Part shown: in pieces, positions 1-45,615 of the stretch | Position numbering within the stretch: the first letter of the stretch is position 1 | Layout: each line of letters begins with the position of its first letter | DNA from: Nitrospiria bacterium | GTDB lineage: Bacteria > Nitrospirota > Nitrospiria > DASWJH01 | DNA: 45,615 nucleotides | Assembly (NCBI GenBank): GCA_036397255.1 | Contig: DASWJH010000046.1 | Span: forward strand, 69,020-114,634 | Direction: 5' to 3' | Position numbers and translations under genes: made by a program | The notes under the pieces: generated by a model | Told to the model about the DNA's origin: nothing | Databases searched by the model: none | What the model saw: only the letters and a program-made list of their open reading frames with translations

Positions 1-1415
1 TGGACATGACCTTCCCTAAGGCCCGCTTGTGTGACGCGGATAAACCGTCCCTTTTGACGTAATTCCTCGATTGTCCGACAGCCGCAATAACCCATTCCTG
101 ACCGCAAACCCCCGACCAATTGAAATAGAACAGCTGATAATTGGCCCTTATAGGGAACCCTTCCCTCAATACCTTCAGGAACCAATTTAGCGTCAATTTC
201 AGCTTCCTGAAAATATCGGTCTCTTCCTCCCCGGACCATAGACCCGAGTGACCCCATTCCCCGGTATACTTTGTAACTTCTTCCCTGGAGAATAATGGAT
301 TCACCTGGAGATTCCTCCGTCCCCGCAAAAAGGCTTCCAATCATTACCGATGATGCCCCTGCAGCAATGGCTTTGGTAATATCTCCTGAAAATTTAATTC
401 CCCCATCCCCAATCACGGGAATTCCCAAACGGTTGGCAACTTCCGCGCATTTGGCAATGGCTGTAATTTGCGGCATTCCGGCCCCCGCAACCACCCGTGT
501 GGTGCAAATGGAACCCGGCCCCACCCCCACCTTCACCGCATCGACTCCCGCTTTGACCAACTCCTCCACTGCTTCTCCTGTTACGATGTTCCCACCCACA
601 AGATCCACTTCAGGGTATTTTTTCTTGATCGCCCGGACCATTTCCAAAACCGCATCGGAATGACCATGTGCGGTATCCACGGCAATGACGTCGATTCCAG
701 ATTTCACCAGGGCATGGGTTCTTTCCATTTCTTCTTCACCTACACCCACGGCGGCCCCAACCCTCAGACGGCCCAGGGAGTCCTGGCAAGCATTCGGATA
801 TTGAATCTTTTTTTCAATATCTTTGATGGTAATCAAACCTTTCAATTCAAAATTTTCATCCACCACAGGTAATTTTTCGATCCGATTTTTTTGAAGAATT
901 TCCTTGGCCGATTCTAAGGTGGTTCCCAGTGGGGCAGTGATGAGTTTTTTATGAGTCATGATCTGGGAGACTTTTAATTTCCCGTCGGATTCAAACCGAA
1001 GATCCCGATTGGTGAGGATTCCCACTAGTTTTTTATTCTTGGTTACCGGGATCCCGGAAATCTGATACCGGGCCATGAGGTGAGTCGCATCATGAATAAA
1101 TTGATCGGGAGAAATGGTAATGGGATCCATAATCATCCCACTCTCCGATTTTTTTACCTTATCCACTTCGGTTGCCTGCCGATCAATGGGGAGGGCTCTG
1201 TGAATAAAACCCAAACCCCCTTCTTGAGCAATAGCAATGGCTAGGCTCGATTCAGTCACAGTATCCATTCCAGCACTGATAATAGGAATATTGATTCGAA
1301 TGTTCCGGGTGAGTTGTGTGTCCGTTCTTACATCCCGAGGGTGGACACCCGATCGTTCTGGGATTAGCAAAACGTCATCAAAGGTGAGGCCTTCATCTAA
1401 ATTCTCATGCAGCAT
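1..1415 (-). CDS. guaB: IMP dehydrogenase, 3' end cut by the window edge
   Basis: Oxidises IMP to XMP with NAD+, the committed step of GTP synthesis, in the cytosol. About 471 codons are visible. The N-terminus reads [19 protein letters not shown], the usual IMPDH opening. A pair of CBS domains follows (about residues 95-205), then the barrel with GGNIVTGEA, the catalytic loop GPGSICTTR with its nucleophilic Cys, and [10 protein letters not shown]. The frame is still open at base 1 in the LREGHV region, so only roughly 20-30 residues are missing compared with the usual ~490. I prefer the ATG at 1415 because it matches family N-termini and has an AGGGA upstream; an in-frame ATG at 1448 behind GAGGG is the alternative. 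guaA, its frequent partner, would lie outside the window. Confidence 0.95.
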
Positions 1416-1741
1416 AGCAATCCCTACGCATTTATGGAAAAATAACATATTGTTTCCCTCATCGTCAAGAGACTCCTACTTTTTGGAAGAAAAGTGATTT
1501 TGGAAAGATAAAGCAATTAAATTAATTAGATGTTTTTTATCCTTTATCTTAAATTGGATTGTGAATTATTTTTAGAATTTTCGGGAGGGGTAAAAAATAG
1601 ATCTCCCGTAACGGTTTACCATTATAAGACATTGAAAAGAATACCTTCTTCAACAAAAAGGAAGACCTTGCAATTAATTTAGAATTTCGATAAACTTAAC
1701 CGATTATCGTCTTTGGAAATAAGGAAAAGGAGAATAACTGT
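1416..1741. other. Divergent intergenic region, guaB / FmdE-like 1
   Basis: AT-rich spacer between divergent genes, presumably holding both promoters. An AAGGAG ribosome binding site sits just before the ATG at 1742. I see no convincing riboswitch or additional small gene here. Confidence 0.5.
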
Positions 1742-2344
1742 ATGAAATCATTCCAAGAAGTAGTCGATTTTCACCGCCATTTATGTCTGGATATTGCTAT
1801 GGGATATCGGATTTCCCAGGCAGCCATGCGTGAAATGGGAAATGAAGTCTCAAATATGAAGCAGGTAGTAGCCATGGTTGAAAACGAAACTTGTGCCATT
1901 GATGCCATTCAGGAATTCACCGGTTGTACAATGGGAAAACGGAATTTAATTTTGACAGGCGTTGGAAAACCCGTATACATCCTAATGAATACCAAAACCC
2001 GCAATGCCGTTAGAATTTATTGCCATTTCTGGGAAACCTTTGATCCTGATGGAGAGTTCAGTAAAAGGAGGCGCCATGCTGCCTCTTCCCTTGCCACAAA
2101 AGAAGAGGCTGAAGCCTTCCAAAAGGAAATACAATCTAAGATCGATGAAATCATGAACGCCCCTGAAAAGTCCCTTTTTTCCATAAAAAAAATGACCATG
2201 GATCCACCCCCTAAATCCGGAAAATACCAAGCTGAGGCCTGTCAAAATTGTGGGGAGTTTACCCATGTGGGACGTTTTCAAACCATTGACGGGAAAAAAT
2301 ATTGCAAAAGTTGTGCTGATTCCTTGACCGTCAAGCAAACATAA
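1742..2344 (+). CDS. FmdE family protein, copy 1 (200 aa)
   Basis: Belongs to the FmdE family (formylmethanofuran dehydrogenase subunit E-like, PF02663), named after a methanogen subunit but widespread in bacteria with no settled role. The FmdE core begins with VDFHRHLCLDIAMGYR, whose His and Cys are the conserved metal-ligand-like residues. It continues with CAIDAIQEFTGCTMGKRNL near residues 51-69 and RIYCHFW near residue 90. The C-terminus holds a small zinc ribbon (CQNC near residue 162 and CKSC near 189). No other fmd/fwd gene is nearby. A paralogue lies about 31 kb away at 32904. A metal- or cofactor-related role is an inference from the Cys/His ligands only. Confidence 0.85.
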   Translation: MKSFQEVVDFHRHLCLDIAMGYRISQAAMREMGNEVSNMKQVVAMVENETCAIDAIQEFTGCTMGKRNLILTGVGKPVYILMNTKTRNAVRIYCHFWETFDPDGEFSKRRRHAASSLATKEEAEAFQKEIQSKIDEIMNAPEKSLFSIKKMTMDPPPKSGKYQAEACQNCGEFTHVGRFQTIDGKKYCKSCADSLTVKQT

Positions 2345-2555
2345 TCGGTGCTTTTCTTCTCTTAAAAATTAACTTTCAGAAACCCGGCGAGCTAAACATT
2401 AGTAAATGAGATTACCTTGGTTATCCGGGAATCCGCCTAAGCAACCTGAGGGCTTTTTTTGGGGTTTCTTCCCCTGCCCCGTTAAACTAAAGAGCTTTTT
2501 TCAATCGGTTGGAATTAGAAAAAGAAAAAGCCTATCCTCTTCTTAAATTGAATGC
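2345..2555. other. Intergenic, possible weak terminator
   Basis: A short imperfect GC-rich hairpin around 2434-2453 is followed by a run of seven T, which could end transcription of the FmdE-like gene. The stem is weak (about four good pairs). No known riboswitch motif was recognised. Confidence 0.25.
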
Positions 2556-3716
2556 ATGAACGTTGGCCGGCCCTTCCTTTTCCGAGTTTTTTACTTTTCA
2601 TTTTTTGCCTGTCTTGGAATCTATCTCCCCTACTTTAACCTCTATTTAGCCGATTTAAAGTTTCAGGGGTGGCAAATCGGCCTCATGGCAGCCATCCCTC
2701 CCTTTCTAAAAATATTTTCTACCGCAGCATGGGGCTTTCTTTCAGATTATTGGCATGCCCGAAGGGGCCTAACTGTTTTGGGTTGTCTCCTGAGCTTTTT
2801 TTTCTTTTCGTTTTATATGTGGATTGAAAATTTCTGGGGTATGGTTCTAGTCATGGTGGCTTTTGGGGTTTTTTGGACCCCCACCCTCCCCCTTGTGGAA
2901 GCGACGACTCTGGAAGTGATTGAGCAGAGGAATTGGGATTATGGGAAAATCCGGTTATGGGGATCCATTGGGTTTATCCTTTTATCCACCGGATTTGGTT
3001 TTATTTTGGATCATACAACCACCCGATGGGTTATTTCGGGAATGCTTGTTTTTCTAGCCCTCAATGTCATCTCTGCAATACGGCTTCCAAGCCCAATGGT
3101 GAGTGTTTCGGACAACCAATTTAAATTAACCGGTTTTTTAAAACGCCCAGAGGTTATCTTATTTTTGACCTGCTGTTTTCTGATGCAGGCCAGTCATGGA
3201 ACCTATTATGGATTTTTTTCAATTGCCCTGGAAAATACCGGATATTCCAAAGCAACCATTGGTTTTCTTTGGGCAGAGGGGGTTGTGGGAGAAATCTTAA
3301 TCATGGTATTTGCGGGGCGTTTGTTGGCCCAACTGGGAACCCTCCCATTGGTGACGCTTTCACTTCTCCTGGCCGCTCTGCGATGGGGGATATGTTCAAT
3401 CACCTTGTCAGTGGTCCCCTTAATTATCGCCCAGCTCCTGCATGCCTTTTCTTTTGGTTTGTTTCATGTGGCTTCAGTATTTCAAATACATCAAATGGTT
3501 CCCCGGCCATTGAGGGCCAGTGGACAAAGCCTTTATAGCAGTGTTTCCTATGGAATGGGAATGGGGTTTGGATTGGTTTTTAACGGTTTTTTTTTCAAAA
3601 CCATTGGACCCTCCCCTCTCTTTGCATTCAGCGCTGTCATGGCATTAGTGGGGGCGGGATTGATTCTTTTTTTGGATCAAATTCAAGGCCAGCTGGTGGG
3701 AGAAAGAAGTACATAA
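2556..3716 (+). CDS. MFS transporter, PPP/HcaT-like
   Basis: A 386-residue major facilitator protein with about 12 hydrophobic helices. It resembles the MFS_1_like group that includes the phenylpropionate permease HcaT and nucleoside:H+ symporters. Supporting stretches are FACLGIYLPYFNLYL near the N-terminus, the cytoplasmic loop GFLSDYWHARRG (A-like motif, about residues 60-71), and WDYGKIRLWGSIGF (about residues 127-140), a hallmark of this group. It is probably an inner-membrane proton-coupled importer. The substrate cannot be told from sequence, and the neighbours (FmdE-like upstream, an unrelated convergent gene downstream) do not help. Confidence 0.85.
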   Translation: MNVGRPFLFRVFYFSFFACLGIYLPYFNLYLADLKFQGWQIGLMAAIPPFLKIFSTAAWGFLSDYWHARRGLTVLGCLLSFFFFSFYMWIENFWGMVLVMVAFGVFWTPTLPLVEATTLEVIEQRNWDYGKIRLWGSIGFILLSTGFGFILDHTTTRWVISGMLVFLALNVISAIRLPSPMVSVSDNQFKLTGFLKRPEVILFLTCCFLMQASHGTYYGFFSIALENTGYSKATIGFLWAEGVVGEILIMVFAGRLLAQLGTLPLVTLSLLLAALRWGICSITLSVVPLIIAQLLHAFSFGLFHVASVFQIHQMVPRPLRASGQSLYSSVSYGMGMGFGLVFNGFFFKTIGPSPLFAFSAVMALVGAGLILFLDQIQGQLVGERST

Positions 3717-3722
3717 ATTTTT

Positions 3723-4865
3723 TTAAAAATAGTTTTTAAAGGGTTTTTTTAAATCATACATTTTCCGTTGAACCCCGGCAATACAAACATCTCTTTTCCA
3801 CCCTGTCAACTGCTGTTGGCATCGGAGCAATCCATTTTTTGGGTGATATTTCCCCATCCGCTCCGCAGCCCCCTCAATACACATATATTGATCGTCTTTA
3901 TTCCCAAAACCACATACATAGCTGATTGGCACGTTTCCCGCGGCAATGTTTCCCATATGGGCGTTGCCTACTCCATGAAAGCAACCCAACCGGTATTTTC
4001 CTTTTAGGGCCGTACACTGTTTGACAATATCGGTAAATTCTCCTCCATGAGCAAAATGGTTTCGAAAGACATGGACCATTTTATACCGAAAACAGGCCGC
4101 GGGGAATTCCTCGGAGTCACAGGGATAAAAAAGGGATTCCCCTTCTTTTTTGTCCTGTCCCCGGACCGCCACATATTCCATATAAGCCCCCGTTGCACAA
4201 TAGTATTTTAAGGCCTCTTGATCAAACAGCCTGCAATGCCCAAGAGCCCTTGGAATATCATAATCCAAGACAAACATGACGGCATGCCCCACAGCGTGTG
4301 AACAATCACCTTCTTTATACATTTGGGTGACTGAGCCTTGATAACAAATTTCAGGAATGCGATCTTTAATCGATTCTACCAGAGAATGAACTTGGTGTTC
4401 GGAACTGGCCGGGCCATGAGAATGTCCGTTTTCCTCCAATTTAAATACCTCCATAAAGACACCATGCATGCACCCGGAATAACAGCCATCTTTGCAGGTT
4501 CGTAAGGAGGAGCCCAAATCATTAAGCTTGGAGAAAATAACCTTTCCCAGATCATGGCCTTCCCCATGGCATTTGGGGGATATTTTTTGAACCACATCCA
4601 TTATTCCATTGACGCCAATCTGATCAATATACTCTTCATAGAGTGGACGAAGTGCGGTGTGTTTTGTGATTTTTATAAATTTTTGAGAAAACTGTTTGCG
4701 TTGGTCAATTGTTTTTTCTAACGGGACCTGAAGTTTCATTGGCTCATTTGTTTTTTCTTCTACGGAAAATTGAGAAGAAGGCCGCTCAATATTCATGAAA
4801 ACGAACACCCCAGCAGCTCCTGAACCAAGTAAAAGTAAAACAAATAATGATTTTTTTGAAACCAT
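3723..4865 (-). CDS. Secreted Cys-pair repeat protein of unknown function
   Basis: A 380-residue protein with an N-terminal hydrophobic segment (LFVLLLLGSGAAGVFVFM), so exported or membrane-anchored. I do not recognise the family. After a ~60-residue linker it consists of repeated units. Each has a Cys, a variable spacer (3-14 residues), a second Cys, then roughly x2-G-x2-His/Met/Arg. Examples are CKDGCYSGCMHG, GDCSHAVGHAV, YYCATGAYMEY, LGCFHGVGNAHMG, YMCIEGAAERMG and DVCIAGVQRKMY. The even spacing and paired Cys suggest a disulfide-stapled helical solenoid, with the His perhaps binding metal or haem. There is no canonical CXXCH haem motif. It ends seven bases after the convergent MFS gene and is divergent from nfo. 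Confidence 0.75.
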   Translation of the reverse strand: MVSKKSLFVLLLLGSGAAGVFVFMNIERPSSQFSVEEKTNEPMKLQVPLEKTIDQRKQFSQKFIKITKHTALRPLYEEYIDQIGVNGIMDVVQKISPKCHGEGHDLGKVIFSKLNDLGSSLRTCKDGCYSGCMHGVFMEVFKLEENGHSHGPASSEHQVHSLVESIKDRIPEICYQGSVTQMYKEGDCSHAVGHAVMFVLDYDIPRALGHCRLFDQEALKYYCATGAYMEYVAVRGQDKKEGESLFYPCDSEEFPAACFRYKMVHVFRNHFAHGGEFTDIVKQCTALKGKYRLGCFHGVGNAHMGNIAAGNVPISYVCGFGNKDDQYMCIEGAAERMGKYHPKNGLLRCQQQLTGWKRDVCIAGVQRKMYDLKKPFKNYF

Positions 4866-5066
4866 TTTTTCCTCTCATATTAAATTCAACCCCTAAGGGT
4901 CGATTTCAAAACATTGTAAAAAAAACTAAAATCCGCTAAATTATACTAATTCATTCACCTTTTTGGCAAATCCATCTTCATTTTCCATTTTTCCTTTGAT
5001 CGCTTTTAGGAGAGGTGTTAATTTTCTATTATTTTTAATAATACTGGAAAGGAGGAAATCCTAGAG

Positions 5067-5909
5067 ATGAAATTGGGTTCCCATATGTCCATTGCAGGTG
5101 GATTGGATCACGCTATTCTTCGGGGAGAACAGGTTGGGTGTGACGCCGTTCAAATTTTTACCAAGAGCTCTACCCAATGGGCCGCAAAACCTCTCAACCC
5201 GGAGGATATAAAACGGTTTAAAAAAAAATTAAAAAAGTCTTCGGTTTCAATGGTTTTTGTTCATAATTCTTATTTAATTAACCTGGGAAGCCCCAACCAA
5301 GAGGATCGGAAAAGATCGGTGTCCGCTTTTTTGGAAGAAATGGAACGGGTGGAAACGCTTAATCTTCCCTATTTGGTTGCTCACCCTGGCGCCCACCTGG
5401 GGGCTGGGGAAGAAGAGGGTCTTCGTTGGATTGCTGAGAGTATCAATACCCTTCATCTAAAAACCAAGGGTTATCACATGAAGATTCTTTTGGAAACCAC
5501 AGCGGGTCAGGGAACAACGCTTGGACATCGGTTTGAACACTTGAAAAAAATTTTTGATCAGGTTGAAGGGTCAAACCGGTTAGGAATCTGTTTTGATACC
5601 TGTCATGTTTTTGCAGCCGGCTATGATATAAGATCGCAAACGGGTTATCAAATGGTGATGAAAGAGTTCGATAACGTGGTTGGACTCCAGCGGATCAAGG
5701 CATTTCACCTTAACGACAGCAAAAAAGATATTGGATGCCGGGTGGATCGCCATGAACATATTGGAAAAGGGTTTATTGGAAAAGAGGGTTTTAGTGCACT
5801 GATGAAGGATTCCCGTTTTAAAAATATTCCAATGGTTTTGGAAACCCCAAAGGGAAAGGAAATGCTTGAAGATTTGGAAAATCTCCGGTTTTTGCGCTCC
5901 CTGGTATAG
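5067..5909 (+). CDS. nfo: Endonuclease IV (AP endonuclease family 2)
   Basis: Cleaves DNA 5' of abasic sites in base-excision repair, using three zinc ions in a TIM barrel. The 280-residue length is typical. Metal-ligand motifs are visible in order: GSHMSIAGG at the start, LVAHPGAHLG, LLETTAGQGT, GICFDTCHVFAAGYD, AFHLNDSK, DRHEHIGKGFIG and MVLETPKG. A GGAAAGGAGG ribosome binding site precedes the ATG. It is a single gene, divergent from the Cys-pair repeat protein and convergent with a small exported protein. Confidence 0.96.
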   Translation: MKLGSHMSIAGGLDHAILRGEQVGCDAVQIFTKSSTQWAAKPLNPEDIKRFKKKLKKSSVSMVFVHNSYLINLGSPNQEDRKRSVSAFLEEMERVETLNLPYLVAHPGAHLGAGEEEGLRWIAESINTLHLKTKGYHMKILLETTAGQGTTLGHRFEHLKKIFDQVEGSNRLGICFDTCHVFAAGYDIRSQTGYQMVMKEFDNVVGLQRIKAFHLNDSKKDIGCRVDRHEHIGKGFIGKEGFSALMKDSRFKNIPMVLETPKGKEMLEDLENLRFLRSLV

Positions 5910-5917
5910 CGGGAAAT

Positions 5918-6445
5918 TCACAAACTCAAGTTTTCGATGAACAATATTTTAGGTAAAAACACGTTCCGGTGGATTCGAACGCTATAGAGGCGACCCTCTA
6001 TAAACTCAAAAGAAAAATTTCGATTGGAATAACGGCTTAAAACCCCGTTGATATTCTCTACCCGTTCCTCCAAATCGGGTTTTCCAAATACCCTTTCAAC
6101 TAAATTTCTGTGGTCCCCTAATTGAAGACCCCGCAATAATGGGCGGTCTAATTTTCCTTTCCCAGTGACTTGAATTCCTGACAATAAACCGGGTCTTTTT
6201 TTCGAGAAAGAAAAGACCAAATAGGTCTCTTTGTTTTTATTTAAAAAATAGATCCAATGAACTTCTTTTTTTGTTTTTTTGGTTAGGTTAGGTTTTCCCT
6301 GGACTTTCAGGATGTGTTCTACCTGTTCGCCTAAGGAATATCCAAATAGCCTCACCTCCTGGGAGAATGCCTCCCCTTGGAGAAGGGCAACTGCAACTGC
6401 CAAAAAGGGTAATATTTTTATTATTTTAAAACAATTTTTCCGCAC
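5918..6445 (-). CDS. Small exported protein, BamE/SmpA-like repeat pattern
   Basis: 175 residues with a clear signal peptide (KIIKILPFLAVAVALLQGEAFS, cleavage near FSQ). The mature part has two similar halves, each opening with a LG-x-VE-x-VxGKP-like stretch (SLGEQVEHILKVQGKPNL and QLGDHRNLVERVFGKPDL). This recalls the BamE/SmpA-OmlA fold, though the similarity is only by eye. The start is GTG at 6445; no strong ribosome binding site is visible, and the only G-rich stretch upstream belongs to the hairpin at 6460-6492. Function unknown, probably a periplasmic protein. Confidence 0.6.
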   Translation of the reverse strand: MRKNCFKIIKILPFLAVAVALLQGEAFSQEVRLFGYSLGEQVEHILKVQGKPNLTKKTKKEVHWIYFLNKNKETYLVFSFSKKRPGLLSGIQVTGKGKLDRPLLRGLQLGDHRNLVERVFGKPDLEERVENINGVLSRYSNRNFSFEFIEGRLYSVRIHRNVFLPKILFIENLSL

Positions 6446-6459
6446 ATTTTAAAGTTACC

Positions 6460-6492
6460 AAAACCCCCTGATGTGTCAAGTCAGGGGGTTTT
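6460..6492 (-). terminator. Rho-independent terminator
   Basis: Perfect 12-bp stem (6460-6471 with 6481-6492), a nine-base loop and T-tracts on either strand. It lies downstream of the minus-strand small gene ending at 6564 and just upstream of the next minus-strand start, so it most likely ends the former. Confidence 0.75.
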
Positions 6493-6563
6493 CAGCTTAA
6501 TCCGAATGGGATCAAATTGTGAAAAAAGTTAAGGAAATGAGGACTCCAAAAGAAAACTTTTTT

Positions 6564-6902
6564 TTACCAGGTGTAGGTAAACAGATTCAATTCCAAGCGG
6601 TTTGAAGGAGGAACCTCCTGGTTGAGGGAATGGAAATGAGGAAGAGATTTTTTAGGAGATGAAGAAAAAGAGGTTTTGAGTGCCAGCTTTTTATTTAGAT
6701 CTTTTCCTTGTTGCTCCTCTTCTTTCTTTTGGGCAATTCGGGAAGAATAGGTGACGTGAAAATAATATCCGACCATTCCAATCAGGGCCCCTCCCCCCAC
6801 GGAAATTGAGATATAGACCTTTGTATCAGCCCAGGCAGAATTTGGAGAAGAAAAAAACAAGGCTACAGATAAAATAAAGATGGAAAGGGTAATTTTTTTC
6901 AT
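6564..6902 (-). CDS. Small exported protein of unknown function
   Basis: 112 residues. A signal peptide (MKKITLSIFILSVALFFSSP, cleavage near AWA-D) is followed by a glycine-rich hydrophobic segment (SISVGGGALIGMVGYYF) and then a Lys/Glu-rich polar tail. It ends in alternating hydrophobic residues and a final Trp (LELNLFTYTW), as expected for the last strand of an outer-membrane beta-barrel. The protein is too short for a full barrel, so it may be a remnant or a small OM-targeted protein. No family recognised. It is followed by a good terminator. Confidence 0.5.
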   Translation of the reverse strand: MKKITLSIFILSVALFFSSPNSAWADTKVYISISVGGGALIGMVGYYFHVTYSSRIAQKKEEEQQGKDLNKKLALKTSFSSSPKKSLPHFHSLNQEVPPSNRLELNLFTYTW

Positions 6903-6967
6903 TAGCGTTAATTTTAGTTTAACCGGCTCTTCCGGTAAAGGATTTTTTTCTGAGGTTGGTTTGCGCG

Positions 6968-7855
6968 TTATTGGGATCGGTCCATACTGGGGTCAAAGGC
7001 GTCTCTTAACCCATCCCCAAGGAAATTAAAGGCTAAAATCGTGGTAAAAATGATTGAACTGGGAAATAAAATGAGATGGGGAGAAAACCTCATCGCTGCC
7101 CATCCTTCGTTAGCCAGGGTTCCCCAACTTGCATCCGGGGGGGCAATACCAATTCCAATAAAACTTAACGTTGACTCTGCCAAAATGGCAGCGGGAATTC
7201 GAAATGTAACCGTCACAATTAACAATCCTAAAGTATTGGGCAAAAGATGGCGAAGAAGAATCCAGGTATGATTTGCACCTAAAGCCACTGCTGCTTCAAC
7301 ATAGGTCTGTTCCCGGAGTCTTAAGACCTCCCCGCGCACCAATCGAGCAACCGTCACCCAACTAACTAAACTCAAAGCAATGAGAATACCTAAAATTCCT
7401 CTCCCGATAACCATGTTGAGGAGAATAATCAAAAGGAGGTCAGGAAGCGCATAAACAACGTCAACCCCCCTCATCATGATTTGATCGGTCCGGCCCCCAA
7501 TATACCCCGAAACAGCACCGTAAAGTGATCCAATGATCAACGCAGAAAGAGCCGTGACGATCCCGACGGTCATGGAAACACGGGTACCAAAAAGAGTCCT
7601 GGAGAATAGATCCCTCCCCAGACGATCCGTCCCCATCCAATGCTCGAAACTGGGGGGTTGCAATGTGGCAGAAACGTCCTGTTCCTCGAAGGAATAGGGA
7701 GCCAGGATGGAAGCGAAAAAAGCCAATCCCACCAAAAGAAACAGAAACGTAAAACTCACACATGCGGCTTTATTTTTTCGAAACCTTGCATAAAACCCAT
7801 GCCAAGGTGAGTCCGAAAGTTGCCAAGGGTGTAAAGGGGCGCTGATTTCAGTCAA
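6968..7855 (-). CDS. oppC: Peptide/oligopeptide ABC transporter permease, OppC/DppC type
   Basis: Inner-membrane permease of an oligopeptide-type importer, with OppB as partner. After a cytoplasmic N-terminus and the first helix (CVSFTFLFLLVGLAFF) it shows HWMGTDRLGRDLFSRTLFGTR, the typical OppC periplasmic stretch, followed by five more helices. The EAA loop, which contacts the ATPase, reads EAAVALGANHTWILLRHLLPN. I chose the TTG at 7855: it overlaps the oppB stop by eight bases and has GAGGA upstream. A TTG at 7894 would also be open but starts well inside oppB. No ATPase genes are in the window. Confidence 0.9.
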   Translation of the reverse strand: MTEISAPLHPWQLSDSPWHGFYARFRKNKAACVSFTFLFLLVGLAFFASILAPYSFEEQDVSATLQPPSFEHWMGTDRLGRDLFSRTLFGTRVSMTVGIVTALSALIIGSLYGAVSGYIGGRTDQIMMRGVDVVYALPDLLLIILLNMVIGRGILGILIALSLVSWVTVARLVRGEVLRLREQTYVEAAVALGANHTWILLRHLLPNTLGLLIVTVTFRIPAAILAESTLSFIGIGIAPPDASWGTLANEGWAAMRFSPHLILFPSSIIFTTILAFNFLGDGLRDAFDPSMDRSQ

Positions 7856-8765
7856 CTCTGGTCCTCGGATCCAAATAGGTATAAAAAAGGTCAACGATTA
7901 GATTGGCCAAAACAATCAGTAAGGAATAGACCAGCGTCACCCCCATGATCAGGGGATAGTCCCGGTTGGTTACTGCCGTTACAAAAAACTTTCCCATCCC
8001 TGGGACCGAAAAAATAAATTCGATGACGAAAGATCCAGTAACCAAAGCCGCGGTTAAGGGACCTAAAATGGTCACGATGGGAGACATTGAATTTTTCAAA
8101 ATATGTTTAAACAAAATCGTAAATTCCCCCAAACCTTTTGCCCTCGCAGTAGTAACATACTCTTTTTTCATCACCTCTAAAACGCTGGAACGGGTTAGTC
8201 GTGCAAGGTAAGCAGCTGGTCCAGCTCCCAGGGCCATTCCCGGTAGAACGGTATAACGCCACCCTTCCCAAAGGGCGGGAGGAAAAAAATGAAATACATT
8301 TGAGAAAATAAAGATTAAAAAAGCTGCCAAAACAAAACTGGGAAACGAAATTCCAATGGTTGCAAAGAACATTCCTGCGCGATCGATCCATGAATTAAAA
8401 AACACGGCAGAAAGAATTCCCGAAGAAAGCCCTGCAAGAATGGAAAAACCTAAGGCGATTAAACCCAACTGAAGGGAAACGGGGAAAGAGTCTTTTATAA
8501 TATCATTAACACTCCGACCGGTATATTTGTAAGAAGGACCAAGGTCACCGTAAATGAGGTTTTTCATATAAAGGAGGTATTGGGTACCAAAGGGTTGATC
8601 CAGGTGGTATTTGGCTTCTATGTTGGCTAGGATTTCGGGTGGAAGTTTTTTTTCCTGGTCAAAGGGTCCCCCGGGCACCCAATGCATGATTAGAAACGTA
8701 AGGGTAGCAACCACCCATAATACCGGAACGCCCCAAAGGATTCTGCGGAGGATGAGAAGGCTCAT
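7848..8765 (-). CDS. oppB: Peptide/oligopeptide ABC transporter permease, OppB/DppB type
   Basis: 305 residues, the usual OppB length, with six predicted helices. The family start MSLLILRRILWGVPVLWVV is present, then MHWVPGGPFD and a YGDLGPSYKY loop before helix 2. The EAA-type loop is TTARAKGLGEFTILFKHILKNS. The C-terminal DLFYTYLDPRTRVD is typical. It is translationally coupled to oppC by overlap. It is divergent from mutY, with about 65 bases between the two chosen starts. Confidence 0.93.
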   Translation of the reverse strand: MSLLILRRILWGVPVLWVVATLTFLIMHWVPGGPFDQEKKLPPEILANIEAKYHLDQPFGTQYLLYMKNLIYGDLGPSYKYTGRSVNDIIKDSFPVSLQLGLIALGFSILAGLSSGILSAVFFNSWIDRAGMFFATIGISFPSFVLAAFLIFIFSNVFHFFPPALWEGWRYTVLPGMALGAGPAAYLARLTRSSVLEVMKKEYVTTARAKGLGEFTILFKHILKNSMSPIVTILGPLTAALVTGSFVIEFIFSVPGMGKFFVTAVTNRDYPLIMGVTLVYSLLIVLANLIVDLFYTYLDPRTRVD

Positions 8766-8775
8766 GGGGGTGTAC

Positions 8776-8781
8776 TATAAT
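8776..8781 (+). promoter_or_regulatory. Candidate -10 element for mutY
   Basis: A perfect TATAAT lies 50 bases before the preferred mutY start and overlaps the upstream in-frame ATG at 8780. That argues that transcription begins after 8780 and that the ATG at 8831 is used. No good -35 box is seen. Confidence 0.35.
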
Positions 8782-8830
8782 GCACCAAGAGGTTTATTTC
8801 AACAAAGGGTTATGGTATAGATTACCGATT

Positions 8831-9934
8831 ATGAAAACACGGCACCGATCCTACCTTCGTCTCTGTCTTCTTCATTGGTATGATAACCAAGGAAGAAATT
8901 TGCCTTGGAGAAAGACCAAAAACCCCTACCATATTTGGCTTTCGGAAGTCATGCTTCAACAGACTCAGGTTACTACGGTCATTCCCTACTACACTAATTT
9001 CCTGAAAACTTTCCCCACCCTTTACACTTTGGGCCGCTCAAAGATTTCCAGGGTTTTAAAACTTTGGGAGGGCTTGGGCTACTATTCCCGAGGAAGGAAC
9101 CTTCACCAAGCCGCCCGTTTAGTCCAAAAGAATTTTAAGGGACACATTCCTACCTGCCGGAGAGAATTGGAGAGCCTTCCTGGAATTGGACGATCCACGG
9201 CAGGGGCCATATTAAGTCTTGCCTATAACCAACGGGAACCTATACTAGATGGAAACGTAAAGAGGGTTTTGTCCCGTCTTTTTGCGGTTAAAGAGAGTCC
9301 AAAGGATCCCCATGTCATTCAAAAACTCTGGGTTTACTCTGAGCAACTGCTTCCTCTGAAGAGAGTCTCGGATTTTAACCAGGCCCTGATGGATTTGGGA
9401 GCTACGGTTTGCACCCCGAAAAATCCCCAGTGTCACCTCTGCCCCATTGAGAGGTGTTGCCTTGCAAAAGCAAACGGAGAGGAAAACCTCATCCCTGTTT
9501 CAATCAAGAAAAAACCAGTTCCCCACCGTTATTTTTTGGTAGGTATCGTTAAAGACGAAGGAAAAATTTTAATTCAACAACGGCCCCACCAGGGTTTATT
9601 GGGAGGTTTATGGGAATTTCCAACCTTTGAATTGGATTGCCCTCCGGAAACCAACGGGAATCTAACCAAGGAGTTGAATAAAAAAATGGGATTTGATGTG
9701 GAGGTCCAAAATGGGATGAAACCTGTTTCCCATACCTACACCCATTTCAAGGGACACTATCACCCTTTTCTTTGCCTCTTTCGGGATAAAAAAAAGAGGG
9801 GTCAGTGGCTGTGGGTTCCACCAACCCGTATTTACAATTACCCCTTTTCAAAGGTATATCAAAAAATGATCCAACAAATGGACTCTTCTGGTTTCACCTC
9901 GGGAGAACCTTTAACAAGTTTTGATTCATTTTAA
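8831..9934 (+). CDS. mutY: A/G-specific adenine DNA glycosylase
   Basis: Removes adenine mispaired with 8-oxoguanine. The N-terminal HhH-GPD domain has NLPWR, the catalytic Glu in WLSEVMLQQTQV, the helix-hairpin-helix LESLPGIGRSTAGAIL and the catalytic Asp in LDGNVKRVLSR. A [4Fe-4S] site follows (CTPKNPQCHLCPIERCC, roughly C-x6-C-x2-C-x5-C). The C-terminal NUDIX-like domain (HRYFLVGIV, then GLLGGLWEFP) recognises 8-oxoG. With this start the protein has 367 residues. An in-frame ATG at 8780 would add 17 residues but overlaps a likely promoter. Confidence 0.95.
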   Translation: MKTRHRSYLRLCLLHWYDNQGRNLPWRKTKNPYHIWLSEVMLQQTQVTTVIPYYTNFLKTFPTLYTLGRSKISRVLKLWEGLGYYSRGRNLHQAARLVQKNFKGHIPTCRRELESLPGIGRSTAGAILSLAYNQREPILDGNVKRVLSRLFAVKESPKDPHVIQKLWVYSEQLLPLKRVSDFNQALMDLGATVCTPKNPQCHLCPIERCCLAKANGEENLIPVSIKKKPVPHRYFLVGIVKDEGKILIQQRPHQGLLGGLWEFPTFELDCPPETNGNLTKELNKKMGFDVEVQNGMKPVSHTYTHFKGHYHPFLCLFRDKKKRGQWLWVPPTRIYNYPFSKVYQKMIQQMDSSGFTSGEPLTSFDSF

Positions 9935-9939
9935 CCTCG

Positions 9940-11298
9940 TCAATCCCAAATCCACTGGTACCATTTTTTGTCCTCCACAATATTTTCAATGTTCATTTTA
10001 TCTCGAATCTGATCGATGTCCCAACCGGTTAGAGAAGCCAGTGTCTGGGCCTCTTTTTCCTGCCTTTCCCTTAGATTTCTCCGGTAAGACGCAACCTCCG
10101 TACACTCATCTTCTTTTTTCCAAGGGTGACGAAGAACATACCGGGTTTGAAAATTCCGCTGATCGGAGGTTTCCTGGAAAACCAGGTCCTCTGGAAAATG
10201 GGCCGCGTCATACCGGACATGCAAACGGGTTAGAAATACCTCTTGGGGTCCCCCTTGGGAAAGTCCAGGGATGACTTTTCTTAAGCCTTTTTTCGAGGGT
10301 CCATCATTAAGCCAGTAGACACCCAATTTCCGTAACTCATTCCTCGAAAGGGGATCCGCAGCGCAGGGATCGCACCAGTTCATATCCCACGCATACTCCT
10401 CAAATAAGACCCGCATATCTTCCTTCTTTGCTTGGTGAGAAAACATATCCTCGTAAAAACGACCGAAATGTTTCTCCTCCTTGAGGTATAAAGGAAGGTC
10501 TATTCCTGTGGGTAGTTTCACCGTACGGTAGTTGGTGGTCTCCACCCTTCCCTTTCGTGTCAAGGTGTAGATAAAAATTTCCTGAGGACCATCCGCGTTA
10601 ACCATTCCCAGCCGAATGGGAAGCATAAATTTGGGGGATTCATAGGCCACTTGAAGGGGCCTTAAGGAGGAAAATCCCAACTTGGTTTTCTCTTCAAGGT
10701 CGACCTTTGCCACAAAAAACTTCATCCCTTGCTTGATATAACTATTTAGAACCTTTTTAGCCCGTTGAGGAACTTGGTATCCGTTTTCTCGGAGCCAACT
10801 TTCTAGGCCGTTGCTTTGTTTAGCCGAAAGAATCAGAATGTCGTATTCGCCAACCGTATAGTGTGCTTCAATAGTTACTCCCAAGCTATGGGCTCTTTCC
10901 CTTTTAAACTTTAAAGCACCAGAAGGAAGAGATTTCAATTCACTTTCATCCATTTGATAAACACGGCATGGATTCCCATCAAAATATTCCACAAGCCTAG
11001 GAGAGGAATAAGCATCAAGATGATCTAGGAGGGCCCTGTCCCCCACATGGATTTGATCTCTTCCCAAAAGGGTGGGAACCGGAATCACCATTGCAAATTC
11101 CTTCGGATCACCTTTAAAATCATTACTCATTGTAATGACGGTTTTATCATCATGGCGAGCCAATACCACCTGCGAGGCCTTGTTAAAGAGTTTTGTGTCG
11201 GCCTTGGCTACATAAAACCCGCAAAAAGAAGAAGCAATTTGGGGGAAAATTATTGTTCCCAAAAACAGGGTTACACCAAAAATGTTTTTAATGTTCAT
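9940..11298 (-). CDS. DUF2330 family exported protein
   Basis: 452 residues matching the DUF2330 family (PF10092): a signal peptide (FGVTLFLGTIIFPQIASS), then CGFYVAKADTKLFNKASQVV, DPKEFAMVIPVPT, IHVGDRALLDHLDAYSSPRLVEYFD and a C-terminal MNWCDPCAADPL containing a CxxC pair. The family is exported and has no known function. The gene has a strong AAAAGGAGG ribosome binding site. It lies 55 bases downstream of an RnfD/NqrB-like membrane gene on the same strand, so the two are probably co-transcribed and may act in one extracytoplasmic redox process (inference). Confidence 0.88.
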   Translation of the reverse strand: MNIKNIFGVTLFLGTIIFPQIASSFCGFYVAKADTKLFNKASQVVLARHDDKTVITMSNDFKGDPKEFAMVIPVPTLLGRDQIHVGDRALLDHLDAYSSPRLVEYFDGNPCRVYQMDESELKSLPSGALKFKRERAHSLGVTIEAHYTVGEYDILILSAKQSNGLESWLRENGYQVPQRAKKVLNSYIKQGMKFFVAKVDLEEKTKLGFSSLRPLQVAYESPKFMLPIRLGMVNADGPQEIFIYTLTRKGRVETTNYRTVKLPTGIDLPLYLKEEKHFGRFYEDMFSHQAKKEDMRVLFEEYAWDMNWCDPCAADPLSRNELRKLGVYWLNDGPSKKGLRKVIPGLSQGGPQEVFLTRLHVRYDAAHFPEDLVFQETSDQRNFQTRYVLRHPWKKEDECTEVASYRRNLRERQEKEAQTLASLTGWDIDQIRDKMNIENIVEDKKWYQWIWD

Positions 11299-11353
11299 AA
11301 TAAACCTCCTTTTAATTAATGATTTTCTCCAAAAAAGACTCTTTCCCTCTCCC

Positions 11354-12268
11354 TTAATCCCTCCCCCTTTGACTGGGGAGGGAAGGTGGGGGTGAATGGG
11401 TTCGCAAAAATTCCGTAACGTTTTTTCCCAGTTCCCTTACATTTTGTATCTCTTTCCCTGGAACAAATCTCTTCCATTGAAATGCTCCTCCGGGGAACCA
11501 CCGATCGATGAATGGGGTGGTCAATGAAAAAATTGCAAGAGACCATATGAGTCCGTTGGGTCGGAATAATATAAAATGGACAACTCCCGCACCGATCGCT
11601 ACTAAAAGGGCAAATAGAATTCGCCCTGCCCTGGAATTTGGTGTGGTTTTAGGGTCTGAAATCATAAAAAAAGTGAAAAGGAGAAATGCTCCATTTTGGA
11701 GAATGTGAAGTGGAATTGAAAAAGGCTGCCCTAACCAAATGGCTCTTCCAAAAACAATGGCCAGGTAGAAAACTAGGAAGGCATAGGTGACATCACTTCT
11801 TGACGACCGATTAACCACTAACCCTCCCAAACAAGCCATTAAAAACCCAAAAAAAGCCAGGCTTCCCCACTGCCCAGGGGACACCCACGCATCTCCAGTC
11901 AAAAGGATGCACACAGCAATTCCAAAATTGGTTGGGTTAAAGAGATGTTTTCCCTTCCATCGAAAGATAAATTTGCTCCCGATTGTTACTATGGCAATGA
12001 AAATGGCGGTGAAATCCTGGTTGGTCCGGAGAAGAAGGCAAAGAGAGAGCCCGGAAATAAGAGCACTTTTCGGGTCAAATTTAGGAAGTCTCCAAATGCA
12101 AGTAAAAAGAAATTGGGATATAAGAGCCGTGATGGGAAAGATTAAAAGACTAATTGTTTCAATGTCAAAATCAAGCCACCCGATTCCGTAAATGAGGAGC
12201 CCTGTAAGGGTTGAGATTTGGTATACACGGGGATCTAAAGGTCTATAGGTTGAAGGTTTAAGCGCCAT
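11354..12268 (-). CDS. RnfD/NqrB-like membrane protein, stand-alone
   Basis: 304 residues, about 8-9 hydrophobic helices, with RnfD/NqrB/RnfE family (PF03116) signatures: FRWKGKHLFNPTNFGIA in the middle, FFMISDPKTTPNSRAGR and IFSLTTPFIDRWFPGG near the end. In Rnf and Nqr complexes these subunits carry covalently bound FMN in the membrane. I do not see the usual flavinylation motif (S-x-A-T type), and none of the other Rnf/Nqr genes is present, so a full complex is not supported. ATG at 12268 follows AAAGGA. It pairs with the DUF2330 gene downstream. The Ser/Pro/Arg C-terminus may be disordered. Confidence 0.82.
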   Translation of the reverse strand: MALKPSTYRPLDPRVYQISTLTGLLIYGIGWLDFDIETISLLIFPITALISQFLFTCIWRLPKFDPKSALISGLSLCLLLRTNQDFTAIFIAIVTIGSKFIFRWKGKHLFNPTNFGIAVCILLTGDAWVSPGQWGSLAFFGFLMACLGGLVVNRSSRSDVTYAFLVFYLAIVFGRAIWLGQPFSIPLHILQNGAFLLFTFFMISDPKTTPNSRAGRILFALLVAIGAGVVHFILFRPNGLIWSLAIFSLTTPFIDRWFPGGAFQWKRFVPGKEIQNVRELGKNVTEFLRTHSPPPSLPSQRGRD

Positions 12269-12372
12269 TTTAGGTCCTTTCTTTTTTTAACTAACCCTTT
12301 AGACAAGGGAGACCTAAAATAGTTCCATTTTTTTTAGGAAAATTCAGATAGAAGCTAAATTATTATTTTTTT

Positions 12373-13425
12373 TTAGTTTTTTGGATAAAGAATGGTGAGT
12401 TTAATCTGGACAACAGGTGAATCTGATCTTGAACCCTCCAAATCTTCATTGGATGGAGAAGTTGGAATGGGTTGAGGAGAACCAGAAGGCTTTTTCAAAC
12501 CGGCAATGGTTTTTTGTGGGCTTTCTTTGGACGGGGAAAAAACCTGGCCATTGACCACCGTCCCAAGAGAATTTAAACCGTTTTTAAACCGATCCACCTG
12601 ATCCTTAGGAATACGAAGCATAAATACCTGTGAATCAGTTTGAGAATCTTCTTTTTTATCAAAATGGACCAGTAACCTTGATCGACCTCCCCCTACCTTC
12701 TTGATTAAATCATCCAGTTCTTGGGAAAAGATCTTTTTTTCAATCAAACTAGGGTCAGGGGTAAGCGTTATCCCAACCCTAGAATTCATATTATCGAATT
12801 CCTTTGGCCCAGTGTCCCCAACACTCCCCTCAGTGCTTGCTTCCATTTGCCTTTGCTGTATGGGAGATTCCTGGGCAAAATCGATCGTTGGTCCAGCATA
12901 TGGATCCATTTTTTTATTTAAACCTAAAACCTCACCTTTTACTTTAGGTTCCTCTTCTTTGGGGGATTTTAAAGATTCGGAAAGCCCTTTCCTCTTCTGT
13001 TCAAGCAAGGCAACATCCTCTCGGGCTTCCGTCTGTTTCTCTACGGAAGGGGCCCTGGCAATTTGCATATCCTGAGGGACCTCTCCCCTTTTCAAAAGGA
13101 GCGTAAGGCCTATAATTCCAATTAACGCCACCGCATTAACTGTTGCAATGACCTTTATCGCTGGATAATTGCGTCTCCAGAAGGGACTTTCTTTCCTATT
13201 TTCCCCATCTTCCCGAATTCGGCCCATGACTCTTTGAGAAAAACCCGGAGGGGGTTGGATTGGAGGCAGATTTTTGACCGCTTTACGGGTTTGTGTCAAT
13301 ATTTCAGCCTCCCCCTGACAACGGGAACATGCGGATAAATGGGTTTGAATTTCATTAACCTTTTCCGAATTCAGGGAACCCTCGAAAAAATCTGAAAGGC
13401 TGTTTTGTATTTCATCACATTTCAT
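12373..13425 (-). CDS. Membrane anti-sigma factor with zinc-binding N-terminus
   Basis: The N-terminal zf-HC2/ZAS domain starts MKCDEIQNSLSDFFEGSL and has the metal site HLSACSRC, which typically binds and holds an ECF sigma factor at the membrane. One helix (IKVIATVNAVALIGIIGLTLLL, about residues 92-113) is followed by a long exported region with a segment resembling anti-sigma C-terminal domains (SRLLVHFDKK to MLRIPKDQVDRF). The ATG overlaps the sigma-factor stop as ATGA, so the pair is translationally coupled. I chose this start rather than one 13 codons upstream. The inducing signal is unknown. Confidence 0.85.
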   Translation of the reverse strand: MKCDEIQNSLSDFFEGSLNSEKVNEIQTHLSACSRCQGEAEILTQTRKAVKNLPPIQPPPGFSQRVMGRIREDGENRKESPFWRRNYPAIKVIATVNAVALIGIIGLTLLLKRGEVPQDMQIARAPSVEKQTEAREDVALLEQKRKGLSESLKSPKEEEPKVKGEVLGLNKKMDPYAGPTIDFAQESPIQQRQMEASTEGSVGDTGPKEFDNMNSRVGITLTPDPSLIEKKIFSQELDDLIKKVGGGRSRLLVHFDKKEDSQTDSQVFMLRIPKDQVDRFKNGLNSLGTVVNGQVFSPSKESPQKTIAGLKKPSGSPQPIPTSPSNEDLEGSRSDSPVVQIKLTILYPKN

Positions 13426-14015
13426 GTTTTGTTCCTGCCTGATGAAAAATAGGGGGTCAACCATTTCTTTAATGATTGCCGGGCCCGGTGAAGCCGCGAC
13501 TTTACTGTTCCCAAAGGAAGGTCTAAAATTTCAGCCATTCCCTCATAGGGAACTTCCTGAAAATCATGAAGGAGAATCAAAAGGGCTTCCTCTTGGGAAA
13601 GATGGTTGATTCCTTCCTGAACCCGTTTTTGGACTTCTTTCTGCTCATAAGCTTGAGAAGGGTCTAACTCGGAAGAGGAAATTTCTAAGCCCCCCTCCTC
13701 TGGACCTCCATGGGCCAAAGCGATCCTTTGCCAATCTGGTTTTAGTTTTTTTTTCCGGTTTTTTGCCTGGTTTATGGAAATTCTGTAAATCCATGTTGAA
13801 AAGCTTGAATCCCCCCGGAACTGTTTGATGGCGCGGAAAGCGGATAGAAAAACCTCTTGGGCCACCTCCGATGCTTCATCATAATTTCCTAACCAACGGT
13901 ACAATAAATTGAAAATCCGATGCCCATACCGGATGACCAGTGCCTCAAAGGCCTCGGTCTCCCCATTTTGTACCCTCTGGACCCACTCCCAATCATTTTT
14001 TTCCTCCTGGACCAT
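13422..14015 (-). CDS. ECF RNA polymerase sigma factor
   Basis: 197 residues with region 2 (AFEALVIRYGHRIFNLLYRW, EASEVAQEVFLSAFRAIKQF, FSTWIYRISINQAKNRKKK) and region 4 (LILLHDFQEVPYEGMAEILD, GTVKSRLHRARQSLKKWL), as in RpoE/SigW-type factors. The preferred ATG at 14015 gives MVQEEKNDWEW, close to the usual distance before region 2. A GTG at 14096 would add 27 residues of non-family sequence. It is co-transcribed with its anti-sigma factor. The regulon cannot be told from this window. Confidence 0.9.
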   Translation of the reverse strand: MVQEEKNDWEWVQRVQNGETEAFEALVIRYGHRIFNLLYRWLGNYDEASEVAQEVFLSAFRAIKQFRGDSSFSTWIYRISINQAKNRKKKLKPDWQRIALAHGGPEEGGLEISSSELDPSQAYEQKEVQKRVQEGINHLSQEEALLILLHDFQEVPYEGMAEILDLPLGTVKSRLHRARQSLKKWLTPYFSSGRNKT

Positions 14016-14145
14016 TAGACCGTCGAACCCAAAGAAAGTTCCCTTTAGACTAAGGGGAGATGGAATAATACTCGAAAACCCATTTAATTCTAACACATTG
14101 AAAACGGCTTATCCAAAATTCATTTTGAATTCCGGCCTTATCTGT

Positions 14146-14151
14146 TATACT
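14146..14151 (+). promoter_or_regulatory. Candidate -10 element for dedA-like gene
   Basis: TATACT matches five of six consensus positions and lies about 50 bases before the DedA start, in the divergent spacer. The possible -35 sequences upstream are poor. Confidence 0.3.
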
Positions 14152-14198
14152 CAAATTTTAATTTGTCCTGATATAATTTTTTTGGAGAAATTTTTCAG

Positions 14199-14834
14199 AT
14201 GCATTGGATGATCACCCTTTGGTTTCAGTGGGTCCATGACTGGGGGTATACGGGGATCATCATCCTCATGGCCATGGAAAGCTCCATCTTCCCGGTCCCG
14301 AGCGAACTGGTGATCCCCCCTGCCGCCTACTGGGCCGCGCAGGGCCGTTATAACTTTTGGGGGGTGGTTGTAGCGGGAACCGTAGGGAGCTATATCGGAG
14401 CAGCGGTTACCTACTGGGTAGCCCGCTGGGCGGGGCGGCCAATTGTGCTTCGATATGGAAAGTATTTTTGGATTCCCGAAACAAAACTTCTTAGGGCAGA
14501 ACGTTGGTTAGAGCGTTATGAAGCCGGGGGTGTTTTTTTTGCACGGCTCATCCCCGTTATAAGACACCTTATCGGTATTCCAGCCGGTATCGTAAGGATG
14601 AATTTTAAGATTTATTCCGCAATGACCATCCTCGGGTCCGCAATCTGGTGTTGGATATTGGCTTGGTTTGGGGCCAAAGTTATTGGAGATCAGCCTAATT
14701 TGTTAAATGACCCAGCCGAAATGGTTCATGTGTTAAAGGAGCGTGCTCTTTGGTTTGTCGGTCTGATTCTTCTCATTGCTCTTCTTTATTTTCTTGCCCT
14801 TAAACTTACCGCAAAACCCGCTAATACCGTTTAA
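14199..14834 (+). CDS. DedA family membrane protein
   Basis: 211 residues of the DedA/VTT family, inner-membrane proteins linked to undecaprenyl-phosphate or phospholipid translocation and proton-motive-force homeostasis. Diagnostic stretches are MESSIFPVPSELVIPPAAYWAA (re-entrant loop with acidic residue), GSYIGAAVTYWVARWAGRP, and FFARLIPVIRHLIGIPAGIVRM with the conserved Arg pair. Four to five helices follow. The start of this gene is richer in GC than its neighbours. It is divergent from the ECF sigma operon. The exact DedA subgroup is not assigned. Confidence 0.9.
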   Translation: MHWMITLWFQWVHDWGYTGIIILMAMESSIFPVPSELVIPPAAYWAAQGRYNFWGVVVAGTVGSYIGAAVTYWVARWAGRPIVLRYGKYFWIPETKLLRAERWLERYEAGGVFFARLIPVIRHLIGIPAGIVRMNFKIYSAMTILGSAIWCWILAWFGAKVIGDQPNLLNDPAEMVHVLKERALWFVGLILLIALLYFLALKLTAKPANTV

Positions 14835-14901
14835 ATGGCTTATCACTCCTTTCTGTCATTTCAGGAGTATACGCGGTTGACATCTTTTCTGATGGGTAAA
14901 T

Positions 14902-16494
14902 CTATTCAACCGAAACGGTTTTGAGGAAAAGAAGGTCCATGGCATTGATTTCCAAACCCTTCAGGTACGGTTTAATCAAAATATTTTGCGCAGCAATAAA
15001 AAGAGGCATTATGGGAACGTCTTCTTCCGTTAAAATACGTTGTGCCTCATCGTATAAACCCTGGCGTTTTTGAGGGTCCCTCTCCAAAGCGGCTTTTTGA
15101 ATCAATTGATCATACCGCTCATTCTTCCAATGGGTATTGTTATTTCCGCTGGTGGAGGTAAACAGGTTCATAAAGTTATCGGGGTCCGGGTAATCCGCCC
15201 CCCAACCCAAACGAAACAAGGCCGGGGTATCGGTTGTAAGCCGCTTTAGGTAAACCTTCCATTCCTGATTATCCAAAACGACTTTAACCCCTAAATTTCG
15301 CTCCCACTGAGCCTGGAGGTTCTCTGCAATTAAATTGTTTTCTGGATTGGTATTAAACACCGCGGTAATTTTTTGGAAACCTTTTCCACCGGGAAATCCT
15401 GCTTCCGACAGTAATTTTCGGGCCTCCTCCGGGTTAAAAGAAAGGCCAATATTCGGATTAAAACCTGGCATCCCTTTTGGAATCCAAGAACTGGTGGGAA
15501 TTTCTCCTCCTTTTAAAATTTTTGGAACCTCGTTTCGATCAATAGCCATGGAAAAAGCCTTCCGAACTCTTGGATCATTAAATGGAGGGAGAGTCACATT
15601 AAAACCGTAGTAGTAACCTCGTAAAAAAGGAAAGTTCAAATACTCTGGAGAATCCTTATAATGGGAAATAGCAATGGGAGGTAACTGAACCAAATCAAGG
15701 TCCCCGGTTTCATAAAGTGTAAGGGCCGTTGTACTTTCTCCAATTACAAAAAAAGTAACCTCTTCAAGTGTAGGTTTCTGATCATAGTAACGGTCATTAG
15801 GCTCAAGGATAACTTTATATTCATGATCCCATTTCTTTAATTTAAATGGCCCATTAACTACCATGTTTTTAGGGTCGGTCCAGTGATCCCCAAACCGATC
15901 ATGGATATCTTTTCGATGAGGAAAAGTGGCGGTGAATGTGGTTATGCTGGGAAAGAAAACGATCGGTTGGCGAAGATCCACTTGGAGGGTTCGCTCATCC
16001 AAGGCTTTTATTCCCACCTTTTCTGGATCTTTAATTTCTCCCGAATTGTATTCAGCACCATTCACCACATCGAAAAGAAAATAGGCGTATTCAGCGGCGG
16101 TTTTTGGATCCAGCAGTCTTTTCCAGGAATATTCAAAATCATAAGCGGTCACAGGTTTCCAATCGCTCCAATAAACATTTTCCCGTAATGAGAAGGTATA
16201 ACGCCGGCCATCCTCTGATATCAACCATCCTTCAGCAACAGCGGGAATCGGTTTAAGATCTGCATCAAATTCGGTCAAGCCGTCCATGAGATTTTCAATA
16301 ATACGGATAGAAACATTATCCGTAGCCAAAGACCAATCCAAAGTGGGGGGTTCGGAGGAAATGGCCATTCGAAAAACTTGTTTTCCTGAAGAGGGGGTAT
16401 CGGCCCTATTGGTTTTATTAAAACCATATATTCCAACCCAGAATAATAAACCAAAAACCAATGCACCCCATATCAAAAACCTAATTTTTACCAT
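14902..16494 (-). CDS. oppA: Oligopeptide ABC transporter substrate-binding protein, OppA/DppA type
   Basis: 530 residues of the SBP_bac_5 family. The N-terminal hydrophobic segment (RFLIWGALVFGLLFWVGIYGF) has no lipobox Cys, so it is either an uncleaved anchor or a Sec signal. Hallmarks are FRMAISSEPPTLDWSLATDN, IIENLMDGLTEFD, AYDFEYSWKRLLDP, DPRVRKAFSMAIDR, PGFNPNIGLSFNPEEARKLL and RLGWGADYPDPDNF. It binds peptides in the periplasm and probably serves oppBC about 6 kb away. The permease and binding-protein genes are not contiguous here, and the ATPases are missing from the window. Confidence 0.9.
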   Translation of the reverse strand: MVKIRFLIWGALVFGLLFWVGIYGFNKTNRADTPSSGKQVFRMAISSEPPTLDWSLATDNVSIRIIENLMDGLTEFDADLKPIPAVAEGWLISEDGRRYTFSLRENVYWSDWKPVTAYDFEYSWKRLLDPKTAAEYAYFLFDVVNGAEYNSGEIKDPEKVGIKALDERTLQVDLRQPIVFFPSITTFTATFPHRKDIHDRFGDHWTDPKNMVVNGPFKLKKWDHEYKVILEPNDRYYDQKPTLEEVTFFVIGESTTALTLYETGDLDLVQLPPIAISHYKDSPEYLNFPFLRGYYYGFNVTLPPFNDPRVRKAFSMAIDRNEVPKILKGGEIPTSSWIPKGMPGFNPNIGLSFNPEEARKLLSEAGFPGGKGFQKITAVFNTNPENNLIAENLQAQWERNLGVKVVLDNQEWKVYLKRLTTDTPALFRLGWGADYPDPDNFMNLFTSTSGNNNTHWKNERYDQLIQKAALERDPQKRQGLYDEAQRILTEEDVPIMPLFIAAQNILIKPYLKGLEINAMDLLFLKTVSVE

Positions 16495-16642
16495 AACCCC
16501 TTTTTCCCCGGAAAAAGATATATGCCATTCTCTGGAAAGCCTTACTAAAAATCAAGGGATCATCTTAATTTTCTTGAAAGAATTAAATCCATGAATTACC
16601 ATACTCACTTTTCAAACCCTAACCCTATTATCCGAGGTAGAA

Positions 16643-17611
16643 ATGAAAAAACCGAAGGTACTGGTCACCAGTCGGCTCCCCAAAACGGTCATGGTTGCAC
16701 TAAAAAAGCATTTTTCCATAAATTCATATGATAAACCCAAACCCCTAGCAAAACCCGAATTAATTCATAGGTTAAAAGGAATGGATGGAGTTATTTCCAT
16801 GCTTTCGGACACCTTTGATCCAGAAGTCCTTCAAAAATCCCCTTCCCTTCAAATTATTTCAAATTACGCGGTGGGCTACAACAACATTGATCTTTCCGAG
16901 GCCAAAAAACGGTCTATAATGGTGACCAATACCCCGGGTGTATTGACGGAAGCAACGTGTGATTTAACCTGGTCTCTTCTTTTAGGTGTGGCCCGGAGGA
17001 TCGTTGAAGGAGATCAACTGGTTAGAAAAGGGAAATGGAAAGGGTGGGCTCCCACCCTTTTATTGGGCCAGGAAATTTACGGGAAGACCCTGGGAATAAT
17101 CGGAATGGGAAGAATTGGACAAGGGGTTGCCCGGAGGGGCCTTGGTTTTGGGATGAAAATTTTTTATCACAACCGATCCAGACTCACTCAAAAAATGGAA
17201 AAAAGTTTAAAGGCCCAATGGGTGTCCCTTCCAATCCTTTTAAAAAAATCCGATTTCATAAGCCTTCACACCCCACTCACAATTGAAACTTATCATTGGA
17301 TAGGAAAAAAAGAATTGGGTCTAATGAAGCCAACCGCCATCCTAATTAATACCGCACGGGGTCCCATCATAGATGAGAAAGCCCTAGTTACTGCCCTAAA
17401 AAGGAAAACCATTGCAGGGGCAGGCTTGGATGTATTTGAAAAAGAACCGAAGCTTTCTAGAGGGCTAAGGAATACCCCCAATACGCTTCTTCTTCCACAT
17501 TTGGGAAGCGGAACTGTGGAAACCCGAATTCGGATGGGTATGTTGGTTTTGGAAAACCTAAAGGCTTTCTTTAAAGGTAGACGCCCTCCTCACGCCATTC
17601 ATCATCTTTAG
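16643..17611 (+). CDS. D-2-hydroxyacid dehydrogenase, glyoxylate/hydroxypyruvate reductase-like
   Basis: 322 residues. The NAD(P)-binding motif GMGRIGQGVARRG is followed by HNRSR at the end of the next strand, where basic residues suggest NADPH preference. The catalytic triad is visible: Arg in NTARGPIIDE, Glu in DVFEKEP, His in LLPHLGSGT. The substrate-loop region SNYAVGYNNIDL is typical of glyoxylate/hydroxypyruvate reductases (GhrB/GyaR type) rather than lactate dehydrogenase. It probably reduces glyoxylate or hydroxypyruvate in the cytosol; the substrate is inferred from family resemblance. Confidence 0.88.
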   Translation: MKKPKVLVTSRLPKTVMVALKKHFSINSYDKPKPLAKPELIHRLKGMDGVISMLSDTFDPEVLQKSPSLQIISNYAVGYNNIDLSEAKKRSIMVTNTPGVLTEATCDLTWSLLLGVARRIVEGDQLVRKGKWKGWAPTLLLGQEIYGKTLGIIGMGRIGQGVARRGLGFGMKIFYHNRSRLTQKMEKSLKAQWVSLPILLKKSDFISLHTPLTIETYHWIGKKELGLMKPTAILINTARGPIIDEKALVTALKRKTIAGAGLDVFEKEPKLSRGLRNTPNTLLLPHLGSGTVETRIRMGMLVLENLKAFFKGRRPPHAIHHL

Positions 17612-17629
17612 AACCGATAGGCATGAGAG

Positions 17630-17658
17630 TTGCTTTCCTCGCAATTGGGTGATATGAT
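17630..17658 (+). promoter_or_regulatory. Candidate sigma70 promoter for the htrA pair
   Basis: TTGCTT, 17 bases, TATGAT. The -10 matches five of six consensus positions. It lies about 50 bases before the first protease gene. Confidence 0.4.
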
Positions 17659-17706
17659 TAAATTAACTTTGCTTTTTCCCTTAAAAATTAAGGAGAAAAG
17701 AATCCC

Positions 17707-19098
17707 ATGACCCATAATAAATTCCCCTACTTCAAAGCCAAAGTGAGAAATGTATTTTTACCTCTCCTTTTTTTTGGTTTTACTTTCTTTCCTTTTCCGA
17801 CTCTTTCATATGCAGATCAAAGCGGGACCGTGCTTTTGGGGCAAATTGAGAATGTTTTTACGGAAATTGCCGATACCGTTACTCCAGCGGTGGTCAATAT
17901 TTCCCCTTTAACCGATGGACCGGAATCTCTTTCCCAATCCCCCAGGAGGCATCCGGATGCCCCAGGAAGTGGATCGGGGGTCATCATCGACCCATCCGGA
18001 TTTATCGTCACTAATAAACATGTGGTGGGAGATGCTACTTCGGTGAGCGTAGGATTATCCGATCGAAGTAGGTTTACCGGAAAGGTAATTGGAAGGGATA
18101 CCGATACAGACATTGCCGTTGTAAAAATTTCTGGAAATCACAATTTCCCGTTCGTTCCTTTAGGAAACTCCGACAAACTTAAAGTTGGCCAGTGGGTCAT
18201 TGCCGTGGGTAACCCTTTCGGCCTTGACCGAACCGTTACCGTTGGCATAATCAGCGGATTGGGGCGAGAGCAAGTAAACCTCACCCGATTTGAAAATTTT
18301 ATTCAAACCGACGCATCCATCAACCCCGGAAACAGTGGGGGTCCCCTCTTCAATATACAGGGGGAGGTGGTCGGCATTAATACGGCTATCATCAACTTTG
18401 CCCAGGGAATTGGTTTTGCCATTCCCTCCAATATGACGGAAAATATTGTCCGGCAACTGAGAACCACGGGAAAGGTCGCACGAGGATGGCTGGGGGTTGG
18501 TATTCAACCTCTTACCGAGGAACTTTCAAGTAAATTTGGAGCTGATGAAACGGAAGGGGTATTGGTGAATGAGATATTCGAAGGAGATCCTGCCGAGAGA
18601 GGGGGAATTCAAGCGGGGGATATTATAACCAAAATCGGAGAAAAAAAGGTCACTACCCCACGAACCCTCGCTAGAATCATTGCAGGAGTTATGCCGGGCG
18701 AAAAAATTAAGATTGATGTCATCCGCAACCAAAAACATAAAATCCTATCCGTGGTTCTTGGGGAAAGAAAAGACGGGGTGGTCCCCGCCTCCAACCCTTC
18801 CCTGGAAAAGGGGCCCAATGGCATTCATATACAAGAATTAACCAAAGCCCTTTCAGAAAAATTCGGTGTGGATGCTAAGTCGGGAGTTTTGATCACTGAA
18901 ATCGATCCTGATAGCCCCGCTGCAGAAGGTGGTTTAAAGCAAGGGGACGTCATCCAAGAGATTAATCGGGAAAAGGTAGGTTCTCCAAAGGAATTTAATC
19001 AAATTTTAAAAAAAGTAAAAAAAGAGGAAGACCTTCTCTTTCGAATCATACGAGAAAATAGGGGCCTTTTTTTGGTGGTTAAACCAAGGGAGAAATAG
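17707..19098 (+). CDS. HtrA/Deg-family periplasmic serine protease, copy 1
   Basis: 463 residues. A signal peptide (FLPLLFFGFTFFPFPTLSYA) precedes a trypsin-like domain with His in IVTNKHVVGDA, Asp in RDTDTDIAVVKI and Ser in SINPGNSGGPLFN. Two PDZ domains follow (about residues 265-355 and 375-460), each ending in the GDxI-type loop (GGIQAGDIITKIGEKKV, GGLKQGDVIQEINREKV). It degrades or chaperones misfolded envelope proteins. It is followed after only three bases by a close paralogue, so both are probably one transcript. Confidence 0.94.
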   Translation: MTHNKFPYFKAKVRNVFLPLLFFGFTFFPFPTLSYADQSGTVLLGQIENVFTEIADTVTPAVVNISPLTDGPESLSQSPRRHPDAPGSGSGVIIDPSGFIVTNKHVVGDATSVSVGLSDRSRFTGKVIGRDTDTDIAVVKISGNHNFPFVPLGNSDKLKVGQWVIAVGNPFGLDRTVTVGIISGLGREQVNLTRFENFIQTDASINPGNSGGPLFNIQGEVVGINTAIINFAQGIGFAIPSNMTENIVRQLRTTGKVARGWLGVGIQPLTEELSSKFGADETEGVLVNEIFEGDPAERGGIQAGDIITKIGEKKVTTPRTLARIIAGVMPGEKIKIDVIRNQKHKILSVVLGERKDGVVPASNPSLEKGPNGIHIQELTKALSEKFGVDAKSGVLITEIDPDSPAAEGGLKQGDVIQEINREKVGSPKEFNQILKKVKKEEDLLFRIIRENRGLFLVVKPREK

Positions 19099-19101
19099 AG
19101 G

Positions 19102-20484
19102 ATGAATCAATTAAAAGAAATCAAATTAAAAACTTTTTTCCTTCTAGGAATCTGCTCTTTGATGGTTTTACTGGTTAATTCCAATGAGGCTTTTGGAAAG
19201 AAAAAAACAGAAGGGCTGGAACTTTTGGAAAAAATCCAAAGCGTTTTTGTGGATATTGCCGAACGTGTGAAACCAACGGTAGTGAACATTTCTCCCAAGG
19301 AGGGGGGTTCTTCTTCCCAAAACCGGAAAACCCCTAACGCTCCCCCATCCGGCAGCGGATCAGGAGTGATCATCGATCAGGAGGGATATATTATTACCAA
19401 CAACCATGTAGTGGGCGAAGCCATGGAGGTGGAGGTCCGGCTTTCTAACCGGAGTAAATTTGTGGGAACCGTCGTTGGTAAAGATCCCGATACTGACCTT
19501 GCGTTGATAAAAATCCAAGCCAATGAACCCCTTGCCTATGCCCCAGTGGGAAATTCCGACCAAATCAAGGTTGGCCAATGGGCCATGGCAGTAGGAAATC
19601 CTTTTGGTTTAGATCGAACCGTTACCATTGGGGTGATCAGTGGCATCGGACGGGAAGGAGTCAATTTGGCCCGGTATGAAAATTTCATACAGACTGACGC
19701 CTCCATTAACCCAGGGAACAGTGGGGGACCACTTTTCAATCTTAAGGGAGAGGTCATTGGAATCAATACCGCAATCATCAACTTTGCACAAGGAATTGGT
19801 TTTGCCATCCCCTCTAATATGGCTAAAAAGATTTCCACTCAATTGAAGGAAAGCGGAAAAGTGATTCGGGGATGGTTGGGAATTGGGATTCAGCCATTGA
19901 CGGAAGAATTGGCCTCAAATTTTGGGGTAGAAGAAAGTGAAGGGGTCTTGGTCAATGAAGTATTTGACGGGGACCCTGCTTTTCAAGCGGGAGTAAAACC
20001 CGGTGATATTATTATCGGGATAAATGGAAAAGTCGTCAATACTCCCAGTAGTCTCTCAAGGATGATTGCTGGAATCGCCCCTGGTGAAAAAATTGAAATT
20101 GAGGTAATACGGGATCAAAAAAAGGAAGTTTTAAAGGCCACATTGATTGAACGAAAAGACCAGGCCACCTTAGCAGCCATTCCCCCAAAACCGGAAAAAG
20201 ACATTGGGATTAATGTTCAGGATCTGACCAAAGATTTAGCAGAAAAATTCAAACTTAAAGAAAGCAAGGGGGCTTTAATCACACAAATTGAGCCCGACAG
20301 TCCTGCCGATAAAGGGGGTTTAAAAGAGGGAGATCTTGTCCGGGAAGTCAACCGCACTATGATTGAAAACTCCGATGACTTTTACCGTGCCATGGATTCC
20401 ACAAAAAAGGGAGAGAATGTTCTCTTAAGAATTCTAAGGGAAGACCGGGCATTTTTTCAGATTATAAAAACCAAAGAGGAATAA
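19102..20484 (+). CDS. HtrA/Deg-family periplasmic serine protease, copy 2
   Basis: 460 residues with the same plan as its upstream neighbour: signal peptide (FFLLGICSLMVLLVNSNEAFG), protease domain with His in IITNNHVVGEA, Asp in DPDTDLALIKI and Ser in SINPGNSGGPLFN, then two PDZ domains (AGVKPGDIIIGINGKVV and GGLKEGDLVREVNRTMI). Whole stretches such as GEVxGINTAIINFAQGIGFA are almost identical between the copies, while the linkers differ, so this is a tandem duplication. Both copies keep all catalytic residues. It is convergent with tesA, with one base between the stop codons. Confidence 0.94.
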   Translation: MNQLKEIKLKTFFLLGICSLMVLLVNSNEAFGKKKTEGLELLEKIQSVFVDIAERVKPTVVNISPKEGGSSSQNRKTPNAPPSGSGSGVIIDQEGYIITNNHVVGEAMEVEVRLSNRSKFVGTVVGKDPDTDLALIKIQANEPLAYAPVGNSDQIKVGQWAMAVGNPFGLDRTVTIGVISGIGREGVNLARYENFIQTDASINPGNSGGPLFNLKGEVIGINTAIINFAQGIGFAIPSNMAKKISTQLKESGKVIRGWLGIGIQPLTEELASNFGVEESEGVLVNEVFDGDPAFQAGVKPGDIIIGINGKVVNTPSSLSRMIAGIAPGEKIEIEVIRDQKKEVLKATLIERKDQATLAAIPPKPEKDIGINVQDLTKDLAEKFKLKESKGALITQIEPDSPADKGGLKEGDLVREVNRTMIENSDDFYRAMDSTKKGENVLLRILREDRAFFQIIKTKEE

Positions 20485-20485
20485 C

Positions 20486-21205
20486 CTACCTTTTGGCCAA
20501 GTAAGGGATTAAAACCGGCCAGATATTTTCAACCACTTTTTGATATCCTTTTTCCGTTGGGTGAAGGCCATCGGTTTGGGTTAGATCAGGTTCTAAAACC
20601 ACCCCCTCCAAAAAAAATGGAATTAGAGAGAGGTTGTAATTTTCAGAAAGGTCCTGGTACATTTTTTCAAACCCCCTTGTGTATTGTATACCGTAATTTC
20701 GGGGGAGTTTCATTCCCGCAAGGACAACGGTTACACCCGCCTTTTGAAACTTATCAATTATACTCCCTAAATTTTGGTAGGTCAGAGAAAGTTGAAACCC
20801 GCGGAGTCCATCGTTGGCTCCCAATTCCAGAATGACAATTTCGGGGTTATTTCTAAGAACCCAATCCACACGCCTCAATCCACCGGAAGTGGTATCTCCG
20901 CTAACACCCGCATTGACCACACGGTAGGAATACCCACTTTGATTCAGTTTTTCCTGTAAAATGGAAGGATAATTTTGTGCGGACTCCACCCCCAACCCCG
21001 CGGTAAGGCTGTTTCCAAAGGCCACCAGCGTGCGAACTTTTTTTTCAGTTTTGGGGTTTTCCTGGGGTTTTACCAAAAAAAGGGCTTCATGTTCTTCCAC
21101 AGCGGGAAGAGAATCCTTTTTTTGATCACAGCCTGTTAAACCCCAAAGAAAAAGGAGACTACAAAAAAATATTAAGGTTTGAGTTATCCTGAAGCGGTCT
21201 TTCAT
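20486..21205 (-). CDS. tesA: TesA-like SGNH arylesterase/lysophospholipase, lipoprotein
   Basis: 239 residues. The N-terminus ends in LLFLWGLTGCDQ, a good lipobox, so it is a lipoprotein rather than a soluble periplasmic enzyme as in E. coli. SGNH blocks are present: FGNSLTAGLGVE (block I, with Asn in place of the usual Asp of GDS), VNAGVSGDTTSGGLRR (II), LELGANDGLRG (III) and DGLHPTEKGYQ (V). It would hydrolyse thioesters or lysophospholipids. It diverges from an ATPase/permease pair in the same arrangement as E. coli tesA and ybbA-ybbP. Confidence 0.9.
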   Translation of the reverse strand: MKDRFRITQTLIFFCSLLFLWGLTGCDQKKDSLPAVEEHEALFLVKPQENPKTEKKVRTLVAFGNSLTAGLGVESAQNYPSILQEKLNQSGYSYRVVNAGVSGDTTSGGLRRVDWVLRNNPEIVILELGANDGLRGFQLSLTYQNLGSIIDKFQKAGVTVVLAGMKLPRNYGIQYTRGFEKMYQDLSENYNLSLIPFFLEGVVLEPDLTQTDGLHPTEKGYQKVVENIWPVLIPYLAKR

Positions 21206-21267
21206 TGTTGATCCTTTTTGTCATAGTGTATAATACTTTTTTAAAACCTTTCAAGAGCTCTATTTTT

Positions 21268-21939
21268 ATGATTAAAGTTAAGGATCTTTTCGTAAATTAT
21301 CGTTCCGGGGGAAAAAATATAACCGTCTTATCCGATATTTCATTAGAGGTGAATTCCGGGGAGGTGGTTGCCATTGTGGGCCCCTCGGGTAGCGGAAAAT
21401 CAACGCTACTTGGAATGATCGCGGGACTGGATAAACCCCATTCGGGAACAATAACCATCAATGGCCAATCCCTGGAAGATTTAAACGAGGATGATCTCGC
21501 ACTGTTCCGAAGAGATCAGGTGGGGATCATTTTCCAATCTTTCCATCTTATTCCCACCTTAACCGCACTTGAAAACGTAATGGTCCCTCTGGAAATGAGC
21601 AAAAACCTTGATGCCGCTGAAAGAGGAAAAAACCTTTTAGAGGTTGTTGGATTAAAAGAGAGAATGGATCATTATCCCGGGCAACTCTCTGGAGGAGAAC
21701 AACAACGGGTGGCCGTGGCCAGGGCTTTTGCCAACCGTCCCTTAATCCTTTTAGCCGATGAGCCTACTGGAAACTTGGATTCATCCACTGGGAATTTGGT
21801 GATTGACCAATTGGTTCAACTTCATCGTGATTTTGGAACCACCCTTCTTTTGGCCACACATGACCCCGTTCTTGCTGGGAAGGCAAAAAGGGTGGTCACC
21901 CTAAAAGATGGCAAATTGGTGACGGATCGGCAGATTTAA
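21268..21939 (+). CDS. ybbA: ABC transporter ATP-binding protein, LolD/YbbA-like
   Basis: Nucleotide-binding subunit of a MacB/LolCDE/YbbAP-type system. Walker A is [12 protein letters not shown], the Q-loop is in [16 protein letters not shown], the signature is [19 protein letters not shown], Walker B is [11 protein letters not shown] and the H-loop is LLLATHD. I chose the ATG at 21268 ([11 protein letters not shown]), typical for the family. The longer frame from 21205 overlaps the divergent tesA start. It is followed 20 bases later by its permease. Confidence 0.92.
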
Positions 21940-21959
21940 GGAGGGAATCGCCAAAATAT

Positions 21960-24485
21960 ATGAATTCTTTTGTATGGAAAATGGTTTTTAGGGAATTTAG
22001 GGGTGAGGGTCGCCTTTTTTTCTTTTTTCTTTTTTGCATTGCAATCGGTGTCGGTTCTTTGGTCGGAGTAAATAATGTTTCATCCAACCTCGCAACAACA
22101 CTTCAGGGAGAAGCCCGAAATCTTTTGGCCGCTGATTTGGAAATTAGAACCAACAACCACCCTCTTTCCGATAAACAGCTAAAGGAAATTCAAGAAATAG
22201 CCCCTGGAATCCATATCGGAAGGGTAACCGAACTAACGGCAATGTCCTTAAACCCGAAAAACGGGATTTCACAATTGGTGGAGTTAAAAGCCGTTGATTC
22301 AACCTATCCATTTTATGGGAGGTTGGAAACCGAACCCCCTTTAAATTCATTAAAGGAAAATCTTTCTCTACCCCAAAATGCCTTATTGATCCAGAAAGCA
22401 CTCCTTTCCCGCCTGGAACTCTCTCCAGGAGATGAAGTGAAAATAGGCCAGAACCTGTTTACCATTGGGGGAGTACTTTTAAAGGAACCGGACCGCGTGG
22501 CGGGTACCTTCAGTTTTGGTCCCCGGGTTTTAATGACACAAAAAGGGCTTGAACAAACCGAGCTCATCCAACCCGGCAGCCGGGTCCGTTACCGTTTCCG
22601 GATTAAAATCCCTTCCTTTTTGGAACTGGAACCGGTCAAAGATCAAATAAAAGTCATTTTAAATGAGGGGGAAACGGTTCGTACCTTCCAGGAAACCCAA
22701 CCCTCCATTGGGCGTTTCATAAAACGCCTTGGAATTTATTTAGGAATGATTGGTTTAATCACATTAATGGTTGGGGGAATCGGGGTTGCGAATGGTATCC
22801 GCGTCTTCCTAAAGCAAAAAATAGACACCATTGCTATTTTAAAATGTTTAGGGGGAACATCCAATCTCACCTTACAGATTTATTTTTTCCAGGTGCTGAT
22901 GTTAGGGATTGGGGGCAGCCTTCTTGGGATTGCAATCGGTTATGGAATTTCTGAATTTCTAAAATCTATCCTAGAAAAGGTAATGGAAACCCAGTTAAGG
23001 TTTACACTGCTTCCTTCATCGGCTTTTAAGGGAATGGGAATGGGGCTATTAACCACTCTCTTATTTACCCTCTTGCCTTTATTGGGAATTCAAAAAATCC
23101 CACCCTTCAAACTTTTTAGACGTGAAATCGAAGAACCGAAAGAACTTAAGATGGGCTGGGTCGGATGGGGCTCTGCGTCCTTTTTTCTCATAGGCCTGGC
23201 CATTTTGGCAATATGGCAAGCTGGTTCAGTCAAATTGGGTTTCTTGTTATTTTCCACTTTAGTGGTTTGCTTTTTGATTCTTCGTTTGGCAAGCGGGGGG
23301 CTTTTAAAACTGATCCGCACCTCACTTCGACCACATTCCATGCCAATTCGCTATGGGTTAAGCAACCTAAGTCGCCCCGGAAATCAGACCCACACAGTTA
23401 TTTTTTCAATTGGGCTTGGGGTTACTATAATTTTGGCCATTTATTTTGTGCAGTTCAGTTTGACGAATGAAATTCGTGAGAACCTTCCATCAGATGCACC
23501 CAGCCTCTTCTTTATTGATATCCAAAGGGACCAAACACAGGGGGTGGAATCTATTCTATCTAAAGAGACCTCCATCACCGCTTCCGAGCTTACACCCATT
23601 GTAAGGGCCAGGGTCCATTCAATCAATGGCACATCCATTGAAGAAATTAAAGTGGAACCCTCAAGCAACTGGTATTATTCCCGTGAATACGTGGTTACCT
23701 TTAAACAGGATCTACCCAAACACAACACCATCGAAAAGGGTGAATGGTGGACCCAAAAGGAATTAATGGAATCGCCCCTTATTTCCGTGGAAAAGGAGGC
23801 CGCGGAAGGTTTAAACATGGATGTTGGTTCAAAAATCGTTTTTGATATTCAAGGGGTGCAAGTTCCTGCAACGGTTTCCAGTATCCGCGAGGAGGATTGG
23901 GGAAGCATGACGACGAATTTTTATATGATCTTTTCCCCTGGGTCCTTAGATGGTGTTCCCTTAAATTATATTGCTACAGCCCGCCTTCCCCGGGAGGGGG
24001 AAACGGCCCTCCAGAACCAAATGGTGAGACACTTTCCAAATATCAGTACCATTAACTTGAGGGATATCTTAGACACGGTTTCTATCATGCTGGATCGGAT
24101 GGGTCAGGTAATCCGTTTTATGGCGGGTTTCAGCATTTTCGCAGGGTTGGTGGTTTTATCCAACTCTATTTCCGCCTCCCGGGTTCAGCGAATCAGGGAA
24201 ACGGCTATCTATAAAACATTGGGTGCAACCCGGCCCATGCTCCTTCAGGGTTTCGCAGTTGAATTTGTTTTGGTGGGAATGATTGCGGGGGTCATTGGGG
24301 TCACCTTATCAACATTGGTGGGTTGGATAACCGTTCATTTTATTCTTGAAATGAAGTGGCATTTTTCCATCTGGGGATTTTTTTTGGGAATCCTTTTTAC
24401 CATGGGTTTAACCCTTTTAACAGGAATTTTTTCATCCTATCGTATCCTTGGCCAAAAACCTTTACCCATTCTAAAAGCTGAATAA
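21960..24485 (+). CDS. ybbP: FtsX-like ABC transporter permease, YbbP-like
   Basis: 841 residues with two FtsX modules. It has an N-terminal helix (LFFFFLFCIAIGVGSLVGVNNV), a large periplasmic domain, and helices including IGLITLMVGGIGVANGIRVF. The repeated cytoplasmic signatures are LKCLGGTSNLTLQIYFFQV and IYKTLGATRPMLLQGFAVEF. A second periplasmic domain lies near residues 500-690. Together with the ATPase upstream it forms a mechanotransmission-type ABC system, likely acting on envelope lipids or lipoproteins. The exact cargo of YbbAP systems is not established. Confidence 0.9.
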   Translation: MNSFVWKMVFREFRGEGRLFFFFLFCIAIGVGSLVGVNNVSSNLATTLQGEARNLLAADLEIRTNNHPLSDKQLKEIQEIAPGIHIGRVTELTAMSLNPKNGISQLVELKAVDSTYPFYGRLETEPPLNSLKENLSLPQNALLIQKALLSRLELSPGDEVKIGQNLFTIGGVLLKEPDRVAGTFSFGPRVLMTQKGLEQTELIQPGSRVRYRFRIKIPSFLELEPVKDQIKVILNEGETVRTFQETQPSIGRFIKRLGIYLGMIGLITLMVGGIGVANGIRVFLKQKIDTIAILKCLGGTSNLTLQIYFFQVLMLGIGGSLLGIAIGYGISEFLKSILEKVMETQLRFTLLPSSAFKGMGMGLLTTLLFTLLPLLGIQKIPPFKLFRREIEEPKELKMGWVGWGSASFFLIGLAILAIWQAGSVKLGFLLFSTLVVCFLILRLASGGLLKLIRTSLRPHSMPIRYGLSNLSRPGNQTHTVIFSIGLGVTIILAIYFVQFSLTNEIRENLPSDAPSLFFIDIQRDQTQGVESILSKETSITASELTPIVRARVHSINGTSIEEIKVEPSSNWYYSREYVVTFKQDLPKHNTIEKGEWWTQKELMESPLISVEKEAAEGLNMDVGSKIVFDIQGVQVPATVSSIREEDWGSMTTNFYMIFSPGSLDGVPLNYIATARLPREGETALQNQMVRHFPNISTINLRDILDTVSIMLDRMGQVIRFMAGFSIFAGLVVLSNSISASRVQRIRETAIYKTLGATRPMLLQGFAVEFVLVGMIAGVIGVTLSTLVGWITVHFILEMKWHFSIWGFFLGILFTMGLTLLTGIFSSYRILGQKPLPILKAE

Positions 24486-24624
24486 ATCTCCCTCTTTTTT
24501 AAATCCTTTAACCAATAAATTTCAAATCCCAACAGTCAAACTCCCTTCTTTTTAATTTTGATAATTGTATTTTTTAATCAAACCGGGTAATGCCTGCGGG
24601 GGAATATCTTCCCGGGGAATCGGA

Positions 24625-26256
24625 TTAATGGGGGGCCCAAAAATGTTCTTCAATCGCCGTGGTCACCTTTGGGAGGGATTCCCGGTGTAAAGCCGAAATA
24701 GATATTGCTTCGTATTGAAGGCAGAGATTTTTCACTTCTACGGGGTCCCGTTGGTCTTCCTTGTTGAAAACCAATAGGCGGGGAATTGAATGCAGTTCAA
24801 GTTCAGACAAAATATTTTCAACAGAAACCATTTGATCCTCAAAATGAGGGTGGCTCACATCAACCAAATGGATCAACAAATTGGCATCCTTTAATTCATC
24901 CAAGGTTGGCCGAAACGCCCCCAGAAGGTCCGGTGGGAGTTCTTGAATAAAACCAACGGTATCTGTAATGATGATTTCCCTTTCACGGGGAAAACGCAAC
25001 CTTCTAGTGGTTGTATCCAATGTTGCAAAAAGCAAATTTTCGGTTTTGATATGGCTTCCAGTAAGGGAATTTAATAGGGTTGATTTTCCCGCATTGGTAT
25101 ACCCCACAATGGAAACAATTGGAATTCCGCTTTCAATCCTTAGGCTTTTTCTCTCCCGGCGGGCATGGCTGAGGGTTTTAAGTTCTTTTTCAAGGCGAGT
25201 AATTTTATCCATAACGCGGCGCCGGTCGATCTCCAACCGGGTCTCTCCTGGCCCTCTCCCTCCTATTCCACCCGTAAGCCTTGAAAGGGCGGTACTCCGC
25301 TCGGCAAGACGGGGCAATAAATATTTTAATTGCGCCAATTCTACCTGGACCTTTCCGTCCCGTGTGTGAGCCCTTCTGGCAAAAATATCTAAAATCAACT
25401 GGGTCCGGTCAATGACTTTGAGTTCTGTTAATTCTCCAATGGCTTTCACTTGACCAGGAGTTAAATTTTGATCAAAAATGAGGAGCGTCGCCCCTTTCTG
25501 AAGTGCAGTAATAATTAGTTCGTTCAGTTTTCCTTTTCCCATTAGATATTTCGGGTTTAGGGTTTTGGGCCGCTGAAGGACCACCTCCAATACATTGACA
25601 TTATCTGATCGGGCTAGCTCTTTTAGTTCTTCCACCGATTCCTCTTGGGCGGATCTATTTTTCATGGAAACAGAAACCAAAATCGCACGTTCACGCCTGT
25701 CCTTTAAATTGACTTGGGCCCCTAAAACCCGTTCCATTTCATCCTCTAAGGAGGAAATGAAGGCAAAAAAATCAAGGTGAAAGCGGTGAAAAGAAATCGG
25801 CCCCAAAATTTCAAAGGGCTTATTCTCTGGGTTAGGGGGAAGAAGATGGGCCACGGATATATCTCCGGGAAGCCCATTTTTTTGGACACCAATTGCAACC
25901 ATTACATCCAAACGAAGAAGGGCTAAATCGTTTAAATCGTCCTTGGTGAGGGGTTCATTTTTAAGATGGGTGTGGAGGCAGCGAACCCCTCTGAGGCGTT
26001 TTCTTCCCAACCGGTAGTCGGAGAGATCAGGAATAACAATTTCCCTTTCATTTCCGACAATAACTTTATCAACCTCACCGCCCCGGTTGACCAAAAGACC
26101 GATCTGGCGTCCAATATCCCTACTGAGTTCCGCAAGAAAACGCCCTAATTCAGGGGTTACCAATTGATCCTTAGGAACTCTACGACGCCTAAGCCGCTCG
26201 AGCCCTTTCAGTTGGCTTGCTTTTAATCCCCGGATGTTCCCGAAAAGGGTTTGAAT
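24625..26256 (-). CDS. hflX: Ribosome-associated GTPase HflX, apparent ATT start
   Basis: GTPase that splits stalled ribosomes. The HflX N-domain includes VLQRPKTLNPKYLMGKGKL and FDQNLTPGQVKAI; then come RLAERSTALSRLTGGIGGRGPGE and a coiled coil. The G domain follows, with G1 GYTNAGKSTLLN, G3 DTVGFIQELPPDL and G4 NKEDQ. Family-like sequence continues upstream of the first NTG-type start usually called (TTG at 26163): GNIRGLKASQLKGLERL, as in the long-HflX group. An in-frame TAG lies 24 bases upstream of the ATT. The only plausible start behind a Shine-Dalgarno is ATT at 26256, nine bases after AGGAGG at 26266-26271. That gives about 543 residues. Confidence 0.88.
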   Translation of the reverse strand: MQTLFGNIRGLKASQLKGLERLRRRRVPKDQLVTPELGRFLAELSRDIGRQIGLLVNRGGEVDKVIVGNEREIVIPDLSDYRLGRKRLRGVRCLHTHLKNEPLTKDDLNDLALLRLDVMVAIGVQKNGLPGDISVAHLLPPNPENKPFEILGPISFHRFHLDFFAFISSLEDEMERVLGAQVNLKDRRERAILVSVSMKNRSAQEESVEELKELARSDNVNVLEVVLQRPKTLNPKYLMGKGKLNELIITALQKGATLLIFDQNLTPGQVKAIGELTELKVIDRTQLILDIFARRAHTRDGKVQVELAQLKYLLPRLAERSTALSRLTGGIGGRGPGETRLEIDRRRVMDKITRLEKELKTLSHARRERKSLRIESGIPIVSIVGYTNAGKSTLLNSLTGSHIKTENLLFATLDTTTRRLRFPREREIIITDTVGFIQELPPDLLGAFRPTLDELKDANLLIHLVDVSHPHFEDQMVSVENILSELELHSIPRLLVFNKEDQRDPVEVKNLCLQYEAISISALHRESLPKVTTAIEEHFWAPH

Positions 26257-26265
26257 AGGAACCTG

Positions 26266-26271
26266 CCTCCT
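26266..26271 (-). promoter_or_regulatory. Ribosome binding site deciding the hflX ATT start
   Basis: On the minus strand this reads AGGAGG and is followed after nine bases by ATT-CAA-ACC. No ATG, GTG or TTG in the hflX frame lies near it, which is why the ATT at 26256 is proposed as the initiation codon. Confidence 0.6.
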
Positions 26272-26347
26272 CTTCTAATCAGTTTTTTCATTTTAGCATA
26301 ATTTCCCCGGAAAGGGATAGAAGAAGCAGATGTATGAGGAAAAGGGT

Positions 26348-26844
26348 TTAAAATTTTATAGGACAACATTCGGAACCCTTTTTCTCTTTAAAAAACGTCT
26401 TTAAACTCTCCGAACCCCTCCGGTCCTTGTTTTCAGCTATGAAAGATTTTCCTTTCTTTTCACTGATCTCTTTTAAGATGGCTTCAACAATCATTTTGGT
26501 TGGAGCTTCAGAATATTCTTTTCCCCGGTAAACCCATACCCTGCAGTTTACATTTCCCTCACAACCACAAACATGACTACAATCACCGCAGGGGTTTTCT
26601 TTGAAATCTAGGGCAATATCTTTCCCGTTGACCCCGCGTATGGTGGGGGAAGTTAAAAACCCCAGTAAACGGGCCTGTTTTAAGCTTTTGACCTGGATTT
26701 TTTTGAGCGTCAGGGAATATACCCAGAGTTTTTAATTCGGGTTGAAATTTTTCTAAGGGCCTCTTCAAGATTTTGATGGGTCCCAATACACCTTTTACAA
26801 GTGGATAAATCCAGGAATAGAAAATCAATTTTTAATTTTTTCAT
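26348..26844 (-). pseudogene. DUF2703 thioredoxin-like protein, frameshifted
   Basis: Two frames together give a DUF2703-type protein. From the ATG at 26844 the first frame reads MKKLKIDFLFLDLSTCKRC, with the redox-like CxxC, and runs to a TGA at 26712-26710. One frame over (-1), the family sequence continues with LKKIQVKSLKQARLLGFLTSP, then TIRGVNGKDIAL, CGDCSHVCGCEGNVNCRVWV and SEAPTKMIVEAILKEI, to a TAA at 26350. Adding one base (for example CCC to CCCC just before the TGA) restores one frame of about 165 codons. It may be a real pseudogene, a sequencing or assembly error in a homopolymer, or, less likely, programmed frameshifting. The product would be a cytosolic thiol/metal-binding protein. 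Confidence 0.75.
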
Positions 26845-27071
26845 TTTGTCTTTCCCTTAAGGGTTGAATATTTTTCCCTTTATATTTAAAATGACGCAGA
26901 ATTTCTAAAAAAGACGCAAAATTTTATTCAAAACTAAAAATAATATTTTTTTTAAGAAGTTATAAATATAATTTAAATTAAGACTTTAACTTTTAAAAGC
27001 AAATTAATGGGGAAAGGTTTGGTTTAATTGAGAGGTTTAAGAGAAGAATTGAAGGAAAGGAAATGACCCTT

Positions 27072-27563
27072 CTAATCAACAAGAAACTGGTGGTTCATCC
27101 CTAAAAGAAAATGAGGTTTTCCCGTTTCGGTATCTACCATAAAACAGAGCAAAATATAATTCCCCGTTTCAAAGTTTGCAGTGAAAACCCCCACTTCACC
27201 TTTATTTAGGGGGTGCATATTGGCTATTGTCCGCCCGGAAGCGGACAAAGAACGGCCGGCCTTAAAATTTGAGAGAAAATCATTTACTGTTTTTCCAGGG
27301 TGGAGACGAAAAACAACTAATTCGTGGGTTATGGTTCCAACGTTACTTACCCTGATGTTTCGAACCCCGGGATGAACAGAGCCGGTTGGTTTTATTTCAA
27401 ATTCGTAAACCATTACATCAAGATCCTCTGAAAAAGGTTTGATTAAAGGATCAGTTTGGGTCTGAGCAAAAACTGGAGAAAATAAAAACAAATGGAAACA
27501 TGAAAGAAGAAAAAAATAGAGGACGGGGAAATGAATGGGAATTTTCAACCGAATTAGGTCCAT
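27072..27563 (-). CDS. Exported cupredoxin-like protein
   Basis: 163 residues. A signal peptide (VLYFFLLSCFHLFLFSPVFA) is followed by a small beta-rich domain resembling cupredoxins: IRVSNVGTITHELVVFRL carries a His, and the end reads YILLCFMVDTETGKPHFLLGMNHQF, giving Cys-x10-His-x4-Met. His plus Cys-His-Met is the ligand set of a type 1 copper site, so a periplasmic copper or electron-transfer protein is likely, though the assignment is by motif only. The ATG has an AGGG eight bases upstream. It stands alone between the frameshifted DUF2703 gene and a repeat-containing spacer. Confidence 0.65.
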   Translation of the reverse strand: MDLIRLKIPIHFPVLYFFLLSCFHLFLFSPVFAQTQTDPLIKPFSEDLDVMVYEFEIKPTGSVHPGVRNIRVSNVGTITHELVVFRLHPGKTVNDFLSNFKAGRSLSASGRTIANMHPLNKGEVGVFTANFETGNYILLCFMVDTETGKPHFLLGMNHQFLVD

Positions 27564-28043
27564 GGATAAACCCTAAAAACCAAGAAATTTAAAATTTACC
27601 GAAGAATCACATTTGGCAATTCTAAGACTACCGCAAACAGGAAACCTGTCAAGTAAGGGCAAAGTTTTTACTTATATTTCAGTAGGTTAAAACTTTTCCG
27701 GCTCTTCGGGGGAAGGGGTTCCTTTTTTTAAAGTAAGGAAATAACGGTTTTTTCCCATTAATAAAATTTGGGTCTTCGTGTAATCGAGTGGGTAAAAATT
27801 GTTAAAAAGTGTTTAAGGTCCATCAGGGCAAGGGTCAAGTCAAAGTCATTCTGTGGTTGAAGCCTTTGAAGTATTAGAGGTTCCTGCAAAATCCAGTTCG
27901 TCATTCCCGCGAAAGCGGGAATGACGGGAAGGGCCTGGATTTCCGCTTTCCCCTGCCTGCAAGTGCCCGCCGGACAGGCGGGTAATGATAAAATTTACCC
28001 ACTCACTTCCACGATGAGCCAAAAAAACTTTATTCCTCGACGT
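27564..28043. other. Intergenic region with palindromic repeat element
   Basis: 480 bases without a gene that I can support. The right third holds a compact palindromic element (listed separately). The rest is AT-rich and presumably includes the promoter of the cupredoxin-like gene. Confidence 0.5.
27888..27982. repeat. Nested palindromic intergenic repeat (REP-like)
   Basis: A perfect 12-bp inverted repeat with a GAAA loop (27899-27910 with 27915-27926; arm CGTCATTCCCGC) is nested inside outer arms AAATCCAG (27888-27895) and CTGGATTT (27935-27942). A second hairpin, CCCGCC/GGCGGG at 27966-27982, follows. It is markedly richer in GC than the flanks, as expected for a dispersed REP/MITE-like element; copy number cannot be seen from one window. 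Confidence 0.7.
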
Positions 28044-28307
28044 TTATTTCCGCTCGAATATACGACTGGATTCATAAAAAGGTGTTTGTTCCACATAACT
28101 CTTTTTGCTTTTTGGCTTTCTCTTTAACCAATTTCTTTCGGATCTTTGTCCAACCAAAAGACCCAGCAAAAAAATCGCTCCGGTATAAACGATTACATAC
28201 CGAGCATAGATTTGGCCGACAAAATAATCTACCATATAGACTAAAACCAACATAAAAATTAGCGACCCAATGTAGAATATCTGGCGCAATCCAAGGCCCT
28301 TAAACAT
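28044..28307 (-). CDS. Small two-helix membrane protein (87 aa)
   Basis: Two hydrophobic segments, IFYIGSLIFMLVLVYMVDYFV and YVIVYTGAIFLLGLLVG, are followed by a basic tail (RNWLKRKPKSKKS). It begins inside the end of the preceding 39-codon gene (ATG eight bases before the end of that stop), so translation is coupled. No family recognised. With its partner, and near SUMF1-like and copper-site genes, it could be a small subunit of a membrane redox complex, but that is a guess. Confidence 0.6.
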   Translation of the reverse strand: MFKGLGLRQIFYIGSLIFMLVLVYMVDYFVGQIYARYVIVYTGAIFLLGLLVGQRSERNWLKRKPKSKKSYVEQTPFYESSRIFERK

Positions 28308-28419
28308 TTTGGTCCGCTGACCGCTTTCGCTCCATCAACTGACCTACAAAAACCCCTAAAATAAATAAGGCAACAGTGTAAATGGAAACGGAAAAAATAT
28401 ACAGAAAAACGTGTCTCAT
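28300..28419 (-). CDS. Tiny single-helix membrane protein (39 aa)
   Basis: ATG-initiated, with the N-terminal helix VFLYIFSVSIYTVALFILGV and a charged end (QLMERKRSADQNV). The stop overlaps the start of the 87-residue gene by eight bases, which is the main evidence that it is real. The helix also resembles the second helix of that neighbour (both end in LGxxVGQ followed by charged residues), suggesting the two are related. No clear ribosome binding site. Confidence 0.55.
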   Translation of the reverse strand: MRHVFLYIFSVSIYTVALFILGVFVGQLMERKRSADQNV

Positions 28420-28577
28420 GGATAAAATAACCAAACGAAATCAGATCCACATTATAAATTTCCCATCTCCTAAGTGTCAAGGAAATTATCTCCTTTTTTT
28501 AAACCCCAATCCGGTTTTTTCCAAGGCAACAAATTTGATTTTTCTCTACTTTTTTCTTGGGGGTCACTAAAAAATAC

Positions 28578-28607
28578 TTGACTTTAAATTAACAAACCCG
28601 CGAGAAT
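28578..28607 (+). promoter_or_regulatory. Candidate sigma70 promoter for the 41-aa gene
   Basis: TTGACT, 18 bases, GAGAAT, located about 50 bases before the ATG at 28654. Confidence 0.4.
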
Positions 28608-28653
28608 AGCAGAGTTCATACAACCTCAAACAACAACTAGGGATTGTTTACAA

Positions 28654-28779
28654 ATGATGGACGCGGAACAAAAAAAGGAGCGGAAAAAATCCATATTTGA
28701 TTTAATTGTTTTGGTGGGAATGGTGGCCAATATTGTGTTGGCTGTTTTCATGTTACTTTACTACTTTGATCTTTTTTAA
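28654..28779 (+). CDS. Tiny single-helix membrane protein (41 aa)
   Basis: Encodes MMDAEQKKERKKSIFDLI and then a hydrophobic helix (LVGMVANIVLAVFMLLYYF), ending FDLF. The basic N-terminus before one helix predicts a cytoplasmic N-terminus. An AGGGA lies about ten bases upstream, and a promoter-like sequence is present. The second ATG at 28657 is an alternative start. It is divergent from the pair at 28044-28419 and convergent with the SUMF1-like gene. No family recognised. Confidence 0.55.
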   Translation: MMDAEQKKERKKSIFDLIVLVGMVANIVLAVFMLLYYFDLF

Positions 28780-28806
28780 TTTAATTAAATCTCTCCATAC
28801 CCTTTA

Positions 28807-29709
28807 TCAACCCTCCTTTTCCAAAGGGTCCATTACACATCGAAAACCAATCGTCACACCGGATTGATGGGGTGCCGCAGCAAACCGTTTGGGTGTCCGT
28901 AAATTAGCTGAAGAATCATTCCAGGAACCTCCCCGGTAGCCCCGGTGCTTTCCCTGATCAGGGCCTTTTGGATTTCGAAAAATCCCCTCCTGATAATAAT
29001 CAGGGTCATACCAATCAGCGACCCATTCAGCCACATTTCCGGCCATATCATAAACCCCAAAAGGGCTTCTTCCTTTTTCAAATTTTCCCGGGGGCGCGGA
29101 ATATCGATATCCATCGACTTCGCTCTCGCTATTGACAAAATCTTCCGAAAAATGATTACCCCATGGCCATTTCAAAGCCCTGTCTCCCCTGGCAGCCTTT
29201 TCCCATTCGGCCTCGGTGGGCAACCTTTTTCCGATCCATTTACAATACTCGTTTGCATGCTCCCATGAAACCCCCACTACGGGAAGTTCAGGCCGGTTAA
29301 TCAAAGAGAGGTCATCTTCAAAATAAGGAATGACGGGTTTAGGAAACTTAGTCCCCTTAACAAACCTGGAAAATTGGTCATGGGTAATTTCATAAAGGTC
29401 TATATAAAAAGGAGAAATATACACAACCCGTTGGGGAATCTCATCAGAATCCCCCTCGGCGGGTGGGCTCCCCATGGAAAAATGTCCCCCGGGAATAAAG
29501 ACCATCTTTCCCCCATCGTCAGTATCAACTAATTTAAACTGGCTGTAATCTCTCTTCTCAGCCTCCACAGTCGGTTTAGTGGCTTTTAAATTATCAACCA
29601 ACTTTCTGGTTTTATTTAACTTCCAATTCTCATAGATAAAAAAACCAACCATCAACACAAAGGAAATAAAGACCAATGCTACACCGATGGTATAAGAATC
29701 TTTTTTCAT
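28807..29709 (-). CDS. Membrane-anchored SUMF1/FGE-fold protein, lacks catalytic Cys
   Basis: 300 residues: one N-terminal helix (IGVALVFISFVLMVGFFIY), then a FGE-sulfatase domain (PF03781) starting near MVFIPGGHFSMGSPPAEGDSD. It continues with VVGVSWEHANEYCKWIGKRL, PTEAEWEKAARG, YDMAGNVAEWVADWYD, GYRGGSWND and the end SGVTIGFRCV. In true formylglycine-generating enzymes the stretch after RGGSW carries catalytic Cys residues; here it has none (NDSSANLRTPKRFAAAP). It is therefore probably not an FGE but one of the many structural or binding variants of this fold. It faces the periplasm. Role unknown. Confidence 0.85.
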   Translation of the reverse strand: MKKDSYTIGVALVFISFVLMVGFFIYENWKLNKTRKLVDNLKATKPTVEAEKRDYSQFKLVDTDDGGKMVFIPGGHFSMGSPPAEGDSDEIPQRVVYISPFYIDLYEITHDQFSRFVKGTKFPKPVIPYFEDDLSLINRPELPVVGVSWEHANEYCKWIGKRLPTEAEWEKAARGDRALKWPWGNHFSEDFVNSESEVDGYRYSAPPGKFEKGRSPFGVYDMAGNVAEWVADWYDPDYYQEGIFRNPKGPDQGKHRGYRGGSWNDSSANLRTPKRFAAAPHQSGVTIGFRCVMDPLEKEG

Positions 29710-29739
29710 TTTTTAAATTCCCAAAAAAAGTCTCAATGA

Positions 29740-29775
29740 AAAAAGGGGCAGGCCCATCAAGACCTGCCCCTTTTT
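29740..29775 (-). terminator. Rho-independent terminator
   Basis: A 13-bp perfect stem (29740-29752 with 29763-29775; GGGGCAGG core) and a ten-base loop, with a T-run on both strands. It lies just downstream of the minus-strand gene ending at 29810. Confidence 0.8.
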
Positions 29776-29809
29776 AATAATACAAATTAATTACGTTTCA
29801 ACTGGGTTT

Positions 29810-30631
29810 TTATTTGGCCGCAAACACAAACTCGGCTTTTTCCTTCCCTCCAGCGGTAAAAGTCACATTGGTTTCCTGCTTTCCAAGAATGGGGTGCCAG
29901 GCGTAAACCTCATAGGTCCCCGGAGGAATTTGATCGATCGAAAAGGACCCGTCCTTACCTACAATTGCATAGTAAGGGTTTTGTACCGGAGTAAAATAGG
30001 CATTCATGTAGTTATGCTGATCGCACTCCAAATACAGGATACTTCCCTTTTTTTCCTTTCGCAGTTTTACCTTTTTCTCAATGGATCCCCCTTTTGTTGG
30101 TAAGGGGAGATTGAAAATGGTGGTTGAGCTGGCCCCCAACTTTTCATAACTATGGGGATTGTGTAAAACACCATCTGCTGCCTTGGGGTCACTGGGATCG
30201 GCATCCAAGTTCGTCACTTTAATTAACCCTTTGTTCAGCACAACACCTACAAATTGCGAAGCACCCCCTTGTACTAGAAAGCGACACGTATCAGCGGTCA
30301 CCTCGGTTTTATCTAACTTCATCGGTTTTCCTTTTTCTACATCTTCAAGAAAAACAACAACATCTGAAAGTTTTCCATCGTTCACGGAAACTTCTTTAAG
30401 GAGACGGTGACCTTTCCCATCGGAATCTGCCTTACCACAAAATTCGGCCTGAGGGAATTTAGCAAATTCAAATTCTTTCGGAGGAGGGACAGCACCCTTA
30501 AAAGAAACTGTTCCTGTTAATGTAGCTCCATTTTTTACTGCAATTTCTTCGTAAGCTTGGACGGCAGAAGCCCCCATAATACATGCGGCGCCAAGTACCG
30601 CCAAACCAATTATAAACCTATCTCTTTTCAT
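29810..30631 (-). CDS. Exported carboxypeptidase-regulatory-like protein
   Basis: 273 residues: a signal peptide (IIGLAVLGAACIMGASAVQA), then a beta-rich domain opening GATLTGTVSFKGAVPPPKEF. The central part has VVVFLEDVEKGKP and LYLECDQHNYMNAYFTPVQNPYYA, where Cys, His, Met and Tyr cluster. The C-terminal carboxypeptidase-regulatory-like/CNA-B fold reads DGSFSIDQIPPGTYEVYAWHPILGK. Proteins of this plan are often annotated as methylamine-utilisation-like. The Cys-x2-His-x2-Met cluster and the later His hint at copper, unproven. Divergent from the peroxiredoxin gene and followed by a strong terminator, so it is a single transcript. Confidence 0.75.
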   Translation of the reverse strand: MKRDRFIIGLAVLGAACIMGASAVQAYEEIAVKNGATLTGTVSFKGAVPPPKEFEFAKFPQAEFCGKADSDGKGHRLLKEVSVNDGKLSDVVVFLEDVEKGKPMKLDKTEVTADTCRFLVQGGASQFVGVVLNKGLIKVTNLDADPSDPKAADGVLHNPHSYEKLGASSTTIFNLPLPTKGGSIEKKVKLRKEKKGSILYLECDQHNYMNAYFTPVQNPYYAIVGKDGSFSIDQIPPGTYEVYAWHPILGKQETNVTFTAGGKEKAEFVFAAK

Positions 30632-31115
30632 TGATCTTTCTCCTTACTTAAAGTTTTAGGACCTTTTGTTTCCCATTCTAAAGGGGAGATATTTACTCCC
30701 CCTTCTTTGACTAAAAACCCTTATAAAACAAACTCTTTCAAAAAAGAGGGGTGAATAATCATAAAATTAAGGAAGGTACTAAAGGCCTTTCAAAGGAAAA
30801 TAATCTACTTTAAAAAATGGGTGTTGTCAAGATTAAAATCCTTACCTTTTCTGATGTTGGCTCCTTCCAAATGGTTTCTCTCAACGTTTTTTTTTAAATA
30901 ACCTTCTTTTCACATGGATTAACTTTGTTTTAATATTGCCTTTGACGAACGGTTTCCAAATTTTATTCAAAACGGTTAAATTTATTTTAAAAAAAGCCAT
31001 TTTCTTTGAATTTCCTTTGTTGACAGAAGAATAAAAAAATCGCTATTGTTTATCTTTTTTTGAAACCTTTTTAAATGGAAATAGGATAAAAAAATAATTT
31101 GGACAAGGGAGTAAT
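30632..31115. other. Long divergent AT-rich intergenic region
   Basis: 484 bases with no ORF I can support. It contains a good promoter-like sequence for the peroxiredoxin gene at its right end (listed separately). T-tracts and A-tracts are frequent. No recognisable riboswitch or small RNA. Confidence 0.5.
31020..31049 (+). promoter_or_regulatory. Candidate sigma70 promoter for peroxiredoxin operon
   Basis: Perfect -35 TTGACA at 31020-31025, 18 bases, then TATTGT at 31044-31049, about 65 bases before the ATG. Confidence 0.45.
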
Positions 31116-31643
31116 ATGCTGACCATTGGTGACCCAGCCCCGGATTTTTCTTTAAAAGGGGTTTATCAAGAAAAGATAAAGACCTACACCCTCAAAGAAA
31201 AACGGGGGAAGTGGTTGGTTCTCTTTTTTTACCCAGCGGATTTTACCTTTATCTGCCCAACAGAGGTAGTTGGTTTTAGCGAAAAATCCAACCTCTTTCA
31301 ATCCGAAGGGGCACAGATTTATGGGATCAGCATCGATCCTGTTGAAAGTCATCAATCTTGGGCGAAAGAACTGGGCGGAATTTCCTATCCCCTTCTCGCA
31401 GACCCGGAAAAAAAAACGGCCATGGCCTTTCATGTTTTGCACCCCTCAGAAGAGGTGGCCCTCAGGGCCACCTTCATTATCGATGGGGACGGCATAATAC
31501 AGCATAGTACAGCTTCCCACATGAATGTAGGGCGAAGTGTAGAGGAGACCTTGAGGGTCTTTCAAGCCCTTCGTACAGGCCGGTTGTGCCCTGCAGGCTG
31601 GAACCCGGGAGACCCGACTGGTAACCTTGAACACAAGTACTGA
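31116..31643 (+). CDS. 2-Cys peroxiredoxin, AhpC/Prx1 type
   Basis: 175 residues. It reduces peroxides in the cytosol. The peroxidatic Cys lies in PADFTFICPTEVVGFSE and the resolving Cys in LRTGRLCPAGWNPGD, the AhpC-like arrangement; the conserved Arg is in VALRATFIID. An AGGGAG ribosome binding site precedes the ATG. Its stop overlaps the start of the downstream VIT1/CCC1 transporter (TGATG), so peroxide removal and metal sequestration appear to be co-expressed, which makes sense if both limit iron-driven oxidative damage. No AhpF or OxyR gene is in the window. Confidence 0.95.
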   Translation: MLTIGDPAPDFSLKGVYQEKIKTYTLKEKRGKWLVLFFYPADFTFICPTEVVGFSEKSNLFQSEGAQIYGISIDPVESHQSWAKELGGISYPLLADPEKKTAMAFHVLHPSEEVALRATFIIDGDGIIQHSTASHMNVGRSVEETLRVFQALRTGRLCPAGWNPGDPTGNLEHKY

Positions 31644-32377
31644 TGGTGAGCTTACAGACCACTGAGGAAAAACGAAAAAGGATTGAAACCAGGGGTCGGA
31701 TCCGGGAATTTGTTTTCGGGATTCAAGACGGCCTCATCAGCACCGTGGGACTTTTGGCCGGGATGCAAGCGGCGGGAACCACCCAGTTTGTCATTCTCAT
31801 GGCAGGAACCGCCTCGGTTTTATCCGGGGCATTTTCGATGGCTGCGGGATCTTTTTTATCCTCGAAAGCCGAAAAGGAAATTTTTGATCACGAACTGGAA
31901 AAGGAAGCCCAGTTCGTAGAAAAAGAACCCTACCTTGCCCAAGAAGGACTCCTTCACGCACTTCACGAAGAAGGACTTCCTAAAGAGACTAGTTTTCGAA
32001 TCGTTAAACTCCTTCATCAGGAAAAGTCTGTTTTTGTCTCCACCTTCCAAGAAAAGGTTCTCGGTTTAGGAAGTGCTGATGTGAATAACCCGGTCTTAGC
32101 CGCCCTGGTCATGGCCATCTCTTTCATTCTCGGAGGGGTTATCCCTTTAACCCCTTTTTTTGTACTCTCCCCTAAAATTGCTTTGGGGGTTTCCGTTGGC
32201 CTTGCCGGCTTGGTTCTGTTCGTTGTAGGCGTGTTTAAAGGGTATCTGGCGGGGCAGTTTTGGGGACGTTCAGGGTTGGAATTTTTGGCCATCGCTCTGG
32301 TGGCATCTGCCATCGGTTATGGTATCGGCTTCATCCTGGAGCGGTTCGTGGGAACCCCTCTCCCGGCAGGTTTATAA
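31643..32377 (+). CDS. VIT1/CCC1 family Fe2+/Mn2+ transporter
   Basis: 244 residues. The family start is REFVFGIQDGLISTVGLLAGM, followed by SVLSGAFSMAAGSFLSSKAEKEIFDHELE, the acidic cytoplasmic metal-binding region (EKEAQFVEKEP and onward). Three C-terminal helices include AISFILGGVIPLTPFF and FLAIALVASAIGYGIGFIL. VIT1/CCC1 proteins export or sequester Fe2+ or Mn2+. There is no fused ferritin-like domain. It is translationally coupled to the peroxiredoxin. Which metal it carries cannot be told. Confidence 0.92.
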   Translation: MVSLQTTEEKRKRIETRGRIREFVFGIQDGLISTVGLLAGMQAAGTTQFVILMAGTASVLSGAFSMAAGSFLSSKAEKEIFDHELEKEAQFVEKEPYLAQEGLLHALHEEGLPKETSFRIVKLLHQEKSVFVSTFQEKVLGLGSADVNNPVLAALVMAISFILGGVIPLTPFFVLSPKIALGVSVGLAGLVLFVVGVFKGYLAGQFWGRSGLEFLAIALVASAIGYGIGFILERFVGTPLPAGL

Positions 32378-32427
32378 TCTCAAAAAAAAATGTCCATCGA
32401 ACCCCAGAGGAATCCTTCAATCTCTCT

Positions 32428-32784
32428 TCATAAAATCTTGTTCACGTTCTCAGGAGGCCTACCCAGAACGGCTTTTCCATTGGCAACCACAATGGGCCTT
32501 TCTATCAAAATCGGATGAACCACCATGGCATCAATCAATACCTTCCTGCCTTTGGAGGGATCATTCAGTTTTAGGGAAGTATATTCCTTCTCTTTCTTTC
32601 TCATCAAATCTCTGGGGGCCATTTCCAATAAAGTTAAAAGTTCTTCTAACGCCTTTGGACCGGGAGGGGTTTTTAAATATTCCACCACTTTGGGTTCTAT
32701 TCCTTTTTCCCGGAGGAGGGCCAAGGTCTCACGGCTTTTCCCACACCGGGGGTTATGATAAATCACCACTTCTTTCGGTCCCAT
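32428..32784 (-). CDS. arsC: ArsC/Spx-family arsenate reductase, glutaredoxin type
   Basis: 118 residues. The active-site Cys lies in YHNPRCGKSRETLALL. The family block MVVHPILIERPIVVANGKAVLGRPPENV contains the Arg residues that bind arsenate in the enzymes of this family. It would reduce arsenate to arsenite in the cytosol with glutathione/glutaredoxin or thioredoxin. No arsenite exporter or ArsR is nearby, so arsenic resistance is not proven and a general thiol oxidoreductase (YfgD-like) role is possible. A strong GGGAGG ribosome binding site is present. Convergent with the VIT1/CCC1 gene. Confidence 0.88.
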   Translation of the reverse strand: MGPKEVVIYHNPRCGKSRETLALLREKGIEPKVVEYLKTPPGPKALEELLTLLEMAPRDLMRKKEKEYTSLKLNDPSKGRKVLIDAMVVHPILIERPIVVANGKAVLGRPPENVNKIL

Positions 32785-32903
32785 AGAAACCTCCCTTTCA
32801 TTTTTTTGTTATTTTAAAAATCATTCCATCAGAAATCAACCATTGACTCAAAGGAAAAGAAGTTCTTATAATTAAAAAAATCGCCCAATTTTAAGGAGAT
32901 CAT

Positions 32904-33500
32904 ATGTTTCAAACCTTTGAACAGGTTGTGGCCTTTCACGGCCATCTGTGCATGGATATCGCACTAGGGTATCGCGTGGCCAAAGCCGCCCTTGAGGAAC
33001 TCTCCTCCCAAAGACCCAAAGACGAGGAGCTGGTGGCCGAGGTGGAAACGGACTCCTGTTCTGTGGATGCCATCCAAGCCGTCACGGGTTGCACCTTCGG
33101 AAAAGGAAATCTGTTCTACCACCCGAATGGTAAGGCAGCCTATTCTTTTTATGATCGAACATCGAAAAAAGCCATTCGGATTTATTGCCATTTTTGGAAG
33201 GGGTTCGATGAGGGTGAAGGAATCGATTTCATGAATCAGATGAACAAAGTGCTCGCTGGAAAAGCAACCCCAGAAGATGTTTTTACCTTCCAAAAAACAA
33301 TGGAGAACATCTCCAAACGGATACTGGATGCCCCTGCCCAGGAGTTATTTACCATCAGCCACATACAAAAAACACCCCCTTCTCCCGCCCGGATTTTTAA
33401 ATCCAAATCCTGTGATCAGTGCAAGGAATGGACAATGGAAACCTGTCTCCATCAAAAAAACAATAAAATGCTTTGCCCCTCTTGTTTCAAATCCACCTGA
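32904..33500 (+). CDS. FmdE family protein, copy 2 (198 aa)
   Basis: Paralogue of the protein at 1742. The core VAFHGHLCMDIALGYRVAKAA has the fuller FHGHLC motif (copy 1 has FHRHLC). It is followed by CSVDAIQAVTGCTFGKGNL and RIYCHFWKGFD. The C-terminal zinc ribbon has CDQC and CPSC pairs. It has a strong AAGGAG ribosome binding site. It is divergent from arsC and convergent with the Kelch lipoprotein. Function in bacteria unknown; a metal-bound or molybdenum/tungsten-related role is suggested by the family only. Confidence 0.87.
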   Translation: MFQTFEQVVAFHGHLCMDIALGYRVAKAALEELSSQRPKDEELVAEVETDSCSVDAIQAVTGCTFGKGNLFYHPNGKAAYSFYDRTSKKAIRIYCHFWKGFDEGEGIDFMNQMNKVLAGKATPEDVFTFQKTMENISKRILDAPAQELFTISHIQKTPPSPARIFKSKSCDQCKEWTMETCLHQKNNKMLCPSCFKST

Positions 33501-33575
33501 TTCCCATCCCTAATGGATAGCTCCAAGGAAGAAAATATTAATTTCCTCTCCCGCTTTTCGGTCACACCAAGGGGT

Positions 33576-36068
33576 TTATTCTAATAATTCTGCAGATCCC
33601 ACAACTTGAAAATTCCCCCCATGTGCATCTCCCCCTGCAATAAGAACCTGTTCATCCAACAGAATCGTCGCCGTGTGGGAAAACCGGGTAATGGCCATAC
33701 TGGCAGTTTTCCCGAAAACACCACCGGTAGAATCATAAAGCTCAGCGCTTGAAAAAATATTGTTTTGATCGAAACCTCCAGTGAATAAAACCCTCCCCCT
33801 GCTCAATAAAACAGTAGCGGTGTGATTGATCCTAGGCCGGGTAAGGGACCCCGTTAACAGGAACTTTTCTTCGGTGGGGTTGAAAAGTTCGGCACTGGAA
33901 AGGTAATTGGACCCAAACCCTCCTGCAATCAACACCTTCCCATTCGGCAAGGTGTTGGCCGTGTGTCCGAAACGGGCCTCCATCATTTCCCCAATCAACC
34001 CAAACGTTCCTGTTGCGGGATCAAAAATCTCAGCACTATTTAAAATTTTATTTTTATTTCCTCCCCCCGCAATCAGCACTTTACCACCGGGAAGAAGAGT
34101 CGCCGTATGGGATTCCCTGGGGTCAATCATGCTTCCCGTAAAACTGAACCTCCCGGTTTGTGGGTCATATATTTCGGAACTTGCAAAAATGGTGTTATTG
34201 TCAAACCCCCCGGTCACGAGAACCCGTCCGTCCCCCAAAACCGTGGCGGTATGATTGGATCGAGGGACAGACATATGCCCCGTAGGTATAAAGGTTTCAC
34301 TCAAAGAATCGTATAATTCCGCAGTGGAAAGAAACCCTTTTCCAAACCCTCCTGCAATCAGGACTCTTCCATCCAGCAGGGAAACAGCGATATGGTTGAA
34401 CCGCTCCTCTCCCATATTAGCAATTTTGAAAAACCCATTGGTTCCCGGGTCAAAAATCTCCGCACTGGAAAGAACCTGTTGGCCTTGATTAACCCCCCCC
34501 GCGATTAAAACGGTTCCGTTAGACGGGAGAAGCGTTGCCGAATGCCCGCTACGGTTTTCGGTTAATTTGCCCAGACTTTTAAATAAATCGCCTACAGGAT
34601 CATACAATTCTGCTCCAATCCTGAGGGTCGTTCCCCCTGCAATGAGAACTTTTCCATTGGGCAAAAGGGTTACGGTGGATAGAAAACGGGTCATCGTCAT
34701 TTCCCCTAACACGGTGAATGACTCAGAAACCGGATCATACATTTCCGCGCTTGAAAGAATACCTGACCGCCCGAAACCACCCAGAAGGAGGACCTGTCCA
34801 GTGGGTAATAAAACAGCAGAATGAGATCGCCGGCCTTCATTTAATTGTCCCACCGACTCAAATAGACCCGTCCCTGGGTCATACCAATCCGCACTGGCTA
34901 AAAAATTTCCATCGCCATCTATTCCCCCGGCGATCAGAATTTTTCCATTCGCTAATAGGGTGGCCGAATGTGAAAAACGGGGTTTCGTCATGAATCCAGC
35001 CGGTTTAAACAAACCGGAAAACGGATCGTAAAGTTCCGCGCTGTCCGAAACATTACCACTTGAATTTTTTCCTCCGGCAATGAGAACCTTTCCCCCCGGG
35101 AGGAGGGTGGCTGAATGATCAATGCGCCCAATGGCCATGGGTCCGGTCTCCACAAATTGACCTGTTGAAGCCTGATAAAGCTCCGCACTCGAAAAAATAT
35201 TAATTTGGTCAGACCCCCCTGTAATAAGAACATTGCCATTGGTTAACAAGGTTGCGGTGTGATCCACCCGGGCATTCAATAAACTTCCCGCCATCCGGAA
35301 CCCTTGTATGGATGGGTCATACATTTCAGCCTTTTTCAAAAACCCATTTCCAAAACCCCCGGTAATGAGAACATTGCCATTGGGAAGCAGTGTTGCCAAA
35401 TGACCATTTCGGGGTTCCGCCATGTTCCCCGTGCTCTCAAAGGACCCTTTTGATATGTTATAGAGTTCTGCACTATCGTAAATGGAATTGGTAATATCTG
35501 TTCCTCCCGCAATAAGAACCCTTCCATTCTTTAAAAGCGTAGCGGTATGGGCAATCCGTTGATTTTTTAAACTCCCTGTTTGAACAAAACTTTTTCCCGT
35601 TTTCATCACAATAACCCCAAAGGTACTGAAACCCATGGTTGTTCCGTTCACTTTATTCTGGACCATATCAACGGAAGATGATTGAACCCCGACCCACCCC
35701 CCCGCCAGGAGTTTTCCCAAAACAAAATTAGCTTCATCTAAATCCGAAAAAAGAGCGGCTTCCTCATAATGAATAGAAATGGTTACCGGTTGAGAAAAAA
35801 TAATACCACTGGGTTCAAATTGGTAGGAGGAATCTATTTGAAGAAAAGGTTGTGTGGTGATTTGTGTAATGCGAATCAAAACATCCTGAGAAAGGGCCCC
35901 AGGAGGAATGGTTACCGTTGCTTTTCCATCCGGGCTGGTAACCGATCCCCCCTTGGGCCCTACGATCACTGAGGGTTGGCCATTGTCAACGGAACCCCCA
36001 CAGGATGGGATTAAAACAGAAAACAGGAAAAAAAGGGCAGGAACTTGAATGTAATTCAATTTAAACAC
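33576..36068 (-). CDS. Lipoprotein with ZU5-like domain and 14 Kelch-type repeats
   Basis: 830 residues. The signal peptide ends LFSVLIPSCGGS, a plausible lipobox, so it is anchored in the outer membrane or faces the periplasm. Residues about 35-160 resemble a ZU5-like module (GPKGGSVTSPDGKATVTIPP, FEPSGIIFSQPVTISIHYEE). The rest is 14 repeats of about 47 residues with the core R-x2-HTATLLPNGKVLIAGG and a second half SSAELYDPxTGxF, as in galactose-oxidase/Kelch propellers; 14 could make two seven-bladed propellers. No enzymatic residues of galactose oxidase are seen. Probably a surface binding or adhesion protein. Confidence 0.85.
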   Translation of the reverse strand: MFKLNYIQVPALFFLFSVLIPSCGGSVDNGQPSVIVGPKGGSVTSPDGKATVTIPPGALSQDVLIRITQITTQPFLQIDSSYQFEPSGIIFSQPVTISIHYEEAALFSDLDEANFVLGKLLAGGWVGVQSSSVDMVQNKVNGTTMGFSTFGVIVMKTGKSFVQTGSLKNQRIAHTATLLKNGRVLIAGGTDITNSIYDSAELYNISKGSFESTGNMAEPRNGHLATLLPNGNVLITGGFGNGFLKKAEMYDPSIQGFRMAGSLLNARVDHTATLLTNGNVLITGGSDQINIFSSAELYQASTGQFVETGPMAIGRIDHSATLLPGGKVLIAGGKNSSGNVSDSAELYDPFSGLFKPAGFMTKPRFSHSATLLANGKILIAGGIDGDGNFLASADWYDPGTGLFESVGQLNEGRRSHSAVLLPTGQVLLLGGFGRSGILSSAEMYDPVSESFTVLGEMTMTRFLSTVTLLPNGKVLIAGGTTLRIGAELYDPVGDLFKSLGKLTENRSGHSATLLPSNGTVLIAGGVNQGQQVLSSAEIFDPGTNGFFKIANMGEERFNHIAVSLLDGRVLIAGGFGKGFLSTAELYDSLSETFIPTGHMSVPRSNHTATVLGDGRVLVTGGFDNNTIFASSEIYDPQTGRFSFTGSMIDPRESHTATLLPGGKVLIAGGGNKNKILNSAEIFDPATGTFGLIGEMMEARFGHTANTLPNGKVLIAGGFGSNYLSSAELFNPTEEKFLLTGSLTRPRINHTATVLLSRGRVLFTGGFDQNNIFSSAELYDSTGGVFGKTASMAITRFSHTATILLDEQVLIAGGDAHGGNFQVVGSAELLE

Positions 36069-36389
36069 GAACAGACTAATCTGCTCCGCTATAGGTTTCC
36101 AGTTAATCCATTGGTTTTAAAGGGGAGCATTGTATAAATAAATTATCCCGAGGTCTACCTTTTTCTTCCTCGCTTATCATCATATCCCCAAACGAGTAGT
36201 ATATCTCTTTTATTCTTACTTTTTTGACCCCTTTTCCCAATAGGATCAAAAACCAGTTTTATATTAAAATTTTAAAGGAAATTGAAAAATGAAGGAAGGA
36301 TCAGGGTGAATTGCAAGGTAAACCATCGCTTTCCACCCCGATCAAAAAAAGAAATGAATTGTTGAATCTGGGCCTTTAGCGGAACAAAA
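36069..36389. other. Intergenic region, Kelch gene / amtB end
   Basis: Lies between two minus-strand genes and presumably holds the Kelch-gene promoter. AT-rich; I see no small gene and no convincing hairpin terminator after amtB. Confidence 0.4.
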
Positions 36390-37706
36390 TTAAAGATTAT
36401 ATCCCCGCTCATTATGAAGGACAATATCCAAGCCCTCTGTTTCATCCTCCTCATTAATTCTTAAACCAACCGTAGCGTCTATCACTTTAAAGATAATAAA
36501 CGAAACGACACCGCACCACACAATGGTGGCACCCACCCCGATGAACTGGGTTACTATTTGTTGACCCATTGATCCATTTTCTCCAAAACCAACGCCCCCT
36601 AGACTGGCCGCTGCAAAAATACCGGTCAAAAGGGTTCCCGTAATCCCCCCGATCCCATGGACAGGGAAAACATCAAGGGAATCATCTATATGTAAAATCC
36701 GTTTCATAATATGGGTCGCCCAAAAACACACGATTCCAGCGGTGGTTCCAATTGCCAATGCGCCTAAAGGTCCAACAAATCCCGAGGCGGGGGTGATGGT
36801 CCCCAACCCTGCAACCATCCCGGTCACAATCCCTAATACGCTTGGTTTTCCATGTTTTAACCATTCACTAAACATCCAAGCCAGAGAACCTGCGGCCGCC
36901 CCAATATGGGTGACGATCATGGCCATTCCCGCATTGCCATCCGAGGCAACCGCACTGCCTGCATTAAAGCCAAACCAACCGACCCAAAGCATGGAAGCCC
37001 CTGTTACCGTCATGGTCATATTATGGGGAGCCATTGGGGTATCGGGAAATCCAGTCCGTTTCCCCATTACAATCGCTGCAACCAGTGCCGCCACCCCCGC
37101 ATTGATATGGACCACGGTTCCCCCCGCAAAATCCATTAAACCCCGTTCTGCCAACCAACCACCTGAACCCCAAACCCAATGACAGATCGGGGCATAAACC
37201 AATGTCACCCAAAGAACAGAAAACCAAAGAACCGCAGAAAATTTAATCCGTTCGGCAAATCCCCCAACAATGAGGGCCGGGGTAATAATCGCAAAGGTTA
37301 GTTGAAACATGGCAAAAACCGTTTCGGGGATGGTCCCACTCAAAGCCTCCCGGTCCACCCCTAAAAGAAGGGCTTTTTCAAATCCTCCCACAAACGGGTT
37401 CAGAGGTCCTCCATTTCCAAAGGCAAGACTATATCCGTATATCAGCCACAATACCGTCATCAGACAGGTGATGCTGAAACACTGCATCAAAATCGATAAA
37501 ACATTTTTACTACGGACCAAACCCGCATAAAAAAGAGAGAGCCCAGGAATAGTCATAAACAAAACCAGTACCACGGAAGTAAGCATCCAAGCCGTATCTC
37601 CCGTATTGAGCCCTGAACCTTGATCCGCAAAGGCCCTGGAAAGGGTAAGGGTCTCAAAAGTAGCAAAAGCAAAAAAACTCCAACCTATTTTTATTAATGA
37701 ACGCAT
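36390..37706 (-). CDS. amtB: Ammonium transporter AmtB
   Basis: 438 residues: an N-terminal signal-like helix (WSFFAFATFETLTLSRAFA), then 11 helices starting TAWMLTSVVLVLFMTIPGLSLFYAGLVRSKN. The functional residues are in place: MDFAGGTVVHINAG with the conserved Asp and first pore His, and VFPVHGIGGITGTLLTGIF with the twin His. It conducts NH3/NH4+ across the inner membrane. It follows glnK by about 20 bases in the standard glnK-amtB order, and GlnK blocks the channel when nitrogen is plentiful. The cytoplasmic tail ends in LDIVLHNERGYNL. Confidence 0.96.
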   Translation of the reverse strand: MRSLIKIGWSFFAFATFETLTLSRAFADQGSGLNTGDTAWMLTSVVLVLFMTIPGLSLFYAGLVRSKNVLSILMQCFSITCLMTVLWLIYGYSLAFGNGGPLNPFVGGFEKALLLGVDREALSGTIPETVFAMFQLTFAIITPALIVGGFAERIKFSAVLWFSVLWVTLVYAPICHWVWGSGGWLAERGLMDFAGGTVVHINAGVAALVAAIVMGKRTGFPDTPMAPHNMTMTVTGASMLWVGWFGFNAGSAVASDGNAGMAMIVTHIGAAAGSLAWMFSEWLKHGKPSVLGIVTGMVAGLGTITPASGFVGPLGALAIGTTAGIVCFWATHIMKRILHIDDSLDVFPVHGIGGITGTLLTGIFAAASLGGVGFGENGSMGQQIVTQFIGVGATIVWCGVVSFIIFKVIDATVGLRINEEDETEGLDIVLHNERGYNL

Positions 37707-37727
37707 CGGTCTTCTCCCTTAGAAAGG

Positions 37728-38602
<875 letters not shown>

Positions 38603-41600
38603 TTATGATTTCAATTCTTTAGGTTTTCCAAATAAATAGCCCTGCCCGATATTGACGCCAATCGCTTTAACTACTTTTAGTTCTTTTTCCGTTTCAATCC
38701 CCTCTGCAATGATTCCTTCTTTGGAAAAATTTCTCAGCGCCCGAACCAAATCCTGAGAAAAATTCCTAAAATCCTGAGAAGATACCGCTTGCAACATGGT
38801 GGATCGATCCAGCTTAATATAATCTGGAATGACTTGGGCAATAAAAGGAAGAGAGATAAATCCAGCCCCGAAATCATCGATGGCAAATTGAAACCCCTTT
38901 TCGCGCCATTTTTTTACCATTTTAAGATGATTTTCAATATCATACAAAGCCTCTACTTCAGAAATTTCAAGGATTACATCCATTTCTATTGGCTTAGGAA
39001 CAATTTCAATTTGATTCAACAATTGAAAATCCACGTTGATAAAAACCCGTTTTAACCCCGCCTCTTGTGCTTTTTTCAGTTGTAAATGAAAACAAAGGGA
39101 TTTTAATTCGTACAGTTGCCCAATGGCTTGGTAACGTTTAAAAAGTTCCAAAATACTTAATTTGCCTTGTGGGTCGCGGCTCAACGCTTCATAACCCAAA
39201 ACCTTTCTAGAATGAAGGTCAACCAACGGTTGAAAAACCACCTTTACTGAATGTTCATCCAGGTGATATTCTTCCTCGCCAATGTGAATTTTATCCCCTC
39301 CCTTCTTAGATAAGTATAGGGCCCAATCAGCCAACCGGATCAAATCATCGGGGCCTTTTCCATGCTCAGGGTATAAGGAAACCCCTATACTCATATCCAG
39401 ATCACTCCTGAATTGGGCATTGATCTTGTGCACCCCTTTCCGGATTCGCTCTGAAGCGGTCAATATTCCCTCCCGAGTGGGATCGGATAAAACCACAACA
39501 ATCTCATCTCCCCCCCATCGAAAAACCAAATCAATCCCCCGGGTTGAATCTTGAATACTTTTAGCAACCGCTTTAATGACCTCATCACCCGCATCATGGC
39601 CCCTGGAATCATTGACCTCCTTAAACCGGTCTAGATCACATAAAAGAACCGCCAAAGTTTGTTTACATCTGGAAGCCCTTTTGATTTCCTCCACCATCTT
39701 AAAATTAAAATAACGACGATTATATAAACCCGTAAGAGGGTCCCGGATCGCTTGCTCAGCCAACGCTTCTTCCGCCCTTTTTCTGGAAATAGCAACCGCA
39801 ATAAGGCTTGCCACACTTTGTAAAAATTCTAAATCGTCCTGGGGAAGTTTTTGGGGCCTTTTGGAATGAGCCCCCATTACTCCAATGGCACGTCCTTGAG
39901 AGACCATGGGAACACTGAAACCTGACATTACCTGATGGTCATATAATAAAGGGGGCCCTTTAAACCGAGTTTCCGTTAGCAAATTTTCAACCATCACAGG
40001 TCCATTGACCATCAAAGTATACCCATCTTGGAATCCATGATGGTTTGGAATCATAGCCTTTCCAACGAGACCTTCCTGCCACCCTATTCCCGCCGCCAAT
40101 AAAAGGGAGTCCTCCTTTTCGTTTAAAAGGAGGATCTTACACATTTCCACATCCAGTATCTCGGCCACCATTTTAACCGCCTTTTCCATTGCCTCGGTTA
40201 AATGCCCCGTGGATAGGCATAAAGCACCAATTTCACTCAGAACCTTTTGTTGCTTTTCCCTTTTCTGGAGGGATTGCTCTGCACATTTGCGCTCAGTAAT
40301 GTCCTCGGCGATCCCCGCCAAACGGTAAATTTCTCCTGATTGGTCTCGAACCGGAAAAGCGCGATCCCGTATCCAACGCCGGGAACCATCGGGTCTGACA
40401 ATTTGATATTCCTCCTGAGAATCCCCTTGTTCCGGGCTCCCAGCCGATGAATGTCGATTTTTTTCCTCCGGGTGGATATCATCCAGCCACGTGTCCAACG
40501 ATTGATACAGAATTTCCCGTGACTTGCCCCATATTTCCTCATAGGCAGGACTGATATAAATCATCTGGTTTTTTTTAACATCCCCCATCCAAAACACTTC
40601 TTTTACATTTTCTGCAAACTGTCTAAATCGTTCCTCACTAGATCTCAATTCCTCTTCGGTTCTTCTACGTTCGGTAATATCCCTTAGGACCACGGTAAAA
40701 ATCTTTTCCAGACCCAGTTCTAATTTTGAAATAGAGGCTTCCCCGAAAAACTCTTCTCCATTTTTCCGTTTACCCAGAATTTCCCTTCGCCCCCCTACTC
40801 TCCGAGAAACCACATCAGATTGGACAAATGATAGAACATGTTCCCAATGTTTGGCCCTAAACCTTTCCGGCAATAAAATGTCCATGGGCCCTCCAAGGAC
40901 CTCCTGTTGTGAATACCCGAAGATTTGTTCTGCCCCTTTATTGAAAAGAAGAATTCGGTGGCCTTCATCAATGGAAATAATCGCTTCATGGGCAATATCC
41001 AAAATACCGCTAAATCGGGCCTCACTCAGCCGGAGTGCTTCTTCAATTCTTTTCCGTTCAAAAATTTCATGAGTCAAATCAATATTGGTTCTTTCCAATT
41101 CATGGGTTTGAAGGTTTAAATTTTGATTGACTTGAAGAAGTGCCTTCTGCCACTTTCTTAAAGTTTGCAATACGGCCAACCAGGCAATTAACAAAAACAG
41201 GAGAATAGCAATAATAATGGCAACGGAAAAAATTAATTTTTTCCTCTCCCAAGCCAGGGTTGCTTCTGCATTTTGTTTAAGCAATTGCGAGAAAAGTTCC
41301 ATCCCCTCCGCATAAACATATTTCTGGTTTTCATATTCATCGCTAAATAAAATTTGGCTGGCTTCTTTAAGGCGTCCCTGACGGACAAAAGAAAAAGCAT
41401 GGTTCTCCATTTCAATTAACTTGATATTCGCAGCTTCCGTTTGAGCTGCGGCTTCTTTTCCAAAAGGAGCAAATTCCATGGCTTGTTCAATGGCAGTTTC
41501 CAATTGAGGCTCAAAACTACGATACCGCTGTTCCCACCTCAAATCCCCTGTCGCCGCGGCCATTCTGGCCGACATGGTCAACACTTCATCCAAATAAATA

Positions 41601-42130
41601 ATTCTTTCTTTTAAATTCTGGGCGAGGAGTACCCCTGGGGTGCCGGAATAAACCTGAAAGCCCTTATTATATATCTGTTTTTGCTCCTCATATTCACCTC
41701 TGAAAATAATGGCGAGCGCTTCGTCTTTTCGGTTTTGCCGAACCAGTGCAAAAATCAGATTTTCAATTTGACCTAACTTCTCTCTTCGTCCCCATTCTCC
41801 GGAAGTTTCTCTTCCATATGGACCAATCTCTTTAATTTGGCCGATAAACTCTTTATATTTGGGTTCATAAATCCGGTAACGCCCCTCCCATTGGGAATCA
41901 CCTGTTGCTGCGGCCATTCGGGCAGACATAGTGAGAACTTCATCAAGGTAGAGGATGGAATATTGTAACGCATTGAGTCGAAAGGTACGCTCTTGCTCAT
42001 TTTGATGGATATGAAAAGACCGATAGGAATTCCATCCCAACACAGAAAGAACCACAGAAGTTAAAACCAAGACCAATGCATAAAACCTTAAGGGAAAGCG
42101 ACTGTAGGAGACTTCATCTTCTTTTTCCAT
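38603..42130 (-). CDS. Sensor protein: duplicated periplasmic module, PAS-PAS-GAF-GGDEF-EAL
   Basis: 1175 residues. Helices near residues 14-33 and 300-322 flank a periplasmic region with two copies of a module whose core is YLDEVLTMSARMAAATGD (about residues 53 and 175). After a coiled coil come PAS1 (about 370-490), PAS2 with PAC (about 495-615) and GAF (about 625-785). The GGDEF domain (about 793-948) has GGDEI in place of GGDEF and the inhibitory-site RGID five residues upstream. The EAL domain (about 950-1175) keeps YEALSRD, FINVDF, LEISE, IDDFGAGF, YIKLD, EGIE and QGYLFGKP, so c-di-GMP hydrolysis is likely and synthesis possible. It turns an external signal into a c-di-GMP change. Not in an operon. 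Confidence 0.92.
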   Translation of the reverse strand: MEKEDEVSYSRFPLRFYALVLVLTSVVLSVLGWNSYRSFHIHQNEQERTFRLNALQYSILYLDEVLTMSARMAAATGDSQWEGRYRIYEPKYKEFIGQIKEIGPYGRETSGEWGRREKLGQIENLIFALVRQNRKDEALAIIFRGEYEEQKQIYNKGFQVYSGTPGVLLAQNLKERIIYLDEVLTMSARMAAATGDLRWEQRYRSFEPQLETAIEQAMEFAPFGKEAAAQTEAANIKLIEMENHAFSFVRQGRLKEASQILFSDEYENQKYVYAEGMELFSQLLKQNAEATLAWERKKLIFSVAIIIAILLFLLIAWLAVLQTLRKWQKALLQVNQNLNLQTHELERTNIDLTHEIFERKRIEEALRLSEARFSGILDIAHEAIISIDEGHRILLFNKGAEQIFGYSQQEVLGGPMDILLPERFRAKHWEHVLSFVQSDVVSRRVGGRREILGKRKNGEEFFGEASISKLELGLEKIFTVVLRDITERRRTEEELRSSEERFRQFAENVKEVFWMGDVKKNQMIYISPAYEEIWGKSREILYQSLDTWLDDIHPEEKNRHSSAGSPEQGDSQEEYQIVRPDGSRRWIRDRAFPVRDQSGEIYRLAGIAEDITERKCAEQSLQKREKQQKVLSEIGALCLSTGHLTEAMEKAVKMVAEILDVEMCKILLLNEKEDSLLLAAGIGWQEGLVGKAMIPNHHGFQDGYTLMVNGPVMVENLLTETRFKGPPLLYDHQVMSGFSVPMVSQGRAIGVMGAHSKRPQKLPQDDLEFLQSVASLIAVAISRKRAEEALAEQAIRDPLTGLYNRRYFNFKMVEEIKRASRCKQTLAVLLCDLDRFKEVNDSRGHDAGDEVIKAVAKSIQDSTRGIDLVFRWGGDEIVVVLSDPTREGILTASERIRKGVHKINAQFRSDLDMSIGVSLYPEHGKGPDDLIRLADWALYLSKKGGDKIHIGEEEYHLDEHSVKVVFQPLVDLHSRKVLGYEALSRDPQGKLSILELFKRYQAIGQLYELKSLCFHLQLKKAQEAGLKRVFINVDFQLLNQIEIVPKPIEMDVILEISEVEALYDIENHLKMVKKWREKGFQFAIDDFGAGFISLPFIAQVIPDYIKLDRSTMLQAVSSQDFRNFSQDLVRALRNFSKEGIIAEGIETEKELKVVKAIGVNIGQGYLFGKPKELKS

Positions 42131-42414
42131 ATAAATTTTTGAAGGTGTAAGATGGATGATTTTTAATTTAAGGCAGGGAAACCGAAGAACAAAAAAAAAC
42201 TTTTATAATCAGTAGCTTTGGGACATACCTGCCATATCCAAATATAGCATTTTCATGCCCCCCGTCAAGAAAGCCCTTTAAACCATCCGAGTGAAATCCT
42301 TTGGAAATGATATTAAAACGCCAACCGAGTTTGGCATATTAACCAAAAGATGGATATTCCAAATGATTACAATGATATAAAAAAACAGAAATGACTTTGA
42401 AAAGGAAGGTTTTT
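42131..42414. other. Promoter region of the GGDEF-EAL sensor gene
   Basis: 284 bases between the sensor start and the RF-like gene end. It contains the promoter listed next and no supported gene. Confidence 0.4.
42241..42268 (-). promoter_or_regulatory. Candidate sigma70 promoter for the sensor gene
   Basis: On the minus strand: TTGACG (42268-42263), 16 bases, TATATT (42246-42241), about 110 bases before the ATG. Both boxes match five of six consensus positions. Confidence 0.5.
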
Positions 42415-42789
42415 TTACTTATTGCGGACATTTGCCCGCAAAACCTTGTTTTTGGAAAGGCTTTGTTTACTTGGTATTCGTTTTTCTTGAACCACTGGAG
42501 GGGTTTTTGTGGGCACCCGCTTTTTACTGGTTCGGTTTAATTCCAAAAGCTTTTTTTGAAGCTGCTGAAAAGCCAGCTGACGATTTTTGGGTTGGGATCG
42601 GTGTTCGGTGGCAATGACCTTAAGCCCAGAGGGACGATGGCTCAAACGCACAGCGGTTTCTGTATTATGCTTTTTTTCTCCTCCTAGACCACTGCTCCGG
42701 TAAAAGGTAACATCCGTTTCCTGGCGGAGCGTGACCATATCGGTCTTAAAGATCTTATTTGAAAGGCTTTTACGAAAACGGGGATTCAT
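42415..42789 (-). CDS. ArfB/RF-1-domain-like protein with GGE instead of GGQ
   Basis: 124 residues resembling stand-alone RF-1 domain proteins (ArfB/YaeJ-like, peptide chain release factor family). The catalytic-loop region reads FYRSSGLGGEKKHNTETAVRL, where the usual GGQ is GGE. It continues with LSHRPSGLKVIATEHRSQPKNRQ, matching the family, and a Lys/Arg-rich tail (RIPSKQSLSKNKVLR and onward) like the ArfB tail that enters the mRNA channel. GGQ Gln is needed for efficient peptidyl-tRNA hydrolysis, so this protein may bind ribosomes without full catalysis, or may work differently. Single gene. Confidence 0.78.
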   Translation of the reverse strand: MNPRFRKSLSNKIFKTDMVTLRQETDVTFYRSSGLGGEKKHNTETAVRLSHRPSGLKVIATEHRSQPKNRQLAFQQLQKKLLELNRTSKKRVPTKTPPVVQEKRIPSKQSLSKNKVLRANVRNK

Positions 42790-43083
42790 TTAGATTTTTT
42801 CCTTTCTTAAACAAAGTCAAAAAGGTGTCTTCTTAATAATAAGAATGGCAGTTATCATTAAAAATAGGGGGGCTTCTAAGAATCAATTTTTCCATTATAC
42901 AGGATTTTTTAAGAAAAACCATCAAAATCTTGGGGTTGGCTTTTTGCCAGGAGAGGTCCTTTTGGGTTTAAAACCACGGAAACCCCATAAGTTTAGGAGT
43001 TTTTGACCTAATGGGTCACTTCTTTTAAAGAAAAAATCTTTAAATTCTCATAATAGAGTGAGTGGAACAAAACAGCTAAAAGG

Positions 43084-43106
43084 GAACCTCCTGGACAGGG
43101 GGGTTC
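43084..43106 (-). terminator. Possible terminator of the beta-barrel gene
   Basis: An 8-bp stem (GAACCTCC with GGGGGTTC, one G-T pair) and a seven-base loop, followed on the minus strand by a short T-run. It lies about 135 bases after the gene end. Confidence 0.4.
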
Positions 43107-43111
43107 TCATT

Positions 43112-43147
43112 TTATAAAATAAACCTCTTATAAAATAAACCTCTTAT
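43112..43147. repeat. Short tandem repeat, 16-bp unit
   Basis: The unit TTATAAAATAAACCTC occurs twice in full, followed by a partial TTAT. It lies in non-coding DNA next to a hairpin. Confidence 0.8.
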
Positions 43148-43239
43148 TTTGATCCAGTTTTACCCCCTGATTTTTTATTATGGGAAATGGAAGAACCTTA
43201 AAAGGATTTTGGGTTCAGGGAACCTCACCCAAAAGGAGC

Positions 43240-44055
43240 TCACCAATGAGGAGGAAGTATGATTGGAATGGTTAAACCGGCCTGAAAACTCCAATCTTCG
43301 CTCTTACCCACATAGCCCGCACTAGCACCTACATCTACAATAAAGCCTTTCCATATATATTGAAATCCCCCCCTGACCGCTCCCCGCCCATTGAGGGAAT
43401 CCTCAAAATCCAACCCTTCAACCGAAAAAAGGAATGTGACCGTTTGGGGTAAAACAGGAATTACAAACCCCAGTCCGTAATTTAAAAGATCGTCCTGCCC
43501 CCCCCCACCCCCGGGGGGAGACCCAATAATCGTCAAGCCAAGGTTCAAATGGATATCCACCCAAGGAAAATGTTTTGTCCCCAAGAAATCTACGAAAATA
43601 TTTGAGGCATCATTTCCAAAATTTTGAGTGTCATCGGCATTGGGTAGCTTTGCCCCTAAACGGACCGCCAAGGCAGGAAATGAGGGGGAATCCCGTTTCA
43701 CCTTGACCTTAAATCCAAAAGTCATATCCCCGGTACCCCACATTCCTCCTTTACCATCCTGTTGCAGGTAAAGAAAACTATATGACACCTGCCCTTCTAC
43801 CCTTTCCCCCAACCCAAAGTTTAAACTGAGAGAGGGTATCTCAGCCACTCTTCGATTCAGGTCTTTAGCCTGAAATTGATTATGAAGATCGTGAAAATAA
43901 GAAAAACCCACCCGAAATTCACCATCATTTTTTTGAAGAAGTCTTGCATCCTGAACCCCCAGGGGCTCCAATGTGCCCGGGTAGGCTACATTAAAAAAAC
44001 CAAAAAGGAAAAAACTGATCAAACAAAACCGAACACCCCACACAGATATTTTCAT
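43240..44055 (-). CDS. Outer-membrane beta-barrel protein, putative
   Basis: 271 residues with the chosen start. A signal peptide (VRFCLISFFLFGFFNVAYPG) is followed by alternating polar/hydrophobic strands rich in Gly and aromatics, such as FRVGFSYFHDL, VEGQVSYSFLYLQ and DMTFGFKVKVKRD, and a C-terminal strand ending in Trp (FQAGLTIPIILPPHW). It resembles the MetA/phenol-degradation or transporter-like barrels often found as hypothetical OM proteins; the exact family is uncertain. The ATG at 44055 has GGAGG six bases upstream, better than the start nine codons upstream. Confidence 0.7.
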   Translation of the reverse strand: MKISVWGVRFCLISFFLFGFFNVAYPGTLEPLGVQDARLLQKNDGEFRVGFSYFHDLHNQFQAKDLNRRVAEIPSLSLNFGLGERVEGQVSYSFLYLQQDGKGGMWGTGDMTFGFKVKVKRDSPSFPALAVRLGAKLPNADDTQNFGNDASNIFVDFLGTKHFPWVDIHLNLGLTIIGSPPGGGGGQDDLLNYGLGFVIPVLPQTVTFLFSVEGLDFEDSLNGRGAVRGGFQYIWKGFIVDVGASAGYVGKSEDWSFQAGLTIPIILPPHW

Positions 44056-44577
44056 CCTCATCCTCCGCTTCAACCCACACACTCAATATAACAGATATCG
44101 AAAAAATTCTGAAAAGGTTCCCTTTTCTCCGCACAAAGTCCACATCGAAAAAACAACATTTATTTTTCATCGAGAGGGGTTTCACAGATTTAAAAAAATG
44201 ATTTTATAAATTACCCTTCCGGGTAGCAAGCTATTTCTTGATTTTTTCTTTAAATTTTCCTCCGAACGTGTTTAAAAGATAGAGCAAAAAGAGGGTCTTC
44301 AAGAATTCGGTTTTAGGGTCTTAAAAAGAGAATAAAAAATTGGGTGTGTATTTATGGGAAGGTTTTTGTAGAAAAATGAAGATCTTTTTTTTTTAAAAAC
44401 CTCAAATCTTGGGCGTGAAATTTTAATTCTTTCCTTTCACCGGTCAGACTCCTTTTTTGATAAACCAAATCGGTTATAAATTTAGACCTTCCAGCGATGG
44501 TTATAGAGGCTTGAGGTGCAGGGAAAATATTTAATAAAGGGGTTTTCTCTTATAAAACCGTATCAGGATGGGTTGGG
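44056..44577. other. Intergenic region without recognisable content
   Basis: About 520 bases between two minus-strand genes. AT-rich with several homopolymer runs. No tRNA, known RNA family, inverted repeat of note or credible ORF was found; it presumably contains the promoter of the beta-barrel gene. Confidence 0.4.
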
Positions 44578-45216
44578 TTATCGCAGTTCTGCCCAGACGG
44601 CAAGTTTGGACCTAAAAATCAATCTGCGTTGAGAGGTAGTTAGAATAGCAATATTATCATTGACGACCTTGTCTAAAAATTCCTCCTGTCTGGAAAGGTC
44701 TCTTAAGAAAAACCCCCCTGTAAAGGCCGATAAGGCTAAAACTCTCCGGTTGGTAATCGCAACCACCAAATTTTCTCCAAAAAGAACCTCTTTGAATTCT
44801 TCGTGGGTATCTAGCTCCTCTTTTTTCCATTGGGCTCGGAGCCCTTGGAATCCGTAAAGTGTTTTTTGATTGCGAACGAAAATAAGCTGGGGGGTAACAA
44901 TGGACTCGATAAAAGAATCGAAAAGGTTCGGCCGCCTCTCCGACCATTGCTGAAGCGGCCCTGAGAACCCCAATAAACGGGTGGAGGTCCTTACGAGGGC
45001 ATTAATACCTCTGCTTTCTATCCCTATAACCTCTTCCCCTGCGGAAAGCTCAAAAAGCGCCAACTGCCCGCTGGGGGCAGCCCCATAAATCTTGTTGTTT
45101 AATACCGCCACCCCTACTTGATCAGTAATCTTTCCCTCAGCGGATAAATCAGCGGTATTATAAAAAAGAAAAGAAACCAGAATTGGCCCAAAAAAGAATT
45201 TAAAAAATTTGCCCAT
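44578..45216 (-). CDS. Exported protein of unknown function, propeller-like repeats
   Basis: 212 residues starting MGKFFKFFFGPILVSFLF, a Sec signal with likely cleavage near LSAEG. The mature part repeats short strand patterns such as VAVLNNKIYGAAPSGQLALF, IFVRNQKTLYGFQGL, VVAITNRRVLALSAFTGGFF and IAILTTSQRRLIFRS, as in PQQ- or WD-like beta-propellers. There are only about four to five blades and no cofactor motif. A TTG 12 codons upstream is open but less likely. No family recognised. Confidence 0.6.
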   Translation of the reverse strand: MGKFFKFFFGPILVSFLFYNTADLSAEGKITDQVGVAVLNNKIYGAAPSGQLALFELSAGEEVIGIESRGINALVRTSTRLLGFSGPLQQWSERRPNLFDSFIESIVTPQLIFVRNQKTLYGFQGLRAQWKKEELDTHEEFKEVLFGENLVVAITNRRVLALSAFTGGFFLRDLSRQEEFLDKVVNDNIAILTTSQRRLIFRSKLAVWAELR

Positions 45217-45380
45217 GGAAAACAATAAATCAGATTGCCCTTTAGGAAGCAATGGAAATGTTGAGAAGGGCCATGAACTGAAAAACTAAAATTGGGTTGA
45301 TTTTTTTGATTGATGAGCAATAAAAGTCAGAAAAAAGACATTCCTTATTGTTATTTTCAATCGGAAAAGCCCCAATAGGA

Positions 45381-45424
45381 TCCCATGGACAGTAGGGGAA
45401 CGTCAGTCTTAAGCCTCCATGGGA
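45381..45424. repeat. Inverted repeat next to transposase remnant
   Basis: Nine-bp perfect arms (TCCCATGGA at 45381-45389, TCCATGGGA at 45416-45424) with a 26-base spacer. It could be an element end or an RNA hairpin; no target duplication can be recognised. Confidence 0.5.
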
Positions 45425-45492
45425 CCCAACCAGTTCTCTTTTAAACTTATGCGGGAATTAAATCAATATTCCCTTACACTACTGTCCCAACG

Positions 45493-45615
45493 TTATACAA
45501 ATAAATTCAATTGGTTATCGTCATCAATGGTTTCATCTTCGTAATCAATCGAAGAAAGCGCTTGTAATATTGGGGTTTTTTCGAACAGCGACACACTCAA
45601 AATTTGTAGAATTGT
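45493..45615 (-). CDS. C-terminal end of a putative IS4-like transposase (partial)
   Basis: An open frame enters from the right edge and ends at TAA. The last 40 residues include LQILSVSLFEKTPILQAL and end DDDNQLNLFV. The pattern (L-x-ILSV-x-x-FEKTPI, then an acidic stretch and NQLNLF) is what I recall from C-termini of certain IS4-type DDE transposases. The catalytic region lies outside the window, so the family is tentative. Confidence 0.5.
   Translation of the reverse strand, partial: TILQILSVSLFEKTPILQALSSIDYEDETIDDDNQLNLFV

Follow-up and report, generated by a model that had tools for sequence, protein, structure and literature searches.

Exported repeats of the Helicobacter cysteine-rich protein (Hcp) or Sel1-like type are helical hairpins of ~35-40 residues, each held by one disulfide. 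In peptidylglycine alpha-hydroxylating monooxygenase (PHM), a two-copper monooxygenase, the metal site is formed by five histidines and one methionine on a beta-sandwich fold, and the type 3 copper proteins haemocyanin and tyrosinase carry H-x3-H motifs on helices together with further histidines. The 380-aa protein described here, encoded within the window (the whole 45,615-nucleotide stretch of DNA that was analyzed), belongs to a real and widespread family that is absent from the curated libraries searched. We tentatively propose that it is an extracytoplasmic, disulfide-clamped helical solenoid with a multi-histidine metal site, likely for copper, some of whose kin occur beside cupredoxins.

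Gene and Genomic Context

The coding sequence is a minus-strand open reading frame (4865..3723) with an ATG start and a stop codon at 3723-3725, exactly as located in the original prediction, and a search of its own genome returned it as a single copy (100% match). The gene stands alone, convergent with a gene at 2556-3716, which from reading its translation we take to encode an MFS-type transporter, and divergent from a gene at 5067-5909, presumably an endonuclease IV gene, likewise named from its translation. A candidate sigma-70-like promoter (TTGCCA-18-TATAAT, minus strand, 4940..4969) lies ~75 bases upstream of the start codon; it is a consensus match only (11/12), from a scan that found five such sites against 3.2 in shuffled sequence.

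Two other features of the window were recorded. An exported 163-aa protein encoded at 27072-27563 (minus strand) looks cupredoxin-like by eye and has no Pfam match at E<=0.01. Two paralogous proteins of ~200 aa (1742-2344 and 32904-33500) share an FHRHLC/FHGHLC motif and C-terminal Cys pairs, and we presume from their appearance that they resemble formylmethanofuran dehydrogenase subunit E-like proteins.

Predicted Disulfide-Clamped Hairpin Architecture

The N-terminus fits the signal anchor claimed earlier, since two lysines precede a hydrophobic segment (residues 5-24, minus strand, 4794..4853; Kyte-Doolittle maximum 2.33 over 15 residues) that would function as either a signal peptide or a signal anchor. 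A similar N-terminus for export is found in most relatives, two of which have a lipobox. Judged from its sequence, the protein is exported, either membrane-anchored or secreted.

All 16 cysteines fall into eight pairs, listed here with their minus-strand coordinates. The first putative disulfide, C99 to C128 (4482..4571), encloses an H-x3-H motif (H100, H104). The C124 to C132 clamp (4470..4496) is followed by the invariant H134 and by G135, the C174 to C188 clamp (4284..4346) includes the sequence C-x-H-x2-G-H (H190, G193, H194), and the C211 to C223 clamp (4176..4235) is accompanied by G226-x2-M229-E230. The remaining pairs are C249 to C258 (4092..4121; C258 conserved at 98%, C249 at 76%), C284 to C295 (3981..4016), C318 to C329 (3879..3914), and C349 to C361 (3783..3821), with 97% conservation for each cysteine of the last two pairs.

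The original prediction had described at least seven Cys-pair units, each ending in an x2-Gly-x2-His/Met/Arg tail. Those units are the last seven of the eight pairs, and the Cys-pair plan stands: their Cys spacers are 7-13 residues long, the second cysteines of successive units are ~35 residues apart from unit 3 onward, and C-x7-14-C-x2-[G/A] is found six times in the mature protein, whereas shuffled sequences average 0.86 and only 10 of 20,000 reach six. The tail, however, is true of some units only. The +3 residue is Gly in units 124-132, 211-223, 284-295, 318-329, and 349-361, Ala in unit 174-188, and Tyr in unit 249-258, and the +6 residue is variable. Pair 99-128 and the H-x3-H motif at the start of the conserved core had been overlooked.

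Relatives provide evidence on which cysteines are partners. Across 44 non-redundant sequences, C124 and C132 are either both there or both missing, with one exception, and the same holds for C99 and C128. Below 40% identity there is no exception, with both cysteines in 21 sequences and neither in 14 for 124-132, and both in 24 and neither in nine for 99-128. Fisher tests at this identity gave p values of 4e-10 (124-132), 3e-8 (99-128), and 2e-4 (284-295), which ignore the relatedness of the sequences and are indicative only. Parsimony on the tree requires 5-6 changes at positions 124 and 132 and three at 99 and 128, so these co-losses arose more than once. Joint loss was also seen for C284-C295 in three sequences and for C318-C329 and C349-C361 in one exceptional sequence each. 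Because the cysteines disappear in pairs, they give direct evidence of disulfide partners that does not depend on a structural model. Pairs 174-188, 211-223, and 249-258 vary too little or too unevenly for this test, and we pair them on the basis of their spacing and the analogy of the other pairs.

AlphaFold models from three sequences predict an all-helical hairpin array (pLDDT 71.8 and 73.8, pTM 0.66). The paired loss of cysteines and these models together lend strong support to the disulfide-clamped helical hairpins first suggested from the sequence, and we regard that architecture as highly probable. Foldseek searches of the PDB and BFVD with the moderate-confidence model returned nothing at E<=0.001, only generic helical solenoids, the best matches (E>=0.05) being chains of HEAT, PPR, and annexin proteins.

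A Conserved Histidine and Methionine Core

The strongest conservation lies in the first part of the solenoid. H104, H134, C188, H190, G193, H194, C211, C223, and G226 are invariant in 44/44 aligned rows, and H100 (at least 90%), M229 (91%), and E230 (82%) are nearly so, even though the alignment spans several phyla and includes sequences only ~20% identical to the query. H-x3-H occurs in its expected context in 67 of 73 sequences; the other six comprise three fragments lacking the region, one broken copy, and two sequences with Ser at H100. In one clade the profile alignment misreads H100 as another residue, whereas the sequence itself keeps H-x3-H. The complete core, H-x3-H-x2-[GSA] ... HG ... 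C-x-H-x2-GH ... C-x2-G-x2-M, is present in 64/73 sequences, the rest being fragments or slight variants, and in none of 537 neighboring non-family ORFs.

In the predicted structure, the second helices of hairpins one to four carry H100, H104, H134, H190, H194, and M229, and this placement makes one site likelier than an array. The earlier idea of a "metal or haem array" is thus only partly supported, in its His and Met residues and not in their extension along the solenoid, as histidines of later units, such as H297, are not conserved. It is probable that the conserved histidines constitute a metal site. The export signal, the family itself, the covarying cysteine pairs, the invariant histidines, and the cupredoxin link of certain lineages are shown; what we infer is the proximity of these histidines in the fold, the presence of a metal and which one it is, and any catalytic role.

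Association With Cupredoxins

The neighbors that recur across genera are cupredoxins, and no other neighbor does so. In three genomes of the phylum that includes Candidatus Uhrbacteria (G574, G577, and G488), family members form in-frame fusions with a cupredoxin-like domain that bears WPAS-x-x-HPTH and YH[DN]H/FHDH motifs. The domain is located at the N-terminus of three proteins and at the C-terminus of one; one fusion protein matches Pfam Cupredoxin_1 at E 1.5e-5. The Cys ligand usual in cupredoxins is missing from the fused domains, so classical electron transport may not be their role. Cupredoxin genes also adjoin other family members. Of 41 Cupredoxin_1 places in 15 genomes, eight are no more than 4 kb from a family gene against 0.55 expected, and none of 200,000 simulations reached eight under a null of random placement; five genomes contribute (P 3.5e-5). 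A caveat is that cupredoxins are common in that phylum, occurring in 92/145 genomes.

The link is absent from the window's own clade and from the largest genus group, where the neighbors are unrelated genes. Copper is therefore extended to the window protein by homology. Among single instances, the Kitasatospora member adjoins a Caa3_CtaG oxidase-assembly gene, and one pair of members follows a DsbA-like thioredoxin gene.

Some of these loci have a richer organization. A run at L119:7048-12075 encodes a cupredoxin, a multi-spanning membrane protein, a family-cupredoxin fusion, and a further membrane protein, neither membrane protein having a Pfam match, and this run may constitute a small module for redox or metal handling. 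Two GDSL-lipase-like genes (L117:14201-15376 and 16768-17790, minus strand) are interleaved with cupredoxin-fused members.

Distribution and Relatives

Searches of Pfam, NCBIfam, PHROGs, and PDB sequences left the family unmatched apart from scattered chance hits, and among 37 diverse members compared with the libraries no family recurs meaningfully, in agreement with the original remark that the domain was not recognizable. Searches of open-licence papers, covering Hcp-like proteins, copper sites, and the cupredoxins of Patescibacteria, turned up no account of the family. Polysaccharide deacetylase chains in the PDB (E ~0.5) were rejected as relatives, H-x3-H being the sole common feature, and a phage origin is unsupported, with no relative in phage records or viral contigs.

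Profile searches found members in 37/396 genomes of the window's own phylum and in 14/287 of the Uhrbacteria-containing phylum, as well as on Kitasatospora and Gemmatirosa replicons. The window genome is the sole representative of its order among the genomes compared. A relative at 43% identity is encoded in a Candidatus Uhrbacteria genome, which also carries a second, distant paralogue. The tree places the window protein with the Uhrbacteria protein (support 0.956) and also with proteins from two genomes of its own class, L003 (0.994) and L055 (0.858); its grouping with the Uhrbacteria protein suggests transfer between phyla.

Several loci show expansion or decay of the family. At L115:8507-19846 and L117:7789-19275, divergent family genes stand in tandem, five or six per array and some of them fused to a cupredoxin; the genomes with such arrays, G574 and G577, are roughly 1 Mb in size, and G577 has about eight family copies. 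Between family genes of the first array, L115:9940-12837 encodes a 966-aa exported protein without a Pfam match; its Cys-rich repeats have the form CNNLEECTNYCEDPVNYSSCATFAKQNG, and after them comes a long low-complexity tail rich in Tyr, Thr, and Pro. In genome G444, the family gene at L070:1636-2492 is interrupted by stop codons and is likely a pseudogene.

Distant phyla thus share an uncatalogued family whose core is conserved like that of an enzyme, and small-genome bacteria of the Uhrbacteria type keep up to about eight copies of it. If the histidine site binds copper, the family would offer a new scaffold for extracytoplasmic copper biology and a testable function for a gene expanded in reduced genomes.

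Proposed Function and Alternatives

We hypothesize that every hairpin is held closed by a single Cys pair, with pair 99-128 joining the first two hairpins, and that the first four hairpins form the functional core, in which H100/H104, H134, H190/H194, and M229/E230 would jointly bind a transition metal, likely copper. The protein would then be an extracytoplasmic one that binds copper or takes part in copper redox chemistry, and it would trade metal or electrons with cupredoxins, its fused partners in some lineages. The variable C-terminal hairpins would probably contribute stability or partner binding. Copper is our leading guess for the metal, although a loose one; a set of invariant histidines could also serve the structure, or ligate haem or zinc.

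The conserved histidines, and the methionine, could instead hold a b-type haem or non-haem iron in an extracytoplasmic electron-transfer or oxygen-handling protein, for which the cupredoxin link would reflect redox partnership and not shared copper. His and Met ligands and redox-partner neighbors fit haem or iron as well as they fit copper, but two H-x3-H motifs and one more histidine exceed the needs of a haem, and a c-type haem is rejected because CxxCH is absent from all 73 sequences; we consider a haem or iron site unlikely. Zinc or another hydrolase-type metal site, or purely structural histidines, would reduce the neighborhood to a co-location of exported genes. H-x3-H is common in zinc sites, and the neighborhood test took random placement as its null; in-frame cupredoxin fusions in three genomes, N-terminal in some and C-terminal in another, argue against such a reading, to which we assign a low probability. 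A binding scaffold akin to the Sel1-type Hcp proteins, with a surface on which protein or glycan ligands dock and a histidine cluster whose role is specific to the fold, would suit the ~35-residue repeat length, the disulfide-stapled hairpins, the variable C-terminal hairpins, and the tandem paralogue arrays, but is quite improbable given that conservation is strongest in the core His, Gly, and Met residues and not on a variable binding face, and that a Sel1 or TPR profile appears among the Pfam matches (E<=1) of 0/37 members.

Comparison With Known Systems

The copper-binding or copper-redox protein that we favor resembles the Hcp and Sel1-like proteins in plan only, through one disulfide per hairpin repeat; unlike them, the family has a conserved histidine core, and Foldseek searches with the moderate-confidence model gave no significant structural match. 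Cupredoxins (PF13473) are fused to or lie beside the family in several genomes, whereas the window protein itself has no cupredoxin domain. With type 3 copper proteins it shares H-x3-H on helices and a further histidine, although its conserved set has five histidines against their six, and Pfam, PDB, and Foldseek searches gave no sequence or fold match to tyrosinase or haemocyanin. A bolder proposal, and one we think rather improbable, is a new class of copper or dinuclear-metal enzyme, in which a site of five His and one Met is carried by a helical solenoid stapled by disulfides, and not by a beta-sandwich or a four-helix bundle, with fused cupredoxins as the electron or metal partner. PHM matches this protein in its ligand inventory alone, five histidines and one methionine; PHM is a beta-sandwich and the window protein is predicted to be all-helical, so that the two are alike in ligand count and not in kinship.
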